DNA of 64,000 bases from Aquificaceae bacterium (GCA_037481935.1 JBBFKQ010000001.1:204741-268740); one strand, 5' to 3'; numbered from the stretch's first letter, positions 1 to 64,000 are shown. A program made the numbers and translations. The notes: generated by a model from the letters alone, not told the origin.

Positions 1-82
1 TTATTACATTAAGCCCTTTTTCAAAGTATACCTCTTCACCCTTTATGAAGAAAAAGCTCTCAAGGCTCAGTCTTGTGAGCAT
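1..82 (-). CDS. recN: DNA repair ATPase RecN, N-terminal fragment (runs off window)
   Basis: Only the first 27 codons are in the window. The reading frame starts at the ATG at 82-80 and gives MLTRLSLESF followed by a stretch ending FEKGLNVI. RecN proteins begin with a strand of this type leading into GLNVITGETGAGKS, the Walker A loop, which would lie just outside the window. RecN is an SMC-like ATPase for double-strand-break repair. It follows dnaA by 14 bases on the same strand, so the two are probably co-transcribed. The family call rests on the short GLNVI signature only; another SMC-like ATPase such as RecF is possible but fits less well. Confidence 0.55.
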   Translation of the reverse strand, partial: MLTRLSLESFFFIKGEEVYFEKGLNVI

Positions 83-96
83 GATTAATTTAAAAT

Positions 97-1287
97 TTAT
101 CCCAGAGATTTTCTGAGGCTTTTTTCCAACATTTCAAGCATGTAGGCGAACTTTCTGTCCTGCTGTTTTTTCTCCTCCAATTTCCTTATTGAATAGAGGG
201 CGGATGTGTGGTCTGGCTTTCCAAAGAGCCTTGCTATCTCTGAATAAGACATGTGAAGGAGAGTCTTGCAGAAATACATAGCGGTTTGTCTCGCCTTTAT
301 AACCTTCCTTTCCTTTGTTTCCCTCCTCAGGTCTTCTGGCTTCAGGTTGAAATACTTTGCCACATGTCTTATGAGTTCTTCCTCCCTGCTCCTGGTCTGT
401 CCCGATGGTTTTTCCCTTATACCGGTTAGTTTAAGGGTTTTTATAAAACCTTCTATTTCCCTGACACTGTAGCCGGTGTTTTCCATAACGTAGTCCACAT
501 GCTTCCTGTCGGTGGGTAGCCCATACAGCAGTAGCTTGTGTCTGACAATAGAGAGCTTTGTTTCATCGTCAAGACCTATCTCAAGAATCAGACCACTGGC
601 AAACCTGCTGAGAAGCCTTTCAGAAACATCCCTTATGTCCTTGGGGTGCCTGTCGCTCACCAGCACTATCTGCTTTTCCGCCATCTGAAGAATCTCAAAA
701 ACCCTAAAGAGCTCCACCTGAGTTCTCTCCTTTCCAGAAAGAAACTGCACATCATCCAACAGAAGAAGGTCCACACCCGAATAGGCTTTTCTAAAAGCTT
801 CTATCTTTCCCTCCTTCAGGCTTTTTATCATCTCATCGGAAAACTCGGTTGCCTGCCTGTAAACAACCCTAAAGTGGGAGGACTTTGCTCTATTGCCAAC
901 AGCATGCAGAAGGTGGGTTTTCCCGAGGCCCACACCCCCATATATGAAAAGAGGACTGTAAATGCCCGGGCTAGCAGATACTTCAAGGCAGACTCTGTGG
1001 GCAAGCTGGTTTGACCTTCCCACCACAAAGTTATCAAAGCTATACCTTGGCGAGAGTCCGTCACCAAGGGTTGTCTCTGCCTTTTTCTCCTCTTCCTGAG
1101 ACCTTACCAGTATCTCCTTTCCATAGTCGGAAAGCCTTGCCCTTATGTATTCAAGCACCCACTTTTTGTATTCTAGGGTGGGAGTGATTATGAGCACCCT
1201 GCTTGGGGTTTCCTCAATTCTGAACTGCCTGAAGAGCCCCACCGCAAACCTGTCTCTGTTTTCTACAAACAGCAAAAAATCCCTCAT
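97..1287 (-). CDS. dnaA: chromosomal replication initiator DnaA
   Basis: This AAA+ ATPase binds DnaA boxes and opens the replication origin. Visible are Walker A GGVGLGKT (about residues 117-124), Walker B LLLLDD (174-179), and near the C-terminus the DNA-binding signature with KPDHTSALYSI (about 360-370). The protein has 396 residues, close to Aquifex DnaA and shorter than enterobacterial DnaA because the N-terminal region before the ATPase is only about 80 residues. The start ATG has no clear Shine-Dalgarno sequence. dnaN is not adjacent, unlike in many bacteria, and I see no obvious cluster of DnaA boxes in the 156-base gap upstream, so this locus is not clearly the origin. Confidence 0.97.
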   Translation of the reverse strand: MRDFLLFVENRDRFAVGLFRQFRIEETPSRVLIITPTLEYKKWVLEYIRARLSDYGKEILVRSQEEEKKAETTLGDGLSPRYSFDNFVVGRSNQLAHRVCLEVSASPGIYSPLFIYGGVGLGKTHLLHAVGNRAKSSHFRVVYRQATEFSDEMIKSLKEGKIEAFRKAYSGVDLLLLDDVQFLSGKERTQVELFRVFEILQMAEKQIVLVSDRHPKDIRDVSERLLSRFASGLILEIGLDDETKLSIVRHKLLLYGLPTDRKHVDYVMENTGYSVREIEGFIKTLKLTGIREKPSGQTRSREEELIRHVAKYFNLKPEDLRRETKERKVIKARQTAMYFCKTLLHMSYSEIARLFGKPDHTSALYSIRKLEEKKQQDRKFAYMLEMLEKSLRKSLG

Positions 1288-1443
1288 GGCTCATAGTTGC
1301 CGCTTATACCCGTAAGGCTTTTTTTGTTGCCCCTCAACTGATGGTTAAAATCATAATGCCTGAAACACAGCATCCTCAAGCGAGGAAAAGCTTATGTGGT
1401 AAACCTCTGGAATGGATGAGCCTAAATCTGGGATAGTCTGAAG

Positions 1444-2448
1444 CTATTTAAATAAACCTGAAAACTCTGTGGGACCAAGTCTTGGTATGCGAAGAATCTG
1501 AAGGTTTTCCTCCAGATGTTCTAGCCTGCTCATTCCCACAAGTGCTGTTCCCACACCCGGTGTGCTCAACACAAACTGCAGGCTTGCATGCACATCTCTG
1601 TCTACTCTTAGCTTTTCTTTCAGCTCCTGTGGCACTCTTCCTACAACCCTTCCCTGATATATGCTGGCGCTGGTGTAGGTGTATATGCCCAGCCTCTCAC
1701 AGGCTTCAAGAGTTGAAAGCCTCTCACCCGCAACTTCCTGATTTTTTAGCGTATAGGCTTCGGGCATGCCAAGGTTGTAGGGAAGCTGAATGAACCGGAA
1801 GTGATGGTCCTCTCCCCCTATTTCCTGAGCAAGGCTCAGGAGTTCTGCAAGGTTCAGATACTGCCTGCTTGAAGAAGATACTCTGAAGCCTCCCCAGGTG
1901 GCAAGGCCGTAATATTTCACCCTTCCTCTCCTCACCTCAGACTCAAGGTATTCAAAGCACTCTTTTATCTTCTTGTTGAACAGGCTTTTTTCAAAGAAGT
2001 TCAGCTGCTCTTCCGGGTTGTGAAGGAAGTATATATCCACATATTGAGTTCCCATGTTCTGCAGGCTTTTGTCAAGGCACCATTCAATAAAGCCAGCAGA
2101 AAGATAGTGCCCCTGGGGCGTCATCTCCTCCAGCTTTACGATGCCTGAGTTTACAAAGTTTTCGTAAAAGTAATCCCTTGGGTCTACGCCCGAGTCCGCA
2201 TCGTAGGGAATGTATCCACCCTTTGTGGAGAGGATGACCTGCTCTCTGGGAACCTCTTTTAGAACCTCACCTATATCCCTCTCGCTCTTCATATACCTGT
2301 AGACTATGGCGGTATCCACCACGTTTATGCCAGCCTGCAGGGCTCTCTTTATCACCTCCCTGTATCCCTGAGAAGTTTTCTGGTCAAGCTCTCCAAGGTA
2401 TGTGCCAACACCAAGCTCAGAAAGCCGTAAATTTAAAAAGGTTTTCAT
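1444..2448 (-). CDS. aldo/keto reductase
   Basis: NAD(P)H-dependent carbonyl reductase of the AKR superfamily, 334 residues, cytosolic. The catalytic tetrad is visible: Asp45 and Tyr50 in NVVDTAIVY, Lys76 in LSTKGG and His143 in YFLHNP. The C-terminal part carries VGMSRLEHLEENL, the usual cofactor-binding end of the family. Substrate cannot be told. It lies 11 bases downstream of frdB on the same strand and is probably its operon partner. The stop codon is TAG; the same frame stays open for 30 further codons to a TGA at 1351-1353 and reads like protein, so the C-terminus may once have been longer. Confidence 0.9.
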   Translation of the reverse strand: MKTFLNLRLSELGVGTYLGELDQKTSQGYREVIKRALQAGINVVDTAIVYRYMKSERDIGEVLKEVPREQVILSTKGGYIPYDADSGVDPRDYFYENFVNSGIVKLEEMTPQGHYLSAGFIEWCLDKSLQNMGTQYVDIYFLHNPEEQLNFFEKSLFNKKIKECFEYLESEVRRGRVKYYGLATWGGFRVSSSSRQYLNLAELLSLAQEIGGEDHHFRFIQLPYNLGMPEAYTLKNQEVAGERLSTLEACERLGIYTYTSASIYQGRVVGRVPQELKEKLRVDRDVHASLQFVLSTPGVGTALVGMSRLEHLEENLQILRIPRLGPTEFSGLFK

Positions 2449-2459
2449 GATTGCCTCCT

Positions 2460-3158
2460 CTAAAAACTCAGAAAGTCAAAGCCGCCCGTCTGCCTCTGAA
2501 GAAGCCCGAGCTCCACAAGCAGATTTTCCTCTTCCCTTATCAGCCCCTCCGGCATGAGCCTTTTGGGACAGGCGTAAGAGCAGTTCATGCAGTGAGTGCA
2601 TAGGTCAGGTCTCAGGTTGTATATGCCTATGTTCGTTGCTTGCCTGTTCACATTCCTCGGGTCATGAAGGTGCTTGTAAACTCTTGTAAGGGCGGAAGGA
2701 CCGCCAAAGAGCTCCGTGCTGGTAAGCACCGGACATACGCTATCGCAGATACCGCAGAGTATACACTCCCAGCTCTTTGAGGTTTTGAGGTTGGTTCCCT
2801 CCTGCAGTATCATGTTCTCCTGTTGCGGATACAGCCATGTCTTAAAACTCCTGAGCTTTGAGTGCATTCCTTCGTGGTCCACCACCAGGTCTCTTATTAC
2901 AGGAAAGTAGTCAAGGGGCTCAATGAGGAGCTCCTCTTCCTTTCCCGATATCCAGGTGGAACAGGCGAGGGCTGGTTTTCCGTTGAGCTTTACCGCACAT
3001 GTTCCACATATGCCTGCTCTGCACATGCTCCTGAAGGTAAGGCTCGGATCCTCACTTTCCTTTATCGTGAAAAGAAGCTCAAGAAGGGTCATGTCCTGAG
3101 AGGGGTCTATCTCAAACTCCTCAGCACCTTGAGGATATCTCCTTATTTTCACCTTCAC
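2460..3158 (-). CDS. frdB: fumarate reductase / succinate dehydrogenase iron-sulfur subunit
   Basis: Electron-transfer subunit that links the flavoprotein to the electron donor or membrane. Of 232 residues, the N-terminal part is a plant-type ferredoxin domain with Cys46, Cys51, Cys54 and Cys66 for a [2Fe-2S] cluster, and the C-terminal part has CILCGICDSVCP (132-143) and CTHCMNCSYACP (187-198) for two further clusters. In Hydrogenobacter a soluble fumarate reductase of this family works in the reductive TCA cycle, so frdB is the likely name; that role is inference. No flavoprotein or membrane subunit gene is beside it. Upstream (3 bases away) is a sigma-54 activator, downstream an aldo/keto reductase. 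Confidence 0.88.
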   Translation of the reverse strand: MKVKIRRYPQGAEEFEIDPSQDMTLLELLFTIKESEDPSLTFRSMCRAGICGTCAVKLNGKPALACSTWISGKEEELLIEPLDYFPVIRDLVVDHEGMHSKLRSFKTWLYPQQENMILQEGTNLKTSKSWECILCGICDSVCPVLTSTELFGGPSALTRVYKHLHDPRNVNRQATNIGIYNLRPDLCTHCMNCSYACPKRLMPEGLIREEENLLVELGLLQRQTGGFDFLSF

Positions 3159-3160
3159 CT

Positions 3161-4669
3161 CTAATACCTCTTTATCTCAATCTGATACTTTCTTATCCTG
3201 TAGTCAAGTTGACGCAGTGTGTAGCCCAGTAGCCTGGCAGCTCTTGATTTCACATATCCAGCCTTTTCAAGAGCCTTTATTATCTCTTCCCTTTCCGTGC
3301 TCTGTATGACCTGGGGCATGTTTCTCGGACCATTATCGTAGAGCCTTGCAAAGAAGTAGGGTGGAAGGTCCACATCCCTTATGAGTCCATCCCTGAGTAT
3401 AACAAGACGCTCAATGGCATTTTCCAGTTCCCTCACATTTCCATACCATGGATACTCCATGAAAACCTCAATAACTCTGGGGTCAAGGCGGACTTTTTTA
3501 CCATACCTCTGGTTGAATATTTCCAGAAAGTGGTCCACCAGTATGGGTATGTCCTCCTTTCTCTCCCTCAGGGGTGGTATGTGCACGGGAAGAACATTTA
3601 GCCTGTAGTAAAGGTCTTCTCTAAAGTGTCCCTGAGAGACCAGCTCAGGAAGGTTTTTGTTGGTAGCAGATATGATGCGCACATCCACCTTTATGGTCTT
3701 TTCACTGCCAAGCCTTTCTATCTCCTTATCCTGAATTACTCTCAGTATCTTGGGCTGAAGGGCAAGGGGCATGTCTCCTATCTCGTCAAGAAACACAGTC
3801 CCACCGCTTGCAAGCTCAAACTTTCCCTTCTTTGATGTGTAGGCTCCTGTAAAGGAGCCCTTCTCATATCCAAAGAGCTCTGCCTCAAGCAGGGTTTCCG
3901 GTATGGCGCTGCAGTTAATGGTGATGAAGGGCTTTTCCTTCCGTTTGCTCATAAAGTGTATTGCCTTTGCCACAAGGCTTTTGCCCGTCCCGCTCTCTCC
4001 TGTTATAAGCACGTTCACATCGGTGCGGGCAACTCTCTCCACAAGGTCAAGCAGGTTTCTTATTATGGGGCTTTTGCCCACTATGCCTTCTACGCTGTAT
4101 CTCTCGCTGAGAGCCTTTGTGAGAAGCCTCTTTTCTTCTTCCCACTCCTCTCTCTCCTGACTTATTCTCTCATCAAGCTTGTAGAGCATGCCAATCATGG
4201 TGCCCATTATCATAAGCAGTTCCACTCCCCTTTCTACGCTCTCCTCCTCAAAGTTTTTGAAAGCTGCAAGAACGCCTATTATCTCACCGCCTACCCTTAT
4301 GGGAACTGCCACAAAGCCCTCACCAGGCTCAAGCCTTTCTCTCAGACCCGTCTTGTTAAGATAGGCGTTTATCTTTGTATCGGAAAGGAACACAGGCACG
4401 CCGTCCTTGTAAACCTTTCCCACAATGCCCTCACCTTTCCTGAAAATACCCCTTTCTGCTTCCTCCTCCGTGAGCCCAAAGGCTTTGACTATCTTGAGGG
4501 CTTTCATGTCCTGCCTGTAAAGAGCCACATAACTATGACGCACATCCCAGAAGGAGTAGAGGACCTTGAGCACTTCCTCAAGGCTCTTTGTAAACTCAAG
4601 GCCCCTGCTCAATATTTTGGCAACCTCATTGACTATGGTAAGCTCCCTGAGGTTAAGGCTCTTTTCCAT
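3161..4669 (-). CDS. sigma-54-dependent transcriptional activator with GAF sensor domain
   Basis: Enhancer-binding protein of the NifA/NtrC class. N-terminal GAF domain (about 15-170), a short linker helix, the central AAA+ domain with Walker A GESGTGKS, the sigma-54 contact loop as GSFTGA (usual form GAFTGA) and an arginine-finger region, then a C-terminal Fis-type helix-turn-helix ending SRAARLLGYTLRQLDYR. There is no receiver domain, so the signal is probably a small ligand, redox or a partner protein. The domain order is that of NifA but no nif genes are present. An in-frame TTG at 4672 could also be a start; the ATG at 4669 overlaps the upstream TGA as TGATG and is preferred. I found no -24/-12 promoter in the window. 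Confidence 0.9.
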   Translation of the reverse strand: MEKSLNLRELTIVNEVAKILSRGLEFTKSLEEVLKVLYSFWDVRHSYVALYRQDMKALKIVKAFGLTEEEAERGIFRKGEGIVGKVYKDGVPVFLSDTKINAYLNKTGLRERLEPGEGFVAVPIRVGGEIIGVLAAFKNFEEESVERGVELLMIMGTMIGMLYKLDERISQEREEWEEEKRLLTKALSERYSVEGIVGKSPIIRNLLDLVERVARTDVNVLITGESGTGKSLVAKAIHFMSKRKEKPFITINCSAIPETLLEAELFGYEKGSFTGAYTSKKGKFELASGGTVFLDEIGDMPLALQPKILRVIQDKEIERLGSEKTIKVDVRIISATNKNLPELVSQGHFREDLYYRLNVLPVHIPPLRERKEDIPILVDHFLEIFNQRYGKKVRLDPRVIEVFMEYPWYGNVRELENAIERLVILRDGLIRDVDLPPYFFARLYDNGPRNMPQVIQSTEREEIIKALEKAGYVKSRAARLLGYTLRQLDYRIRKYQIEIKRY

Positions 4670-5139
4670 CAATGCTCTTCTTTCACCTTGTAGTAAAAGA
4701 TAAGCACCCCAACCACTATGGCAATGGCTACACCAAACAGGAGCGTCTCAAGAGGCTCTTTCCACTTGACCACGTTCTTGGTGAAGGTGATAGCCAGTAT
4801 GAGTATAATAACGCTTGCCAGCTTGGCCTTTAGCTGGTCTATGCTCTCAATCTTGAGCCAGTCGGGCACGTTGAGCTTTCCCACAAAAAGCTCATATAGA
4901 CCCACCGCAAAGATGTAAAGTATGACAGAAAGCAGGTGTATGTCCATGACCGCTATGAACTTGGTGGAGAGTATTGCGGTATCAAGATACTCCGGGTCTG
5001 TAAAGACCTTGTAGAGGGTCTCAAGGGAGAGGTAAACTCCGTAAAATCCAAGAAACACCGCACTTATGAAAAGACTAAGGGCTGGTAGAACTGCTATAGC
5101 CTTTCCCTTCTCCACAAAGGCCCTTACAAGTCGCTCCAT
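4669..5139 (-). CDS. YqhA family (UPF0114) integral membrane protein
   Basis: About 156 residues with three to four membrane segments (near 15-40, 65-90, 105-125 and 130-150) and the loop KFIAVMDIHLLS, typical of the YqhA/UPF0114 family. The function of the family is not established. A GTG at 5142 precedes the ATG at 5139; the ATG overlaps the TGA of the upstream lipoprotein gene as TGATG and is taken as the start. It is translationally coupled to both the upstream lipoprotein and the downstream sigma-54 activator, so the three form one unit. Confidence 0.75.
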   Translation of the reverse strand: MERLVRAFVEKGKAIAVLPALSLFISAVFLGFYGVYLSLETLYKVFTDPEYLDTAILSTKFIAVMDIHLLSVILYIFAVGLYELFVGKLNVPDWLKIESIDQLKAKLASVIILILAITFTKNVVKWKEPLETLLFGVAIAIVVGVLIFYYKVKEEH

Positions 5140-5558
5140 CACTCCACCTCTGAGTTTATTACTATTCTTACTCCCTTCGTTCCCACCTTTGCGGTGGTTG
5201 AGCCCACAAGGTCTCCCTTTTTAGGCTCTGCAGTCTCTGACTTGCTCAGCCTTGCAGTTACTATAACATCACCCTCCATAAGCCTGTCGTGGCTCAGTTT
5301 GTGCTTTCCTGTTATTTTAAAGTGGTATGGAAAGTGGGGGTTTTTAACCCTCAGCACCGCAAGTGGCATGGGGTTCTGGAGGTCTCTGACGGAGATGATA
5401 AGAAACCTCTCTCCCTGAGGGGCCTTATTCTTCAGGCTATCTTCAATAAGAACCTGTCCTTCAATAAACTGCTTTCTGTATTTTTCAAGGGGCACGTCCT
5501 TTGGTAACGGCTGGCAGGAGAAGAAAACAAAAGATAGAATGATGATGGCTCCAAACAT
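5139..5558 (-). CDS. lipoprotein with CcmI/CycH C-terminal-like domain
   Basis: 139 residues. The N-terminus is a lipoprotein signal with the lipidated cysteine at about residue 15 (FFSC). The rest matches the periplasmic C-terminal domain of CcmI/CycH, the cytochrome c maturation factor that holds apocytochrome: a FLIISVRD strand, the NPMPLAVLR motif, a middle LSHDRLMEGDVIVTARLSKS segment, the KKGDL turn, and a final GVRIVI strand. The membrane and TPR parts of CcmI are absent, so this is a stand-alone domain on a lipid anchor. Function in cytochrome c assembly is inference. A TATAAT lies 8 bases before the ATG with no ribosome site, so the mRNA is probably leaderless. First gene of the unit with UPF0114 and the sigma-54 activator. 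Confidence 0.6.
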   Translation of the reverse strand: MFGAIIILSFVFFSCQPLPKDVPLEKYRKQFIEGQVLIEDSLKNKAPQGERFLIISVRDLQNPMPLAVLRVKNPHFPYHFKITGKHKLSHDRLMEGDVIVTARLSKSETAEPKKGDLVGSTTAKVGTKGVRIVINSEVE

Positions 5559-5602
5559 TTATCTCTATTATAAGGTATGGGGGGGCTTGCGCCCGCAGGG
5601 TT

Positions 5603-6247
5603 TTAAAGAGACCTGCGAAGAAGGTCTTCCCAGTTGGGGTTAAGTGGCACCGTGCCAAGCTCCCTGACCGTTGTCTGCTTGCCCTCCTTTACAGAAACCT
5701 GCCAGAGTCTTACCACCTTATTCTGCAGGTCTGCGGTCACAGAGTAGAGGTTTTCCTTGTTTGCAAGGTATCTTGCTATAGCCGGGTCCTCTTGAGCGGC
5801 ACGCTCCACAAACTTCGGTGCCCATATCCTCAGATGGAAGAAGACCGCTCCGTTGTAGTTGGTATCTGCCAGCCTCCTGAGAGATGCCTTTGTAAGGCTG
5901 TAGTTGACCTCTGGGGATGCCTGACCGCCAAAAATCAGGGCAACCGCTTCAGTGGTAGGGTTCAGGTTCTGGGCATCCTCCGGTGCGTTTAGCACGGTAG
6001 TGTTCATCTTCCTCTTGCCCTCAGGGTCAAGGTATCCAGAACCAAGGGCACCCACAAGAGAGGAGCATATGGAGGTGTTGTTAGTAAGAACATGGATGCT
6101 GTTGAACTTGAGGCTGTTTGCCATAACTCTGCCAAAAGCCTGGCCTGTGTATGACCTGAGAGTGTAGTGGTCTCCCAGAGTTAACTGTTGAGCACCAGCC
6201 ATGCCAAACATACCAGAGGCAAGCAGTAAGAGGGCAAATTTCCTCAT
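5603..6247 (-). CDS. exported protein of unknown function
   Basis: 214 residues with a clear signal peptide (MRKFALLLLASGMFGMAGAQ, cleavage after GAQ or AGA). The mature part has no motif I recognise; it has one Cys (in TSICSS), so no disulfide is expected, and a segment on VRLWQVSVKEGK that reads like beta strands. It has a strong ribosome site (AAGGAGGTG) and its own promoter region with a tandem TTAACA repeat typical of PhoB/PhoP-type regulators. Its neighbours (metal ABC transporter upstream, CcmI-like lipoprotein downstream) do not define its job. Product is probably periplasmic. Confidence 0.7.
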   Translation of the reverse strand: MRKFALLLLASGMFGMAGAQQLTLGDHYTLRSYTGQAFGRVMANSLKFNSIHVLTNNTSICSSLVGALGSGYLDPEGKRKMNTTVLNAPEDAQNLNPTTEAVALIFGGQASPEVNYSLTKASLRRLADTNYNGAVFFHLRIWAPKFVERAAQEDPAIARYLANKENLYSVTADLQNKVVRLWQVSVKEGKQTTVRELGTVPLNPNWEDLLRRSL

Positions 6248-6278
6248 GTGCGCACCTCCTTAAGAGTTTTGTTATTTA

Positions 6279-6310
6279 ATGATATTCTTAATCTGTTAAG
6301 AAACTGTTAA
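6279..6310 (-). promoter_or_regulatory. candidate PhoB/PhoP-type response-regulator box with -10
   Basis: On the minus strand two exact copies of TTAACA (6310-6305 and 6299-6294) are separated by 5 bases, an 11-base period. This is the spacing and core of the Bacillus PhoP box and close to the PhoB box. A -10-like TATCAT (6284-6279) begins 9 bases after the second copy, where such a box replaces the -35. It sits just after znuC and ahead of the exported-protein gene at 6247. Confidence 0.45.
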
Positions 6311-6313
6311 GGC

Positions 6314-6988
6314 TCAGTGAAGTCTGTATAGGTCTCTCAGTATGTTTTCAAATTCCTGAGGCTTTACCACCCTGCAGTAGGGCATGCCAAGGCAGAGTAT
6401 CCTGCCTGCGTTTCTAAGCACAAAGCCCACATCGTGAGATACCACAACAACAGTTCTGTCCCTTGCGATTTCCTTCAGAACATGTTCTATGTGTTCCTGG
6501 GCATGTATATCAAGGCCGGTCATTGGCTCGTCAAGTATTATGAGGTCCGGGTTTGTGGTAAGAGCAAGGGCAAGGAGAACCTTCTGCTGTTCTCCACCGG
6601 AGAGCTTTACAAAGGGTCTCTTTAGCAGGTTTTCAAGGTGAAGAAAGGCTATAACCCAACCAACCCTTTCCTTGGGTGCCACTGCCCTGAGAAGCTCCCC
6701 CACGTTTCCAGTAAAGGACTTCTCCACAGAGAACCTCTGGGGCACATAGCCGATTCTTTTCCAGTGAGTGAAGCTCTCCAGCCTATCACCGAAAAGTCTT
6801 ACCTCCCCAGCATGGGGTCTGATAAAGCCCAGTATTATCCTCAGAAGGGTGCTTTTCCCAGCTCCGTTGGGTCCAAGGATGCCAAAGAACTCACCCCTCT
6901 CCACATAAAAACTCAGGTCTTCTATAAGAGGCTCCTCTTCCCTGTAGCGAAAGCGTAGATTCCTGACCTCTATTACCTTGTCTGACAA
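6314..6988 (-). CDS. znuC: metal ABC transporter ATP-binding protein
   Basis: 224 residues, ATPase of a zinc/manganese-type importer. Walker A GPNGAGKST (about 38-46), Q-loop in YVPQRF, ABC signature LSGGEQQK, Walker B LIILDEP followed by the D-loop TGLD, and the switch His in VVVSHD. The start overlaps the end of the solute-binding gene upstream by 16 bases, so the two are co-translated. The membrane permease gene is not present next to them in this window, which is unusual because the three genes are normally together. Confidence 0.85.
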   Translation of the reverse strand: MSDKVIEVRNLRFRYREEEPLIEDLSFYVERGEFFGILGPNGAGKSTLLRIILGFIRPHAGEVRLFGDRLESFTHWKRIGYVPQRFSVEKSFTGNVGELLRAVAPKERVGWVIAFLHLENLLKRPFVKLSGGEQQKVLLALALTTNPDLIILDEPMTGLDIHAQEHIEHVLKEIARDRTVVVVSHDVGFVLRNAGRILCLGMPYCRVVKPQEFENILRDLYRLH

Positions 6989-7809
6989 TCCAGACCCTCG
7001 GAAAGCCTTCTGAGATTTCTCTTCATTATGGAAAAGTAGTCATCCCCCTTTTCCTCGGGAAATAGGGAGGTGTTTATGGGCATGACCCCTGCACCCACCT
7101 CCTTCGCTATCCTTCTTGCGAGCCTCTCATCCTGCCCAAGCTCTGCGAATATTACCCTGACCTGAGCCTGTTTTATCCTTTCTATGAGCCTCCTCACCTC
7201 AGAGGGCTTTGGCTCTTCCTCTGCATGGACACCCCTGAGACCAACCACCTCAAGCCCGTAATCCCTGCCAAGGTAAGCGGTAGAGAGATGAGTGGTCACC
7301 AGAGTTTTACTTTTGCAGGTGGAAAGTGTCCTTCTGTATTCTTCATCAAGGGCACTGAGTCTGTTAATAAGCTCATCAACTCTTTTTCTGTATTGTTCAG
7401 AGCCGGCAGGGTCTATGCGGGAAAGAACTCCATGGATATTTCTTACAAGAGGTATGTAAGAGCGTGGTGAGACCCATATGTGGGGGTCGGGGCTTTTACC
7501 GGCTTTTATAAATTCAATACCCTTTTCCAGAGGATAAGCTCTTCCCTTCTGCACCCTTTCTGCCAGCCTCTGCTCCCACCTTTCCACTCCAAGATATAGG
7601 AAAGCCTCTGCCTTCTGAAGCCTTCTCATGTCGTCGGGCTTTAGCTCGTAGTGGTGTGGGTCAGCCTGTGTCTTTATAAGCACATCCACTTCAAACCTGT
7701 CCATCGCTAAATACTTGAGGGGGTAATATATGGGATAGGAGGATGCCAGCAAGTATTCCCTTGCGTATGAAAGGCTTATAAAAAACACCAGGAGCAGTAA
7801 GACAACCAT
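6973..7809 (-). CDS. znuA: periplasmic metal-binding protein of zinc/manganese ABC transporter (ZnuA/TroA family)
   Basis: 278 residues with a signal peptide (about 1-15, ending in SYA). The cluster A-I fold is shown by the usual metal ligands: His in ADPHHYELKP, His in DPHIWVSP, His in VTTHLSTAY and an acidic ligand near the C-terminus. The long His-rich loop of proteobacterial ZnuA is missing; a short GVHAEEEPKPSE stands at the conserved position after VVGL. Zinc versus manganese cannot be decided. Divergent from dnaJ with a 72-base gap; TAAAAT hexamers lie 3 and 9 bases before the ATG and there is no ribosome site. Confidence 0.85.
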   Translation of the reverse strand: MVVLLLLVFFISLSYAREYLLASSYPIYYPLKYLAMDRFEVDVLIKTQADPHHYELKPDDMRRLQKAEAFLYLGVERWEQRLAERVQKGRAYPLEKGIEFIKAGKSPDPHIWVSPRSYIPLVRNIHGVLSRIDPAGSEQYRKRVDELINRLSALDEEYRRTLSTCKSKTLVTTHLSTAYLGRDYGLEVVGLRGVHAEEEPKPSEVRRLIERIKQAQVRVIFAELGQDERLARRIAKEVGAGVMPINTSLFPEEKGDDYFSIMKRNLRRLSEGLDCQTR

Positions 7810-7881
7810 AGTATTTTAATTTTAACAGCTTTCTAAACTGCAAAGATAGAGATATATTTTATTAGGTCAAGAGGAAGATAA

Positions 7882-8952
7882 ATGCCCATAAAGGACTACT
7901 ACCAGACCCTCGGCGTTGCGAGAGGGGCAAGCAAAGAAGAGATAAAAAAAGCCTATAGAAGGCTTGCCAGAGAGTGGCACCCCGATGTAAATCACGACCC
8001 TCAAGCAAGTGAACGATTCAGAGAGATTAACGAAGCCTACCATATACTTTCCGACGACCAGAAAAGGCAGGAATACGACCGAATCCTTCAGAGCGGGGAT
8101 GAGAAAAGATACAGGTATTTTATGGAATACGTGCAGGATTTTCTCGAAAGTATATGGCAGGGCATGAGAAGGGCTCCAAAGCCGAGGAGGGGACAGGACA
8201 TAAGGCTAAAATTAGACCTTAGCCTTGAAGAGGCAGCCCTCGGGTGCGAGAGGGAGCTGGAATACGACCGCTGGGTAGACTGTCCTGACTGTGAAGGTAA
8301 GGGCTACAGGGGAGAGATGGAAAAGGTGGTATGCCATGCCTGCGAAGGGACTGGGAAGAGGGTGAGCGGTATATTTAACTTCCCAAGACCCTGCTCCGTT
8401 TGCAAGGGCAGAGGCTACATAATAAAGAACCTCTGCCCAACCTGTGGTGGAAGGGGCAGGGTTGCAAAAAGGAGCAGGGTAAAGGTAAACATACCACCCG
8501 GGACTGACGAGGGGGAAGTTTTGAAAGTTTCTGGCTTTGGTCACACGGGCGAGAGGGGTGGGGAAAGCGGAGACCTCTATCTCAGAATAGGCATAAAACC
8601 TCATGAGGTCTTTAAAAAGGTGGGTAAAGACCTCTACATGGAAAAGTTCATATCCTTTCCCATGGCAGTTCTTGGGGGAACAATAAAGGTAAAATGGCTT
8701 GATGGCAGAGATATTGAAGTTTTCGTCCAGCCCGGAACAGAATGCGGTTCAACCAAGACCTTACTGGGGCATGGCTTTCCTGCAGCTGGGGGGGCTGGCA
8801 ACCTGGTGATAACCTTCAGAATAGAGGTGCCAAAGGACATAGGTTCAAACCTCAGAAGCCTTCTTGAAAGGCTCGCAAGGGAGCTCAGGGATGAGGGTGT
8901 TGATGTAAAGGTCGGGCTTGTGGACAGGCTCAAAAACCTCCTACCCCTTTGA
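7882..8952 (+). CDS. dnaJ: co-chaperone DnaJ
   Basis: 356 residues. J domain at 1-70 with the HPD tripeptide (in REWHPDVN) that stimulates the DnaK ATPase, then a zinc region with four CxxCxGxG repeats ([32 protein letters not shown]) and the C-terminal substrate-binding domains. The Gly/Phe-rich linker normally found after the J domain is replaced by a short charged segment (around [15 protein letters not shown]). dnaK and grpE are not in the window. Ribosome site AAGAGGAAG precedes the ATG. The 3' end overlaps the convergent exonuclease gene by 12 bases. Confidence 0.95.
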
Positions 8953-9516
8953 GAGCTTCTTTACTCCAAGATAATCTCCTATGCCAAGCCTGTGCCACAG
9001 GAGCTTGAGAAGCTCAAGAAAGACTAGGGCTGTTGTCTGGGCATCATCCATGGCTCTGTGGACTCGCCTGTATTCTATTCCAAAATAGTCTGCAAGGTCT
9101 CTGAGAGAATATTTTCTTATGTCTGGAAGTATGTTCTTGGCAAGGTTCAGGGTGCATATGTGAGGGTGTCTGAACCTCTTGCCGTGAAGCTGTCTGTAGT
9201 ATTTATCAATAAAGGCTATGTCCTTTTCCACCCTGTGAGCCACTATAACACTGTCACCCACAAATCTGAGAAATTTTGGCATGACCTCCTCCATCCTCGG
9301 CTTTCCCACAAGCATGGCATTTGTGATACCAGTAAGGTCCGTTATCCTCTGGGGCAGAGGATATCCCGGGTTCACAAGGCTTGAAAACCTCTCCGTTATT
9401 ACCCCTCCTTCAACTCTCACACAGGCAATCTCAATAACCTCAGACTTTGATGGGTCAACGCCTGTTGCCTCCACATCTATGCTGACAAAGGTGCTTTCAA
9501 GGAGAATTTCCTTCAT
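8941..9516 (-). CDS. 3'-5' exonuclease, DnaQ/epsilon-like (DEDDh)
   Basis: 191 residues, a single exonuclease domain. ExoI motif IDVEATG (about 13-19, Asp and Glu ligands), ExoII in [13 protein letters not shown] (about 92-104), and Exo[14 protein letters not shown] (about 157-167) with the catalytic His. This size and layout fit a free-standing proofreading subunit for DnaE or a general DNA/RNA trimming exonuclease. The ATG overlaps the TGA of the PBP1A gene upstream by one base (TGATG), so expression is coupled to cell-wall synthesis by position only. Confidence 0.88.
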
Positions 9517-11732
9517 CAGCGAATCTCCTTGACCTTTGGGGCCTCCTCCCTGAGATATTTTGGGTCCACTATGCCCTCAAGCTCATTGCTCTTTTCCTGG
9601 GGTTCTGGCTGATTTTCACCGCCACATGCTCCCTCTGTTCCCGCCACAAAAAGCATGGGCTTTGGACAGTTCACCACCACCACACCCTCTGGCACTGGAA
9701 AGTCTGAGTATGGATACATGTATGCCGCAAGGGACATATAGTCTATCCATATGGGAAGTGCCACCCTTGCACCAGCCATACCCTTACCCATGCTCCTCTT
9801 TATGTCAAAACCTACCCATACACCCGCCACTATATCTGGAGAAAAGCCCACAAACCATGCATCCATGTAATCGTTGGTGGTTCCAGTTTTGCCGGCCACC
9901 ACTCTCTGGAGAGAGCTTGCGGTGGCCCCTGTTCCCTCAAGCACCACAGCTCTGAGCATATCTACAAGAACCCTCGTCTCCTGAGGGGGGAGCACCTGCT
10001 CGCACTTAGGGGAGTTTTCTTCAAGGACGGAGCCATCGGGTGCCACTATTTTTCTTATAAAAAAGGGCTCGCATCTTGTACCAAGGTTTGCAAAGGTCTG
10101 AAAGGCAGAGGTAAGCTGAAGCGGCGTTACCTCTATACTGCCAAGAGCCATGGAGTAATAAGGCTTTAGTTCAATACCCAGAAGTCTTCCCACTTCTATT
10201 GGCATGTCAAAACCTATGTCAGCAAGGAGGTTTACGGTAGCCGTGTTAATACTCTTTGCCAGAGCAGTTCTCAGGCTAACCTGCCCATACTCTGCGCCCT
10301 CGTAGTTGTCTGGCGTCCATTCCTTACCCGTGGATGGGTCGTAAAAGCTTCTCGGGGTTGCATCTATCAGGCTGGCCTGCGTGTAGCCCTTCATGAGGGC
10401 TGCAAGGTAGATTATGGGTTTTATGGCAGAACCTGGTTGACGCTTTGCGTATGCTGCCCTGTTGAAGGGGCTTCTGAGGTAAGAGTATCCTCCAACCATG
10501 GCCCTTATGGCTCCAGTTTTTACATCAAGGCTTACAAGAGCCCCCTGAAGGTCTGGAAGAAGCTCAGCCCTTATTTCCCTGCTCTTCTTGTCCTGATAAA
10601 GCCTCACCAGCACAAAGTCTCCCTTTTCAACAGGGAGGTTTTTCCTCTCCAGCTCAAACTGCTCCTCCCCAAGCTGAACTTTGAGTCTTTCCCCGTTTAG
10701 AGAAAGAACTTTGCCAATGTATACCCTTCCTGGCTTTAGTTCCACCTTCTGTTCTTCATACTTCTTTGAAGTCTCGTAGGGGTCCTCTGGAAGGAAAGGC
10801 ATGCCGTTTGCCCTTGCCACCCTGACAATACCACGCTTTAAAACTTCCCTTGCATGTTCCTGAAGGTCCCTGTCCACGGTGGTGTATACCCTGTAGCCCC
10901 CGGCCAGAATAACCTCTCCGTATTTATCTGCAAGATAGTCCTTTACGAAATCAAGGAAGTAATCCATTCCATAGTATCTGTTTTCCAGCCTGACCTTTAT
11001 GGGCTTTTCAAGCAGTCTCCTATATTCCTCCTCAGTTATGTATCCATCCTCATACATACGACTCAGAACATAGTCCCTTCTTTCTTTTACCCTTTCTGGA
11101 TTTCTGAAGGGGTTGTAGCGAGTTGGCGCCTTCGGAAGACCTGCAAGTATGGCAGCTTCATCGGTGGTAAGGTCCTTTACCGACTTCCCAAAATATATCC
11201 TTGATGCCGCCTCTACGCCGTAGGCACCCTGACCCAGATATATGTAATTGAGATACATCTCCAATATCTGGTCCTTGGTAAAGTGCCTCTCGATTTGCAG
11301 AGCAAGAAGCGCCTCTCTTATCTTTCTCTTCAGGCTTCTATCTGGGGTCAGGAAAAGGTTTCTTGCCACCTGCTGGGTTATGGTGGATGCGCCCTGACGA
11401 ATTTCCATATGCCTTATGTTGGCAAGGGTTGCCCTGACAATAGCCAAGGGGTCAATCCCCGGATGTCTGTAAAAGTTTTTGTCCTCTGCAGCTATGAAGG
11501 CCTGCCTCACGTGAGGCGGTATATCCTCCAGGCTAACATAGTATCTCCTCTGAACTGCCACATCGCCGAAGGGTCTGTCCTTAGCATCGTAAACCACAGT
11601 GGCCAGGGGTGGCTTCCAGCTCCTTAGAGCTTCCACAGGAGGCAGGTTCGCAGACAGAATGAGAACCACAGCCAGAGAGAGTAAGAGAAAAGCACCAAGA
11701 ACACTCAGGAGAATAAAAGGAATTTTACGCAC
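9516..11732 (-). CDS. mrcA: bifunctional penicillin-binding protein 1A (transglycosylase/transpeptidase)
   Basis: 738 residues. One N-terminal membrane segment (about 5-28), a GT51 glycosyltransferase domain with AAEDKNFYRHPGID and QGASTITQQ, then the transpeptidase with the active-site SxxK as SAIK, the SxN motif SIN and the KTG motif in VAGKTGTTN. It polymerises and cross-links peptidoglycan at the cell membrane. The start codon is GTG (11732), and a TATAAT ends 8 bases upstream with no ribosome site. Divergent from ccsA. Confidence 0.95.
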   Translation of the reverse strand: MRKIPFILLSVLGAFLLLSLAVVLILSANLPPVEALRSWKPPLATVVYDAKDRPFGDVAVQRRYYVSLEDIPPHVRQAFIAAEDKNFYRHPGIDPLAIVRATLANIRHMEIRQGASTITQQVARNLFLTPDRSLKRKIREALLALQIERHFTKDQILEMYLNYIYLGQGAYGVEAASRIYFGKSVKDLTTDEAAILAGLPKAPTRYNPFRNPERVKERRDYVLSRMYEDGYITEEEYRRLLEKPIKVRLENRYYGMDYFLDFVKDYLADKYGEVILAGGYRVYTTVDRDLQEHAREVLKRGIVRVARANGMPFLPEDPYETSKKYEEQKVELKPGRVYIGKVLSLNGERLKVQLGEEQFELERKNLPVEKGDFVLVRLYQDKKSREIRAELLPDLQGALVSLDVKTGAIRAMVGGYSYLRSPFNRAAYAKRQPGSAIKPIIYLAALMKGYTQASLIDATPRSFYDPSTGKEWTPDNYEGAEYGQVSLRTALAKSINTATVNLLADIGFDMPIEVGRLLGIELKPYYSMALGSIEVTPLQLTSAFQTFANLGTRCEPFFIRKIVAPDGSVLEENSPKCEQVLPPQETRVLVDMLRAVVLEGTGATASSLQRVVAGKTGTTNDYMDAWFVGFSPDIVAGVWVGFDIKRSMGKGMAGARVALPIWIDYMSLAAYMYPYSDFPVPEGVVVVNCPKPMLFVAGTEGACGGENQPEPQEKSNELEGIVDPKYLREEAPKVKEIR

Positions 11733-11740
11733 TCTAATAT

Positions 11741-11764
11741 ATTATAAGCCCAGAATGGTATAAT
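11741..11764. promoter_or_regulatory. divergent -10 elements between PBP1A and ccsA
   Basis: Minus-strand TATAAT at 11746-11741 stands 8 bases before the GTG of PBP1A. Plus-strand TATAAT at 11759-11764 stands 37 bases before ccsA, which has a full Shine-Dalgarno sequence (AAAGGAGG). No good -35 is visible for either, so these are weakly supported as promoters. Confidence 0.45.
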
Positions 11765-11801
11765 TTTAGCTCCACAGTAAATTAGTGAAAGGAGGTAGTC
11801 C

Positions 11802-13100
11802 ATGAACCTTTACGAATACGAAGCCTATGAAAAGGTGTTCAAAAAATACGGGGTGCCAACACCAAGGTATATGTTCGGCGACCATCTGAGCGACGACATT
11901 GTAAACTTTATAAACCAGCTTGGTGAATGTGTAATAAAGTCTCAGGTGCTGGTTGGAAAGAGGGGAAAAGCCGGGGCTGTAAAGCTCTGCAAGAACCCCG
12001 ATGAAGCCATAGAAACCTTTAACGCTCTGCTAAACTACCCCGTCTACGGTGAGATGCCCGTGGGGCTTCTGGTAAGCGAGAAGGCAAACATCCTCAAGGA
12101 GCTGTACGCCTCCATAACCTACTCCACGGAAGTGAGGGCTCCGGTCCTTACCCTGAGCCTTGAGGGAGGCATGGACATCGAGGAAGTTCCGCCAGAAAAG
12201 GTAAAGAGCTGGGTGATTGACCCCATAAAGGGTCTTTATCCCCACATGGCAAGAAACTACCTCCTTGAGCTGGGCTTTCCCAGCGAATACATGGGCGTTC
12301 TCAGGGAGCTTTCTGAAGTCATAGCCAACATGTGGAGAGCCTTCTGGGAATCTGAGGCAAGGCTTTTAGAGATAAACCCCCTCGCCATATGCGAGGTTGG
12401 TGGGAAGCAGAAGGTGCTGGCTCTGGATGCGGTGGTTACCATTGATGACGATGCCAGTGTGCCACCGGCAAAGATATACGGAGTAAGGACTGCCATGAAG
12501 AGACCTCCCACAGAGAGGGAAATAGAGGCTTCTCTCATAGACAGGGACGACCACAGAGGTAAGGCAGGTTCCTATGTGGAGGTGGACGGTGATATTGCCA
12601 TGATGACCTTTGGAGGTGGAGGCTCAACGGTGACCATAGAGACCACCTACGCCATGGGCATGAAACCTGCCAACTTTACCGACATAGGAGGAAACCCACC
12701 CGCGGAGAAGATGTATAAGATAACCAGGATAATCCTGTCCAAGCCCGGCATAAGGGGGGTTCTCGTGTGCGGTGGAACCGCCAACAACACAAGGATTGAT
12801 GTAACACTTGGTGAAGGCGTGGCAAACGCTATAAGAGACCTGCACAGAGAAGGTAAGCTCAACCCCAACTGGATATGGGTGGTCCGCAGAAACGGACCTG
12901 AGGCCGAGAAGGGTCTGAGGATGCTTTACGAGGCTCTTAAGGAATGTGGAGTTAAGGGTGAGATATACGACTCATCCCTACCCCTTACAGAAGCCCCCAT
13001 AAGGCTAAAAGAGCTTCTTGACAGGTGTGAGTCAATAGGTAGAGAGTCAAAGGAAGACAGGCACCTCACTGAAGAACAGGCTCAGGATATGGGAATTTGA
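11802..13100 (+). CDS. ccsA: citryl-CoA synthetase large subunit (ATP-grasp, SucC-like)
   Basis: 432 residues, about the size of the large subunit of citryl-CoA synthetase of Hydrogenobacter. The N-terminal half is an ATP-grasp domain (VLVGKRGKAGAVKL near 47-60, EINPLA for the Mg-binding site near 187) as in SucC and ATP-citrate lyase; the C-terminal half is the CoA-ligase flavodoxin-like domain with FGGGGSTVT and DIGGNPPAEK. With the small subunit it activates citrate to citryl-CoA, which citryl-CoA lyase then splits: the key cleavage of the reductive TCA cycle. The small-subunit gene is not in the window. A plain succinyl-CoA synthetase beta subunit is about 385 residues and would be the alternative. 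Strong ribosome site AAAGGAGG. Confidence 0.82.
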   Translation: MNLYEYEAYEKVFKKYGVPTPRYMFGDHLSDDIVNFINQLGECVIKSQVLVGKRGKAGAVKLCKNPDEAIETFNALLNYPVYGEMPVGLLVSEKANILKELYASITYSTEVRAPVLTLSLEGGMDIEEVPPEKVKSWVIDPIKGLYPHMARNYLLELGFPSEYMGVLRELSEVIANMWRAFWESEARLLEINPLAICEVGGKQKVLALDAVVTIDDDASVPPAKIYGVRTAMKRPPTEREIEASLIDRDDHRGKAGSYVEVDGDIAMMTFGGGGSTVTIETTYAMGMKPANFTDIGGNPPAEKMYKITRIILSKPGIRGVLVCGGTANNTRIDVTLGEGVANAIRDLHREGKLNPNWIWVVRRNGPEAEKGLRMLYEALKECGVKGEIYDSSLPLTEAPIRLKELLDRCESIGRESKEDRHLTEEQAQDMGI

Positions 13101-13106
13101 AAAGTC

Positions 13107-13182
13107 TGGTGGAGCGGAGGGGACTTGAACCCCCGACCTCCTACACGCCAAGCAGGCGCTCTCCCAACTGAGCTACCGCCCC
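13107..13182 (-). tRNA. tRNA-Ala (anticodon GGC)
   Basis: Folds as a full cloverleaf on the minus strand: acceptor GGGGCGG (13182-13176) pairs with CCGCTCC, D arm GCTC/GAGC, anticodon stem CCTGC/GTAGG with loop TTGGCGT (anticodon GGC), T arm with GGTTCAA. The 3' CCA is encoded (13109-13107), giving 76 nt. Convergent with ccsA, which ends 6 bases away. Confidence 0.97.
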
Positions 13183-13194
13183 TACCGTTGAAAT

Positions 13195-13223
13195 ATTTTA
13201 GTGCACTTTGCCTTTATTGTCAA
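13195..13223 (-). promoter_or_regulatory. promoter of tRNA-Ala
   Basis: Minus strand: -35 TTGACA (13223-13218), 17-base spacer, -10 TAAAAT (13200-13195), then 12 bases to the tRNA 5' end. This is a near-perfect housekeeping promoter. It overlaps the last codons and stop of the small gene upstream. Confidence 0.8.
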
Positions 13224-13341
13224 AGACTTTTTTCTGGACCTCAAGTCTGAGTCTTATGGCCCTTTTTCTCTTTTCCTTTTCCTCCATAAAAACCCTGAAG
13301 GCTTCCCTCTTTAAGGTCCTGTAAAGGTCCACCATTGCCAT
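13198..13341 (-). CDS. small basic protein, 47 residues, unknown
   Basis: An ATG at 13341 with a ribosome-site-like GGGGGTAAGG opens a 47-codon frame to the TAA at 13200-13198. The product starts MAMVDLYRTLKREAF and continues as a highly charged probable helix rich in Lys, Arg and Glu, ending KVFDNKGKVH. A second ATG two codons in is also usable. Codon choice (AAG, GAG, AGG, CTT) resembles neighbouring genes. No family recognised. The stop codon lies inside the tRNA-Ala -10. It could be a small RNA- or protein-binding factor; this is a guess. Confidence 0.55.
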   Translation of the reverse strand: MAMVDLYRTLKREAFRVFMEEKEKRKRAIRLRLEVQKKVFDNKGKVH

Positions 13342-13374
13342 ACCTTACCCCCTTTGCACAGATTTGATTTTAAT

Positions 13375-13752
13375 TTATTCCTCCTCACCCGGTCTTTCCA
13401 CGCCTCTGAACATGTGCCCACAAAAGGGACATTTTTTTGCCCTCCAGTGAACCTCGCTGTAGCAATCTGGACACCTTTTCTTCCCCTTCAGGTAGAGGAA
13501 AAGGTTGAAGTGAAGGAATATCTTAGGAAGCATGTAAAGACAGAATATCAGTAGTATAAGGAGCCACGCCTTTATGGGCGTTATCGGGTCATATGCCCTG
13601 AGCCATAAGACAGTTGTGCTTATAGAAGATACCCAGAAGGCTATGCGTCTGTCAAGAAAAACCTGAGCAAGAAGCTGCAGAAGGGCCATCCACAGAAAGA
13701 ACTGAAAGAGGGTATTCTTAAAGAGAGGTTCAAGCACCCTTAGGTCTTCCAT
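13375..13752 (-). CDS. membrane protein with C-terminal zinc ribbon
   Basis: 125 residues: about three membrane segments (13-32, 35-55, 60-85) followed by a cytosolic zinc ribbon CPDC (94-97) ... CPFCG (108-112) and an acidic tail. No family name recognised. Its 5' end overlaps the upstream 90-residue membrane protein gene by 23 bases, so the two are coupled. Both could form one small membrane complex; function unknown. Confidence 0.7.
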   Translation of the reverse strand: MEDLRVLEPLFKNTLFQFFLWMALLQLLAQVFLDRRIAFWVSSISTTVLWLRAYDPITPIKAWLLILLIFCLYMLPKIFLHFNLFLYLKGKKRCPDCYSEVHWRAKKCPFCGHMFRGVERPGEEE

Positions 13753-14002
13753 TTTTCACAAACCCCCTCAGAAGTATACTAACTAAGAACCCTGGCAGGA
13801 AGCCAGAGATACAGAAAATAAGGGATGTGGAACTGCCGAAGGCATAACAGATATAGAGAATAAGGGCAAAAAGCAACAGCTTGATGGGAAGGCTTAAGGT
13901 GTAGAGAAGCAAATGACCCTTACCGGCAAGCCTGTAGGTAAACTCCACAAAAACTGACCCCAGGACAAGTCCTGCAACCGTAAACAGCAAAAGCCTTTCC
14001 AC
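13730..14002 (-). CDS. small integral membrane protein, unknown
   Basis: 90 residues, three predicted membrane helices (about 4-22, 32-55 and 60-80) and a basic C-terminus. Starts with GTG at 14002. A TAAAAT hexamer ends exactly 6 bases before the start and no ribosome site is present, so it is probably translated from a leaderless mRNA. Divergent from the tRNA nucleotidyltransferase gene with only 17 bases between start codons. No family recognised. Confidence 0.65.
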   Translation of the reverse strand: MERLLLFTVAGLVLGSVFVEFTYRLAGKGHLLLYTLSLPIKLLLFALILYICYAFGSSTSLIFCISGFLPGFLVSILLRGFVKNGRPKGA

Positions 14003-14019
14003 AATATAATTTTAACCCT
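14003..14019. promoter_or_regulatory. 17-bp shared divergent promoter core
   Basis: The whole gap between a GTG (minus) and an ATG (plus) is 17 bases. It holds plus-strand TATAAT (14005-14010, 9 bases before ATG) and minus-strand TAAAAT (14014-14009, 6 bases before GTG), overlapping on opposite strands. Both -35 regions must lie inside the opposite gene. Confidence 0.6.
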
Positions 14020-16479
14020 ATGCTGAAGCTCATATTCCTCCAGGAGGGTGCAGACCTTGACGCCCTATCCTCCGCTTACGGGGTTATGCTTCTGTATGAG
14101 GATGCCTACCTTTTCAGACCTGCCTACCTTTCCAAAAGGGCCAGTGAGGTGCTCAGCTACTTCAAAGCTAGGTTCAGAATTCTGGAAGAGGTTCCTGAAA
14201 AATTTGACCTTGTTCTTGTGGACAGCCACAGCTATGAGGACTATCTGCAGAGGTTCGGTGAAAGAGTTGGGGAAATACGCATATACGACCACCACCCATC
14301 TGCACCACAGGGCTTTGAGGGGAAAGTGGACATGGTGGGGAGCTGCACAACCCTCCTAGTGGAGGAAATAATTCAGAAGGGGGTGGATATAGACCCTGAG
14401 TCCGCCACCATACTTGCCCTGGGCATTTACGAGGATACGGGAATGCTTACCTATGAGGGGACCACGCACAGGGATGCAAGGGCTGTGGAATGGCTGCTGA
14501 GGAAAGGGCTGAATCTGAGCCTGCTCAGAAAGTTTCTGAGTGGTGGTATAAGTAAGGAGCACATAGACCTCCTTTCAGAGCACTTAGTCAGCCTTGAAAG
14601 CCTATTTCTGAAGGGCAAAAGGGTTAGCCTCGTGGTGCTGAGAATGGAAGAATACAGACCGGATGTATTGAGTCTTCTGTATGAACTCAGGGACATAAGG
14701 GAATCCTCCGCTTTTTTTGTGATAGTGGAAGCTGGGGGGAAAACTTACCTCTTTGGACGAGCTCTTAAGGATGAGTTTGATGTCTCTGAAGTGTTCACCA
14801 AGCTTGGGGGTGGAGGACATGAGTTTGCCAGCGCAGCAAAGTTTGAAGGGCTTTCTGGAGAAAGGCTAAAAAGTATACTGGAAGCCCTGCTCAAGGGCGA
14901 AAGGGTTCCTCTCAGGGTGGAGCAAATTATGAGCTACCCACCTTTTCTTCTTCATGAAGATATGGAAGCAGGTCTTGCGCTTCTTGAGCTCACGCAGAGG
15001 AATTTTGCGGGTGCTCCTGTGCTAAACGACGAGGGCAGGCTGGTAGGTGTGGTATACAAAAAGAACCTTCTGAAGGCACAGAAACATGGCGTGGGAGGCA
15101 GGGTAAAGGATTTCATGCTGGAGGAGTTTCATACCCTGACCCCGGAAAACTTTGTGTGGGAGGCAGAAGAGCTCCTTTCCAGATATGGAGAAAAGCTTAT
15201 ACCTGTGGTTTCTGAAGGTAGGGTTGTGGGAGTGGTAACGAGGCTTGACCTCCTCCACGCTTACAGAAGGCATATGGAAGCGGTAAAGGCCTACGAAAGA
15301 AGGCTTCATGTTCCGGAAGGGTTGAGACCCCTTCTGGAGAGGATAGGAGAGAGGGCAAGTGAGCTGGGCTACAGGGTTTATCTCGTGGGAGGCGTTGTGA
15401 GAGACCTTCTCATGAAGAGAAACATATGGGACATGGACTTTGTGGTTGAAGGGGATGCGGTAAAGCTCGCAGAAAGGCTGGCAGAGGAATGGGGCGTGGA
15501 CTGCCATGCCTTTCCCGAGTTCGGAACAGCTCATATGAAGGTGGAGGGCTACAAGTTAGAGTTTGCCACCACGAGGAGGGAAACCTACCCCCATCCCGGC
15601 TCTTATCCACTGGTAGAGTGGGCCACTCTCAGAGAAGACCTTCTCAGAAGAGACTTTACTATAAATGCCATGGCACTGTCCATAAATCCAGAGGATTTTG
15701 GCACGCTCATAGACTACTTTGGAGGTCTCAGGGACCTCAAGGACAAAATAATAAGGGTTCTGCATCCCATGAGCTTTGTGGAGGACCCGGTAAGAATTCT
15801 CAGAGCCCTGAGGTTTGCCGGAAGGTTTGATTTCAAACTATCAAAGGGCACGGAAAAGCTCTTGAAAAGCGCAGTGAGTATGGAGCTCCTCAAGAGGGCT
15901 CCGAGGGGGAGATTGCTTAACGAACTCAGACTTGCTCTTAGAGAGGAAAGGCTTCTGGAAATCCTGAGGCTATACAGGAAGCACAGGGTGCTCGAACAGG
16001 TCATAGAGGGCTTCGAATTCAGACAGGACATGGAAACGAATCTTGAAAGGCTGAAAGAGCTCCTTAGCTGGCACAAGATAGAGTTCCCTCAGGAAAAAAT
16101 AGACTACGGGTGGGTGTATTTCCTTCTGCTCATAAAAGACTTAAAGGTAGATACGGCGGAAAGGCTACTCAAAGAGATAAGTGCGCCCTCCTGGGTAAGA
16201 GAAAGCTACAAACTTGTAAGAGAGAGTCTTCACCATATGATAAATGCACTGCAGAAATCCACCAGGAATTCGGAGATATACCTTATACTCAAAGGCAAGC
16301 CCCTCGCCTTTCTCCTTATTCTGATGCTTTATCAAAAAGAGAGGGTGAAGCTCTATCTGGAAAAGCTCAGATGGATAAAGGTTGAGCCTGAAAAGTTCAG
16401 TGGACTTGAGGGCAGAAAGCTGGGGCAAGCAATAGAAGAGGAAAAGCTCCGTCTAATGGACAGCTTACTCCTCCGCTAA
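14020..16479 (+). CDS. DHH phosphoesterase-CBS-tRNA nucleotidyltransferase fusion
   Basis: 819 residues. Residues about 1-300 are a DHH/DHHA1 phosphoesterase (DHHP at about 91-94, C-terminal GGGGHEFASAA), similar to nanoRNase/pAp phosphatase; 305-425 hold a CBS pair (two VGVV repeats); 440-819 are a class II tRNA nucleotidyltransferase with YLVGGVVRDLL, the metal-binding DMDFVV and LRRDFTINAMA. In Aquifex, CC-adding and A-adding activities are on separate enzymes, so this protein may do only one step; which one cannot be told by eye. The DHH domain could trim RNA. Apparently leaderless (TATAAT 9 bases before the ATG). Confidence 0.9.
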   Translation: MLKLIFLQEGADLDALSSAYGVMLLYEDAYLFRPAYLSKRASEVLSYFKARFRILEEVPEKFDLVLVDSHSYEDYLQRFGERVGEIRIYDHHPSAPQGFEGKVDMVGSCTTLLVEEIIQKGVDIDPESATILALGIYEDTGMLTYEGTTHRDARAVEWLLRKGLNLSLLRKFLSGGISKEHIDLLSEHLVSLESLFLKGKRVSLVVLRMEEYRPDVLSLLYELRDIRESSAFFVIVEAGGKTYLFGRALKDEFDVSEVFTKLGGGGHEFASAAKFEGLSGERLKSILEALLKGERVPLRVEQIMSYPPFLLHEDMEAGLALLELTQRNFAGAPVLNDEGRLVGVVYKKNLLKAQKHGVGGRVKDFMLEEFHTLTPENFVWEAEELLSRYGEKLIPVVSEGRVVGVVTRLDLLHAYRRHMEAVKAYERRLHVPEGLRPLLERIGERASELGYRVYLVGGVVRDLLMKRNIWDMDFVVEGDAVKLAERLAEEWGVDCHAFPEFGTAHMKVEGYKLEFATTRRETYPHPGSYPLVEWATLREDLLRRDFTINAMALSINPEDFGTLIDYFGGLRDLKDKIIRVLHPMSFVEDPVRILRALRFAGRFDFKLSKGTEKLLKSAVSMELLKRAPRGRLLNELRLALREERLLEILRLYRKHRVLEQVIEGFEFRQDMETNLERLKELLSWHKIEFPQEKIDYGWVYFLLLIKDLKVDTAERLLKEISAPSWVRESYKLVRESLHHMINALQKSTRNSEIYLILKGKPLAFLLILMLYQKERVKLYLEKLRWIKVEPEKFSGLEGRKLGQAIEEEKLRLMDSLLLR

Positions 16480-16803
16480 ATAGCTGAATATGGCTTCTAT
16501 TATGGAAAGCAGTATGGATATGACATTCGCCGCAAGGGCACCAATGGCAAGACTGACAGCCTCCTGAACATCTCCCAGAAAGAATATGAAGGCTGCAGGC
16601 ACAAGGTGAAGGTCTGCCACAAGGCTCGCAGCGGTCATCTCAGTAGCAAGAATCTTACCCTCACCAAGCTTCAGTATTGTAGCCGTCAGGTTTGCGATAA
16701 CGGTTATCACAAGCTCGTAGGGGTTTGGGTTAAATATAAAGCTCAGGTTTGTGGTGAGAGCCATGAGAAGGAAAAGGTCTGTCATGATTTTCTTCAGCCT
16801 CAT
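16465..16803 (-). CDS. small membrane protein (DUF6394-like)
   Basis: 112 residues with four hydrophobic segments and NPYELVITVIANLTATILKL in the middle; I believe this is the family named DUF6394, found with ion channels in Aquificota and Campylobacterota, but I cannot search. It overlaps the K+ channel gene upstream by 4 bases (ATGA-type), so it is probably a partner of that channel. Its 3' end overlaps the convergent nucleotidyltransferase gene by 15 bases. Confidence 0.65.
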   Translation of the reverse strand: MRLKKIMTDLFLLMALTTNLSFIFNPNPYELVITVIANLTATILKLGEGKILATEMTAASLVADLHLVPAAFIFFLGDVQEAVSLAIGALAANVISILLSIIEAIFSYLAEE

Positions 16804-17933
16804 CTCAGCACCTCCCTGTAGAATCCCATAGCCTTGCGTATGTTGGAAGGCTTACCCAGCAGGAGCAGAGTATCACCTCCCTCTATCTGAGTATCCCCAG
16901 AAACTGTAAGGTCAAGGCTTCCGTCAGACCTCCTTATACCTATGACTGTGACGCCATAGACCCTCCTGAGGTCTATTTCCTTCAGCTTTTTACCTACAAG
17001 AGGACTGTTCTCCTGAACTGCAAGCTCCACTATCTCAAGCTCTGCCTCCTCACCGTAGGCAATCCTGTCAAAGAGGTCGGAAACGTATCCTCCCGCCTCA
17101 TGGAGCATGTAGGAGAATATCCTGTTTGCTATAAGCTTGTCAGGAACTATTACCTTATTGGCGCCGAGCTCCTCCAGTTTTTGTGCAGTGCCATCTGTGG
17201 GTGCTGTGGAGTATATAAGGAGCCTCTCTCTGTCTGGCACGAGAAGTCTTGCTGTGGCAATAACCGCTATGTTCTTGGCTTCGTCCTCCATGTTGGCTAT
17301 CAGATACCTTGCCCTTTCTATTCCTGCAGAATTGAGGGCAGTCTTTTTAAAGGGTTCCTCTGTTATGAAATACTTAATGTTATGAAGCTGCATATACTTT
17401 AGAGCTTCTTCCCTCGCGTCTATGACTACAAATTCAACCTTTCTCTTGCGCAGTGCCTCCACAAGCCACGCAGAGGTCTTATTGTATCCACATATGATGG
17501 CATGCTCTCTGAGCTTTTCAATGTCTGCAAGCATCCTTATGTATTTTATTAGGTTGAGCACATCACCCACAAGGAAAAGCCTTATGATTACCGTCACCGA
17601 CGTGGTAAAAACACCTATACCCATAAGGGCGAGGAAGGTTGTAAAAATCCTGCCAAGGGGTGTGTCAGTGCCTTTGGCTATTTCACCAAAGCCTATTGTT
17701 CCTATGGTTATAACTGTCATGTATATGGAGTCTATAAAGTTTCCACCTGAAAGTATCATGTAGCCTAAGGTTCCCACACTCAGGGAAAAGTGAAGCAGCA
17801 GGAGTGGTATTCTGAGCTCCCTGAGGGACTCAATCAGTCTGCTCTGATAGATATCTATAAGCAACTTCTCTCTCTTCTTCTTTGCTCTGAGCTTTCTCTT
17901 TATGTGCAATATTTTCCTTGACAGCTTTGGCAT
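16800..17933 (-). CDS. potassium channel with RCK (TrkA-N and TrkA-C) regulatory domains
   Basis: 377 residues. A basic N-terminus, two membrane helices (about 43-62 and 95-118) around a pore loop with the selectivity filter TIGFGE (canonical TVGYGD), then a cytosolic Rossmann RCK domain (HAIICGYNKTSAWLVEAL, DAREEALKYMQ) and a TrkA-C domain (about 300-377). It should be a ligand-gated K+ channel like MthK. The changed filter (Phe for Tyr, Glu for Asp) is tolerated in some K+ channels. Coupled to the DUF6394-like gene. Its first codons carry the tmRNA promoter on the other strand. Confidence 0.9.
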   Translation of the reverse strand: MPKLSRKILHIKRKLRAKKKREKLLIDIYQSRLIESLRELRIPLLLLHFSLSVGTLGYMILSGGNFIDSIYMTVITIGTIGFGEIAKGTDTPLGRIFTTFLALMGIGVFTTSVTVIIRLFLVGDVLNLIKYIRMLADIEKLREHAIICGYNKTSAWLVEALRKRKVEFVVIDAREEALKYMQLHNIKYFITEEPFKKTALNSAGIERARYLIANMEDEAKNIAVIATARLLVPDRERLLIYSTAPTDGTAQKLEELGANKVIVPDKLIANRIFSYMLHEAGGYVSDLFDRIAYGEEAELEIVELAVQENSPLVGKKLKEIDLRRVYGVTVIGIRRSDGSLDLTVSGDTQIEGGDTLLLLGKPSNIRKAMGFYREVLR

Positions 17934-17946
17934 ATGCAGTTATATT
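17918..17946 (+). promoter_or_regulatory. promoter of tmRNA
   Basis: -35 TTGACA (17918-17923), 17-base spacer, -10 TATATT (17941-17946), and 17 bases to the tmRNA 5' end. The -35 lies inside the first codons of the divergent K+ channel gene. Confidence 0.8.
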
Positions 17947-17963
17947 TTATTAGAGTTCCCTTA

Positions 17964-18308
17964 GGGGGCGAATGGGTTCGACGGGAACTGTAGGACAGGG
18001 TTGCAGGCAGGGTGGCAACCTCAACAGCCAAACCAAACACTTCCCGAAAGGGAACTTGCACTCGCTGCCTAACTGAGGCAGTGGCCCTCCCATAGCTTGA
18101 CCCCTGGGCAATGGGAAGGGCTCAGAGACAGGGGCGTAGGCTCGGGATGGTGCAGGGCTTACCCCGGGCTGAAATCAAGACCCTGCTCGCCCAATGGGAG
18201 TCTGCCAGTGGACGCCCATGGGTCAGAGGCAAAACACTGGATAAGCCTGTAGAGGCTCTGGTTTCTGAAGGTTCTCGGACGCGGGTTCGATTCCCGCCGC
18301 CTCCACCA
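17964..18308 (+). ncRNA. ssrA: tmRNA (transfer-messenger RNA)
   Basis: 345 nt. The tRNA-like ends are clear: 5' GGGGGCG (17964-17970) pairs with CGCCTCC, the 3' end has GGTTCGATTCCCGCC and an encoded CCA. The tag frame ends in CTT CCC GAA AGG GAA CTT GCA CTC GCT GCC TAA (18040-18072), giving LPERELALAA. The alignment with Aquifex tmRNA (tag APEAELALAA) places the resume codon at CTT, unusual because nearly all tags begin with Ala or another small residue. It rescues stalled ribosomes with SmpB, which is not in the window. The 5' half of the mRNA-like part is GC-rich, as expected for a thermophile. Confidence 0.95.
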
Positions 18309-18312
18309 AAAA

Positions 18313-18639
18313 CTAACTTGCCTTTGCCCCTTCTCTCACATCCCTGTCGGGAACTATAAGAGATAGCCTTTCACCGTCGGACAGAGCAAGCACCATTCCT
18401 TGAGACTCCACACCAAAAATCTTACGGGGTTTGAGATTGGCCAGCATGAGGATTTTCTTGCCTACAAGCTCCTCCGGGCTGTAATGCTTTGCTATGCCCG
18501 CCATAAGTGTTCTCTCTTCATCTCCGAGGGAAACCCGAAGTCTCAAGAGCTTTTCTGAGCCTTCTACCTTTTCTGCGGAAAGCACCCTTGCAAGCCTTAT
18601 GTCCAGTTTAAGAAAGTCCTCTATACTCACAAGTTCCAT
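18313..18639 (-). CDS. tRNA-binding protein, Trbp111/MetG C-terminal type
   Basis: 108 residues, one EMAP-II/OB-fold domain: begins SIEDFLKLDIRLARVLSAEKVEGSEKLL-like, then VGKKILMLANLKPRKIFGVESQGM. It is the free-standing dimer (Trbp111) first found in Aquifex, which binds the outside corner of tRNA and acts in trans to tRNA synthetases. Convergent with the tmRNA, 4 bases apart. Two bases upstream lies the end of the PIWI-like gene on the same strand, so it may be in the same transcript by proximity only. Confidence 0.85.
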   Translation of the reverse strand: MELVSIEDFLKLDIRLARVLSAEKVEGSEKLLRLRVSLGDEERTLMAGIAKHYSPEELVGKKILMLANLKPRKIFGVESQGMVLALSDGERLSLIVPDRDVREGAKAS

Positions 18640-18641
18640 GC

Positions 18642-20957
18642 CTATACAATTTTATCATCTCCGGGCAGGTGTTTTATAAACTCAAGCATTTCATACAGCA
18701 ATGGGCTCAGAGCAAAGGTGTATATCCTTCGGCTGTGTAGATGGTCTTCTCTGTCTATTCTCAGGTATGTGTTTCTCTCCTTTGACCAGAGGTTCAGCTT
18801 TGCGTAGGCCACATGGGCTGCCTCACTTTCAAACATGGAAAGGGCTATCAGAGTGAAGAGGAAGAGGTTTTTACGCTCCGAGTATACTTCTTCCCTGTCC
18901 CAGCCTATCTTTTCTGTAAAGAAGAGCTGGAAGGCAGGGTGGTAAAAGTCCTCTTCTCTCTGAGGTCTTGAAGGCTTTATGCCTATTACAGCTGCGTCCT
19001 CTTCCATGTGAATTCCGAGCCCCTCTATCAGTTTTCTGAATTGCTGTGTGTATATTACAAGACATCCCTCCTCTTCCTTCTTTGACAGATAGGCGGTTTT
19101 GAGCTCCTTGTATCTCAGGCTGAGCAGTTTTCCCTGATAGTCTGCGTGGCTGGCAAGCCTGTCGTATAGCCCTTTCAGATAGGAGTCCTTCAGAGAGCTT
19201 ATAAAGCAAAACCTCACCTCTTTTTCCTCAAGCCCTTCTCTGACAAACCTCTCCAGCTCCTGAGCATCCTCGTTGTATCCACCTCCCATAAGGAGAAACT
19301 TGTTTTCTACCTCCACCGTGGCCGATTTGCCCTCCACCCGCACCCTGTAAACTTCATAGAGACCGTGCCTGATACCAGATTCCTTCTCTCCCTGTGCGTA
19401 GAAAAAGGCAGAAGAAGGCTTTTCCAGCACTGCGTATATGGTTACTCTCTCCGGAAGGCTAAAGCCGTCAAAGTCAAACTTCAGCACTTTAGCATCCTTA
19501 TACAGGCTTATGAGCAGGTTTTTCTTGGCTGTTTCTTTCTGGTTATTATTGCGCAGTTTGTTCAGGGTCCTTCTTGTTACGGTCTGAACCGGGAGCCCGA
19601 AGTAGTCGTATAAAAAGCTGACTGCGTTCCAGAATTCATACATCTCTCCCTCTTCCAGCTCTGTGTTCAGCAGTATCAGCACTCCCCTGAAGCTCTCGTG
19701 GTCTTTCTCTATCTGTCTCTGAAGGCTGATAAGCCTTGCACAGAAGTGGAGAAGAGAGTAGAGCAGTTTTGTTGATTCTATATGTCTCAGGGGTCTGCCC
19801 TTCTGGGCTGTGCCCTTTATCAGGGAAATAAAGTCTTGACCGCCAAAGAGCCTCTCAAGGGAATACTTGCCCACTATACTCACACTCACCCCCTGAGCAA
19901 AACTGAAGGTCTTCAGCTCCCTTTCCAGAAGGTCTATGTCCTCCTGACTTATCTCCGCCTCGTGGAAAAGATACAGTTCTATATTCTTATTCGGGACGAG
20001 ATACTCACCAAAACTCACCCATACCTTTGATGGGGTATCTTCCTTTATGAGCACCTGTGCAGACAGCTTACTGCTCTCACCCATCAGTGCCTTCTTGAGA
20101 AAGAGTTTCCAGTCCTGCTGAAGGGCTTTGAGGGTATCGGGACTGAGTGCCCTCTCCAGCAAGCTCTTAGTATCCTCAAGGCTTTTGCCCAGATCCTGCA
20201 TGTATTCAGAGAGGTCTTCGTAGAGCTTTTCATCCTTGAGTTTCTCTTCTATTTCCTGCCAAAGCCCAAGGCGGGTTTCCTCTCTTCTTTCAAAAAGGCT
20301 CGCCCTTGATACTATCTTGGAATTTCCAAGGTGGTCAAAGTAGAGGGGCAGAAGGTAGAAAAAGAGCCTTCTAAAAGAATACACGTCCCAGGGTTGTAGG
20401 TAGAACCCTTCTATCTGGCCTATGGTATCCATCACCTCCTGAAGGTATTGCCTTACAATATCTGAACCGCTGAGCTCCAGCCACACCTGCAAAAGGTCTT
20501 TTCTCATCTGCCATTCTACTTCTCTGCTGAGCTCCACATCCTCATAACCCCTTATCCTCATAAAGACCACCCCACTCTTTCTATCAAGGTCTGAAGGATT
20601 GCCAACCCTGAGGTCTTCCACCAGAAACCTCCTGCCCTCGCTGTGCCTGTAAAAGCTCTTTCTGTCTTTCCCATACTTTACGAGCCTGAAGGGCTTTCTC
20701 CAGCGGTTTACCACCGACCTGCTGTAGATGGCTCTGCCGGGCACTCTGTAGTCCGCCTTTTCAAGGGCGGAGTTGAAGCCATCATAGTTAACCTTTCTGT
20801 TTATCAGTCCGTGCATGAGGTTTGCAAGGTTTTGAAGATAGGGCTCGTGGCGGTTGTAAAAAAGCCCTGCACAGATAAAGCTCTCACCCCCAACGGGCTC
20901 TGCCTTTGCAAAGCGGTCAAACCTCTCTTCCCACCCTCTGGCTATAAACTCCTGCAT
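18642..20957 (-). CDS. Argonaute/PIWI-like protein, predicted catalytically inactive
   Basis: 771 residues from the ATG at 20957, which has a strong GGAGGGG ribosome site; longer frames upstream only read into the helicase gene. No database match is claimed. The C-terminal half follows the MID-PIWI plan: GVLILLNTELEEG (425-437), GLPVQTVTRRTLNK (454-467), KNLLISLYKDAKVLKF (479-494), then a strand VTIYAVLEKP (505-514) and YEVYRVRVEGKSATVE. Q458, N480 and K487 sit where Argonautes bind the 5' end of the guide. The first PIWI catalytic Asp, expected in the strand at 505-511, is missing (IYAVLE), so slicing is unlikely. The first 400 residues show no recognised domain. It overlaps the nuclease-helicase gene by 41 bases. 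A PIWI-RE family member or an inactive long Argonaute are the main options. Confidence 0.5.
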   Translation of the reverse strand: MQEFIARGWEERFDRFAKAEPVGGESFICAGLFYNRHEPYLQNLANLMHGLINRKVNYDGFNSALEKADYRVPGRAIYSRSVVNRWRKPFRLVKYGKDRKSFYRHSEGRRFLVEDLRVGNPSDLDRKSGVVFMRIRGYEDVELSREVEWQMRKDLLQVWLELSGSDIVRQYLQEVMDTIGQIEGFYLQPWDVYSFRRLFFYLLPLYFDHLGNSKIVSRASLFERREETRLGLWQEIEEKLKDEKLYEDLSEYMQDLGKSLEDTKSLLERALSPDTLKALQQDWKLFLKKALMGESSKLSAQVLIKEDTPSKVWVSFGEYLVPNKNIELYLFHEAEISQEDIDLLERELKTFSFAQGVSVSIVGKYSLERLFGGQDFISLIKGTAQKGRPLRHIESTKLLYSLLHFCARLISLQRQIEKDHESFRGVLILLNTELEEGEMYEFWNAVSFLYDYFGLPVQTVTRRTLNKLRNNNQKETAKKNLLISLYKDAKVLKFDFDGFSLPERVTIYAVLEKPSSAFFYAQGEKESGIRHGLYEVYRVRVEGKSATVEVENKFLLMGGGYNEDAQELERFVREGLEEKEVRFCFISSLKDSYLKGLYDRLASHADYQGKLLSLRYKELKTAYLSKKEEEGCLVIYTQQFRKLIEGLGIHMEEDAAVIGIKPSRPQREEDFYHPAFQLFFTEKIGWDREEVYSERKNLFLFTLIALSMFESEAAHVAYAKLNLWSKERNTYLRIDREDHLHSRRIYTFALSPLLYEMLEFIKHLPGDDKIV

Positions 20958-23900
20958 CTTTCCCCTCCAGAAGTTTATGCAAAAATTCCACCGGAAACCT
21001 TGCAAACCTCCCAGTGAGGACCTCCACGTAGGGGTAGTCCTCTCCGAGGGGTATGACTGCGTATTCATCTGGTGAGCTGTCGCTCACAAGACATCGGGTC
21101 TTCAGGTCAAGCCCACCCCCCAGCACAAGGGCACCACCCCTCCCAACCCTTTTGCCTACCCTGAAGCTCAGAGCGCTTTCCACTCCCCTTTTCAGCACGT
21201 GTCTTACAAAGACTAGGGCGTAAACTGGCAGAAGAAAAGTGGTGGCGTATTTTCTGAGACTGTCTGTGTTCTCCACAAAGTCTCTGACCCTTTCTGACTT
21301 CTCCTCGTCATGCCCCCTGAGAATGCCCTCAATTTCTTTTAGCATAGCCAGAAGAGCTCTTCTCTTTTCGTTGTCAAACTTTACGCTGACCTGCCCCTCC
21401 ACAAGCAGGTAAGGATGGTAGTATCGGTATCTGCCACTTTCTGGGTCTTCTGGCACATCGTTGGTGGAAAAGTAAACCGCAGAGGACAGAAGGTGCATAA
21501 AGTTAAGAATTTTCCACGCTCCCTCTGGGTTCCTTTTGTTCTCCATCAGGTATACATCCTCAAGGAAGGTTTTTATGCTTTCCAGCTCGGAAACCCTGTT
21601 TGCCCTGTAGTGGCTTCTGTGCTGGGCTGGCACGGGTATAAGCACCTCTCCCTCCGGTGCCTTTACAAACTGCTCCACTATCTTGCCCACCACCTGGTCA
21701 AGGATGAGCCGCTGGTTTATCTGCTCTCTTCTGTAAATTAGCTGGATGAGCTCTCTGTCCCTGAAGTCCACAAGTGACTCTATGTGGTCAATTACATAAT
21801 CCTTTTCCTTGGGTATAACATACAGTAGGTGCAGGTGCTTGGGTCTTTTTTCTGTTTCCTCATCACCCCTTGCCCTTGATATTGCCTGAAGTATCTCCAC
21901 AAGGTTCTGCTCTATGCCCCAGTCTGTCACCAGTATGTATATGTGGTTTACGGGCTTGTGGGGTCTGCTAAAGTCCAATCCTCTTGAAACGGAGGAAGTG
22001 CCCAGTATAACGTCCTGAGAGCCCTCATTTATGTCCCTTGGGCTCTTTTTTGAGCTGGCTGTGGCGATGAGGGTGGTGAGCCCCTCCTTTTCAAGGTGGT
22101 GCGACAGCTCCACTATCTGTCCTTTGTCCTGCAAAAACAGAAAGCCCGTGCTGTTTCTGTCAAGGGTTGCCTTCAGGTATTTCACCACCTGCTTTATAAG
22201 CTCCTCCTCCTTCTCTACCCAGAGGAAGAACCTCCTGTGCAGTATGAGCTCCCCTGCCGGATAGCCATGCTTTGCGTGTATCTCCAGAGGAATGCCGTTT
22301 ATATCCAGATAGAGGCTTTCCTCAAAAGGAGATAGCACAATGGAATCTGGAATGACCTCGTGCTCTCTGAACTCCTCCAGCAGTCTTTTCAAAAGGTGCG
22401 GGGAGTAACCGTTGGCATCAAAAAGGTAAAGGTTTGCCCTTCCGCCCGCCCTATTTACCTTCTGCAAGAACTCAAGCATCCCACTTATGGCATACAGGCC
22501 GTTTCTGTAGCCAAAGAACTCATCAAGTATCACGTGTATGTGCCATCTTTTCAGAAAGACGGGGTTGAGGATCTTGGGGTCAATAAGATGCCTGATGGTT
22601 TCCCCCGTATCCGTGTCCGTGTTTGCCTGCTGGGTAACAAAGGCCCATATCTGGTTGTAAAGACCTTTTTGTCTGTATTCTGCTATCTTCTCCACCGTCC
22701 TTTTTATTATGCCCTCGCTTGATTGCGTGTCTTCAAAGCTGTCGCCTGAGTGTCTGAGGAGTTTTTGTCCGCTGGGCTTTCTCCTCTCCCTTATGATTCC
22801 AATATCCTCTCTGCCAGAGGCTTTTACCTTTTCCATTTCCTTGTCTATGAGTCTGAGCCTGCTTGCCATGTATATGACAAGGTGCTTGCCCTCCGCCCTG
22901 AGGAGATAGTCTCTTATGGTGGAGGTCTTTCCACTGCCAGCAGAGTGAAGCAGGCATATGGCTTTGCAGGGCTCCTCCCTCCTGATAAACTCCGGGAGCT
23001 TCTGCCCTACATCCTGCCTGCAGAGGTTTATGGAGTCTGGCTTTATTGACCTTACCCACCTCTGTCTTGCCTCAACTTCTCGCTCCAGCTCCTCTATTTG
23101 AAGCCTCAGCTTCTTCAGAACCCTTTCCCTCTTTCCGACCACCTTCTCAAAGCTGTCATCCAGCATGTCATACGGGCATTCTTTATCCTTGAGGCTTCTG
23201 TATATTTCTCTTACACTGTCTCTGAAAGGCTCAAGTTCATATGCAGTCTCCTTTTCTACATAAAACCTCACTCTGAGAGGCTCAGAGGCCGGATATATGA
23301 GCTCAAGCACCACCTCCCTGAGGTTCTGTGGCTTTTTCTCTATCAGGTAATCGGTCGCATAACACAGAAGCTGGGCAAAGCCCTTTACTTCCACAAACAC
23401 ACATCTTAGCTCCTCAAGAGCCCTCCTCTGCTCGGTAAAGGCCCTCAAAAACTCCACAAAGTTCAGCTCGCCTACCGACAGGTTTACGGGCACTCCGTAG
23501 TTTATAACCGGTATGCGTGGCAACTGATTTTCATCCTTTGACCTGCCTGTTTCAAAGACCCTCTTTATCCAGAATACAAAACCTGCCAGCTTGAAGTCCA
23601 CTACATAGAAGGTTTTTTCTTTTATAAAGAGCAGGTCTGCATTCTGCCAGACTATATCTCCCGATTCCTCCCCCATGTGATACTTCTCCAGCAGGGCTCC
23701 CTCCTTATCCATGCCGTAGAGCCTGCCGGCATAGTATCCATGCAGATACGCAAGCTTTGCGTATTTTTCCTCTGCCACGTGCTCGTCTATGTATGTTCCC
23801 AGCCTCTCCCACTCCTGAAGGGGCTTTTCAAGCTCAGAAACCAGCTCCTCCCTGAGGGATTCTCTGAGTTTCTCAAAGAGGCTCTTCCTGAACCCCTCAG

Positions 23901-23985
23901 CCCGCTCTGGGGCTATCTTCTGTAGAAGCCCCAGCTTGAAAGCTCCCTCAAAAACAAAACCTAAACCGCTTAAAAACTCCCTCAT
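20917..23985 (-). CDS. RecB-like nuclease fused to superfamily 2-type helicase
   Basis: 1022 residues. N-terminal PD-(D/E)XK nuclease of the RecB kind: Asp117 in NADLLF, Asp130-x-Lys132 in VVDFKL, and a later Q205-x3-Y209 motif (AQLLCYA). After a coiled-coil segment (about 280-312) comes a helicase: Walker A HSAGSGKTST (347-356), motif II LDEF (487-490), motif V LGTSSVSRGLDF (661-672) and motif VI LQAISRARG (699-707). The C-terminal 300 residues are unassigned. An ATP-driven nuclease on DNA is the obvious reading. It stands between moeB (43 bases upstream) and the PIWI-like gene (41-base overlap), the arrangement expected for a partner of a defence PIWI protein. GGAG directly abuts the ATG, an unusual spacing. 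Confidence 0.75.
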   Translation of the reverse strand: MREFLSGLGFVFEGAFKLGLLQKIAPERAEGFRKSLFEKLRESLREELVSELEKPLQEWERLGTYIDEHVAEEKYAKLAYLHGYYAGRLYGMDKEGALLEKYHMGEESGDIVWQNADLLFIKEKTFYVVDFKLAGFVFWIKRVFETGRSKDENQLPRIPVINYGVPVNLSVGELNFVEFLRAFTEQRRALEELRCVFVEVKGFAQLLCYATDYLIEKKPQNLREVVLELIYPASEPLRVRFYVEKETAYELEPFRDSVREIYRSLKDKECPYDMLDDSFEKVVGKRERVLKKLRLQIEELEREVEARQRWVRSIKPDSINLCRQDVGQKLPEFIRREEPCKAICLLHSAGSGKTSTIRDYLLRAEGKHLVIYMASRLRLIDKEMEKVKASGREDIGIIRERRKPSGQKLLRHSGDSFEDTQSSEGIIKRTVEKIAEYRQKGLYNQIWAFVTQQANTDTDTGETIRHLIDPKILNPVFLKRWHIHVILDEFFGYRNGLYAISGMLEFLQKVNRAGGRANLYLFDANGYSPHLLKRLLEEFREHEVIPDSIVLSPFEESLYLDINGIPLEIHAKHGYPAGELILHRRFFLWVEKEEELIKQVVKYLKATLDRNSTGFLFLQDKGQIVELSHHLEKEGLTTLIATASSKKSPRDINEGSQDVILGTSSVSRGLDFSRPHKPVNHIYILVTDWGIEQNLVEILQAISRARGDEETEKRPKHLHLLYVIPKEKDYVIDHIESLVDFRDRELIQLIYRREQINQRLILDQVVGKIVEQFVKAPEGEVLIPVPAQHRSHYRANRVSELESIKTFLEDVYLMENKRNPEGAWKILNFMHLLSSAVYFSTNDVPEDPESGRYRYYHPYLLVEGQVSVKFDNEKRRALLAMLKEIEGILRGHDEEKSERVRDFVENTDSLRKYATTFLLPVYALVFVRHVLKRGVESALSFRVGKRVGRGGALVLGGGLDLKTRCLVSDSSPDEYAVIPLGEDYPYVEVLTGRFARFPVEFLHKLLEGKDAGVYSQRVGREV

Positions 23986-24028
23986 CTCCTTAAATCAGTA
24001 TAAACTCCCCTGAGGACTTAAACCTGAC

Positions 24029-24844
24029 CTAAAACCTCGCCTCGCAGACCTGCTCGTATTCTATGAGGTCGGTTATCTTTGGCTCTTTGCCACAGAGGGG
24101 ACAGTGCGGGTCCTTGCGGAGCTTTACCTTTCTGAAATCCATAGAAAGCGCATCCATTATAAGGAGCTTTCCCACCAGAGGCTCGCCAATACCCAGCAGA
24201 ACCTTTATGGCTTCAGTCGCCTGAATACAGCCCATTATGCCACCTATGGAGCCAAGAATTCCTGCCTCCTGACAGGAAGGAACAAGACCTGGGGGTGGGG
24301 GCTCTGGATAGAGGCATCTGTAGCAGGGGGAACTGTCCTTATCTCTGTAGTCAAAGACGGAAATCTGTCCCTCAAACCTCAGCATTGCCGCAGAGACAAG
24401 GGGCTTGCCAAGAAAGTAGCAGGCGTCGTTTATGAGAAACCTTGTGGGGAAGTTGTCTGTGCCATCCAGAACTATATCATAGTCCTTTATTATGTCCATT
24501 ATGTTGGACTTGTTGAGCATGGTGTTGTAGGTTATCACCTTTACATCGGGGTTTAGCTTTTCCACCGTCATGCGTGCAGACTCCACTTTTGGCACTCCAA
24601 CCCTTTCTGTGCTGTGAAGTATCTGTCTCTGGAGGTTGGAAAAGTCCACCACATCAAAGTCCACTATGCCTATGGTGCCCACACCCGCAGCAGCAAGGTA
24701 ATATATGGAAGGGGAGCCAAGTCCGCCAGCACCCACCACAAGCACCTTTGAATTCAGGAGCTTTTCCTGCCCTTTGCCACCCACTTCTGGCAGGATTATA
24801 TGCCTTGCATACCTCTTTATCTGCTCCTCTGTAAACTGAAACAT
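24029..24844 (-). CDS. moeB: MoeB/ThiF-family adenylyltransferase
   Basis: 271 residues. Activates the C-terminus of a ubiquitin-like sulfur carrier (MoaD or ThiS) by adenylation. Rossmann nucleotide loop GAGGLGSP (38-45), the conserved FDVVDFSNLQRQ, the DGTDNFPTR loop and two zinc CxxC pairs (CYRC and CPLC). No rhodanese domain is attached. A TATAAT ends 8 bases before the ATG and there is no ribosome site. It heads the moeB-helicase-PIWI strand run, but I see no functional link. Confidence 0.9.
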   Translation of the reverse strand: MFQFTEEQIKRYARHIILPEVGGKGQEKLLNSKVLVVGAGGLGSPSIYYLAAAGVGTIGIVDFDVVDFSNLQRQILHSTERVGVPKVESARMTVEKLNPDVKVITYNTMLNKSNIMDIIKDYDIVLDGTDNFPTRFLINDACYFLGKPLVSAAMLRFEGQISVFDYRDKDSSPCYRCLYPEPPPPGLVPSCQEAGILGSIGGIMGCIQATEAIKVLLGIGEPLVGKLLIMDALSMDFRKVKLRKDPHCPLCGKEPKITDLIEYEQVCEARF

Positions 24845-24973
24845 AAGAGTAAATTATAAGCCAGCTCAGTCCTCGGCAACTGTTTTGACCGTCAGAGCAC
24901 CCGCTACAACTTCAACTTTGGGCTTTTATGTGCTATATTTAAAATATGACTTTTATCATGCTGGAGGTGAAGA

Positions 24974-25735
24974 ATGAAAAATGTTATATTCAATACGCCG
25001 GACCACAAGGTAGCTTTCTTTGAAGAGCTTATCCCTGCCTCGGCTGTGCAGTCAAATCAGGCGCTCATAATTCACAAGGGTGAAGGCATGCTTCTTGACC
25101 CTGGAGGCCACAAGGTCTTTTCCAAGCTCCTGTCAGACCTTTCCCTCTACATTCCTCCAAGCCAGATAAAATACATATTCCTTTCCCATCAGGACCCTGA
25201 CATAGTGGCTTCCATAAACGGCTGGCTCATGACCACAAAGGCGGTAGCCTATATCTCCAAGCTATGGATGAGGTTTCTTCCACACTTTGGACTGGATTCC
25301 CAGCTGGAGGACAGGGTTTTCCCCATAGATGATGGCGGGACTGTGCTCACTCTCGGTGGAGACTGTAAGATTTACATACTGCCCGCACACTTTCTGCACT
25401 CGGAGGGCAACTTTCAGGTCTATGACCCCTGCTCAAAGATACTCTTCTCTGGAGACCTTGGGGCATCTCTGGGGCAGGACTACTTTGTGGTGGAAGACTT
25501 TGATAGTCACATAAAGTATATGGAAGGCTTCCACAGGAGGTATATGGTAAGCAACAAGATTCTGCGCTTCTGGGCAAACATGGTGCGTCAGCTGGACATT
25601 GAGATGATTGTGCCACAACATGGAGCAATCTTCAAGGGCAAGGACATGGTAAACCGCTTTATAGAGTGGGTGGAAAACCTTGAGGTGGGTGTTGACCTGA
25701 TGACGCAGGAGAGATACAGAGTTCCTGTTGGGTAA
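24974..25735 (+). CDS. flavodiiron-like metallo-beta-lactamase protein (ODP domain, no flavodoxin)
   Basis: 253 residues. The metallo-beta-lactamase fold of oxygen-binding di-iron proteins: SHQDPD (HxDxD, with Asp in place of the usual Glu), AHFLHSEGN, FSGDLG and PQHG supply the metal ligands. The flavodoxin domain of flavodiiron O2/NO reductases is absent, so an external electron donor is needed. Such proteins are used for oxygen or NO detoxification or sensing. Ribosome site GGAGGTGA. Divergent from moeB with a 129-base gap that also contains a weak TTGGGC/TAAAAT promoter for this gene. Confidence 0.85.
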   Translation: MKNVIFNTPDHKVAFFEELIPASAVQSNQALIIHKGEGMLLDPGGHKVFSKLLSDLSLYIPPSQIKYIFLSHQDPDIVASINGWLMTTKAVAYISKLWMRFLPHFGLDSQLEDRVFPIDDGGTVLTLGGDCKIYILPAHFLHSEGNFQVYDPCSKILFSGDLGASLGQDYFVVEDFDSHIKYMEGFHRRYMVSNKILRFWANMVRQLDIEMIVPQHGAIFKGKDMVNRFIEWVENLEVGVDLMTQERYRVPVG

Positions 25736-25822
25736 AAAGTTCAGATTTCCTCATAGTTTGGTGCTGGTTTAATCTGAGCTTACAGCTCAACCTTCTGCCT
25801 GCTTGCATCCGAATACCTAAAG

Positions 25823-25839
25823 CCTTATAAGCTATAAGG
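25823..25839 (+). repeat. perfect inverted repeat over the dnaE ribosome site
   Basis: CCTTATA (25823-25829), spacer AGC, TATAAGG (25833-25839), ending 3 bases before the dnaE ATG. The right arm overlaps the AAGGGG ribosome site, so a hairpin or a dimeric repressor here could control dnaE. Role is inference. Confidence 0.5.
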
Positions 25840-25842
25840 GGC

Positions 25843-28800
25843 ATGAAAGACTTTGTGCATCTTCACCTTCATACGCAGTATTCGCTTTTGGACGGTGCCA
25901 TAAAGGTGAAAGACCTTGCAAAGAGGGCAAAGGAGCTGGGCTACAGGGCGGTAGCCATCACAGACCACGGGAACCTCTTTGGTATCGTGGACTTTTACAG
26001 GAGCATGAAAGCGGTGGGCATAAAGCCCATCATAGGCATGGAAGCCTACTTTACCACTGGTTCTCGCTTTGACAGAAAGGGCAAGGGCTCGGAGGACAAC
26101 ATAACAGACAGACACAATCACCATCTTATACTTATCGCAAGGAATGACGCCGGACTTAAAAACCTCATGAAGCTCTCCACCCTCTCCTACAAGGAGGGTT
26201 TTTACTACAAGCCGAGGATTGATTATGAGCTTCTCAGTCAGTATCATGAAGGGCTTATAGCCATAACCGCATGTCTTAAGGGTGTTCCCACCTATTACGC
26301 AAGTCTTGGGGATGAGGAAAAGGCCACTGAGTGGGTCAAAAAGTTTTTAGACCTCTTTGGCGAGGACCTTTATCTTGAGCTTCAGTCCAATTCTCTTCCT
26401 GAGCAGGAAGTTGCCAACAGAAACCTCATAAGGATAGCCCAGAGATTTGGAGTAAAGCTAATTGCCACCAACGACTCCCACTACCTTATGCCCGAGGACA
26501 GACTTGCCCATCAGGTGCTCATGGCAATACAGATGAAAAAAACCCTTACTGAGATTCAGCAGGGTGGAGGACTGAAGTGTGCCAACGAGGGGCTCCATTT
26601 TGCCTCCGCCGAGGAGGTATGGGAAAAGTTCAGAGACAAGTTTGATGGATGGGAAAGGGCACTTCTTAACACCCTTGAGGTGGCGGAAAAGACCGCAGAG
26701 AGCTTCCAGCTTCTGGAGGGCGGTGGCTATCTCATGCCACACTTTCCCACAGAAGGCGTGCCACTACAGGAATTCTTAAAAGACCTTGCTATAAAAGGGC
26801 TAAAACAGAGGATAGCCCAGGGTCTGGCAGAAGATAGCAGAGAATACTGGGAAAGATTGACTTTTGAGCTGGATGTGGTATCCCGCATGGGATTTGAGGG
26901 ATACTTTCTTATAGTTCAGGACTTTATAAACTGGGCAAAGTCTCAGGGCATACCGGTTGGTCCAGGAAGGGGCTCCGCCGCAGGCTCTCTGCTTGCCTTT
27001 GCCCTTGGCATAACGGATGTGGACCCCATAAGGCACGGGCTTTTGTTTGAGAGGTTTCTCAACCCCGAGAGGGTTTCCATGCCCGACATTGACGTGGACT
27101 TCTGCATGGAGAACAGAGACAGGGTAATAGAGTATGTGAGGGACAAATACGGTGCAGAGAATGTGGCCCAGATAATCACCTACAACGTGATGAAGGCAAA
27201 GCAGACCCTCAGGGATGTGGCAAGAGCCCTTGGCATATCCTATCAGACTGCAGACACGCTTGCCAAGCTCATACCGCAGGGTGATGTGCAGGGCACTTGG
27301 CTGTCTCTGGAAGAGATGTTCCTTGTGCCTATAGAGGAGCTTTTGAAAAAATACGGAAGGCACAGAACAGACATAGAGGAAAACGCCACAAAGTTCAGAA
27401 GGTTATGTGAGGAAAGCCCTGAGCTAAAGAAGCTTGTAGAGATTGCCCTCAGGCTTGAAGGTCTAACAAGACATACCTCACTGCATGCTGCGGGTGTTGT
27501 CATAGCACCAAAACCTCTTGAGGAGCTTCTGCCCCTTTACTACGACAAGGAGGGTGCGGTGGCTACGCAGTTTGACATGGGGAAGCTGGAAGAGGTAGGG
27601 CTCATAAAGATGGACTTTCTGGGTCTGAAGACTCTCACGGAGCTTCAGAAGGTGAGGGAGTTCATAAAAGAAAGGCACGGGGTGGAAATAGACTACCTCA
27701 GTCTTCCCCTTGACGATAGGGATGTTTATGACCTTTTGAGAGAAGGAAACACCACGGGCGTCTTCCAGCTTGAGAGCAGTGGTATGAAAACCCTGCTTAA
27801 AAGACTTGCCCCCGACAGCTTTGAAGACATTGTGGCTGTGCTTGCTCTCTACAGACCTGGACCACTCAAGAGCGGTCTTGTGGATAGCTACATAAACAGA
27901 AAGCACGGAAAAGAACCAGTGGAATACCCATTCCCCGAGCTTGAGCCGGTGCTGAAAGAAACCTACGGCGTGTGGGTATATCAGGAACAAATCATGAAAG
28001 CCTCTCAGATTCTTGCGGGCTTTACCCCCGGTGAGGCAGATACCCTCAGAAAGGCAATAGGCAAGAAAAAGGCGGACCTTATGGCACAGATGAAAGAAAA
28101 GTTCATAAAGGGTGCGGTAGAGAGAGGATACGATGAAAAGAGGATAAACCAGCTCTGGGAAGATATAGAGAAGTTTGCCAGCTATTCTTTTAACAAGTCC
28201 CACTCTGTAGCCTACGGTTATCTGTCCTACTGGACTGCCTATGCAAAGGCGCACTACCCTGAGGAGTTTTTCTGCGTAAAGCTCTCAACTGAGAAGAACG
28301 ACAGAAAGTTTATAAACCTTCTCAAGGATGCAAAGGCAGAGGGCTTTAAACTTCTGCCACCGGACATAAACAGGAGCGGTATGGACTTTGTTATAGAGGG
28401 TCAAAAGACCATAAGGTTTGGTCTTGCCCGTATAAAGGGTGTAGGTGAGGACACGGCAAGGCTCATTGTGGAGAGCAGGAAAAGACCATGGACTTCTCTG
28501 GGAGACTTCATAAGGACTGTGGACAGCAAAAAGGTTAACAAAAAAACCCTTGAAGCTCTCATAAAGGCGGGAGCCTTTGACTTCAGCGGTGAAAAACGCA
28601 CGGAGCTGCTTCAGAGGCTTGAGGGTGGCTCTCTAATGGTTAAAGGACTCTTCGGTGGGGAAAGAATAAGGGAAGAGGATTACTCTAAATATGAAAAGGA
28701 GGTCCTTGGCTTTTATGTGTCCTCACACCCTCTTGACCCCTATGAAAAGCTCTTCAGGGGCAGGGTTTCAAACCTTGAGGTGCTGGAGGAGGTCCAGGAG

Positions 28801-29301
28801 GGGGCCTACACCCTCGCAGGAGTTATAACAGAGCTCAAAGTGAAGAAAACACAGAAGGGCAACCATATTGCCCTCTTCAACCTTGTGGACAAAACAGGCA
28901 TAGCACAGGTCTTTGTCTTCCCAGAAACATACACCCAGAACAGGGAAAAGATAAAGGAAGACCAGATAATAGTGGGCAGGTTTGACCTGGATATAGACCA
29001 GGAAACAGAAGAAGTCAAGTTAATCCTCAGGGAGGTGCATACACCCGAGGAGTTCCTCAGAGGTGAGGGCATGAGTATAAGGCTTGTTTTTCTCAAGGAG
29101 CTTGAAGAAGAAAATCTTCTGAGGCTGAAAGAGCTCATAAGAGAGTGCGAAGACCCGGAGGGTAAAGAGCTCACCCTTGAGCTGAGGATAAACGGATACA
29201 GGACGCTCCTTCAGGCAGACCCGAGGATAAAGGTAGGAACACACATAGTAAAGTTCAGGGAAAGGCTCAGGGAAATGGGCATAAGCTTAGAGGTTTCCTG
29301 A
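25843..29301 (+). CDS. dnaE: DNA polymerase III alpha subunit
   Basis: 1152 residues, replicative polymerase. N-terminal PHP domain (HLHLHTQYSLLDG at 5-17, metal-binding histidines intact so possibly an active PHP exonuclease), the polymerase palm with PGRGSAAGSL and the catalytic PDIDVDF (414-420), fingers, a tandem helix-hairpin-helix region (RIKGVGEDTARLI) and an OB fold near the C-terminus (about 990-1060). It lacks a proofreading domain of its own; the DEDDh exonuclease at 8941 could supply it. The 3' end overlaps the convergent DUF309 gene by 15 bases. Confidence 0.97.
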   Translation: MKDFVHLHLHTQYSLLDGAIKVKDLAKRAKELGYRAVAITDHGNLFGIVDFYRSMKAVGIKPIIGMEAYFTTGSRFDRKGKGSEDNITDRHNHHLILIARNDAGLKNLMKLSTLSYKEGFYYKPRIDYELLSQYHEGLIAITACLKGVPTYYASLGDEEKATEWVKKFLDLFGEDLYLELQSNSLPEQEVANRNLIRIAQRFGVKLIATNDSHYLMPEDRLAHQVLMAIQMKKTLTEIQQGGGLKCANEGLHFASAEEVWEKFRDKFDGWERALLNTLEVAEKTAESFQLLEGGGYLMPHFPTEGVPLQEFLKDLAIKGLKQRIAQGLAEDSREYWERLTFELDVVSRMGFEGYFLIVQDFINWAKSQGIPVGPGRGSAAGSLLAFALGITDVDPIRHGLLFERFLNPERVSMPDIDVDFCMENRDRVIEYVRDKYGAENVAQIITYNVMKAKQTLRDVARALGISYQTADTLAKLIPQGDVQGTWLSLEEMFLVPIEELLKKYGRHRTDIEENATKFRRLCEESPELKKLVEIALRLEGLTRHTSLHAAGVVIAPKPLEELLPLYYDKEGAVATQFDMGKLEEVGLIKMDFLGLKTLTELQKVREFIKERHGVEIDYLSLPLDDRDVYDLLREGNTTGVFQLESSGMKTLLKRLAPDSFEDIVAVLALYRPGPLKSGLVDSYINRKHGKEPVEYPFPELEPVLKETYGVWVYQEQIMKASQILAGFTPGEADTLRKAIGKKKADLMAQMKEKFIKGAVERGYDEKRINQLWEDIEKFASYSFNKSHSVAYGYLSYWTAYAKAHYPEEFFCVKLSTEKNDRKFINLLKDAKAEGFKLLPPDINRSGMDFVIEGQKTIRFGLARIKGVGEDTARLIVESRKRPWTSLGDFIRTVDSKKVNKKTLEALIKAGAFDFSGEKRTELLQRLEGGSLMVKGLFGGERIREEDYSKYEKEVLGFYVSSHPLDPYEKLFRGRVSNLEVLEEVQEGAYTLAGVITELKVKKTQKGNHIALFNLVDKTGIAQVFVFPETYTQNREKIKEDQIIVGRFDLDIDQETEEVKLILREVHTPEEFLRGEGMSIRLVFLKELEEENLLRLKELIRECEDPEGKELTLELRINGYRTLLQADPRIKVGTHIVKFRERLREMGISLEVS

Positions 29302-29649
29302 AAGGGGAAAGATGGGGAAGCTATCTATCTCCCCTCCAGACTCTAAAGCCTGAATATGCACTTCTACCCACTCAAGAAGGTATGCGGTATCTATACCCCT
29401 GAAACCCTCCCTGCATGGCTGGAGCTGCTCATAAACCATCCTGAGAACTCTTAAACAGCTATCTCTTCTTCCACACAGATAATGGTTGTAGGCTATGGCA
29501 AGTCTTATAAGGCCCTGATAGCAGTTTCTTGAAAACCTGTCCTCCTTTGGAAAGAGCCTCCACACATCTTCTAACAGCTCGTGAGCAGAGTAGAAATCTC
29601 CGCTGTCCCAGAGCCTTTTAGCTTCCTCGAGAAGCTCTCTCTCTTTCAA
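29287..29649 (-). CDS. DUF309 family protein
   Basis: 120 residues, helical. Features of the DUF309 family are the opening EEAKRLWDSGDFYSAHELLEDVW and YQGLIRLAIAYNHYLCG. The family resembles a short helical repeat and has no assigned role. Overlaps the upstream FUN14-like gene by 4 bases, so it is the last gene of a radical SAM-FUN14-DUF309 unit. Confidence 0.8.
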   Translation of the reverse strand: MKERELLEEAKRLWDSGDFYSAHELLEDVWRLFPKEDRFSRNCYQGLIRLAIAYNHYLCGRRDSCLRVLRMVYEQLQPCREGFRGIDTAYLLEWVEVHIQALESGGEIDSFPIFPLSGNL

Positions 29650-29936
29650 GCTTTGAACCCCAGGGCAAAGCCCACTGCAAAACTGCCAGCAAAGGCAAGC
29701 TTTCTGATAAGCCCCTGCACAAACTCTGTAAATCCTTCAAACATACCCCTGAAGAGGACAAAAAGCTGACCCCAGTGGACCTCAACTATCCCTTTGCTGG
29801 CGAGCCACATGAGAGAGAGTATGTAAAGACCAAGCAGGAGCAGGAAAAGGTTGAGCACCCTTCTGGTTGCAAACCCTACCACAAAGCCGGCAAAGCCCGC
29901 ATAGCCCATATCTAAAAGCAGGTCACCCCAGTTCAT
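29646..29936 (-). CDS. FUN14-like small membrane protein
   Basis: 96 residues; three hydrophobic segments (about 12-45, and 78-95) with glycine-rich packing (GYAGFAGFVVGF near the start and FAVGFALGF at the end), which fits the FUN14 domain. No bacterial function is established. Coupled by 4-base overlaps to genes on both sides. Confidence 0.6.
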   Translation of the reverse strand: MNWGDLLLDMGYAGFAGFVVGFATRRVLNLFLLLLGLYILSLMWLASKGIVEVHWGQLFVLFRGMFEGFTEFVQGLIRKLAFAGSFAVGFALGFKA

Positions 29937-31048
29937 TGATACCTGAAGACGCTGGGGTTGAGCACATCCGGATAGTTGGTGGTCATCTCATAGTCAAAGA
30001 GCTGCTTTCTTATCCTCTGAAGGTCGGACCTATCTGGCCTGAAGGGGTAGCTCTTTATGTCGCTCACGGAGCTGTCTCCAAAGGGTCTGTTGCAGGCAAC
30101 TTCTGAAGTTTTGCCCCTGCATCCTGAGGTCATGAAGGGTCTTCCGCTCCAGAAGAGCTCTTCAAAGGTATCTTTACCTATGCCAAAGTCCACCACCTGA
30201 CCTTTTTCGTTGAACTTCATATCCTCATACCGGGCAATCTGGTTGTCTATGAGGTATCTGGCAAACTGAACCCTTCTAAACTGAGGTGCGGGGCATGGCT
30301 TTTCCTTTTCCATCATGGAGCCTTCTTCTGGCCAGAAGGAGAAAAGGTGCGTCCTTGCACCAAGGTCTCTTACCCTCTGTATGGTCTCTATCATCTCTTG
30401 CTCTGTCTCACCAAGCCCCACCACAAGATGGCACCCTGCGTAACCATCCCCCATCACATCACAGGCCCAGTGGAGCACCTTCCAAAAGGTTTCCCATCTG
30501 TGAGGGCTGTTCATGGGTTTTCCACGAAGCTTTTCAAAAACCTCAGGCGTTCCGCAGTCTATGGCAACGGTCACCGTGTCCGCACCCAGCCTTTTGTAGT
30601 CCTCCATATCCTCGTAAGTGGTGCCAGTGGCGTTTATGAGAAGGGATACAAAGAGCTGGTCTCCAAGCTCAGAAAGGACTCTTTTGAGCACATACTTTGT
30701 ATCCCTTATAGCTCTTGGGTGGGTTATCTGCGCTATGCATAGCCTCTCCACATGACCCACCTTCTTTGCCCTTTCTATGATATCGTCCAGCTTTACGGTG
30801 GGCCACTCCACCCTTATGAAGTTCTTCTTGGAGTATTCCATCTCCCTCGCCTTCTGTAGACCGCAGTAGGCACAGGTGGCATGGCACCCTGAGGGATAGG
30901 TAAGAAGCGTGTTTATACAGCTAAGCCTTGTATTTCTGTAAAACTGTCCCGGCACCATACCGAGGGTCATAGCAGCAGCCATGCTTATCTGAAGGTATTC
31001 GGGGCTTTCCTTCTGCTCTGTGAGCCTTTCAAGAACCAGTCTGTCCAT
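29933..31048 (-). CDS. radical SAM protein, possible LipS-type lipoate synthase subunit
   Basis: 371 residues. The radical SAM CxxxCxxC motif is GCHATCAYCGL (about 54-64). After a biotin-synthase-like barrel (VSLLINATGTTYEDM, GCHLVVGLGETEQEM) a second cysteine set occurs near the C-terminus (SGCRGKTSEVACNRPFGD), suggesting a second iron-sulfur cluster. This layout, with two cluster sites, suits the two-protein lipoyl synthases (LipS1/LipS2) known from archaea and sulfur oxidisers, but I cannot exclude another biotin-synthase-like reaction. A TATAAT and an inverted repeat lie upstream; the GGAGGTG ribosome site is strong. Confidence 0.7.
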   Translation of the reverse strand: MDRLVLERLTEQKESPEYLQISMAAAMTLGMVPGQFYRNTRLSCINTLLTYPSGCHATCAYCGLQKAREMEYSKKNFIRVEWPTVKLDDIIERAKKVGHVERLCIAQITHPRAIRDTKYVLKRVLSELGDQLFVSLLINATGTTYEDMEDYKRLGADTVTVAIDCGTPEVFEKLRGKPMNSPHRWETFWKVLHWACDVMGDGYAGCHLVVGLGETEQEMIETIQRVRDLGARTHLFSFWPEEGSMMEKEKPCPAPQFRRVQFARYLIDNQIARYEDMKFNEKGQVVDFGIGKDTFEELFWSGRPFMTSGCRGKTSEVACNRPFGDSSVSDIKSYPFRPDRSDLQRIRKQLFDYEMTTNYPDVLNPSVFRYQ

Positions 31049-31068
31049 ACTTACACCTCCAGAAAGTT

Positions 31069-31091
31069 ATTATAAGCCTTCCCCGAGGCTT
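31069..31091 (-). promoter_or_regulatory. promoter with inverted repeat before the radical SAM gene
   Basis: Minus strand: AAGCCT (31091-31086), 6-base loop CGGGGA, AGGCTT (31079-31074), overlapping by one base a -10 TATAAT (31074-31069). The repeat sits where a repressor would occlude RNA polymerase; it could also end the motE transcript. No clear -35. Confidence 0.4.
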
Positions 31092-31122
31092 ACCTTTAAA
31101 AATTTCTTATGAGCCTATAAGC

Positions 31123-31545
31123 TCACCTTTTCCCCCTTTTCTCCATTACAATTCTGGAAACCTCCGCAGCCTTTTGTGGGTCCATAGCCTCCAGTATGGC
31201 AGCCGCCTGTCTTTCCCTAAGGTTTAGCAGAATCTCTGCAGCCAGGTTCGGGTCAAGATTGTTCATTATGGCACCCGCCTCGTCAGGAGATGCCTTGTTG
31301 AATATATCCACAAGTTTTTTCACCTCCGGTCTTTGTTCCTCCTTTGGAGCTGGTGCTCTTTTAAGTTCTTCAAGTTTTTTCCTTTCTTCTTCAATCTTTC
31401 TGAGCTTTTCCTCAAGGTCCTTTGAGATTGCACTCAGCTCATCTCTCGCCTTCTTCTCCCTTTCTTCCTTCAGTTTTTTCTGAAGGGCAGACTGAGGAAA
31501 GGCAAAGCTGAAAAAAAGCAGCGCAGAAAGTAGAACCTTAACCAT
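31123..31545 (-). CDS. MotE-like flagellar motor protein (MgtE N-like domain)
   Basis: 140 residues: signal peptide or membrane anchor (1-18), a long charged coiled coil (20-80), then a C-terminal helical domain with DIFNKASPDEAGAIMNNLDP and LAAEILLNLRERQAAAILEAMDP, the repeat seen in MotE and the MgtE N-domain. In Campylobacter-type motors MotE helps MotC. It overlaps the FliJ-like gene upstream by 8 bases, which supports a flagellar role. Confidence 0.75.
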   Translation of the reverse strand: MVKVLLSALLFFSFAFPQSALQKKLKEEREKKARDELSAISKDLEEKLRKIEEERKKLEELKRAPAPKEEQRPEVKKLVDIFNKASPDEAGAIMNNLDPNLAAEILLNLRERQAAAILEAMDPQKAAEVSRIVMEKRGKR

Positions 31546-31945
31546 TCCACAACCTGTGCTTTATAAGATGTAAAAATCCCGCTTTCTGAAACTCAAAGTT
31601 CAGGTTTTTTACCATGCTCTCCCTTTCTCTGTTTACTCTGAGTATATCAAGCGCCTTTACATCTCTGTAAGCCTGTTTTAGCTTTTCTTTCCTTTCCTCT
31701 CTCAAAACCTCCAGCTCTCGGAGCTTTTCTGTCAGTTCCTTTTTCCTGGCCATAAGGGCCCTGTATTGAAAGAGCAGGCCCTCAGAAAAGGAAACCTTTG
31801 CCTTCTCGTTTACAGCTTCTGCCTCACCTTCCAAAGCTTTTATCTGCTCTTTTATGGCCTCAATCTGCATCTGAACTTCTCTCAGCTCCCTTGCCCTTGC
31901 CTCCTTTATACCCTCCTTCAGTTTTATTATCCTTCTTAAGGCCAT
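31538..31945 (-). CDS. FliJ-like flagellar export chaperone
   Basis: 135 residues, an almost continuous coiled coil from about 10 to 115 (ARARELREVQMQIEAIKEQI, MARKKELTEKLRELEVL). Length and composition fit FliJ, which escorts chaperones to the flagellar ATPase FliI. I take the ATG at 31945; a longer frame would start inside the divergent mtnB gene. TATAAT ends 6 bases before this ATG, with no ribosome site. Followed by the MotE-like gene. Confidence 0.65.
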   Translation of the reverse strand: MALRRIIKLKEGIKEARARELREVQMQIEAIKEQIKALEGEAEAVNEKAKVSFSEGLLFQYRALMARKKELTEKLRELEVLREERKEKLKQAYRDVKALDILRVNRERESMVKNLNFEFQKAGFLHLIKHRLWNG

Positions 31946-31963
31946 GTTAAAATTATAAACCCT
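31946..31963. promoter_or_regulatory. 18-bp shared divergent promoter core
   Basis: The gap between fliJ (minus) and mtnB (plus) is 18 bases. Minus TATAAT (31957-31952) ends 6 bases before the fliJ ATG; plus TATAAA (31954-31959) ends 4 bases before the mtnB ATG. The elements overlap on opposite strands. Confidence 0.6.
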
Positions 31964-32560
31964 ATGCACGCTGAAGTCTCTGAGCTCATAGAGATTGGTA
32001 GGGTTCTCCATTCAAGGGGATGGCTTCCTGCGAGCGGTGGGAACCTCTCTGCAAGGCTTGGAGAGGATAAGGTGCTCATAACCGCATCTGGAAGCCACAA
32101 GGGACATCTCACAAGAGAGGACTTTGTTATAGTTAACCTGAAGGGTGATGTTATGGAAGGTTCAAAAAAACCCTCCGCAGAAACTTTCCTTCATCTTCTG
32201 GTATACAGAGCCTTTCCAGAGGTCAATTCAGTCCTTCATGTTCACTCGGTCAATTCCACCCTCATATCAAGAGTATCCAAGGGTGACGTATGGCTTGAGG
32301 GATACGAACTTTTAAAGGCCTTTGACGGCATAAAAACACATGAAACGAGCTTATGCGTTCCAGTTTTTGAAAACTCCCAACACATGGAGGAGCTCTCTAA
32401 GCTGGTTGAAGGCAGGCTCAGAGAGGGCAAATTCTACGGCTTTCTTCTCAAGTCTCATGGACTCTACACCTGGGGCAGAAGTATAAGGGAGGCATACATA
32501 AGGCTTGAGGCTTTTGAGTTCCTCCTTGAATGCGAGCTTAAGATGATTCTGAAGGCATGA
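31964..32560 (+). CDS. mtnB: methylthioribulose-1-phosphate dehydratase
   Basis: 198 residues, class II aldolase fold. Conserved PASGGNLSARL (about 22-32), the HVH zinc ligands in VLHVHSVNST and the late SHGLYTWG. It dehydrates methylthioribulose 1-phosphate in the methionine salvage pathway; the presence of mtnD and mtnC 1.8 kb downstream on the same strand supports this over fuculose aldolase. The stop overlaps the start of a DNA methyltransferase as ATGA, the junction that in an intact operon would join mtnD. Confidence 0.92.
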   Translation: MHAEVSELIEIGRVLHSRGWLPASGGNLSARLGEDKVLITASGSHKGHLTREDFVIVNLKGDVMEGSKKPSAETFLHLLVYRAFPEVNSVLHVHSVNSTLISRVSKGDVWLEGYELLKAFDGIKTHETSLCVPVFENSQHMEELSKLVEGRLREGKFYGFLLKSHGLYTWGRSIREAYIRLEAFEFLLECELKMILKA

Positions 32561-33717
32561 GGGCAAGGCTTTATATTGCAGATGCGAGAAGTATGGAGGA
32601 ACTGGAGGATGAAAGTGTAGACCTTGTTGTTACCTCGCCACCTTACTGGCATATAAAAGATTATGGAGTTGAAGGTCAGATAGGATATGGGCAGAGCCTT
32701 CATAAGTATTTAAAAGACCTTTACCTCGTGTTTAGAGAGTGCTTTAGAGTTTTAAAAGGCGGGACGAAGCTGTGTATTAACATAGGAGACCAGTTTGCCA
32801 GAAGTGTTGTATACGGAAAGTATAAAGTAATACCCTTGCATGCAGAAGTAATATCCATGTGTGAGCAAATAGGTTTTGACTATATGGGTGCCATAATATG
32901 GCAGAAGAAAACCACCATGAACACCACCGGCGGTGCAAACATCATGGGAAGTTTTCCCTATCCACCGAATGGAGTTGTAGAAATAGACTACGAGTTTATT
33001 CTTATATTCAAAAAGGAAGGCAAAAGAAAAGTTGAAAGGAATATCAAAGAAGCCTCTAAGTTGACAAAAGAAGAATGGAAAGAATATTTTTCAGGTCACT
33101 GGAACTTTGGAGGTGCAAGGCAGATAGACCACGAAGCGGTATTTCCTGAAGAGCTCCCAAGAAGACTTATAAAGATGTTTTCTTTCGTTGGAGATACAGT
33201 GCTTGACCCCTTTTCAGGCAGTGGAACCACTCTTAAGGTGGCGGTTAAGCTAAATAGAAAGGCTGTGGGCTACGAGGTTAATGAGAGATATGCATCTATA
33301 GCAAGGCAGAAGCTGGGCGTATTCGGGCTTGATATTATAAAAAGAGAGCATAAGGAGTTTAAGACAGAACCAGTAGACTACAGACCAAGTGTTAAGGATG
33401 CAAAACCATTAATTGATGAAAGAATGTTAAAGCTTGGTAAAGATAACTTATACAGAGTTGTGGATGTGGTTTCTGAAGATACCATACTGCTTTCTACAGG
33501 ATTGAAAGTAAAACTTGCAAATATAAGAATTAAAGACAAGAAATCTGCTATTGAATACCTAAATAAGTATGTGAAAGGAAAGGATGTTATACTCAGAATA
33601 TATAATGAACTAGCAGACTCGGATACGGTCAGGGCTAAGGTTTTTCTGAAGAACAGAATACACATAAACAGAAAAATGGTTCAGATGGACATAGCAGAGG
33701 AGGTAAGGGATGAATAA
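32557..33717 (+). CDS. Type II DNA methyltransferase (N4-cytosine type, class beta)
   Basis: 386 residues. The catalytic motif TSPPY (26-30) comes first and the SAM-binding DPFSGSGTT (217-225) later, the order of class beta amino-methyltransferases; TSPPY favours N4-cytosine. The last 130 residues are extra and AT-rich, possibly a target-recognition part. By pairing with an MjaI-like endonuclease the likely target is CTAG; this is inference. It begins inside the mtnB stop (ATGA) and ends inside the endonuclease start. Codon and base use are more AT-rich than the flanking mtn genes, a sign of transfer. Confidence 0.88.
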   Translation: MRARLYIADARSMEELEDESVDLVVTSPPYWHIKDYGVEGQIGYGQSLHKYLKDLYLVFRECFRVLKGGTKLCINIGDQFARSVVYGKYKVIPLHAEVISMCEQIGFDYMGAIIWQKKTTMNTTGGANIMGSFPYPPNGVVEIDYEFILIFKKEGKRKVERNIKEASKLTKEEWKEYFSGHWNFGGARQIDHEAVFPEELPRRLIKMFSFVGDTVLDPFSGSGTTLKVAVKLNRKAVGYEVNERYASIARQKLGVFGLDIIKREHKEFKTEPVDYRPSVKDAKPLIDERMLKLGKDNLYRVVDVVSEDTILLSTGLKVKLANIRIKDKKSAIEYLNKYVKGKDVILRIYNELADSDTVRAKVFLKNRIHINRKMVQMDIAEEVRDE

Positions 33718-34405
33718 CAAAAGAAAGGAGTGGTTACTGAATATTGCTACAAACCGATGGCAACTGAATAGACCAAAGTATGTGGGGAAAGTGGCTGAGG
33801 AAATACGACAGTGTTCTCCCAAAAAACTGGAAGATTGGATTGAATACTATAGAGAGAAGGTCAGACCAAATAAATACGAAGATATGAGAAAGCATATTCC
33901 AGAACTTACTATAGACCATTATCTTGAACTGCTTGGGCTTGAACTTTGTAAAAGAATTCACGAGAATATAAGAAAGGAGATAGAAAGTATAACAGACGAA
34001 GACTGTGTTTCTTACATAAGAGAGCTGGTATTCAACAGAACATTTCAGGGCTATATTAGAGAAAAACAAACTGTTTACCAACGCCTTGAGGATATGCTTG
34101 GAGTGAAAATTGAGCCTGCACCTGATATCTGGGACAGAAAATATAACATTGACTTTTACATAAAATGTAAAAATGGAATAATAGGCCTTCAGATAAAGCC
34201 TATCACCTATCAACAAACTCCTCAGGTGCATAACTGGAGAAGCTGGCTAAAGGCTTCTCATGAAAGATTTAAAAGGGAGGTTGGTGGAGAGGTTTTTGTG
34301 ATATTCTCCGTAAAAAAAGACAAGGGTGTGAAATATATTTATAACGAGGATGAGCTCGTGGAGTCTATTAGGAAGGCTATGATACTTTCAGGAGGTCCAG
34401 CATGA
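33710..34405 (+). CDS. Type II restriction endonuclease, MjaI-like
   Basis: 231 residues. The C-terminal half has a PD-(D/E)XK-like site with Asp148 in YNIDFY and Gln161-x-Lys163 in LQIKP. The middle ELVFNRTFQGYIREK and the site layout match my memory of the RE_MjaI family (cuts CTAG). It is AT-rich like the methyltransferase. Ribosome site GGAGGTAAGG lies within the methyltransferase coding end; the start overlaps by 8 bases, the stop overlaps the mtnD start as ATGA. The order methyltransferase then endonuclease in one transcript protects the host. Confidence 0.7.
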   Translation: MNNKRKEWLLNIATNRWQLNRPKYVGKVAEEIRQCSPKKLEDWIEYYREKVRPNKYEDMRKHIPELTIDHYLELLGLELCKRIHENIRKEIESITDEDCVSYIRELVFNRTFQGYIREKQTVYQRLEDMLGVKIEPAPDIWDRKYNIDFYIKCKNGIIGLQIKPITYQQTPQVHNWRSWLKASHERFKREVGGEVFVIFSVKKDKGVKYIYNEDELVESIRKAMILSGGPA

Positions 34406-34956
34406 GCCTACTTGCCATCTTTGACCAAGAGGGAAAACTTGTAGAGACTGTGAAGGAATACGAAGAGATAGCCCGCAGGCTATCCACCATAGGTGTTCGC
34501 CTTGAGAGGTGGAAGACAGACAGAGAACTTCCATGGTCTGCAAGCCAGGAAGAGGTGCTACAGGCTTACAGGGAGGATGTGGACAGGATAGTCAGGGAGT
34601 TTGATTTTAAGTCCATAGACGTGGTGAGCCTCACACCCGACCATCCAAGAAAGGAAGAGCTAAGAAACATGTTTCTTTCAGAGCATACACATTCGGACTT
34701 TGAGGTAAGGTTCTTTGTAGACGGCTCTGGAACCTTTTATCTTCATCCTGATGACAGGGTTTATGTGGTTGTGTGTGAAAAAGGGGACTTTATAAGCGTG
34801 CCGGCCAACACTAAACACTGGTTTGACATGGGCACAGAGCCCTTCTTCAAGGCTATAAGGTTCTTCTCCATACCAGAGGGCTGGGTTGCAAACTTCACTG
34901 GCTCAGATATATCTACAAAGATACCTTCTCACGATGAGCTCCTGGAGCTGGCATGA
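34402..34956 (+). CDS. mtnD: acireductone dioxygenase
   Basis: 184 residues, cupin fold. Metal ligands are visible in EHTHSDFEVRFF (two His and Glu) and in NTKHWFD (third His). The iron or nickel form oxidises acireductone with O2 in methionine salvage; an O2-using step fits a microaerophile. The ATG overlaps the endonuclease stop and the TGA overlaps mtnC, both as ATGA, with GGAGG as ribosome site. Confidence 0.93.
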   Translation: MSLLAIFDQEGKLVETVKEYEEIARRLSTIGVRLERWKTDRELPWSASQEEVLQAYREDVDRIVREFDFKSIDVVSLTPDHPRKEELRNMFLSEHTHSDFEVRFFVDGSGTFYLHPDDRVYVVVCEKGDFISVPANTKHWFDMGTEPFFKAIRFFSIPEGWVANFTGSDISTKIPSHDELLELA

Positions 34957-35633
34957 TAAAAGCTATAATCACAGATATAGAGGGGACGACCTCTTCCCTT
35001 CACTATGTAAGGGAGGTCATGTTCCCCTACTCAAAGAAAAAGCTCCGGGATTTTCTCGGTGCTCACTGGGAAGAGGGGCACATGAAAGACATAATAAAGA
35101 AACTTGAGGAAAGGCTCGGTCAGAGGGTAGACCTTGAGCTGGCGGTAAAAACCTTTGAGGACTGGATAGACAGGGACCTCAAAGAGCCTCTTCTCAAAGA
35201 GCTTCAGGGACACATATGGGAGGAGGGCTTTCTCTCTGGAGAGCTTAAGGGACACATCTACGAAGATGCCTATAAAAGGCTCAAAGAGTGGAAGGAAAAG
35301 GGCTACAGGCTCTATGTGTATTCCTCTGGCTCTGTAAAGGCTCAGAAGCTATTTTTTGGAAACACAGAGTATGGGGACATAACTTATCTCTTTGATGGTT
35401 TCTTTGACACTTCCGTGGGGGGCAAGAAGGAAAGGGAGTCTTACCTCAGTATAGCTATGAGCATCGGGATAAAGCCCGAGGAATGCCTCTTCATATCCGA
35501 TGTGGAAGAGGAAGTAAGCGCCGCAAGGTGTGCAGGTATGAAGACAGTAAGGGTGATAAGGGATGGTGAGATCTCTGACTCCACGCACAGGGTAGTGAGG
35601 GACTTTACTCAGATAGAGCCTGAGAGCCTTTAG
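34953..35633 (+). CDS. mtnC: enolase-phosphatase E1
   Basis: 226 residues, HAD superfamily. Motif I DIEGTTSS (about 7-14; Asp and Glu), a helical cap, motif II SSGS (VYSSGSVKAQK) and the final ISDVEEEV acidic motif. It makes acireductone, the substrate of mtnD. Overlaps mtnD by 4 bases. The 3' end overlaps the convergent oxidase-like gene by 29 bases. Confidence 0.95.
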   Translation: MIKAIITDIEGTTSSLHYVREVMFPYSKKKLRDFLGAHWEEGHMKDIIKKLEERLGQRVDLELAVKTFEDWIDRDLKEPLLKELQGHIWEEGFLSGELKGHIYEDAYKRLKEWKEKGYRLYVYSSGSVKAQKLFFGNTEYGDITYLFDGFFDTSVGGKKERESYLSIAMSIGIKPEECLFISDVEEEVSAARCAGMKTVRVIRDGEISDSTHRVVRDFTQIEPESL

Positions 35634-36930
35634 ACAGAACCCTCAGGGAGTAGAGCACGAAAATCACCCCGCCTGCCACCGCAAGAAGGGTGCCCACACC
35701 CATAAGACTCAGAGACAGAAGCACAAGGGGGTCATCGGTAAAGCCAGTGCCATAGGTCTTCCTCGGTGCACCCTTGAGTCCTGCAAAGAAAAGCCCCAGC
35801 ACGAAAAGCACCATACCAGAACCATAAAGATAAACCTGTGGCAGGGAAATCTTGCTGAGCTTCTGAGTGTAGCCAAACTCCTTAAAGAGATGATAGGCAA
35901 CTGCCATGAAGGCAAGAGTCTGACTTGTTATCACGCCGTGGTAGTGAGCGGGTATGCTCAGGCTGGACTTCATGCCCATGTATCCCGCAGAGGGTTCTAT
36001 AAAATAATACACAAGAGAGGGAAGCACTCCCGCATAGGCTATGAAAACGCCAAGAAGATAGAGGGTAAGGGAAATGACAAAGGCGGTTGAATAAAGGTCC
36101 CTGCCAGCCCTGAAGTTTTTAAGCAGGAAAAATATGTGAAAAAATATGGGAAGACCAAGCCCCACAGCATAACCAAGGTCCGTGAGCCTTCTTGCACTCT
36201 CGGAGACCGGGTCTCCAAATATTACGGGAATGAACACATACATAAAGCAGAAAGAAAGAAAGAGAAAACTCAGATACTTGAGCCTTCCAAGCTGAAGCTT
36301 TACGCCCCTTATCTCAAACAGGTAATACCATGCATACAGAAACATCACACCGTTTATAAACTGATGCACATGTCCCGGTGCCCAGTAGAGCCTTTCATAA
36401 AACAGGTAAAGCTCCTCCCTTGAGCCCGACTTGGGAATAGAAGTAACAAAGGCAAAAAACATAAGCACGGAAAGCAGAACCGACACGGAGGCAAGGTGCT
36501 CCCTCGGATTTTCTGAAAACACTCCGGACTCTGCCTTGCCTGTTAATATAAAGGCACCAAGCCAGAAGCCCGCAAAGAAAATAAAAGCACCGAGCCAGAA
36601 GAGGGGATGGTCTATAGTGGGCAGATAGTTGTTGGATACCCCCCTGCCAATGCCCAGCAGGGAGACAAAAGCTATGAGGAAAACGCCACCCAGGGAAAGG
36701 TAGAAGGGAAGTTTTAGCTCCTCTCTGAAGGTTATCTGCCAGAGAAGAAGACTAAAAGTCAGGAAAAAGCCCACTATGGCAAGGTCCACATGCCCTATGA
36801 TCGAATGATAAAAGTATCCTGGAGGGACCAGCTTGTAGACCGCAGGAGTCCTCGCCACGGCCGCAACAAGGGCAAGAAAACCACCAAGCCCCAGTGAGAT
36901 TATGGAAAGCATAAGCCATCTTCTTTGCAT
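35605..36930 (-). CDS. divergent heme-copper oxidase subunit I-like membrane protein
   Basis: 441 residues, about 12 membrane helices. His47 (IIGHVDL) fits a low-spin heme ligand, His187 and His189 (APGHVHQF) fit the helix with the CuB His of cbb3/NO reductase type, and His329 and His331 (PAHYHG) fit the heme pair of helix X. The HH pair for CuB in helix VII is not seen (only His265 near). So heme binding is plausible but a full oxygen-reducing centre is not. It is the last gene after ctaB and ctaA, 3 bases from ctaB, suggesting a role with heme A or in oxidase assembly, or a sensor. No subunit II nearby. Confidence 0.6.
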   Translation of the reverse strand: MQRRWLMLSIISLGLGGFLALVAAVARTPAVYKLVPPGYFYHSIIGHVDLAIVGFFLTFSLLLWQITFREELKLPFYLSLGGVFLIAFVSLLGIGRGVSNNYLPTIDHPLFWLGAFIFFAGFWLGAFILTGKAESGVFSENPREHLASVSVLLSVLMFFAFVTSIPKSGSREELYLFYERLYWAPGHVHQFINGVMFLYAWYYLFEIRGVKLQLGRLKYLSFLFLSFCFMYVFIPVIFGDPVSESARRLTDLGYAVGLGLPIFFHIFFLLKNFRAGRDLYSTAFVISLTLYLLGVFIAYAGVLPSLVYYFIEPSAGYMGMKSSLSIPAHYHGVITSQTLAFMAVAYHLFKEFGYTQKLSKISLPQVYLYGSGMVLFVLGLFFAGLKGAPRKTYGTGFTDDPLVLLSLSLMGVGTLLAVAGGVIFVLYSLRVLSKGSQALSE

Positions 36931-36933
36931 TAT

Positions 36934-37812
36934 CTATCTCCTCATGTCAAAAACCATAAGGGAAAAGAGAAGAGCTATGTATAGAACTGAGTAAAAGAAC
37001 AGAAACATGCCATTAGGCTTTTTAGACAGGACGAACTTTATGGTAAGAAGCAGATATATACTGCTGAGCACGAGAGCTGAGACAAAGTATATGTGCCCTG
37101 CAAGCCCATAGAGTGAAGGTAGCAGGCTCAGGGGTAAAAGCCCTGCTGTGTATATGAGGGTCTTTATCTTGGTATGCTCTATGCCCTTTGAAACTGGCAG
37201 AGTTGGGATTCCAGCCTTTCTGTAGTCCTCCGCATACTTTATGGCAAGAACCCAGAAGTGGGGCGGTTGCCAGAGAAACATTATGAGAAAGAGTATAAGG
37301 GCTTCAAAGCCCACCTCCCCCCTTACTGCCGCATACCCTATAACCGGTGGCAGAGACCCGGATACACCACCTATCTCCGTTGCAAGAGGGCTCCTTCTCT
37401 TCAGGGCAACTGTGTAAACAACCACATAAAAAAAGGAGGCAAGAAAAACAAAGAAGGTGGCAAGCAGGTTTACCTCAAGAAGCATTACAACCGCAGAAAG
37501 CAGAAGCAGAGAGAAACCAAAAACAAGGGCGTTTAAAGGTGTTATGCTACCACTGGGGAGGGGTCTGTCTTTTGTTCTGCTCATGAGTGCATCAAGGTCC
37601 CTGTCAAAAAACTGGTTAAGCACCGCTGAACCCGCAGAGGCAAGACCAGTCCCCAGAAGCGTCCAGAATATGAGCCATGGGTCTGGAAACCCCCTTTTTG
37701 CAAGATACATACCTGTAAGAGTGGTTATGAGAACAAGAAGCACTATACCTGGCTTCGTAAGGACTATGTAGTCCCTTATCAGGTTGCTGTATGCTACCGC
37801 TCTACCTACCAT
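36934..37812 (-). CDS. ctaB: protoheme IX farnesyltransferase (heme O synthase)
   Basis: 292 residues, UbiA family, about nine membrane helices. The prenyl-diphosphate site NQFFDRDLDALMSRTKDRPLP (about 66-86) is intact. It adds the farnesyl chain to heme B to make heme O. Overlaps ctaA by 7 bases; the pair makes heme A for cytochrome oxidase. Confidence 0.95.
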   Translation of the reverse strand: MVGRAVAYSNLIRDYIVLTKPGIVLLVLITTLTGMYLAKRGFPDPWLIFWTLLGTGLASAGSAVLNQFFDRDLDALMSRTKDRPLPSGSITPLNALVFGFSLLLLSAVVMLLEVNLLATFFVFLASFFYVVVYTVALKRRSPLATEIGGVSGSLPPVIGYAAVRGEVGFEALILFLIMFLWQPPHFWVLAIKYAEDYRKAGIPTLPVSKGIEHTKIKTLIYTAGLLPLSLLPSLYGLAGHIYFVSALVLSSIYLLLTIKFVLSKKPNGMFLFFYSVLYIALLFSLMVFDMRR

Positions 37813-38672
37813 GCAGGTTTTACCTTTAGCTCGGGCGTTTTCTTAAGCTGGAGGTTGTATGTGAGCCAGGCAAAGAGGAAAAAGCCCATGGCAGTGTCAA
37901 GGAATACAAAGGGAAGGAAAAAGCCGGATACCACCATAGATATGGCAAAGAGAAACTGAAGGTTTATTAAAAGGAAGGCTGTGAGAGTAGTCCTGTTAAA
38001 GCCAGACACCATTGCCAGAAGGAAGGCAAGCCAGGTCACATAAGATATGTTTCTGTGGGCGAACTGCAGGGCAACCTGCCAGTTGGTAAGGTCGGGAATG
38101 AGCTTTCCTGCACATGTGGGCCACTCATGACCACAGGCTTCACCAGAGCCCGTGTATCTGACTAAAACGCCAGTAATCATGGTGGTAAGAGCAAAGGCGT
38201 AAGCCCACCAGGGCACCCCACCGGGAACTTCTTCCTTTTGAAGAAACCTGTATGTGAGAACAAGTGCACCCAGAATTATCATGGACTCATATATATGGAA
38301 AGATTCGAGGAGCATATGAGAGACATACTTGAGGTTCGGTGCTTCAGACCTTATCATCTTCATGCCTGTAAGAGCAGCAGACAGCGTGAATATAAGAGCA
38401 ACAAGTGAAACTATTTTGGCAGACCTGGGGGCAGTCCTGTGTCTGAACCACAGGAGAAAGAAGGTGGTAAATACAAATATACCCGCAAGACCGCTTACTG
38501 TCCTGTGCCCCATCTCCAGCTTTGCGGCGGTGTCCTTCGGAGGCTGGAAATTACCATAGCACAGGGGCCAATCTGGGCAGGCGAGACCAGAGTCTGTTGA
38601 CCTGACCGCCCCACCCCATATCATCACTATGTAAGTAAAGAGTATGGCTAGCCCTAAAGACAGTCTCAGCAT
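37806..38672 (-). CDS. ctaA: heme A synthase (CtaA/COX15)
   Basis: 288 residues with eight membrane helices. Two extracytoplasmic Cys pairs typical of the Bacillus-type enzyme are present: CPDWPLC (after STDSGLA) and CGHEWPTC (after GSGEA). Conserved histidines follow (MGHRTVSG, FAHRNIS). It oxidises the C8 methyl of heme O to heme A. Twelve bases downstream of galU and overlapping ctaB. Confidence 0.93.
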   Translation of the reverse strand: MLRLSLGLAILFTYIVMIWGGAVRSTDSGLACPDWPLCYGNFQPPKDTAAKLEMGHRTVSGLAGIFVFTTFFLLWFRHRTAPRSAKIVSLVALIFTLSAALTGMKMIRSEAPNLKYVSHMLLESFHIYESMIILGALVLTYRFLQKEEVPGGVPWWAYAFALTTMITGVLVRYTGSGEACGHEWPTCAGKLIPDLTNWQVALQFAHRNISYVTWLAFLLAMVSGFNRTTLTAFLLINLQFLFAISMVVSGFFLPFVFLDTAMGFFLFAWLTYNLQLKKTPELKVKPAW

Positions 38673-38684
38673 AATGGTTATAAA

Positions 38685-39563
38685 TTATACCTCAGTAGGT
38701 TCTATTATGAGTTCTCTCATGTATTTAAGCAGGCCATCTCTCAGGTCTTCCCTCTGCAGAGCAAACTCAAGAATGGTCTGAATGTATCCCATGGGGGTTC
38801 CTGTGTCGTAGACCCTTGAGTCAATTTTTATGGCGTAGACAGCCTCTTCTTCCAGCAGTAGCTTTATGGCGTCGGTGAGCTGTATTTCACCACCTTTACC
38901 GGGAGGAGTTATCTTGAGTTTTTCAAATATTCTAGGTGTGAAGAGATATCTGCCTACTATGGCAAGCCTTGATGGGGCTTCTTCAGGCTTTGGTTTTTCC
39001 ACCAGGTCATCTATTATGTATATGTCCTTCTCAATATGTCTGCCGTCTATTATGCCGTATTTTGAAACATCCTTCTGCTCCACCTCAAAAACCGCTATAA
39101 CGCTCTTACCAAACCTTCTGTAAACCTCCATCATCTTCCTGAGCACATTATCCTCGTCTCTGAGTATCACATCACCCAGACATACTATAAATGGCTCATA
39201 GCCCACCACAGGTTCGGCCACGAGCACTGCATGTCCCAGCCCCAGCTGCTCCTTTTGCCTTATGTATATGGGATTTATGAGCCTGCTTATCTCCATGATG
39301 TTTTTCAGGAGCTCCGTCTTTCCACACTGCTCCAGGTGCTTTTCAAGGTCCGTGTTTATATCAAAGTGATGTTCTATTGGTCTTTTGTGCCTACCGGTGA
39401 CGAATATGACGTTGTCAATGCCTGCCTCAAGACACTCCTCCACTATGAACTGAATGACAGGCTTGTCAATGACTGGAAACATCTCCTTGGGCATGGCTTT
39501 TGTGGCAGGGAGAAACCTTGTCCCCCAGCCAGCCACTGGCAGAACTGCCTTTCTCACCTCCAT
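38685..39563 (-). CDS. galU: UTP-glucose-1-phosphate uridylyltransferase
   Basis: 292 residues. N-terminal nucleotide loop AVLPVAGWGTRFLPATKAMPKEM (starts about 6, quoted in part), the metal loop CLGDVIL and the VEKP motif in DDLVEKPKPEEAP. Makes UDP-glucose for surface sugars. Part of the long operon between murG and ctaA, which otherwise serves cell wall and respiration. Confidence 0.95.
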   Translation of the reverse strand: MEVRKAVLPVAGWGTRFLPATKAMPKEMFPVIDKPVIQFIVEECLEAGIDNVIFVTGRHKRPIEHHFDINTDLEKHLEQCGKTELLKNIMEISRLINPIYIRQKEQLGLGHAVLVAEPVVGYEPFIVCLGDVILRDEDNVLRKMMEVYRRFGKSVIAVFEVEQKDVSKYGIIDGRHIEKDIYIIDDLVEKPKPEEAPSRLAIVGRYLFTPRIFEKLKITPPGKGGEIQLTDAIKLLLEEEAVYAIKIDSRVYDTGTPMGYIQTILEFALQREDLRDGLLKYMRELIIEPTEV

Positions 39564-39575
39564 GTCTATACCTCC

Positions 39576-40007
39576 TCAGAGTAGATTTTTCTCTCTCAAA
39601 AGCCTTGCAAGCTCCTCGTCTCTCTTTGCAAGTTTTCTGAGCGCCTCCAGAAAATCTCTGATTTTTGCTTTATTCTCCGTAAGTTCTTCTTCCATCTTTT
39701 TTACCCTATCTTCAAAAGGTCTTACCATAGTCTTTCTGTCCCATATGGCAAAACCTATGGTCACCGTAGTTATGCTTACAAAGACGCCGGCAGGTATTCC
39801 CATAAATACCAGAATCATCTCAATTTTCTTATTTAGCTCCTCAAACCTTTTATCCACCTGCTCAAACCTTCTGTCAGTTTGTTCCATAAATACCTTTAAG
39901 GTCGCCTTAATCTCTGCCACATCCCTCAGAAGTTGTTTTTCTTTCGCAGGCGTAAGGGCAAGAGAGGCATGCAGGAAAATCATAAGGGCAAAAAACAACC
40001 TTATCAT
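39576..40007 (-). CDS. exported coiled-coil membrane protein, unknown
   Basis: 143 residues: signal peptide or anchor (1-18), a coiled coil (about 22-63, EQTDRRFEQVDKRFEELNK), one membrane helix (about 63-88, with IPAGVFVSITTVTIGF) and a second coiled coil to the end. This plan is that of a small trimeric or dimeric membrane coiled-coil protein common in the phylum; no function known. Overlaps murG by 4 bases. Confidence 0.65.
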   Translation of the reverse strand: MIRLFFALMIFLHASLALTPAKEKQLLRDVAEIKATLKVFMEQTDRRFEQVDKRFEELNKKIEMILVFMGIPAGVFVSITTVTIGFAIWDRKTMVRPFEDRVKKMEEELTENKAKIRDFLEALRKLAKRDEELARLLREKNLL

Positions 40008-41068
40008 AAGCCCTCCTCTTCTAAAATATACTTTGCCATTTCCTCACAGGCAAGGGGATTGGCAAAGGCTTTTATGTTCTTTGAAAAAGATTCATAGTCC
40101 GCAATAAGCCTATTGAGCCTCTGGATTATGGAATCTGTGTCAGCCTCTTCCTGCGTGAGGACAAGCCCCCCGCCTATCTCCTCTATCTCCTTTGCGTTGT
40201 AGAACTGGTGGTTTCCCACTGCATGGGGGAAAGGAACAAAGAGAGAGGGCACGCCATACAGAGAAAGCTCCGTTACCGTTCCCGCACCAGCTCTGCTGAG
40301 GGCTACTGTGCTGGCTCTGTATATTAGGTTCATCTTATGGCTGAAGGGAAGAGTGAGGACTTTCATGCTCTTTCCTTCATAGAGGCTCTTTACCCTCTCG
40401 TAATCCTTCTCTCCCGTTATGTGTATCCCCTGCCAGCCAGTCTTTAAAAGGACCTGAGGAGCTATTTCATTTAGAAAGTTCGCTCCCTGACTACCTCCCA
40501 TTACGAGGAGGGTAGTCCTGTCTTCAAGCCCGAGCTCTGAAAGCGCCTCCTCCCTTCTGAGCTTTAACCCCTCAAGCAGGGAACTTCTGATGGGTAGCCC
40601 AGTTCTGACCGTCTTGTCCTCAGGAAAATATCTCCTTGAATATTCAAAGGTTATAAACACCCTTTTTGCAAATATTGTCAGAAGCCTGTTCGTTCTGCTG
40701 GGTATTGAGTTCTGCTCGTGAAGGTATAGTGAAGCTCTTTTGAAAAGGCATGCCAGTCCGAGGGGAAGGCTTGCGTAGCCTCCAAAAACCACAGCCTTAT
40801 CCTCCTTACTTACCAGCTCTGCTGTCCTGATACTTCCCAGAAGGTTCTTAAAGAGGGCTGAAAACTTGTCTCTAATACTCCTCCCCATGAAAGGATGAGA
40901 CTGGACAAAATGGCTCTGCACCGGTATTCTGTCTATAAGTTTTTTTTCAATACCTCTTTCCGAGCCCACAAAAGCAGAGGTTACACCCTTTTCAAGGAGA
41001 CATTCAATCAGGGCAAGGGCAGGGAAAAAATGTCCACCAGTGCCTCCACCGGACACAAAAACTTTCAT
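40004..41068 (-). CDS. murG: MurG, lipid II-forming GlcNAc transferase
   Basis: 354 residues, GT-B fold. First glycine loop GGGTGGHFFPALA (7-19), the second VMGGSQGA, and the C-terminal AGAGTVTEL with the donor-binding site and FVPFPHAVGNHQ. Adds GlcNAc to lipid I at the inner face of the membrane. Other mur genes are not here. Confidence 0.96.
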   Translation of the reverse strand: MKVFVSGGGTGGHFFPALALIECLLEKGVTSAFVGSERGIEKKLIDRIPVQSHFVQSHPFMGRSIRDKFSALFKNLLGSIRTAELVSKEDKAVVFGGYASLPLGLACLFKRASLYLHEQNSIPSRTNRLLTIFAKRVFITFEYSRRYFPEDKTVRTGLPIRSSLLEGLKLRREEALSELGLEDRTTLLVMGGSQGANFLNEIAPQVLLKTGWQGIHITGEKDYERVKSLYEGKSMKVLTLPFSHKMNLIYRASTVALSRAGAGTVTELSLYGVPSLFVPFPHAVGNHQFYNAKEIEEIGGGLVLTQEEADTDSIIQRLNRLIADYESFSKNIKAFANPLACEEMAKYILEEEGL

Positions 41069-42273
41069 TCAGAAGCATTATAAAGTGGGCTTAGCCTGAA
41101 GTAAAGAAGAGCACCTCTGAGTATGGAGTAAAAAAGAGTAAGGCTGAGAGCCAAATGTAAAAGGATGGGCACTAAGGTTAACTTCATAAGAGGCAGAAGA
41201 TACAGGCTCAGTGAAAGCAATAGGCTGAGCAAAAAGCATGCAGTAATAAGCTTCTGGTCTATTACCTCAGACATGAGAGGAACTCTGAAAGCACCTTCGT
41301 TGCTTAGATGAAACCACACAAGAAAGGGAATAATCCTGAACATCATACCGATTATAAGAGTTGAAAAGAAGGAACCGAATGCGAAAAGGAATCGCTGACC
41401 AAATCCTTCAAGGAGCAGAAGAAGCATAGAAATAAGAAGGTGCAGGTGGGAAAGATACCAGAAAAGCAGGCTCCTGTCCGCAACTTTTCTCTTTCTTGTC
41501 AGGAGTCTGTGAAAGGTAATCAGGGCATGGGCTGAGACGAGGAGAGCAAGTGGAAGGGCTGAGAACTTGGACTCACTAAAGGCTATTGCTATGGCGGGAA
41601 TCAAAAGGTAGGAGAAGTTCATGGCATATAACCTTGGATACGCCTTTGTCACGAAGAACATCTCCACCACCTGAAAGGAAACGCTTGCAACAAGGGAAAA
41701 GACCCAGCCAAAGAGCATGGTAAGTAAATGTGCCTTTAAGAGGTATTCCGTGTAAGGAACATAGCCTGAATAAGACAGCACCACAAGAAAGCCCAGAAGG
41801 GCACCAATAAGAACAAAAAGGAGGGAAAACTTCATACCTCGCACAGTAGGTGTGTAGCTTTTAATCCTTACAAGCTTGTAAAGCATCAGCAGGCCTGTAT
41901 AGGCTACAGCCAGAAGAAGCATGAAGGCACCGGCAAGAAGCAAATAGAGGCTCTGAAAATAAAAGCCAGACAGAAAGGGCAGATAGCCAGAAATGGTTAA
42001 AAGCCATGAAACAAAAGCCTTTGGTTTTGGTCTTTCTATAACAGCACCTGTTACAACAGGAAGCATCTGAAAAAGGGCACCAAACATGGAAAAGAGAGCA
42101 AAACCAATGGTGGTTATGTGAACTAGAAGAGGAAGGCTGAGCCTATCACTGAAAAATGCCACAAGCTCAAGCAGTGAACCCAGAAACCAGAGAAAGCAAG
42201 CTGTTGTGAAAAAGCCAGAGACAAGGATAAAAGGCGGAGCCTGTAGTAGGGAGAGCCCTCTGGGGAAATTCAT
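41065..42273 (-). CDS. polytopic His-containing membrane protein (NnrS/heme-copper-like?)
   Basis: 402 residues with about 12 membrane helices. Repeated membrane histidines: LLVHITTIGFALF (about 45-57), KAHLLTMLFGW and LSHLHLLIS. The first, H followed by a GALFQMLPVVTG turn, resembles NnrS and more distantly heme-copper oxidase subunit I. NnrS helps cells resist nitric oxide. The gene starts inside the hemerythrin stop codon (4-base overlap), so a job linked to O2 or NO is likely. I cannot name the family with certainty. Confidence 0.55.
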   Translation of the reverse strand: MNFPRGLSLLQAPPFILVSGFFTTACFLWFLGSLLELVAFFSDRLSLPLLVHITTIGFALFSMFGALFQMLPVVTGAVIERPKPKAFVSWLLTISGYLPFLSGFYFQSLYLLLAGAFMLLLAVAYTGLLMLYKLVRIKSYTPTVRGMKFSLLFVLIGALLGFLVVLSYSGYVPYTEYLLKAHLLTMLFGWVFSLVASVSFQVVEMFFVTKAYPRLYAMNFSYLLIPAIAIAFSESKFSALPLALLVSAHALITFHRLLTRKRKVADRSLLFWYLSHLHLLISMLLLLLEGFGQRFLFAFGSFFSTLIIGMMFRIIPFLVWFHLSNEGAFRVPLMSEVIDQKLITACFLLSLLLSLSLYLLPLMKLTLVPILLHLALSLTLFYSILRGALLYFRLSPLYNASE

Positions 42274-42698
42274 AGAGCTTCCATTTTCTGAACCACTTCA
42301 GGTGCGTCAAGGTGCTGGTCACACATGGGGTAGAGTATCTGCTCTTCTTTCATATTGTGCTGTTGTATAAGTATCATAAAGGTCTCCCCTGTAGAAAGAA
42401 AAGCCTTCTTATCCCTGCTTTCAAGAGCCTGCTCCATTCTCTCTAAAAGCTCCCTTGCCTGCGCATGCTCCATCCTCATTACCTGTGTTGGGCCCATAAC
42501 TATCCCTGTCCTCCCCTCAAACTCAGGGAAGAGCACATCCTCTTCCCTTTGAAAGTGCCTGAGCGTTTCCACTTTAAATAGCTCAAACGCCTTCTTCGCC
42601 TCCTCCCAGCTCCCGGAGCTGACAAGCTCTTCCACTCTTGCGTAGAGGTCATCACATTCTCTGTGTTCCTCTGTCAGATACTCTGTTATGGTAAACAT
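42270..42698 (-). CDS. hemerythrin-like (HHE domain) protein
   Basis: 142 residues, four-helix bundle. Di-iron ligands: His12 (EEHREC), His52 and Glu56 (RHFQREED), His80 (MEHAQ), His114 and Glu118 (QQHNMKEEQ), with a late H in CDQHLD. Such proteins bind O2 or act in NO and iron-sulfur stress (RIC-like). Strong AAAGGAGGTGA ribosome site and a consensus promoter; first gene of an eight-gene operon. Confidence 0.9.
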   Translation of the reverse strand: MFTITEYLTEEHRECDDLYARVEELVSSGSWEEAKKAFELFKVETLRHFQREEDVLFPEFEGRTGIVMGPTQVMRMEHAQARELLERMEQALESRDKKAFLSTGETFMILIQQHNMKEEQILYPMCDQHLDAPEVVQKMEAL

Positions 42699-42728
42699 GT
42701 TTCACCTCCTTTGGGCATTCTGATAGTA

Positions 42729-42758
42729 TATATATACTTACTTTTTCCCCTCCGTCAA
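42729..42758 (-). promoter_or_regulatory. promoter of the hemerythrin-murG-ctaA operon
   Basis: Minus strand -35 TTGACG (42758-42753), 18-base spacer, -10 TATATA (42734-42729), about 19 bases before the ribosome site. On the plus side GGGG and CCCC arms flank TATATT (42764-42769), 8 bases before the mtaB ATG, so this gap also serves a divergent leaderless gene. Confidence 0.65.
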
Positions 42759-42777
42759 GGGGCTATATTAAATCCCC

Positions 42778-44010
42778 ATGAAAGTTTCTCTCTTCACCCT
42801 CGGTTGCAGGAGCAACTACTTTGACTCCGAGCTCATGGCAGATAATTTCAGGCGAAAGGGATACAGGGTTGTAAACTCTGAAGAGGCTGTGGACATATAC
42901 ATAGTAAACACATGCACCGTCACCTCTGAGGCAGACAGGTCATCCCGTCAGGCTATACGCAGGGCAAGGAGAAAAAATCCCAGTGCAGTAGTGGTTGCCA
43001 CAGGGTGCTATGCACAGGTTAACCCTCAGGCACTTGCCAGCATGGAGGAGGTTGACCTTGTAGTGGGTAACTCACACAGACACAGAATAGTTGAATTAGT
43101 GGAGGATTTCCTTCAAAGCAGAGGAAAGAAGGTCTTTGTAGATAATATATTTCGCCAGTCCAAACTTGAAAGCTTTGACCTTGTAACATACTTTGAAAAG
43201 GCAAGACCCTTCATAAAGGTTCAGGAGGGTTGCAATCGTTTCTGCACCTTTTGTGTAATACCCTACGCAAGGGGAAAGGTGAGGAGCGTCCCTGAGGAGA
43301 AGGTGTTGCAGGAGGTGCAGTTGCTCGCAGAGAGGGGCTTTCAGGAAATAGTTCTGACAGGCACCCAGCTCACCCAGTATGGATGGGACATGGGAACAAG
43401 CCTTCATGAACTTCTGAAAGGACTTCTTAAGGTTAAGGGGATAGAGGTCATAAGGCTCTCTTCCCTGTATCCCGCAGAGATTGACCACAGGCTTTTTGAT
43501 TTGATAACCTCGGAAGAGAAGATAGCTCCGCATTTTCATCTTTCCCTTCAGAGCGGTTCTGACAAAATTCTTGAGCTCATGGAAAGGGAATACACATCAG
43601 AGGATTACAGAAGGCTTGTGGAAAGAATAGTCAGCAGAAGACCCCTTTCTGCCATTGGCACGGACATAATAGTTGGCTTTCCCAAAGAGACAGAGGACGA
43701 CTTTGAAAAAACTTACAGACTTCTTGAGGAGCTTCCTATAGCCTACATGCACATTTTCCCCTACTCAGACAGACCCTTTGCAAAGGCAAACAAAATGAAG
43801 GGGAAGATTCCTTCTGAGGTAAGAGAAGAGAGAGTATGCAGGCTGAAGGAGCTGGATAGAAAAAAAAGAGAGGAGTTCTACAAACAAAACATGGGGAAGA
43901 GCCTGAGAGCCACTGTAATAGACAGAGGCAGACTCCTTACGGAAAACTACCTGCATGTGGAAAGGGAAAACATGGAAGAAGTAGGGAAAGTTGTCAGGAT
44001 TGTGCTTTAA
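42778..44010 (+). CDS. mtaB: tRNA threonylcarbamoyladenosine methylthiotransferase
   Basis: 410 residues, MiaB family. N-terminal UPF0004 domain with the auxiliary-cluster cysteines (LGCRSN, NTCTV, TGCYAQ), the radical SAM motif CNRFCTFCVIPYARG and a C-terminal TRAM domain (about 345-410). The LGCRxN opening marks MtaB (ms2t6A37) rather than MiaB (LGCxMN). Leaderless by promoter layout. Its end overlaps the frame of the next gene only if a longer start is used. Confidence 0.92.
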   Translation: MKVSLFTLGCRSNYFDSELMADNFRRKGYRVVNSEEAVDIYIVNTCTVTSEADRSSRQAIRRARRKNPSAVVVATGCYAQVNPQALASMEEVDLVVGNSHRHRIVELVEDFLQSRGKKVFVDNIFRQSKLESFDLVTYFEKARPFIKVQEGCNRFCTFCVIPYARGKVRSVPEEKVLQEVQLLAERGFQEIVLTGTQLTQYGWDMGTSLHELLKGLLKVKGIEVIRLSSLYPAEIDHRLFDLITSEEKIAPHFHLSLQSGSDKILELMEREYTSEDYRRLVERIVSRRPLSAIGTDIIVGFPKETEDDFEKTYRLLEELPIAYMHIFPYSDRPFAKANKMKGKIPSEVREERVCRLKELDRKKREEFYKQNMGKSLRATVIDRGRLLTENYLHVERENMEEVGKVVRIVL

Positions 44011-44059
44011 TGCGTGTTATAATACATACAGACAAAACCTTTACAGGAGGGTCGGTGAT

Positions 44060-44839
44060 ATGAGAAAGCTGGTTATTCCTATATTGTTTGGCCTTTCCCT
44101 TGGATACGCCCAGAGTGGCGACACAAAAACCACCGAAAGGCAGATACCCGTGGTAAGATGTTCAGAACCCACCTATTCCATAATGGTGATGGAGCTTGAC
44201 TGTAAGGCAAATGCCTGTCAGCAGCCAAACCCCGGAGCACCCCACATTGCATACATCTATGAAGTGCTCTCTGGAACCGGCGGCGTAAGGGGCTTTGGCA
44301 CAGGTATGACTGCCATGCTCACAAATGCCCTCAAAGCGACCAATTGCTTCAGAATAGTGGACCTTGAACAGTATGAAAAGATGAAGAGACTACTTGCTGC
44401 CACTGGACAGCAGGTTCAGCCTCCAAAGGTTGACTACGTGGTATCCGGTTCCATAACAGCTCTTGAGCTTGAGAGAAGCGGAGGCGCGCTCGGAGGTGGT
44501 CTCATTCCAGTATTGGGAGCCATAAACGTAAGAAAGGACAAGGCAAGGCTTGGCGTAGAAATTAACGTGATGAACCCACAGACCCTTGAAATAGCCTTTT
44601 CTAACTCCTTTGATGCAAACTCAGAAAAGTCTTCTTGGGGGCTTTTTGGTGCAGGATGGGGTGGTGCAGGTGCAGCTGGTGGGGGATGGAGTGTGAGCAA
44701 GAACATGTCCCTTGACATGGTTGCCAGAGATGTGGTGGTTCAGGTTGCAAACTCCATAGCAGAGAAGTTAGCCGGCAATAAAATAGTTGAAAGGCCTGCA
44801 CCACCAAAGAAGGAGGAGAAAAGAGAAGCAGGTGAGTAA
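44060..44839 (+). CDS. CsgG-family outer-membrane assembly protein
   Basis: 259 residues. Signal peptide (1-18, ending GYAQ), then a CsgG/curli-assembly-like domain: LTNALKATNCFRIVDLEQYEKM, DYVVSGSITALEL and GVEINVMNPQTLEIAFSNSF, with the glycine-rich loop GWGGAGAAGGGW and a late VANSIAEKL. A lipobox Cys is not seen. I use the ATG at 44060 with GGAGG 9 bases before; a longer frame at 43991 has no ribosome site. Role in curli-like or other export is inference. Confidence 0.7.
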   Translation: MRKLVIPILFGLSLGYAQSGDTKTTERQIPVVRCSEPTYSIMVMELDCKANACQQPNPGAPHIAYIYEVLSGTGGVRGFGTGMTAMLTNALKATNCFRIVDLEQYEKMKRLLAATGQQVQPPKVDYVVSGSITALELERSGGALGGGLIPVLGAINVRKDKARLGVEINVMNPQTLEIAFSNSFDANSEKSSWGLFGAGWGGAGAAGGGWSVSKNMSLDMVARDVVVQVANSIAEKLAGNKIVERPAPPKKEEKREAGE

Positions 44840-45443
44840 AAACCTCTACCTTCTGCGTCACGCCCAGAGCGAATACAACGAGAAGGGTATATTCCAGGGG
44901 AGGCTGGACAGTGACCTGACTCCCCTTGGTTTTGTTCAGGCAAGGCTGGTTGCTCAGGATTTTCTCCACAAAAACATAGAAATCATATACTCCTCCCCTC
45001 AGAGAAGGGCTTATAAGACAGCACTCACCATTGCAGATGTTCTTGGGCTTGATGTGGTTGTGGACCAGCGTATAAGGGAGATGTCCTTTGGAGAATACGA
45101 GGGAAATCATTTCTGGAAGCTTATGGAAGAAGAGGGAGAACTCTTCAGAGCCTGGCTTTCAAACCCCCTCAAAAACCCCCTCCCCACTCAGGAGGGTATG
45201 GAGAACTTCAGAGAGAGGGTTGAAAGCTTTTTGAGAGATATCATTAACGGAAACCATGAAAACCTGCTTGTGGTGGCACACGGGGGGACTCTTCACGCCC
45301 TCGTATGCCTTGCTCTCGGGCTTGGGCTTGAGAACCTGTGGAACATTCACATGGACAACACAGGAATAACACACTTGAAGTATAACTCCGGGAGGTTTGA
45401 GCTGAAACAGCTCAACAGACTTTGCCATACGAGAGGGCTTTAA
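44832..45443 (+). CDS. histidine phosphatase / phosphoglycerate mutase-like
   Basis: 203 residues from a GTG at 44832 that overlaps the upstream stop by 8 bases; the longer frame at 44787 has an odd basic N-terminus. Catalytic RHAQSEYN with the phosphohistidine, the second AHGG, and RIREMSFGEYEG are typical of the family. In Hydrogenobacter, enzymes of this family are metal-independent phosphoserine phosphatases; that is one candidate role, broad phosphatase another. The 3' end overlaps tsaE by 32 bases. Confidence 0.8.
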   Translation: MSKNLYLLRHAQSEYNEKGIFQGRLDSDLTPLGFVQARLVAQDFLHKNIEIIYSSPQRRAYKTALTIADVLGLDVVVDQRIREMSFGEYEGNHFWKLMEEEGELFRAWLSNPLKNPLPTQEGMENFRERVESFLRDIINGNHENLLVVAHGGTLHALVCLALGLGLENLWNIHMDNTGITHLKYNSGRFELKQLNRLCHTRGL

Positions 45444-45840
45444 AAAGCTCTTCGCAGCCAGAGAAGTCAAAGATTCTCCCAACTTCTAGGATTTCTATTT
45501 TTATGGTGCAATTGCACATATACAGACCCTCCCCCCACTCAACCACAAGAACGCCCTTGCCCACAAACTCCTCAAGGTCAAGGTCCCTTACTCTGTAAAG
45601 GTCTGCGTGAAGGAGCGGACCCTTTTGTGTAGGATATTCGTTCACGAGAGTAAAGGTGGGGCTTCTTATCTGATAGCCTTCAAGCATCCCCATACCCTGT
45701 GCTATGCCCTTCACCAGCGTAGTTTTGCCTGCACCAAGCTGACCGACAAGACAAATCACTTCAGAGCCTTTCAGGAGTTTACCTATAGCCTCTCCTATCC
45801 TTATGGTTTCCTCTTCGCAGCTGGAAAATATACGCACCAA
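45412..45840 (-). CDS. tsaE: TsaE, tRNA threonylcarbamoylation ATPase
   Basis: 142 residues. Walker A GQLGAGKTT (33-41), and SPTFTLVNEY, HADLYR and VVEWGEGL typical of the family. Works with TsaB and TsaD to make t6A37, the substrate of MtaB encoded nearby. Starts with TTG (45840) or GTG (45837). A TATAAT ends 6 bases before the TTG (9 before the GTG), with no ribosome site. Confidence 0.92.
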   Translation of the reverse strand: MVRIFSSCEEETIRIGEAIGKLLKGSEVICLVGQLGAGKTTLVKGIAQGMGMLEGYQIRSPTFTLVNEYPTQKGPLLHADLYRVRDLDLEEFVGKGVLVVEWGEGLYMCNCTIKIEILEVGRIFDFSGCEELFKALSYGKVC

Positions 45841-45858
45841 TGCTATATTATAAAGACT
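45841..45858. promoter_or_regulatory. 18-bp shared divergent promoter core
   Basis: Only 18 bases between tsaE and the next gene. A symmetric AT core gives minus TATAAT (6 bases before TTG) and plus TATATT (45844-45849, 9 bases before ATG). Same layout as two other divergent pairs in the window. Confidence 0.6.
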
Positions 45859-46326
45859 ATGGAATTTTACTTTTTCCCTGATGTTTATGCAGACAGATAC
45901 CTGATTGACGCATACATAGTCTCCTTTAAGCTGAGGGACAGGAGTTGCATAAGGGTAAGAGAGTGGGAGGGAAGAGAATATTTGGTGGAGGTGCTTGACT
46001 GGGAAACCTTCAGAGAAAATGCCTACGACATAGTTCTGTATGAGTATGGGGACGAGGTGGCAAGGTTTTCAGACATAGAAACGGCACTTTCTGAGGCATA
46101 CAAGATGGCATGCCTTGAGGCTTCAAAACGCATGCCCAAAGTCATTGAGCCAGCACTTGGAGTTGGCAATCCACCTATTGAGGTTCTTGAGAGGGTTTTC
46201 CCTCTCAGCTTCAGGGCAGAAGCCTTCCCAGAAGACCTTGACAGATATTTGGATGAGCTTGTGAAGAACCTTGAGGTGGAAACCTTAGAATGGGAGAAGG
46301 CAGACGATGACGAGATACCTTTCTGA
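45859..46326 (+). CDS. protein of unknown function
   Basis: 155 residues, acidic. Starts [17 protein letters not shown]; a longer frame upstream is antisense to tsaE and not used. A beta-rich N-terminal half ([18 protein letters not shown]) then a helical half, ending in an acidic tail ([10 protein letters not shown]). No family known. It overlaps hslU by 20 bases, so it is in the same transcript and could be linked to the protease by position. Confidence 0.65.
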
Positions 46327-47653
46327 CCTTCTTGAAGAGCTCACACCAAGAAGGATAGTGGAGGAGCTGGACAGGTATATAGTGGGGCAGGAAAAGGCCA
46401 AAAAAGCAGTTGCCATAGCTCTCAGAAACAGATGGAGAAGGCAGAGGCTGCCAGAAAACATAAGAGACGAAGTGGCCCCCAAAAACCTCCTCATGATTGG
46501 TCCCACAGGTGTGGGAAAGACGGAGATTGCACGCAGGATAGCTCAGCTCATAAAGGCACCCTTTGTCAAAGTGGAGGCAACCAAGTATACAGAAATAGGC
46601 TATGTGGGAAGGGATGTGGAATCAATGGTAAGGGAGCTGGTTGAGGTCTCCTACCAGATGGTAAAGCAGGAAAAGATGCAGGAGGTCAGGGAAAGGGCAA
46701 AGAGGCTTGCAGAAGAGAGACTTCTTGACCATCTTGTCCCTCAGCAGCTCAGCTTTGGAGTAAGAAGCTCACAGGATGCTGGTAAAAGAGAGGAAATAAG
46801 GGAAAAGCTCAGAAGGGGCGAACTGGAGGATAAGGTTATAGAAGTGGAAGTCCAGGAAAAGCTTATGCCAGTGATAGGCATAGCAGGTCCACCGGGGCTT
46901 GAAGAACTTGAAGAACAGCTGAGAAACATGCTGGGTGGTCTTGGAGGTGGCAGGAAGAGGAGAAAGCTCAGAGTGAAAGAAGCCCTTCAGGTCTTTGAAT
47001 CGGAGGAGGCAGAAAAGCTTATAGACCAGGAAGAGGTGGCAAGAGAGGCTATAAACAGGGCAGAGAACTTTGGAATTATCTTCATAGACGAGATAGATAA
47101 AATTGCGGTAAAGACCCCAGGAGCTGGTCCCGGTGTATCAAGGGAAGGAGTTCAGAGAGACCTTCTCCCCATAGTGGAGGGAACAGTTGTAAAAACCAAG
47201 TATGGACCGGTAAAAACTGACCACATACTCTTTATCGCAGCCGGTGCCTTTCACATGTCAAAGCCCTCAGACCTGATGCCAGAGCTTCAGGGAAGATTTC
47301 CCATAAGGGTTGAACTGAACCCCCTTACAAGGGAGGACTTTGTAAGGATACTCAGAGAGCCCAAGAACGCCCTCACGGTGCAGTATACTGAACTCCTCAA
47401 GACAGAAGGTGTGGAACTGGAATTTACGGAGGATGCCCTTGAGGAAATAGCACGCATTGCGGAGGATGCCAACAACCGCACAGAGAACATTGGTGCAAGG
47501 AGACTTCATACCGTCATGGAAAAGCTGCTTGAAGATATATCCTATAACGCACCTGAGCTTTCAGGACAGAGGATAATCATAGATGCAAGGTTTGTAAGGG
47601 CAAAGCTGGAAGGCATAGTAAAGGACGAAGAGCTTTCTAAATACATACTATGA
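46307..47653 (+). CDS. hslU: HslU, unfoldase ATPase of the HslUV protease
   Basis: 448 residues, AAA+. Walker [10 protein letters not shown] (about 66-74), Walker [10 protein letters not shown], the insertion I-domain (about 110-240, very charged), and the C-terminal EELSKYIL that activates HslV. The peptidase hslV is not adjacent in the window, contrary to the usual hslVU pair. Overlaps the gene before it and the one after it, so it is expressed with both. Confidence 0.96.
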
Positions 47654-48114
47654 GAGATATACTGGAAAGAGTTGAGGAGCTTCTCTCCCTTCAGGAAAAG
47701 CTGGTAAACCTCCTTCTGCTTTCTGGCTATAGCAGAGCAAGGCTCAGCACAAACGCTGCCTTTGATGTCCTCTATTACAACGTTGAGCTCCTTGACCTTA
47801 TAGAGGAGCTTCTGAGTTCTCCAGAAGAGCTCAGGGAGGATTACGTCATGAACCTTATACTTGAAGCCCTCTCCTGGATGGGCTTTATTCTCCCCGCCAT
47901 TGAGGAATCCTGTCCCATATTCCTTCATAGTCCGAGAGGAAGGGAAGAAGGTCCTATGCAGAAAATAAGGTTAATTCTTAGCTCTCTGGAAGAAGCACAC
48001 AAAAAGGGCGATTACTACACTCTGGTTAACACTGTAGAGGATATTCAGAGCCTTTCAAGCCTTCTAAAGTATCAGATAATGCTTGCCCGCAGGGCATACA
48101 CAAACTTAGCCTGA
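47650..48114 (+). CDS. helical protein of unknown function
   Basis: 154 residues, nearly all helical, with [25 protein letters not shown] at the start and [18 protein letters not shown] in the middle. No motif recognised. Overlaps hslU stop by 4 bases (ATGA). Convergent overlap of 9 bases with the FlhB-like gene. Could belong with flagellar neighbours or with HslU; neither is shown. Confidence 0.6.
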
Positions 48115-48366
48115 ACTTCTTACAGTTTTTAAGAACACAAGCACCTTCGCCACAGCCCTGTAGAGCTCAGGAGGTATTTCTTCGTATACCTCCACCTTCA
48201 TCAGAGCAGAGATAAGAGCCCTGTCTTCAAGGACTGGAACGCCATGTTTTCTTGCAGTCTCTATTATCTTTTCTGCGAGCTCACCAGTTCCCTTTGCCAC
48301 AACCACTGGAACTTTATCCTTTCCCTGCTCATACCTGACCGCTACAGCCTTCTTTCTTTCCTCCAT
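48106..48366 (-). CDS. FlhB C-terminal-like protein (export-switch homolog)
   Basis: 86 residues that match only the cytosolic C-terminal domain of FlhB/YscU: KAVAVRYEQGKDKVPVVVAKG, RKHGVPVLEDRALISAL and EEIPPELYRAVAKVLVFL. The NPTH autocleavage site and the membrane part are missing. Such short proteins (FhlX type) often follow a FliK-like gene, as here (2 bases apart), and may replace the switch function. Confidence 0.85.
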   Translation of the reverse strand: MEERKKAVAVRYEQGKDKVPVVVAKGTGELAEKIIETARKHGVPVLEDRALISALMKVEVYEEIPPELYRAVAKVLVFLKTVRSSG

Positions 48367-48368
48367 GG

Positions 48369-49772
48369 CTATGCAAGCAGAAGAAAGCCCTCACCGTAGG
48401 CAGACCTTACTGCCTCAGCAACATTTTCTCTTGTAGACACACTCACAGAGAAGCTCCTTAGCTTTATCTTTTCTTCTGAAAGCATGCTGTCAAGAATATG
48501 CTTTCCAGACCTTATTTTCTCTGCAAGGTTTTCCATGTCTGTAAACAGGAGAACATCCAGAAGCCCTCCAGACCTTGGCATCCTCAAAAGACCTGCAAGG
48601 AAACCCTCTCCATACTCAAACCTGAAGACCACTGAATACTCCCGCCCACTCCTGAACATAAGACCACCCCTGCCCCCCTCGTAATACACAGGCAGATAGA
48701 AGGCTTCTCCGTGTTTTGTCATAAGCCACTGCAGGTTGTTTATGAACTCCAGCCTGCTTAGAAGGCTTTCCATGTGCTGACCTTTGCTGTTGTAAAACTC
48801 CAGAAGATTTTCACCTCTCTCCATGTATTCAAGAAAGGCACGGTATGCTTCTCTCATTTCCTTCTCCGAAGATAGCACCACATGCCTGAAAAAGTCCCTG
48901 ACGGCCGGCTCGTGAGACTCCCCTAGCTTTTCAAAGGCATCTCTGAACTCTGTCAGTATTCCTCTTTCCGTCAGACTCCAGAGGTTCTTCAACAATACTG
49001 GAACATCCCTTGTCTCCATAGCTTTTAGAAGAGTCTTCTCCCCTATAGACTCAAGCCTTTTCACAAGGCTCATATATTCCTGATGGTCAAGGTTTTCAAA
49101 GAGCAGGGTCTTCATCAGAGAAGAAACCCTCTTAAATTCCTCAACTCTTAGTCTGAGGGTTTCAAGGAGCTTTTTTATGCCCTCCGTATCCTGTCCATAT
49201 TCAATCCCCAGTATCTGTGAAAGTTCCCGTGCGTATGACAGCAGAGGCTGGATGAGATGTGCTTTTTTATCCTTCATAAGGTCCTCCGGCTTTAACTTTC
49301 CAAGAAGCAGCTCAATGAGCTTTCTCTCGTATAGAAGACCGGAATTCTCCATATCTTCCCTGAGTCTTTCTGGGCTTATGGAGGTATAGAACCTCTCTTC
49401 CCCATAGAGCACCACATGGAGAGGAACCTCCCCATGTCCTTTTCTGTAGAGGCCTGTTATTCTGAAAGTGAGCGGGTTTTCACCCTCCAGCGTGAGCTCA
49501 AGGATATCACCAGGCATCAGCCCAAGAGAAGACCTGTTCTCTGCCTTGAGTTCAAAGCCTTCTTTCAAAGAAAGAGTTACCAGATTTCCCTCAGAAGATG
49601 CCACTTCTGCCTTCACAGCACCTCCTCCAGAGGAGGCCAGCTCAAGAAGGACATCTGGCACGGTAGATAGCACTCTTATCCTGAACTCTTCTCCCCTTTT
49701 CTGAGCCTGAGATGCCTTTGACTGTTCAATGGCATGCTGGAGAAGAATGCCCTCAATTCTTCTTATTTCCAT
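48369..49772 (-). CDS. FliK-like flagellar hook-length control protein (divergent)
   Basis: 467 residues. An N-terminal beta-rich part (VTLSLKEGFELKAEN, PGDILELTL), a long helical middle, and a C-terminal domain with FRFEYGEGFLAGLLR, LLDVLLFTDMENLAEKI and SVSVSTRENVAE that fits the hook domain of FliK-type rulers. Assignment rests on this and on the FlhB-like partner directly downstream. No Gln- or Ser-rich ruler region is seen. Confidence 0.6.
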   Translation of the reverse strand: MEIRRIEGILLQHAIEQSKASQAQKRGEEFRIRVLSTVPDVLLELASSGGGAVKAEVASSEGNLVTLSLKEGFELKAENRSSLGLMPGDILELTLEGENPLTFRITGLYRKGHGEVPLHVVLYGEERFYTSISPERLREDMENSGLLYERKLIELLLGKLKPEDLMKDKKAHLIQPLLSYARELSQILGIEYGQDTEGIKKLLETLRLRVEEFKRVSSLMKTLLFENLDHQEYMSLVKRLESIGEKTLLKAMETRDVPVLLKNLWSLTERGILTEFRDAFEKLGESHEPAVRDFFRHVVLSSEKEMREAYRAFLEYMERGENLLEFYNSKGQHMESLLSRLEFINNLQWLMTKHGEAFYLPVYYEGGRGGLMFRSGREYSVVFRFEYGEGFLAGLLRMPRSGGLLDVLLFTDMENLAEKIRSGKHILDSMLSEEKIKLRSFSVSVSTRENVAEAVRSAYGEGFLLLA

Positions 49773-49775
49773 AAG

Positions 49776-50633
49776 TTAAATATCGTCAACAAGAGAGAGG
49801 GCTAAAGCACCCCTTGCCATGCAATATTCTGCACAGGAGGAAAGATGAAGGCTGAAACACTCTGCTGGCAGTCTTTCGCATAGAGCCTTCAGGTCCATCT
49901 CAAGGTCACCAAGCAGGTCTCTCATGGCATCAATCAGCCCCCCACCCAGCACAACCCTGTCCGGGTTGAGTATATGAACGGCGTTCATGAGACCTGTAAG
50001 CAGGAACTCTCTGAAACTGTTCACAGCCTTTAATGCAGCTTTTTCCGCTTCTCTTGCCCTCTGGATTATTTCATAATCCCTTAAATCAGAGCCTGAAAGG
50101 CTCCTGTAGAGCCTCTCCAGCCCGTAAGAGGAACAGTAGGCTTCCCAGCATCCATGCCTCCCACAGCTACACATCTCACCCCCGTAAAGGATAGTATGGT
50201 GACCAAGCTCAAGAGAGCTTCCGCATGCACCCAGAAAGGGTCTTCCTTCTACCACCAGACCTCCTCCCAGCCCAGTGCCAACAGCAACAAAAAGAAGGAC
50301 TTTGCTCTCTCTGTGGTCGTAAAACCACTCCCCGAAGGCTCCAGCAGAGACATCGTTTACTATTCTTACCCTTATCCCTTCCAGAAGCTCCCTAAGGTTT
50401 ACACCGTCAAGGGCCGGTATGTTGGGAGATTTATAAACTTTGCCCTCCAGCGAGGTAAAGCCTGCCACCGCAACCCCCACGGAAGAAGGATTCCCCTCAA
50501 GGACTATCTCTTTTATCCTTTTCAGGAAAAGCTCTCTATTCTTTGAAAGGTCCTTTATGTAGTGTTTTTCCCTTCTCCCATCCTCCCAGTAGACCTTTAC
50601 GAAGCTACCTCCTATGTCAACTCCCTTTTTCAT
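49776..50633 (-). CDS. ROK-family sugar kinase
   Basis: 285 residues from the ATG at 50633 (a TTG at 50639 is less likely). ATP loop DIGGSFVKVYW at the start, VAVGTGLGGGLVV in the middle, and the zinc site H...CSCGRHGCWEAYCS typical of ROK kinases; catalytic Asp in IVNDVSAGAFGE. Likely glucokinase. It overlaps the gene before by 17 bases. Confidence 0.85.
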   Translation of the reverse strand: MKKGVDIGGSFVKVYWEDGRREKHYIKDLSKNRELFLKRIKEIVLEGNPSSVGVAVAGFTSLEGKVYKSPNIPALDGVNLRELLEGIRVRIVNDVSAGAFGEWFYDHRESKVLLFVAVGTGLGGGLVVEGRPFLGACGSSLELGHHTILYGGEMCSCGRHGCWEAYCSSYGLERLYRSLSGSDLRDYEIIQRAREAEKAALKAVNSFREFLLTGLMNAVHILNPDRVVLGGGLIDAMRDLLGDLEMDLKALCERLPAECFSLHLSSCAEYCMARGALALSLVDDI

Positions 50634-51069
50634 ACTCAAGCCTTTCTATTTTTATGTCCTCGTCCCCTCTCTTGTAGTAAACTCTAACGGAGATAAGCCT
50701 CTGGGTCATTCCTTTCTCCTTCTTTATAAGGTTTACAAGTAGCTGTCCATCACCCACAACCTTTTCCTCAGCCCTTGCACCCGGATATGCTCTCCTGTAG
50801 GACTCGCAGGTCCTCAAAAGTCCCTCCGCACCTCCTATACTCTGCAAAAGGTTTTCTGACATCAACTCAGAAAGCTCCTGAGCTCTCTCTTTTCTGCATT
50901 CTTCAAGCCCCAGCAAAAAGCTGTAAAAAGCCCTTACCTCCTCCATCTCATGCCTTTTCTCCCTTACATCCTGAAAGAATATGAGAAGTGCGGTAATCAG
51001 AGGATAGGATACAGCAAAAACTATGAAAAAGCCTATGATAAGGTCCTCTTTGTTCTGGCTTAGCCTCAT
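50617..51069 (-). CDS. membrane-anchored protein of unknown function
   Basis: 150 residues from the ATG at 51069, which overlaps the TGA of corA. One membrane helix near residues 10-32 then a helical stretch with two cysteines (LEECRK and LRTCES) and a C-terminal strand-rich tail (VRVYYKRGDEDIKIERLEYEKGS). No family recognised. A GTG at 51075 is an alternative start. Confidence 0.6.
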   Translation of the reverse strand: MRLSQNKEDLIIGFFIVFAVSYPLITALLIFFQDVREKRHEMEEVRAFYSFLLGLEECRKERAQELSELMSENLLQSIGGAEGLLRTCESYRRAYPGARAEEKVVGDGQLLVNLIKKEKGMTQRLISVRVYYKRGDEDIKIERLEYEKGS

Positions 51070-52010
51070 AGCCACCCCTTTTTCCTTACCCAGTATATGA
51101 GAGACAGGGTTATTGCCACCATGAGAAGCAGAGAATAGGGATAGCCATACTTCCAGTGAAGCTCCGGCATGTGTTCAAAGTTCATACCAAAGATGCTGGC
51201 TATGAGGGTGGCGGGGAGGAATATGGTGGCGAGCACTGTAAAGACCTTTACCGCCTCGTTCTGCTTGATGGATATGAGACCGAGAAGGGAATTCTGTATG
51301 CTGTCCAGCTTGTCCATGTAAAAGCTTGTGTAGTCAAGGAGCGTATGGAGGTCATCAAGGGCAATCTTTATGTCCCTCTTTGTCTGGGCGTTTATCTTTG
51401 GGCTTTTAACAAAGTGGCTAAGGATTCTCAACTTTTCATTTATGGTCTCTCTTATGGTTATGTTGAGCTCATCATAGTAGGATATTTCCCTTATTATCTC
51501 CTCAGACTGCTCCACAAAGACCTCTTTTCTGAGGTTTCTTATCCTTCTGCCCAGTATCTCAAGCCTGTCTCCAAGCCGGTCCACCTCAATGTTGACTATC
51601 TGTGAGAATATGGCTTCTGGGAACTGAAAGTTTATTGGGCTATGTTCCATCCTCTTTACGAATATGAGCATGCTGGGTATATCTCTGTATCTTATACTCA
51701 CCATGTATCTCCCCCTTATGAAAAAGAGAACAGGCTCAACGCTTATGTCTTCCTTCTGCTGTATTACGAAAGAAAGGTTCATGTATATGGCTTCTCCCTC
51801 CTCCTTGTATTTGCTGCTTATCTCAATGTCTCCGAAGACCTCCCTGGGGGGCATCTGGAAACCTATGGCGCTTCTGAGCCAGTCTATCTCCGCATCACTT
51901 GGTTTTTCCACATCAAGCCAGACCACTGCCTCCTTCTTTATGTCCCCAAACTGGTCAATACCAAGTTTTTTAAAAACACCCCCGGAGCTTGCATAAACAT
52001 GAATCATCAA
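51066..52010 (-). CDS. corA: CorA-family divalent-metal transporter
   Basis: 314 residues. A large cytosolic N-terminal funnel domain, then two C-terminal membrane helices with the GMN gate (in FGMNFEHMPE, about 273-282) and a basic C-terminal KKG. It may carry magnesium, or cobalt and nickel. It lies in the same run as DUF3501 (8 bases) under a Fur-like promoter, which suggests metal-responsive expression. Confidence 0.93.
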   Translation of the reverse strand: MMIHVYASSGGVFKKLGIDQFGDIKKEAVVWLDVEKPSDAEIDWLRSAIGFQMPPREVFGDIEISSKYKEEGEAIYMNLSFVIQQKEDISVEPVLFFIRGRYMVSIRYRDIPSMLIFVKRMEHSPINFQFPEAIFSQIVNIEVDRLGDRLEILGRRIRNLRKEVFVEQSEEIIREISYYDELNITIRETINEKLRILSHFVKSPKINAQTKRDIKIALDDLHTLLDYTSFYMDKLDSIQNSLLGLISIKQNEAVKVFTVLATIFLPATLIASIFGMNFEHMPELHWKYGYPYSLLLMVAITLSLIYWVRKKGWL

Positions 52011-52017
52011 AGATATT

Positions 52018-52605
52018 TTAATCAGAAGTCAGGTCCTTTATGAGCTCCTGCTTTACCTCCTCCGGTATGAGGGTCATTGCCCTGTAATTGGGGTGGTTTA
52101 TTTCAACCCTGACCTGTTCCTTCTTAAAGTCCTCCACCTGCTCATCGGTGAGCCTCACCTTCAGAAAATGCACCACCGCTGCCTTTCCGTATTCATAGTC
52201 TTCCTTACTTCTCTCATCCGCTACAGCCCTAACAGTGTGCCTATTCCCTATGTGGAAGTATAGGTGGTCGTGTATACCCACGAGCTGGGGAAGGAGCCTT
52301 TTCCTCTCGCTTGCCTCGGGTATTTCTATAAACATGGTTACAGAAAGCTCATTTTTATCAGGTATCAGCTCGTTGTAGACATCTATCTCCTGCTGGATTT
52401 CCTCCTCCCTTACCATCCTCTCAGCTCTAATCATCTCCTGAATCTGAAACCAGACAGTTTCCCTGTTCTCAAAAACAAGATGAACCCACGGCTCTATAAA
52501 CACTCTCCTGTTCTTTTTGAGCTGTATTACTTCCTGAACCTTCTGTGGACGGACCTTCTCATATTCGTAGATGTTGAGGATTTCCTCTCTGGTTATCTTT
52601 TTCAT
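52018..52605 (-). CDS. DUF3501 family protein
   Basis: 195 residues, acidic, no membrane segment. Starts ITREEILNIYEYEKVRP and carries EIPEASERKRLLPQLVGIHDHLYFHIG, matching my memory of DUF3501, a family often found beside rubrerythrin-like proteins. Strong GGAGGTAAG ribosome site. First gene under the Fur-like promoter; the link to iron or peroxide is inference. Confidence 0.8.
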   Translation of the reverse strand: MKKITREEILNIYEYEKVRPQKVQEVIQLKKNRRVFIEPWVHLVFENRETVWFQIQEMIRAERMVREEEIQQEIDVYNELIPDKNELSVTMFIEIPEASERKRLLPQLVGIHDHLYFHIGNRHTVRAVADERSKEDYEYGKAAVVHFLKVRLTDEQVEDFKKEQVRVEINHPNYRAMTLIPEEVKQELIKDLTSD

Positions 52606-52632
52606 GGCTTACCTCCTTGCTTGTTTTCTTTT

Positions 52633-52661
52633 ATTATATGCAAATCATTATCATTTGTCAA
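52633..52661 (-). promoter_or_regulatory. consensus promoter with Fur/PerR-like box in the spacer
   Basis: Minus strand: -35 TTGACA (52661-52656), 17-base spacer, -10 TATAAT (52638-52633). The spacer reads AATGATAATGATTTGCA, with TGATAATGATT close to one half and centre of the Fur box. Lies partly in the 3' end of hisC and drives DUF3501-corA-(unknown)-ROK. Confidence 0.65.
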
Positions 52662-53707
52662 GAGCTTTTGAGAACTTTATGGAGTGCCTCAAGAAAGGCG
52701 TCGTTTTCCTCTGGCTTTCCTATGCTCACCCTCAGACAGTCAGGAACCATGTAAGAGAAATTCCTCACAAGCACACCCTCTTCTATTAGCCTTCTGTGAA
52801 GCTCGTCCCCAGACATGGAAAGGCTTTTAAAGAATATGAAGTTTGCCTCTGAAGGATAAACTCTTATACCCTTCATCCCGAGCATCTCCCCATAGACCCT
52901 TTCCCTCTCGGATATAACCCTTCTTACCTCTTCTTCAATGAGGTTGTAGAAATCCCTTAGAATAAGGGTTGCTATGACCTGAGAAGGGTATGTTATGTTA
53001 AAGGGAAGCCTTATTTTGTTTATTTCTCTTACCACCTCCTGATTACCTATCAAGATACCAACTCTCAGCCCAGCCATTCCTATTTTTGAAAGGGTCCTGA
53101 GCACCACCGTGTCATCTCTTTCAAGAGCTTCTTTGAGGAAGGTTTTCTTAGAGTAATGATAATAGGCTTCGTCAATCACGGTGAAAACTCCCTCACCCCT
53201 TATTTTTCTTACCTTTTCTTCTGAAAAGCAATTTCCAGTGGGGTTGTTGGGATAAGCAAAGTAGGCGAGGGCAGGCTTTTTTTTCCTTATGATTTCAAGG
53301 CTTGCTGGAAGGTCTATGTCAAAATCTTCATCCAGTCCAGACTCAATCCTTTCCCTTCCCAGCATGCGTGCGGATATGCCATACATGGAAAAGGTGGGAA
53401 CAGGATATAAGACTCCCCTGTCAAACTCACCTACAGCTATAGAGAGGTAGTATATGAGTTCATCAGAGCCGTTGCCCAGAACTATGTTTTCCGGGCTGAC
53501 GCCAGAGCGAAGGGCTATAACCTCTCTTAGCTCCTTTGCCTCCGGGTCAGGGTATCTGTTAAAGGGTATCCGGGAAACCTCTTTCCCTATACGCCTTTTT
53601 ACTTCCTCCGGGAGCTGGAGAGAGAGTTCATTGGAGGACAGCCTTACCTTTGCCCCCGTAGTTTCTGTCTTGTAAGGGGCAAGGTCCCTTACCCTTTTAC
53701 TTATCAT
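52658..53707 (-). CDS. hisC: histidinol-phosphate aminotransferase
   Basis: 349 residues, class I PLP fold. AYFAYPNNPTGN binds the cofactor phosphate region, VIDEAYYHY supplies Asp and Tyr, RTLSKIGMAGLRVG contains the Schiff-base Lys. The end overlaps the -35 of the next promoter. Overlaps the ribbon-helix-helix gene upstream by 4 bases. A broad aromatic aminotransferase role is possible. Confidence 0.93.
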   Translation of the reverse strand: MISKRVRDLAPYKTETTGAKVRLSSNELSLQLPEEVKRRIGKEVSRIPFNRYPDPEAKELREVIALRSGVSPENIVLGNGSDELIYYLSIAVGEFDRGVLYPVPTFSMYGISARMLGRERIESGLDEDFDIDLPASLEIIRKKKPALAYFAYPNNPTGNCFSEEKVRKIRGEGVFTVIDEAYYHYSKKTFLKEALERDDTVVLRTLSKIGMAGLRVGILIGNQEVVREINKIRLPFNITYPSQVIATLILRDFYNLIEEEVRRVISERERVYGEMLGMKGIRVYPSEANFIFFKSLSMSGDELHRRLIEEGVLVRNFSYMVPDCLRVSIGKPEENDAFLEALHKVLKSS

Positions 53708-53943
53708 TGTTGTTCCTGGACTTGCTCCTCCTCTTCTTCCTCTTCAGCCCTTCCAAGATAGAGCTCAAGCTCAGCCACCGTTGACTCCATCAGCTTGTCT
53801 TCAAGAATACCCTTTATGAGCCTGTTGAGCCTTCTCTCATCTCCCATGGCTATACCGTTGAGCACATAATACAGTCTCTTTGGAAGAGAAAGAACTACCC
53901 TTTTGTATCTCGCTCCACCCTTTTTTCTGGGTTTTCTTGCCAT
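53704..53943 (-). CDS. small ribbon-helix-helix-like protein
   Basis: 79 residues. Basic N-terminus, a strand YKRVVLSLPK, then two helices (KRLYYVLNGIAMGDE, RLNRLIKGILEDKL) like a ribbon-helix-helix DNA-binding domain, and an acidic tail (EEEEEEEQVQEQQ). Strong GGAGGAG ribosome site. It may regulate its own operon with hisC. Confidence 0.6.
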   Translation of the reverse strand: MARKPRKKGGARYKRVVLSLPKRLYYVLNGIAMGDERRLNRLIKGILEDKLMESTVAELELYLGRAEEEEEEEQVQEQQ

Positions 53944-53986
53944 TTTACTCCTCCTTTTTGAAGTTTTCTTAATTTAAAATTATAGC

Positions 53987-54787
53987 ATGATGCTTCTGTT
54001 TTTGTTTTTTATTATGTTGATTTCAATCACAAAAGCTGAAGAAAGCATGGAAAATTTCCCGGGTAAATACCAGGTTATATTCCTCCCAGAAGAACACACA
54101 AGCAGAGAAGACCATATCTTCCAGCTTGACATTATAAGGCTCTTAAGTTCAAAAAATTACAGGTTGATAATAGCGATGGAAATGTTCCAGCAACCCTTTC
54201 AGGATGCCCTTGACCAGTATGTGTCATGCCAGATAGATGAAGAGGAAATGCTCAGAAGGACAGACTACAGAAGAAGGTGGGGCTTTGACCCAGACCTTTA
54301 CAGAAGTATATGGAAGTTTGCCAAGGAAAAGGGCATAAGAATTGTAGCCATAAACATCTCCTCAGAACTGCTGCAGAGGGTAAGAAGAGAAGGGCTTGAA
54401 AGCTTAAGGGACGATAGCCTGCCCTTCCCTCTAATACCGCAGACTGAGAGAGAAATACAGAGGTTGAGAGAGGTGCTGACGGGGCATCCAAGGGTGGAAG
54501 AGAGAAGATTTTTTGATGTGCAGAACGCCTGGGATAACGGCATGGCGCTTGCAATAGCAAGGCTTCTGGAAAGGTATCCTGACCACAGGATAGTGGTGCT
54601 AGTGGGAAGAGAACATGCTCAGAGCTATGAAAGCGGTATACCGAGAAGGCTCCAGGTGCTCAGGCCCGGCGTTCGCATGAAGATACTCAAAAGAGAAGAA
54701 TTTCAGAGGGATTTCCTGTTTTCCACGGACTTTTCCAGAGAAAGCTCGTCGGCGAACTCTATAAGAGAACCAAACTGCAGACCATGA
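53987..54787 (+). CDS. ChaN-family (heme-regulated) exported protein
   Basis: 266 residues. Signal peptide (1-17, ending TKA). The core has the ChaN pattern: PEEHTSREDHIFQLDIIRLL, RLIIAMEMFQQPFQ, MLRRTDYRRRWGFD, and DNGMALAIARLLERYP followed by VVLVGREHAQ. The family includes a heme-binding lipoprotein; here the lipobox is missing. TAAAAT ends 6 bases before the ATG. The last 85 bases overlap recR on the other strand, so the C-terminal residues may be extra. Confidence 0.8.
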   Translation: MMLLFLFFIMLISITKAEESMENFPGKYQVIFLPEEHTSREDHIFQLDIIRLLSSKNYRLIIAMEMFQQPFQDALDQYVSCQIDEEEMLRRTDYRRRWGFDPDLYRSIWKFAKEKGIRIVAINISSELLQRVRREGLESLRDDSLPFPLIPQTEREIQRLREVLTGHPRVEERRFFDVQNAWDNGMALAIARLLERYPDHRIVVLVGREHAQSYESGIPRRLQVLRPGVRMKILKREEFQRDFLFSTDFSRESSSANSIREPNCRP

Positions 54788-55317
54788 GATATGCGGGTTA
54801 TCTTGAGGTTGGGAAACTGTTTTTTTATGAGCCTGGCCAGATAGTTGGCGGTTGCCTCCCCTTCAAGGTTCGGGTTTGTGGCAATTATCACTTCCTTAGG
54901 CCTGTGTCTTTCTATTCTTTCCATAAGAGTGTCTATGTTCAGGTCCTTTGGTGATATGCCTTCAAGGGGTGCTATCCTTCCGCCCAGCACGTGATAAACC
55001 CCCGAATACCTCTCCAGCCTTTCTATGGCAAAGGCATCCTGAGGCTCCTCCACCACACATATGAACCTTTTGCTCCTTTTGGGGTCTGAACATATCCTGC
55101 ACACCTCTTCTTCCGTGTATAACCCGCACTCCCTGCATGGTCTCAGTTTTTCAGCAGCTGCCTGAAGCACACTCACCAGCTCAAGCCTTTTTTCCGGGTG
55201 GAGCTTCAAAAAATTGTAGAGGAACCTTCCCGCTGACCTCTCCCCATAGGTGGGTATTTGGGTGAACTTTTCAAGGGCCAACCTGAGCGATTCTGGCAGG
55301 CTTTCCTCGTAGGACAT
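54703..55317 (-). CDS. recR: RecR recombination mediator
   Basis: 204 residues. Helix-hairpin-helix N-terminus, C4 zinc finger CRECGLYTEEEVCRIC (about 78-93), a Toprim domain (FICVVEEPQDAFAIE) and C-terminal Walker-B-like TRISHGLQFGSLIEFADE. Works with RecO and RecF. A TATAAT ends exactly 6 bases before the ATG, no ribosome site. Confidence 0.95.
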   Translation of the reverse strand: MSYEESLPESLRLALEKFTQIPTYGERSAGRFLYNFLKLHPEKRLELVSVLQAAAEKLRPCRECGLYTEEEVCRICSDPKRSKRFICVVEEPQDAFAIERLERYSGVYHVLGGRIAPLEGISPKDLNIDTLMERIERHRPKEVIIATNPNLEGEATANYLARLIKKQFPNLKITRISHGLQFGSLIEFADELSLEKSVENRKSL

Positions 55318-55349
55318 GGGAAAATTATAGCGGTTTTATAATATACAAT
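55318..55349. promoter_or_regulatory. divergent leaderless promoters of recR and trxB
   Basis: A 32-base gap. Minus TATAAT (55329-55324) ends 6 bases before the recR ATG; plus TATAAT (55337-55342) ends 7 bases before the trxB ATG. No ribosome site is present for either gene. Confidence 0.65.
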
Positions 55350-56279
55350 ATGCATCAGCTCCTCATAGTAGGTGGAGGACCAGCTGGCATATCTGCCAGC
55401 ATTTACGCTCAGAGAAAGAAGATGGACTTTGTTTTAATAACCAGAGATATAGGTGGTCAGGTAATAAAGGCCGGGGAGATAGAAAACTATCTGGGCTATG
55501 CCATGGTGGATGGGGTCATGTTCGTGCAGAGAATGATAGAGCAGATGGAAAGGCTTGGAGTTAAACCGGTTCTTGATGAGGTGGTAAAGATAGATAGACT
55601 GGAGGAGGGTTTCCTTCTCAGGACCCTATCTGGAAAAGAATACACCACAAAGATGGTGCTTTTCTGCACCGGTGCAGAACACAGAAGACTTGATGTGCCT
55701 GGCGAGAGGGAATATACGGGAAGGGGTGTTTCCTACTGCTATACATGCGATGCACCTTTTTTTAGAGATGTGGAGGTGCTTGTGGTGGGTGGGGGGAACT
55801 CGGGTTTTGAGGCTGCGGACCAGCTTACAAACTACGCAAGAAAAATATACCTCATGGAGATAGGCGACCACTTCAAGGCAGATGAGATTCTCAGGGAGAA
55901 GGTGCTTTCAGACCCCAAAGTAGTCCCCCTTCTAAGACACAGAGTGCTTGAAATAAAGGGAGATGGAAAAAATGTGAGGGGTGCTCTGGTGGAGGATATA
56001 GAAAAGGAAAGGGTATACGAGCTTGATGTGGAGGGAGTCTTTGTGGAAGTGGGGTTAAAGCCAAACTCTGAGCTGGCAAAGTCTCTGGGAGTTCTTACCA
56101 CACAGAGGGATGAGATAATAATAGACTGCAACAACAGGACCTCTGAGCCTGGCATATACGCAGCTGGAGACTGCACCAACGTGTTTGCAAAACAGATAAT
56201 AACCGCTGCCGGCGATGGTGCAAAGGCCCTCCTTTCCATATACCACGACCTCACCTACGGTGTCCACTCATGGATATAG
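55350..56279 (+). CDS. trxB: thioredoxin reductase
   Basis: 309 residues. FAD loop GGGPAGIS (8-15), redox-active CYTC (in VSYCYTCDAPFF, about 132-135; the usual form is CATC), NADPH loop VVGGGNSGFEAA and the late AAGDCTN. Reduces thioredoxin with NADPH. Overlaps deoC by 10 bases. Confidence 0.95.
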   Translation: MHQLLIVGGGPAGISASIYAQRKKMDFVLITRDIGGQVIKAGEIENYLGYAMVDGVMFVQRMIEQMERLGVKPVLDEVVKIDRLEEGFLLRTLSGKEYTTKMVLFCTGAEHRRLDVPGEREYTGRGVSYCYTCDAPFFRDVEVLVVGGGNSGFEAADQLTNYARKIYLMEIGDHFKADEILREKVLSDPKVVPLLRHRVLEIKGDGKNVRGALVEDIEKERVYELDVEGVFVEVGLKPNSELAKSLGVLTTQRDEIIIDCNNRTSEPGIYAAGDCTNVFAKQIITAAGDGAKALLSIYHDLTYGVHSWI

Positions 56280-56911
56280 CCAGCTTTATAGACCACTCCA
56301 TACTCAGGCCCAACCATACCCTTATGGAGCTTGAGGAGCAGGTTCGCCAGTGCGTGGATTCAGGTGTGTATGCGGTATGTGTAAACCCCTTCTGGGTAAG
56401 GAGGGCTGTTGAGCTATCAGGGGGCAGGGTTGAAGTCTGCTGTGTGGTGTCTTTTCCCTTCGGGCTTGATACAAAGGAGCAGAAAATACTGCAGGCGGTA
56501 AAGGCCCTCGAGGAGGGTGCCACCGAGCTGGATATAGTTATGAACATATCCGCCTTCAAAAGTGGTTTATACCACTATGTAGGCGAGGAGCTAAGAGCTA
56601 TAGCAAGAAATACGGAGGGGACCATAAGGAAGGTTATAATTGAAACTGCCTATCTGAGCGAGAAGGAGAAAAGACTTGCTGTGGAGCTCGTAGCGGATGC
56701 GGGTATGGAGTTTGTAAAGACTTCAACAGGTTATGCGCCTTCAGGTGCCACAGAGGAAGACATTAAGCTTCTGAGGGAAGCATCAGGAGGAAGGCTCAAA
56801 ATAAAGGCATCGGGTGGCATAAGGAGGAGAGCTCAGGTCATAAGGTTTCTGGAGCTTGGGGCTGAAAGAGTAGGAACCAGTAGCACCTTTGAAATTCTCA
56901 GGGAGGGGTAA
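56270..56911 (+). CDS. deoC: deoxyribose-phosphate aldolase
   Basis: 213 residues, class I aldolase. Schiff-base Lys in EFVKTSTGY and the second conserved Lys in KASGGIR. Splits deoxyribose 5-phosphate to acetaldehyde and glyceraldehyde 3-phosphate. Followed by the YkgJ-like gene after 3 bases. Confidence 0.96.
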   Translation: MDIASFIDHSILRPNHTLMELEEQVRQCVDSGVYAVCVNPFWVRRAVELSGGRVEVCCVVSFPFGLDTKEQKILQAVKALEEGATELDIVMNISAFKSGLYHYVGEELRAIARNTEGTIRKVIIETAYLSEKEKRLAVELVADAGMEFVKTSTGYAPSGATEEDIKLLREASGGRLKIKASGGIRRRAQVIRFLELGAERVGTSSTFEILREG

Positions 56912-56914
56912 GAT

Positions 56915-57457
56915 ATGGAAGATGTTTCTTATAAAAAACTGATGGATGTAATCCATGAAATACACTCACAGGAGCCCATAGAGCTTGGCTGCGCAGAAAT
57001 CAACTGTTTTCTGTGTGCGAAGGGTGGTAGATTAAAGCCCTGTGAAAGACTGAGAGAGGCTGTCATACTTCTGCCTGGAGAGAACCAGCTTCTCACCTTG
57101 CTCAACGGGAGACCCTTTCCAGAAATGAATGTGAATGGCTTCAGCATAGGCTTTCTTGCCCCCGAGGAAGATTGTCCCTTTAACATGGAAGGGTGGTGTG
57201 GAATACACGGAAGGCATCCTATAGACTGCAGGAGTTTTCCCATAGTGCCCTCTCTGAACGAAGAAGGAGACCTGATAGTCTCCATAGCCATAAACTGTCC
57301 TGTGATACCACCCTGGGAGTTCACAAGAAGATGGGTTGAAAACTGGTATAGAATATGGAAGGCAGCACCCTTAGAGTGGTTCAGGTTCTACTCAAAAGTT
57401 CCCACTAACCCCCTCAAACCCATAGCTATCTTTAAAGCGGAGGAAGGAAATGATTGA
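56915..57457 (+). CDS. YkgJ-family cysteine-cluster protein
   Basis: 180 residues. Cysteines in GCAEINCFLC, LKPCERL, EDCPFNMEGWCGIHGRHPIDCRSFP and INCPVIP, the UPF0153/YkgJ pattern that should hold zinc or an iron-sulfur cluster. Function not established. Overlaps purB by 8 bases. Confidence 0.8.
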   Translation: MEDVSYKKLMDVIHEIHSQEPIELGCAEINCFLCAKGGRLKPCERLREAVILLPGENQLLTLLNGRPFPEMNVNGFSIGFLAPEEDCPFNMEGWCGIHGRHPIDCRSFPIVPSLNEEGDLIVSIAINCPVIPPWEFTRRWVENWYRIWKAAPLEWFRFYSKVPTNPLKPIAIFKAEEGND

Positions 57458-58754
57458 AAGATACACAAGAAAGGAAATGGGACAAATATGGTCAGAGCTC
57501 AACAAGTTCAGGCTCTGGCTGAAGGTAGAAATTGCAGTATGCAGAGCATGGCACAGACTTGGAAGAATTCCTGCAGAGGCTCTCGAGGAGATTGAGAGGA
57601 AAACCTTTGTGGACCAGAAGGTCCTGCAGAGGATTGCAGAATATGAGAGAAAATACAGGCACGATGTGCTTGCCTTCGTTTCTGCTATAGGGGAGCAGAT
57701 TCCGGAGCACTCACACCACTTCCATATGGGGCTTACCTCTTCTGACGTAGTGGATACCGCCCTTGCACTGCAGCTCAGAGAGGCTCTTGAACTCATAATC
57801 AGAGGTCTGGAAGCGGTCATAGAAAAACTCAAGGAGCTTGCCATAAAACACAGAGACACACTCATGATGGGAAGAACCCACGGAGTGCACGCCGAGCCCA
57901 TGACTTTAGGGCTGAAGTTTCTTAGCTGGTATGAGGAGCTAAGGAGAAACAGGGAAAGACTCCTGCAGGCTCTTGAAAACATATCCTATGGCAAGCTCTC
58001 CGGTGCGGTGGGCACTTACTCCAACCTTGACCCTGAGGTGGAAAGGCTCGCCCTTGAGGAGCTTGGCCTTAAGGTAGAGCCGGTTTCTACCCAGATAGTG
58101 CCCAGAGACAGACACGCTCAGGTCATGTATGCCCTTGCCTCTACCGCCTGCGCCCTTGAGAGGTTTGCCACAGAGATAAGACACCTTCAGAGGACGGAAG
58201 TGCTTGAGCTTATGGAGCCCTTTGAAGAAGGTCAGAGGGGTTCATCTGCCATGCCACACAAGAAAAACCCCATACACGCAGAGAGACTGTGCGGACTCGC
58301 ACGAATAATAAGGGCAAACCTTATGGTAGCCCTCGAGAATATCCCTCTCTGGCACGAAAGGGACATATCCCACTCCTCTACCGAAAGAATCATACTGCCT
58401 GACTCCACCATAGCCCTGGACTACATGCTGAACCTATTTCTGGAAATGCTTCAGGGGCTTGTGGTCAATCAGGAAAGGATGCTCAAAAACATGGAACTCT
58501 CTCATGGCCTGTATGCCTCTTCAAAGGTGCTGGTAAAGCTCATGGAAAAGGGCGTGCCAAGGGACAGAGCATACCAAATGGTTCAGAGATGTGCCATGAG
58601 AAGCTGGGAAGAGGGTATGGCCTTTGAAAGGGCTCTGATAGAGGATAATGAAGTAAAAGCCTATCTCAGCCAGGAAGAAATAAGGGACTCAATAGAGCCC
58701 CGTGCCTTTCTGAAACATATAGACCATATATACAAAAGGAGCTTAGATTTATAA
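57450..58754 (+). CDS. purB: adenylosuccinate lyase
   Basis: 434 residues, fumarase/aspartase superfamily. Signature GSSAMPHKKNP (about 265-275), early TSSDVVDTA and GRTHGVHAEP with the catalytic His. Acts twice in purine synthesis. Overlaps YkgJ-like gene; followed by a DUF29 gene 3 bases later. Confidence 0.97.
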   Translation: MIERYTRKEMGQIWSELNKFRLWLKVEIAVCRAWHRLGRIPAEALEEIERKTFVDQKVLQRIAEYERKYRHDVLAFVSAIGEQIPEHSHHFHMGLTSSDVVDTALALQLREALELIIRGLEAVIEKLKELAIKHRDTLMMGRTHGVHAEPMTLGLKFLSWYEELRRNRERLLQALENISYGKLSGAVGTYSNLDPEVERLALEELGLKVEPVSTQIVPRDRHAQVMYALASTACALERFATEIRHLQRTEVLELMEPFEEGQRGSSAMPHKKNPIHAERLCGLARIIRANLMVALENIPLWHERDISHSSTERIILPDSTIALDYMLNLFLEMLQGLVVNQERMLKNMELSHGLYASSKVLVKLMEKGVPRDRAYQMVQRCAMRSWEEGMAFERALIEDNEVKAYLSQEEIRDSIEPRAFLKHIDHIYKRSLDL

Positions 58755-58757
58755 GCT

Positions 58758-59258
58758 ATGAGTCAGAAGTCAATCTCCAGAGAAGAATTAAAGGAGCTTT
58801 ACCACAGGGACTTCCCCCTCTGGGCTGAGATAAACCATGAGCTTTTGAAGGAAAGGCTCTACGACCTTGTTGACTGGGAGAACCTGCTGGAAGAGATAGA
58901 AGATATGGCACGCAGTGATTTAAAAACCTGCATAAGTCAGCTGGCAAGAATTCTGGAGCATATGTATAAGTGGGACCATTTTAGAGAGCTGGCAGGTGGA
59001 GAGACTGCAGGAAAGGGATGGATAAAAAGCGTGGAGAATGCAAGGGATAGAACAAAAGCAATCCTTGAAGATTATCCCAGTCTGAAAAACAGGCTACCGC
59101 AAGAAATTGAGAGAGCGTGGAGGCATGCAAGAACAGAACTCAGGATATGGCTCAGAGACAATGACTTCAACCCGGAGGACTTCCACATTCCCGAAGAATG
59201 CCCTTACACATACGAAGAGGTCATGACAAGAGACCTGAGGAAGGAGGCAAAACTATGA
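58758..59258 (+). CDS. DUF29 family protein
   Basis: 166 residues, helical. The family pattern is the early [36 protein letters not shown] and [11 protein letters not shown]; length is typical. Unknown function. Followed by trpB with a TGA/ATG overlap. Confidence 0.85.
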
Positions 59259-60463
59259 CAAAACATGAAGTTTACACCCTGCCCGATGAAAAGGGCTACT
59301 TTGGAGAGTTTGGCGGGAGGTTTGTGCCAGAGACCCTCATGTATGCCCTGGAGGAGCTACAAGAGGCTTACGCAAAGGTTAAAAAAGACCCATCCTTCTG
59401 GGAGGAGCTGCACCACTATCTGAAAGACTTTGCCGGCAGGCCTACACCCCTCTACTTTGCAAGAAGGCTTACCGAATATGCTGGAGGTGCAAAGATATAC
59501 ATAAAGCGTGAGGACCTTCTGCATACAGGAGCCCACAAGATAAACAACACCCTCGGACAGGCACTTCTGGCAAAGAGGATGGGAAAGAGGAGGATAATAG
59601 CAGAGACGGGTGCCGGTCAGCATGGTGTGGCAACTGCCACCGCCTGTGCCCTTCTGGGGCTTGAGTGCATCGTATACATGGGGGAAGAGGATGCAGAGCG
59701 TCAGAAACTCAACGTGTTCAGAATGGAGCTTTTGGGGGCAGAGGTGCGTGTGGTAAAGAGCGGTTCAAGAACTCTCAAAGATGCCATAAACGAAGCCCTC
59801 AGGGACTGGGTCACCAACGTGGAAACTACCCACTACATAATAGGCTCTGTGGTGGGTCCCCATCCCTTTCCCATGATGGTGAGAGATTTTCAAAAGGTCA
59901 TAGGTGAAGAGGCAAAGGCACAGATGATTGAGATTGAGGGCAGACTTCCCGATGTGGTAGTTGCCTGTGTGGGTGGTGGCTCAAACGCCATGGGCATTTT
60001 CTATCCTTTTGTAGAGCACGAGGAGGTAAGGCTCATAGGCGTAGAAGCCGGCGGGCTTGGAATTGATACAGGAAAACACGCCAGCTCCATAAACGGAGGC
60101 TCTGTAGGAGTGCTTCATGGCATGAAGTCCTACTTTCTTCAGGACGAAGAGGGTCAGATACAGCCAACCCATTCCATCTCTGCAGGTCTTGATTACCCCG
60201 GCGTGGGACCAGAGCATGCCCAGCTTTTCAGAAGCGGAAGGGCTCAGTATGTCTACGCCACAGACAGGGAAGCTCTTGAGGGCTTCAAGCTCCTTTCAAG
60301 GCTTGAGGGAATAATCCCTGCCCTCGAGCCAGCCCATGCGGTTCTTAGAGTGGTGGAGCTTGCAAGGGAGCTGGGCAGAGAAGGTATAGTGCTCTTTAAC
60401 CTCTCAGGCAGGGGTGATAAGGATATGATGCATGTAATGGGCTACATGAAAGGTATGCTATAA
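59255..60463 (+). CDS. trpB: tryptophan synthase beta chain
   Basis: 402 residues from the ATG at 59255, with AGGAGGC ribosome site; it overlaps the DUF29 stop as ATGA. PLP Lys in [13 protein letters not shown], catalytic Glu in ETGAGQHG, phosphate loop GGGSNAMG. TrpB1 type, so it should pair with TrpA, which is not in the window. Stop overlaps the atpG promoter. Confidence 0.97.
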
Positions 60464-60470
60464 TATCCCT

Positions 60471-61337
60471 ATGCCAAAGCTTTCACCCAGAGACATAAGG
60501 AGGAAGATACAGGGTATCAAAAACACTCGCAGGATAACCAATGCCATGAAGGTTGTGTCCGCTGCAAAGCTAAGGCGGGCACAGGAGCTCATATACGCTT
60601 CAAGACCTTACTCGGAAAGGCTCTACGAAGTTCTCAAAAGCCTTGCATCTCACGTAGACCCGCAAACACACCCTCTCTTTGAGGTAAGAGAGGAAAAGGT
60701 ATGCGACCTTGTGCTCATAACCGCAGACAGGGGGCTGGCGGGAGCTTTCAATTCAAACCTGATAAGACAGGCGGAAGAGCTGGTAAAGAACAAACAGGAG
60801 AAGGGTATAAAGGTAAGCCTTGTGCTGATAGGAAGAAAAGGAGCTCAGTATTTTGGAAAAAGGAACTATAACATACTAAAAGCCTACGATGAGGTTTTCA
60901 GAAAGGAAATTAATTTCAGCGTGGTTAAAGAGACGGGTGAGCTTTTGAGAAGCAGGTATGCAAACAAAGAAACGGATGCGGTATATCTGATAAACAACGA
61001 GATGATAACAAGGGTAAGCTACAAGCCCGTGGTGAGAACCTTCCTGCCCTTTGAGAGGCTGGAAGGGGAAGGGGATTATGGCGTGTATGAGTTTGAGGTG
61101 GAGAGAGAGCTTTTTGTGAGTAAGCTGATAGACCTGTATCTGAACTATCAGCTCTACAGGGCTATGTTAGAATCTAACGCCTCAGAACACTTTGCCCGTA
61201 TGGTGGCTATGGACAATGCCACAAGGAATGCGGATGAGCTTGTAAAGACATGGACTCTAATATTCAACAAAGCCCGTCAGGAGGCTATCACTTCCGAGCT
61301 TATAGATATAGTGAATGCGGTGGAAGCTATGAAGTGA
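60471..61337 (+). CDS. atpG: ATP synthase gamma subunit
   Basis: 288 residues. N-terminal helix [29 protein letters not shown] (starts about residue 9, quoted in part) and the C-terminal [35 protein letters not shown], both signature helices. The central shaft of the F1 motor. Not next to atpA or atpD here, as in other Aquificaceae. TATAAT ends 6 bases before the ATG inside the trpB stop. Confidence 0.97.
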
Positions 61338-61636
61338 TGTACATAAAAACCCTTGAAGAAATAAAGAACAAGCTCATTGAGCTCAAGCCTTATCTTAGGG
61401 AAAAATATAAAATCAAAGAGATAGGGATTTTTGGTTATTATGTGCGAAGAAAGCAGAAGAAAGGAAGCGACCTTGATATACTTTTAGAGTTTGAAGAGAC
61501 ACCCGATTTGTTTACTTACATTGAGATTGAAAGCTTTCTTTCAAAAAAACTTAAGGTAAGGGTTGATCTCATAATGAAGTCAGCACTTAAACCATACATG
61601 GGCAGAAGGATTTTAAAAGAAGTGGTATATATATGA
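61337..61636 (+). CDS. MntA-like nucleotidyltransferase (antitoxin), altered active site
   Basis: 99 residues from the ATG that overlaps the atpG TGA. The GSX10DXD motif of MNT-type nucleotidyltransferases is seen as G33-Y34-Y35 ... D45-x-D47 (IFGYYVRRK and [12 protein letters not shown]), i.e. the Ser that anchors ATP phosphate is replaced by Tyr while both Asp remain. Such proteins add AMP to the HepT toxin. The gene is AT-rich. Overlaps the toxin gene by 4 bases. Confidence 0.8.
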
Positions 61637-61978
61637 GAGAAATTAGGGATTATTTGATGGATATAAAGGATGAGTGTGAATATTTAATGAGTAGAACAAG
61701 GGGCTTGAATTATAATGAATTCATTTCAAGTGAAGAACTAAAAAGGGCTTTTGTGAGAAGTTTAGAAATTATCGGAGAAGCATCAAAGCATATTCCAAAA
61801 GAGATTAGAAAGAAATAAAGTGAAATTCCATGGAAAAAGTGTTATTGGAATCAGGAACAAAATGATTCATGAGTATTTCGGTGTTGATTATGCAGTTGTA
61901 TGGAAAACAATAAAAGAAAGAGTTCCTGAACTGTATGAAGTAATAAAGAAGATTATCAAAGAGATTAATGAGGCGTAG
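61633..61978 (+). pseudogene. HepT-like (HEPN) toxin, disrupted
   Basis: The first 61 residues ([18 protein letters not shown]...) fit the start of a HepT/DUF86 toxin. An in-frame TAA (61816-61818) stands where KKY(P/S)EIPW is expected, and after SEIPW a one-base shift at a run of five A (61834-61838) is needed to read VIGIRNKMIHEYFGVDY and on to the TAG at 61978. The toxin motif RX4HXY is intact as RNKMIHEY (61853-61876) in the shifted frame. So one nonsense and one frameshift break an otherwise complete RNase toxin. A sequencing error could explain the A run but not the TAA. Confidence 0.75.
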
Positions 61979-62022
61979 CGTTAGGTATAAAGTAAGGACT
62001 CTGAAGTGTTAAAATTTTTATT

Positions 62023-63552
62023 ATGGACATAAAGACCCTTGAAAGCTGGCTCTGGGAGGCAGCCTGTAGCATAAGGGGACCTGTAGATGCTCCAAAGTAT
62101 AAGGAATACATACTTCCCCTCATATTTCTTAAAAGGCTTTCCGATGTCTTTGAGGATGAGTTTGGGGAGGTGCTGGACATATACAAAAGCAAGGAGGAGG
62201 CGGAAAGGGTTCTTTTGGAGGATATAGAAAGAAACGGAAGACCCACCCTTGTGAGGTTTTACATACCACCCAGCGCCCGATGGGAAAATATAAGAAGGCA
62301 GACAAGGAATTTGGGCGAGTATCTTACTACGGCGGTAAGGGATGTGGCAAAGTATAACCCAAAGCTTGCGGGTGTTATAGATGCCACAGATTTCAACGCC
62401 ACCTCTATGGGCGTAAGGCTCATAAGCGATGAAAGCCTGAAGGCTCTTGTGGAAGTCCTGAGCAAACACAGGCTTGGGCTTAAGGATGTGGAGCCAGATA
62501 TTTTAGGAAGGGCTTATGAGTATCTTCTGAAGAAGTTTGCAGAAGGTTCAGGACAGTCTGCGGGTGAGTTCTACACACCCTATGAAGTGGCTTATATGAT
62601 GGCTAAGCTCATTGACCCAGAGGAAGGGCAGGAGGTCTATGACCCCTGCTGTGGTTCAGGTGGTCTTCTTATCAAGTGTGCCTTGGTCTTTAAGGAGAAA
62701 TACGGAGAGGACAGGAGCAAGAGACCTCTTAAGTTCTACGGGCAGGAAATAAACCATACCACCTATGCCATGGCTAAGATGAACGTATTCCTGCATGATA
62801 TGCATGCGGATATAGCCATTGGAGATACGATGAGAAAACCAGCCTTTTTGGAGGCGGACGGCTCTCTTAAGAAGTTTGACCTTGTGCTTGCCAATCCCAT
62901 GTGGAACCAGAAGTTTGAAGAAGAGGTTTATGAAAATGACCCATACAGGAGGTTTCCCTTTGGATATCCACCCTATGCCTCCGCAGACTGGGGATGGATA
63001 CAGCACATGCATGCAAGCCTTAAGGAGGGGGGAAAGCTTGCGGTGGTGATAGACACGGGGGCAGTCTCAAGGGGGAGCGGTTCCTCAGACAAAAACAGGG
63101 AAAAGGAAATAAGGAAGGCTTTTGTGGAAAGAGACCTCATTGAAGCTGTGATTCTGCTTCCTGAAAACCTCTTCTACAACACCACAGCCCCGGGCGTGAT
63201 AATAGTCATAAACAAAGCCAAAGGGGACGAAAGAAAAGGGAAGGTGCTTCTTATAAACATCTCAGACCTTTATGAGAAGGGAAGACCCAAAAACTACCTT
63301 CCTCAGTCTGCCATAGATAAGGTGTGCGAGATATACAGAGCGTTTAAGGAGGAGGAAGGCATAAGCAGGATTGTGAGCATAGAGGAGGTGAGACTTAACG
63401 ACTATAATCTTAGCCCCTCAAGGTATGTGGTGAAGGGAAACGAGGAGGAGGTTCTGGACCTTCAGGAGGCTGTGGTGGAGCTGGAAGAGGCGGAGGAGGA
63501 AAGAAGAGAAGCGGATAGGGTTCTGTGGGAGGTGCTGAAGAGCCTTGTGTAA
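62023..63552 (+). CDS. hsdM: Type I restriction-modification methylase subunit HsdM
   Basis: 509 residues. HsdM N-terminal domain (about 1-140), SAM loop DPCCGSGGLL (about 207-216), catalytic NPMW (about 288-291; usual NPPF), and a C-terminal helical region. The HsdS specificity and HsdR subunits are not directly downstream in the window: a convergent PIN-domain toxin gene comes instead. So it may be an orphan or the partners lie beyond. TAAAAT ends 7 bases before the ATG; no ribosome site. Confidence 0.92.
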   Translation: MDIKTLESWLWEAACSIRGPVDAPKYKEYILPLIFLKRLSDVFEDEFGEVLDIYKSKEEAERVLLEDIERNGRPTLVRFYIPPSARWENIRRQTRNLGEYLTTAVRDVAKYNPKLAGVIDATDFNATSMGVRLISDESLKALVEVLSKHRLGLKDVEPDILGRAYEYLLKKFAEGSGQSAGEFYTPYEVAYMMAKLIDPEEGQEVYDPCCGSGGLLIKCALVFKEKYGEDRSKRPLKFYGQEINHTTYAMAKMNVFLHDMHADIAIGDTMRKPAFLEADGSLKKFDLVLANPMWNQKFEEEVYENDPYRRFPFGYPPYASADWGWIQHMHASLKEGGKLAVVIDTGAVSRGSGSSDKNREKEIRKAFVERDLIEAVILLPENLFYNTTAPGVIIVINKAKGDERKGKVLLINISDLYEKGRPKNYLPQSAIDKVCEIYRAFKEEEGISRIVSIEEVRLNDYNLSPSRYVVKGNEEEVLDLQEAVVELEEAEEERREADRVLWEVLKSLV

Positions 63553-63557
63553 TTCTT

Positions 63558-64000
63558 CTACATGCTTATACGATGTTCTCTTTTAAGTCTTCTTAAAAAT
63601 TCAAAAGTGTCAATACATTCAACAGGTGGGTTCAGCATGCTGCACACATCGGGAATTTTTACCTCTGCATCGTATTTACCATCAGCTCCAGCTGAATGAG
63701 TTAATACCTTCGGTTTTTCCATGGTAACCAACACGAGCTTATTTTCTTTCGCAAAAGCTATTATATCAATATCTCTAGTTTTTAGGAAGGCTTCAGCTCT
63801 ATGAGGTGCGTATTTACTATACACCAAGCTTATTATTTCTTTCACTATTTCAAAAGTTTTTTCAGTAAGCTCTGCAAACAAAAGCTCCTTATGTCTTTTA
63901 GCCCATCTGACAAGACTATCATCTGGATTTCCTTCCATAATTTCCTCATAGACAGCTATGGGCATTTTTAATATGTCTTGCTTACAGGCTTTTAACAGCA
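63558..64000 (-). CDS. DUF4411-type PIN-domain protein (likely toxin), 5' end beyond window
   Basis: At least 147 codons, open to the window edge; an internal ATG at 63965 is probably not the true start because the frame continues upstream (LLKACKQDILK). PIN acidic residues and family features: Glu in YEEIMEGNPDDSLVRW, Asp in RDIDIIAFAKEN, LVTMEKPKV, and KIPDVCSMLNPPVECIDTF. DUF4411 proteins are usually RNases in toxin-antitoxin pairs with an XRE antitoxin upstream, outside the window here. Convergent with hsdM, 5 bases away. Confidence 0.75.
   Translation of the reverse strand, partial: LLKACKQDILKMPIAVYEEIMEGNPDDSLVRWAKRHKELLFAELTEKTFEIVKEIISLVYSKYAPHRAEAFLKTRDIDIIAFAKENKLVLVTMEKPKVLTHSAGADGKYDAEVKIPDVCSMLNPPVECIDTFEFLRRLKREHRISM

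What the first reader, a model, noticed from the sequence alone, without database searches (positions are those of the whole stretch)
18642..23985. Two-gene unit of a PIWI/Argonaute-like protein and a nuclease-helicase
Genes at 20917-23985 and 18642-20957 overlap by 41 bases. The first encodes a RecB-like nuclease fused to a helicase, the second a 771-residue protein whose last 350 residues follow the MID-PIWI plan (GLPVQTVTRRTLNK, KNLLISLYKDAK, GGG turn). PIWI-RE systems and some inactive Argonautes are known to sit beside helicases and PD-(D/E)XK nucleases, so a guide-directed or R-loop-sensing defence unit is a reasonable inference. In known PIWI-RE operons the nuclease and helicase are usually separate, so the fusion here would be a new arrangement. 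The genes have neighbour-like base use, so they are not a recent arrival.
Basis: partly seen in the sequence, partly recalled or inferred. Interest (0 to 1): 0.85.

Follow-up and report, generated by a model that had tools for sequence, protein, structure and literature searches.

The report
Argonaute-like sensor with nuclease-helicase partner
Two overlapping genes in a heat-loving bacterium encode a very divergent Argonaute-fold protein and a DNA-cutting helicase that always travel together as a swappable cassette; they look like an undescribed relative in design, not in sequence, of the known plasmid-destroying systems DdmDE and ApsAB.

Summary
Genes 20917-23985 (1022 aa) and 18642-20957 (771 aa) overlap by 41 bases, and intact relatives always lie side by side: 19 of 136 Aquificota genomes carry the second gene, with further copies in a WOR-3 and a Bacteroidia genome. 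No Pfam, NCBIfam, PADLOC or PDB sequence model recognises the 771-aa protein. Its AlphaFold2 model (pLDDT 82, pTM 0.84) matches Argonautes: all 35 PDB hits at E<=0.001 are Argonaute/PIWI. The PIWI active site looks lost, whereas the partner keeps RecB-type PD-(D/E)XK and SF2 helicase motifs. PIWI-RE membership is not supported: no PF13032 match, no separate REase, no iron-sulphur helicase. The closest designs are DdmDE and ApsAB (Argonaute-like protein plus helicase-nuclease, anti-plasmid), but here the nuclease is N-terminal, and no sequence similarity to DdmDE was found. At one chromosomal site the pair is present in some congeners and cleanly absent in six others. It diverges far faster than its flanks, lies at other sites elsewhere, crosses phyla, decays, and sometimes adjoins CRISPR or restriction genes, so it behaves like a defence cassette. 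Most likely the Argonaute-like protein senses foreign DNA and recruits the nuclease-helicase. Guides and targets remain untested.

The parts
20917..23985 (-). Gene 1: nuclease-helicase, 1022 aa
   Evidence: Open reading frame; 15 aligned sequences, homologues 26-53% identical; AlphaFold2 model pLDDT 80
23176..23985 (-). N-terminal RecB-type PD-(D/E)XK nuclease domain (about residues 1-270): D117, D130 (E in the Bacteroidia copy), K132, Q205, Y209
   Evidence: Motif columns invariant in 16 sequences apart from D130/E; domain limits approximate; no Pfam match, so the assignment rests on motifs
21766..23058 (-). SF2 helicase core (about residues 310-740): motif I GSGKT 350-354, motif II DE 488-489, motif V SRG 667-669, motif VI QAISRARG 700-707
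   Evidence: Helicase_C matched in 15 of 15 members, ResIII in 9; Foldseek top hits RecQ/Ski2-type SF2 helicases, E about 1e-9
20917..21765 (-). C-terminal region of gene 1 (about residues 741-1022), unassigned; invariant Y855, H857, P858, R949
   Evidence: Alignment
18642..20957 (-). Gene 2: Argonaute-like protein, 771 aa, overlapping gene 1 by 41 bases
   Evidence: Open reading frame; 12-13 aligned sequences; AlphaFold2 pLDDT 82, pTM 0.84; 35 of 35 PDB hits with E<=0.001 are Argonaute/PIWI
19788..20957 (-). N-terminal half of gene 2 (about residues 1-390), mostly helical, no recognised domain
   Evidence: Secondary structure of the model; no Pfam match
19458..19700 (-). MID-like region (about residues 420-500): Y440, W443, P456, Q458, T459, K479, N480, K487 (R in one)
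   Evidence: Invariance; assignment to MID by order of secondary-structure elements and the fold match; residue-level equivalence is inferred
18645..19457 (-). PIWI/RNase H-like region (about residues 501-771): E512 at the first Asp position, second acid not conserved (D/E/S at 591), K720 at the last Asp/His position
   Evidence: Columns; mapping to the DEDX positions is inferred from element order, not from a superposition
24029..24844 (-). Upstream flank of the cassette: ThiF-family gene (not part of the system)
   Evidence: Pfam ThiF; adjacent to tRNA_bind with a gap of about 10 bases in six congeners lacking the cassette here
18313..18639 (-). Downstream flank of the cassette: tRNA_bind-domain gene (not part of the system)
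   Evidence: Pfam tRNA_bind

Best explanation
The two genes form a mobile defence cassette. The 771-aa protein is a highly divergent, catalytically inactive Argonaute that recognises invading DNA, most likely with a bound guide strand in its MID pocket. On recognition it recruits or activates its partner, a nuclease-helicase, which loads on the exposed strand, translocates with its SF2 motor and cuts with its N-terminal RecB-type PD-(D/E)XK nuclease, removing plasmids or phage DNA. Shown here: the pairing, the Argonaute fold of the model, the intact nuclease and helicase motifs of the partner, the absence of a conserved PIWI active site (by inferred alignment), and cassette behaviour in genomes. 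Inferred: guide binding, complex formation, order of events, and the kind of invader. By analogy with DdmDE and ApsAB, plasmids are the first candidate.
For: Fold: all 35 PDB matches with E<=0.001 are Argonaute/PIWI. Pairing: the nuclease-helicase directly precedes the Argonaute-like gene at every intact locus with enough contig, and their trees share the well-supported groups. Division of labour: nuclease and helicase motif residues are invariant (one D/E exchange), whereas the second PIWI acid varies D/E/S and the last position is Lys. Cassette behaviour: pair present between ThiF and tRNA_bind in G000, G036 and G037; the same two genes directly adjacent in G043, G046, G039, G048, G040 and G047; G039 and G048 carry the pair elsewhere. 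Divergence: pair 46-50% identical to G036/G037 where flanking genes are 90-96%. Transfer: helicase pS 0.09 against ThiF pS 0.27 for G036/G038; WOR-3 and Bacteroidia copies. Decay: remnant in G040, broken frames in G054 and in the WOR-3 PIWI, helicase fragments in G514/G515. Defence neighbours: csm1/RAMP genes right after the pair in G026, an AriA/NsnB-like ATPase plus type IIG enzyme before it in G039, a DrmD-like helicase beside the G040 remnant. Analogy: DdmDE and ApsAB (PMC12409362, PMC11096173).
Against: No functional data of any kind. No sequence-profile similarity to canonical Argonautes (p 0.32) or to DdmD/DdmE chains in the PDB, so the Argonaute claim rests on one predicted fold. The canonical 5'-phosphate pair Tyr...Lys of MID appears replaced (Trp443...Ser/Asn/Arg447), so guide binding is uncertain. 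Most loci lie among housekeeping genes, not defence islands. No copy was found on plasmids or viral contigs. The number of genomes is small and most are drafts.
Confidence: 0.62

Rival explanations
1. A PIWI-RE-type system: the PIWI protein senses DNA-RNA hybrids (R-loops) of invaders and the helicase and nuclease restrict them.
For: Same ingredients as PIWI-RE triads: PIWI-like protein, SF2 helicase, REase-fold nuclease (PMC3702460). An R-loop target is compatible with an inactive PIWI.
Against: No PF13032 match; no similarity to PIWI-RE profiles (p 0.87), while a canonical-Argonaute control aligned its MID motif (p 0.016); helicase lacks the DinG cysteine cluster; two genes, not three.
Confidence: 0.12
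2. Guide-free sensing: the Argonaute fold has lost guide binding and recognises a DNA structure (ends, forks, flaps) of replicating invaders, then activates the nuclease-helicase.
For: Inferred loss of the canonical Tyr/Lys 5'-phosphate pair; no guide-making gene recognised beside the pair.
Against: Gln458 and the Lys at 479/487 in the MID-like region are invariant or nearly so, which suggests a kept phosphate pocket. The divergent Argonaute DdmE, which works with a helicase-nuclease, is guided (PMC12409362).
Confidence: 0.16
3. A host DNA-maintenance function (repair or chromosome segregation) rather than defence.
For: Most loci lie among housekeeping genes; copies evolve under purifying selection (dN/dS 0.11-0.18).
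Against: Present in a minority of genomes, clean empty sites, different sites within one genus, cross-phylum copies, decay, divergence far above the flanks.
Confidence: 0.07
4. The Argonaute match is an artefact of the model and protein 2 is an unrelated fold.
For: No sequence-level signal to any Argonaute; low TM-score normalised to the full query (0.24-0.33).
Against: The first 35 hits are all Argonaute chains from many different proteins, down to E 1e-9, with nothing else above noise; good model confidence; MID-like motif conserved.
Confidence: 0.03

Closest known systems
DdmDE (Vibrio cholerae, Lactobacillus casei)
   Same: Two genes; inactive Argonaute-fold protein plus one protein fusing SF2 helicase and PD-(D/E)XK nuclease.
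   Different: DdmD has an N-terminal helicase and C-terminal nuclease (PMC12409362), the reverse of here. No sequence match to DdmD or DdmE chains in the PDB. DdmE is only the 37th fold hit, E 0.024, probability 0.41.
ApsAB (Escherichia coli ST38)
   Same: Helicase-nuclease plus Argonaute-like protein with a MID-like pocket; anti-plasmid.
   Different: ApsA nuclease is C-terminal, with GFGKS/DELH/QAVGRVER helicase motifs; the ApsB motif is Y-x3-K...Q...K (PMC11096173). Here the Lys is absent and Trp443 is invariant. Sequences could not be compared directly.
PIWI-RE (pPIWI-RE) triad
   Same: PIWI-like protein with helicase and REase-fold nuclease.
   Different: Three genes with a DinG-type Fe-S helicase (PMC3702460); not so here; no profile match.
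Long pAgos such as Aquifex aeolicus Ago (AaAgo)
   Same: Best fold match, E 9.7e-10.
   Different: The Aquificota pAgos keep D502/E541/D571 and Y439/K443/Q454/K480; no sequence similarity to protein 2; no PAZ domain recognised here.
Short pAgo systems SPARDA and SPARTA
   Same: Inactive MID-PIWI with a separate effector; SPARDA/SPARTA fold hits from E 2e-9.
   Different: Their effectors are non-helicase toxins linked to APAZ (general knowledge); here the partner is a helicase-nuclease and no APAZ was detected.
HsdR / type III Res subunits
   Same: REase-fold nuclease plus SF2 motor in one chain; HsdR also has its nuclease at the N-terminus (general knowledge).
   Different: No methylase or specificity subunit beside the pair in the window; ResIII match weak.

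Membership tests
Argonaute/PIWI superfamily (fold) | MID-PIWI fold | tested here: met
   Model pLDDT 82; 35 of 35 hits at E<=0.001 are Argonaute/PIWI
Argonaute/PIWI superfamily (fold) | Detectable sequence-profile similarity | tested here: not met
   No Pfam Piwi match; hhalign to 12 Aquificota pAgos p 0.32
Argonaute/PIWI superfamily (fold) | Catalytic DEDX tetrad | tested here: inconclusive
   By inferred alignment E512 / variable 591 / K720, so not DEDX; no superposition possible
PIWI-RE | Match to the RNaseH_pPIWI_RE model PF13032 | tested here: not met
   the model works (one Bacteroidota hit)
PIWI-RE | Three-gene operon REase / DinG helicase / PIWI-RE | tested here: not met
   Two genes with fused nuclease-helicase at every intact locus
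PIWI-RE | Iron-sulphur cysteine cluster of the DinG-type helicase | tested here: not met
   No cluster of conserved cysteines; only C965 reaches 14 of 16
PIWI-RE | Invariant Arg and Glu in the PIWI sheet extension | tested here: inconclusive
   R736 and E756 are invariant but equivalence cannot be shown without superposition
DdmDE | Inactive Argonaute plus SF2 helicase/PD-(D/E)XK fusion in two genes | tested here: met
   nuclease by motif, inactivity by inference
DdmDE | Nuclease C-terminal to the helicase | tested here: not met
   Nuclease motifs at residues 117-209, helicase 350-707
DdmDE | Homology to DdmD and DdmE | tested here: not met
   No DdmD/DdmE chain among profile hits at E<=10; DdmE fold hit E 0.024
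DdmDE | DNA-guided plasmid elimination | not testable with these tools
   Needs experiment
ApsAB | MID motif Y-x3-K...Q...K | tested here: not met
   Y440 invariant, +4 residue is N/D/P, W443 invariant; Q458 and K479/K487 kept
ApsAB | Homology to ApsA/ApsB | not tested
RecB-type PD-(D/E)XK nuclease | D...(D/E)xK and QxxxY motifs | tested here: met
   Invariant D117, D130 (E once), K132, Q205, Y209
SF2 helicase | Motifs I, II, V, VI and two RecA-like domains | tested here: met

The most novel reading that the evidence does not exclude
A third, independently assembled class of Argonaute plus helicase-nuclease immunity, in thermophilic bacteria, whose Argonaute has diverged past sequence recognition, whose nuclease precedes the motor, and whose MID pocket uses a non-canonical Trp/Gln/Lys set, implying an unusual guide end or guide-free target recognition.
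Probability: 0.4. Interest if true: 0.85.

Novelty: new variant of a known kind. Interest (0 to 1): 0.72.

Why it matters
It would show that pairing an inactive Argonaute with a helicase-nuclease arose more than once or diverged beyond recognition, and that Argonaute censuses based on Piwi sequence models miss such proteins. A heat-stable, two-protein, possibly programmable DNA-degrading machine would also be a useful tool. The cassette is present or absent at one defined chromosomal site, which gives a natural comparison of strains with and without it.

Tried and rejected
Pfam, NCBIfam, PADLOC and PDB sequence scans of the two proteins: nothing for the 771-aa protein; only generic helicase signals for the partner. 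Weak single hits (AvrM-A, CorA, KIF21A, PDC-M09B) were judged chance: one member or below cut-off. Profile-profile comparison to canonical pAgos (whole and C-terminal half) and to PIWI-RE: no signal. The first genome-contig scan with the single PIWI sequence found nothing. Plasmid and viral collections: nothing. BFVD fold search: no meaningful match. Weak A2 hits in Bacteroidia (E 4e-4 to 1e-3) match only the generic helicase C domain and were rejected. No tRNA insertion site or obvious flanking direct repeat was seen at the empty-site junctions.

Full report
OBSERVATION. The second protein is single-copy in its genome, which has 1.69 Mb. Related records are named Aquificaceae, Thermocrinis, Hydrogenobacter and Sulfurihydrogenibium, so the window comes from the Aquificota.

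DISTRIBUTION AND LINKAGE. The 771-aa protein has relatives in 19 of 136 genomes of the phylum, in 6 of 30 genera. Wherever the contig is long enough the 1022-aa homologue lies directly upstream on the same strand, with short gaps or overlaps; the exception is the G040 remnant, which has no such neighbour. A scan of one genome per species found further pairs in a Candidatus Caldipriscus (WOR-3) and a Bacteroidia genome. Trees of the two proteins share the same well-supported groups, so the genes travel together; the WOR-3 copy falls inside the Aquificota set in both.

THE FIRST PROTEIN. Residues 117-209 hold D117, D130-x-K132 and Q205xxxY209, a RecB-type PD-(D/E)XK signature; all are invariant in 16 sequences except that D130 is Glu in the Bacteroidia copy. 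Residues 350-707 hold SF2 helicase motifs, likewise invariant. Helicase_C is matched weakly by all 15 members and the model's top structural hits are RecQ/Ski2-type helicases. There is no Fe-S cysteine cluster, so it is not DinG-like. The C-terminal 280 residues are unassigned.

THE SECOND PROTEIN. No library recognises it. The AlphaFold2 model from 12 homologues has pLDDT 82 and pTM 0.84. Foldseek against the PDB returns Argonaute/PIWI chains for all 35 hits at E<=0.001, led by A. aeolicus Ago at 9.7e-10; L. casei DdmE is 37th at E 0.024. Profile comparison sees nothing against canonical pAgos (p 0.32) or real PIWI-RE proteins (p 0.87). In the control, canonical pAgos against PIWI-RE gave p 0.016 and aligned the MID motif. 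So the predicted fold is Argonaute and the sequence has diverged past recognition.

SITES IN THE SECOND PROTEIN (inferred from order of secondary-structure elements). MID-like: Y440, W443, P456, Q458, T459, K479 and N480 are invariant; K487 is K or R. Aligned on the Gln, the canonical Tyr/Lys positions of pAgo (Y439, K443) become Trp443 and Ser/Asn/Arg447. PIWI: the first catalytic Asp position is an invariant Glu512, the second acid is D/E/S at 591, the last position an invariant Lys720. The active site is therefore probably lost while the partner's nuclease is intact.

CASSETTE BEHAVIOUR. In the window, G036 and G037 the pair lies between a ThiF-family and a tRNA_bind gene; in G038 and G041 it also adjoins ThiF. 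In G043, G046, G039, G048, G040 and G047 the two flank genes are adjacent with a gap of about ten bases or less. G039 and G048 carry the pair elsewhere, and G040 carries only a PIWI remnant elsewhere. Between the window genome and G036/G037 the flanks are 90-96% identical but the pair only 46-50%. Between G036 and G037 the pair is 87% identical against 98-99% for the flanks, dN/dS 0.11-0.15 against 0.01-0.03. Between G036 and G038 the helicase has lower synonymous divergence (0.09) than its neighbour ThiF (0.27), a sign of recent exchange. Decayed copies occur in G040, G054, the WOR-3 copy and, as fragments, in G514 and G515; some of these breaks could be draft-assembly errors. G+C similarity therefore does not show long residence.

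DEFENCE NEIGHBOURS. In G026 a type III-A csm1 and RAMP genes follow the pair directly. In G039 an AriA/NsnB-like ATPase and a type IIG enzyme precede it. In G040 a DrmD-like PLD helicase follows the remnant. Other loci are surrounded by housekeeping genes.

COMPARISON. PIWI-RE is a three-gene REase / DinG helicase / PIWI-RE operon (PMC3702460); those tests fail here. [quoted passage not shown] The present pair works like these in layout, but its nuclease is N-terminal and no similarity to DdmD or DdmE was found. Direct comparison with ApsA/ApsB was not possible. A survey of pAgo operons reported associated helicases and PD-(D/E)XK nucleases (PMC6299218); whether any of those orthogroups is this helicase was not tested. 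No paper in the held library was found that describes this pair.

MECHANISM. Most likely: the inactive Argonaute-like protein recognises foreign DNA, probably with a guide, and recruits the nuclease-helicase, which translocates and cuts. Pairing, predicted fold, motif conservation and cassette behaviour are shown. Guide use, complex formation and target are inferred.

Noticed in passing
window 17964-18308 (+): tmRNA gene (ARAGORN and Rfam) just beyond the tRNA_bind gene, opposite strand, about 330 bases from the cassette; tmRNA genes are common insertion sites in other bacteria (general knowledge).
   Followed up: partly
L023:11663-12442 and L024:11639-12418: A ParB_N/GmrSD_N-like gene lies between tRNA_bind and tmRNA in G037 and G036 but not in the window: a second variable gene at the same spot.
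   Followed up: partly
L033:8437-9324: G040 carries a PIWI remnant whose N-terminal 150 and C-terminal 110 residues are joined in frame, next to a DrmD-like PLD helicase.
   Followed up: partly
L078 and L079 (G514, G515): Two other genomes of the WOR-3 phylum hold only fragments of the nuclease-helicase N-terminus, with stops inside.
   Followed up: no
L030:6521-11337: In G026 a type III-A csm1 starts 8 bases after the Argonaute-like gene on the same strand, so the two systems may share a transcript.
   Followed up: partly
L050-L063: Pfam Piwi matches occur in 15 Aquificota genomes, nearly all different from those with this pair (only G048 has both); L059 looks by eye like a TnpB-type transposon protein rather than an Argonaute.
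   Followed up: no
L076/L077: A PIWI-RE protein in a Bacteroidota genome is followed by a large helicase-like ORF instead of the usual triad order.
   Followed up: no
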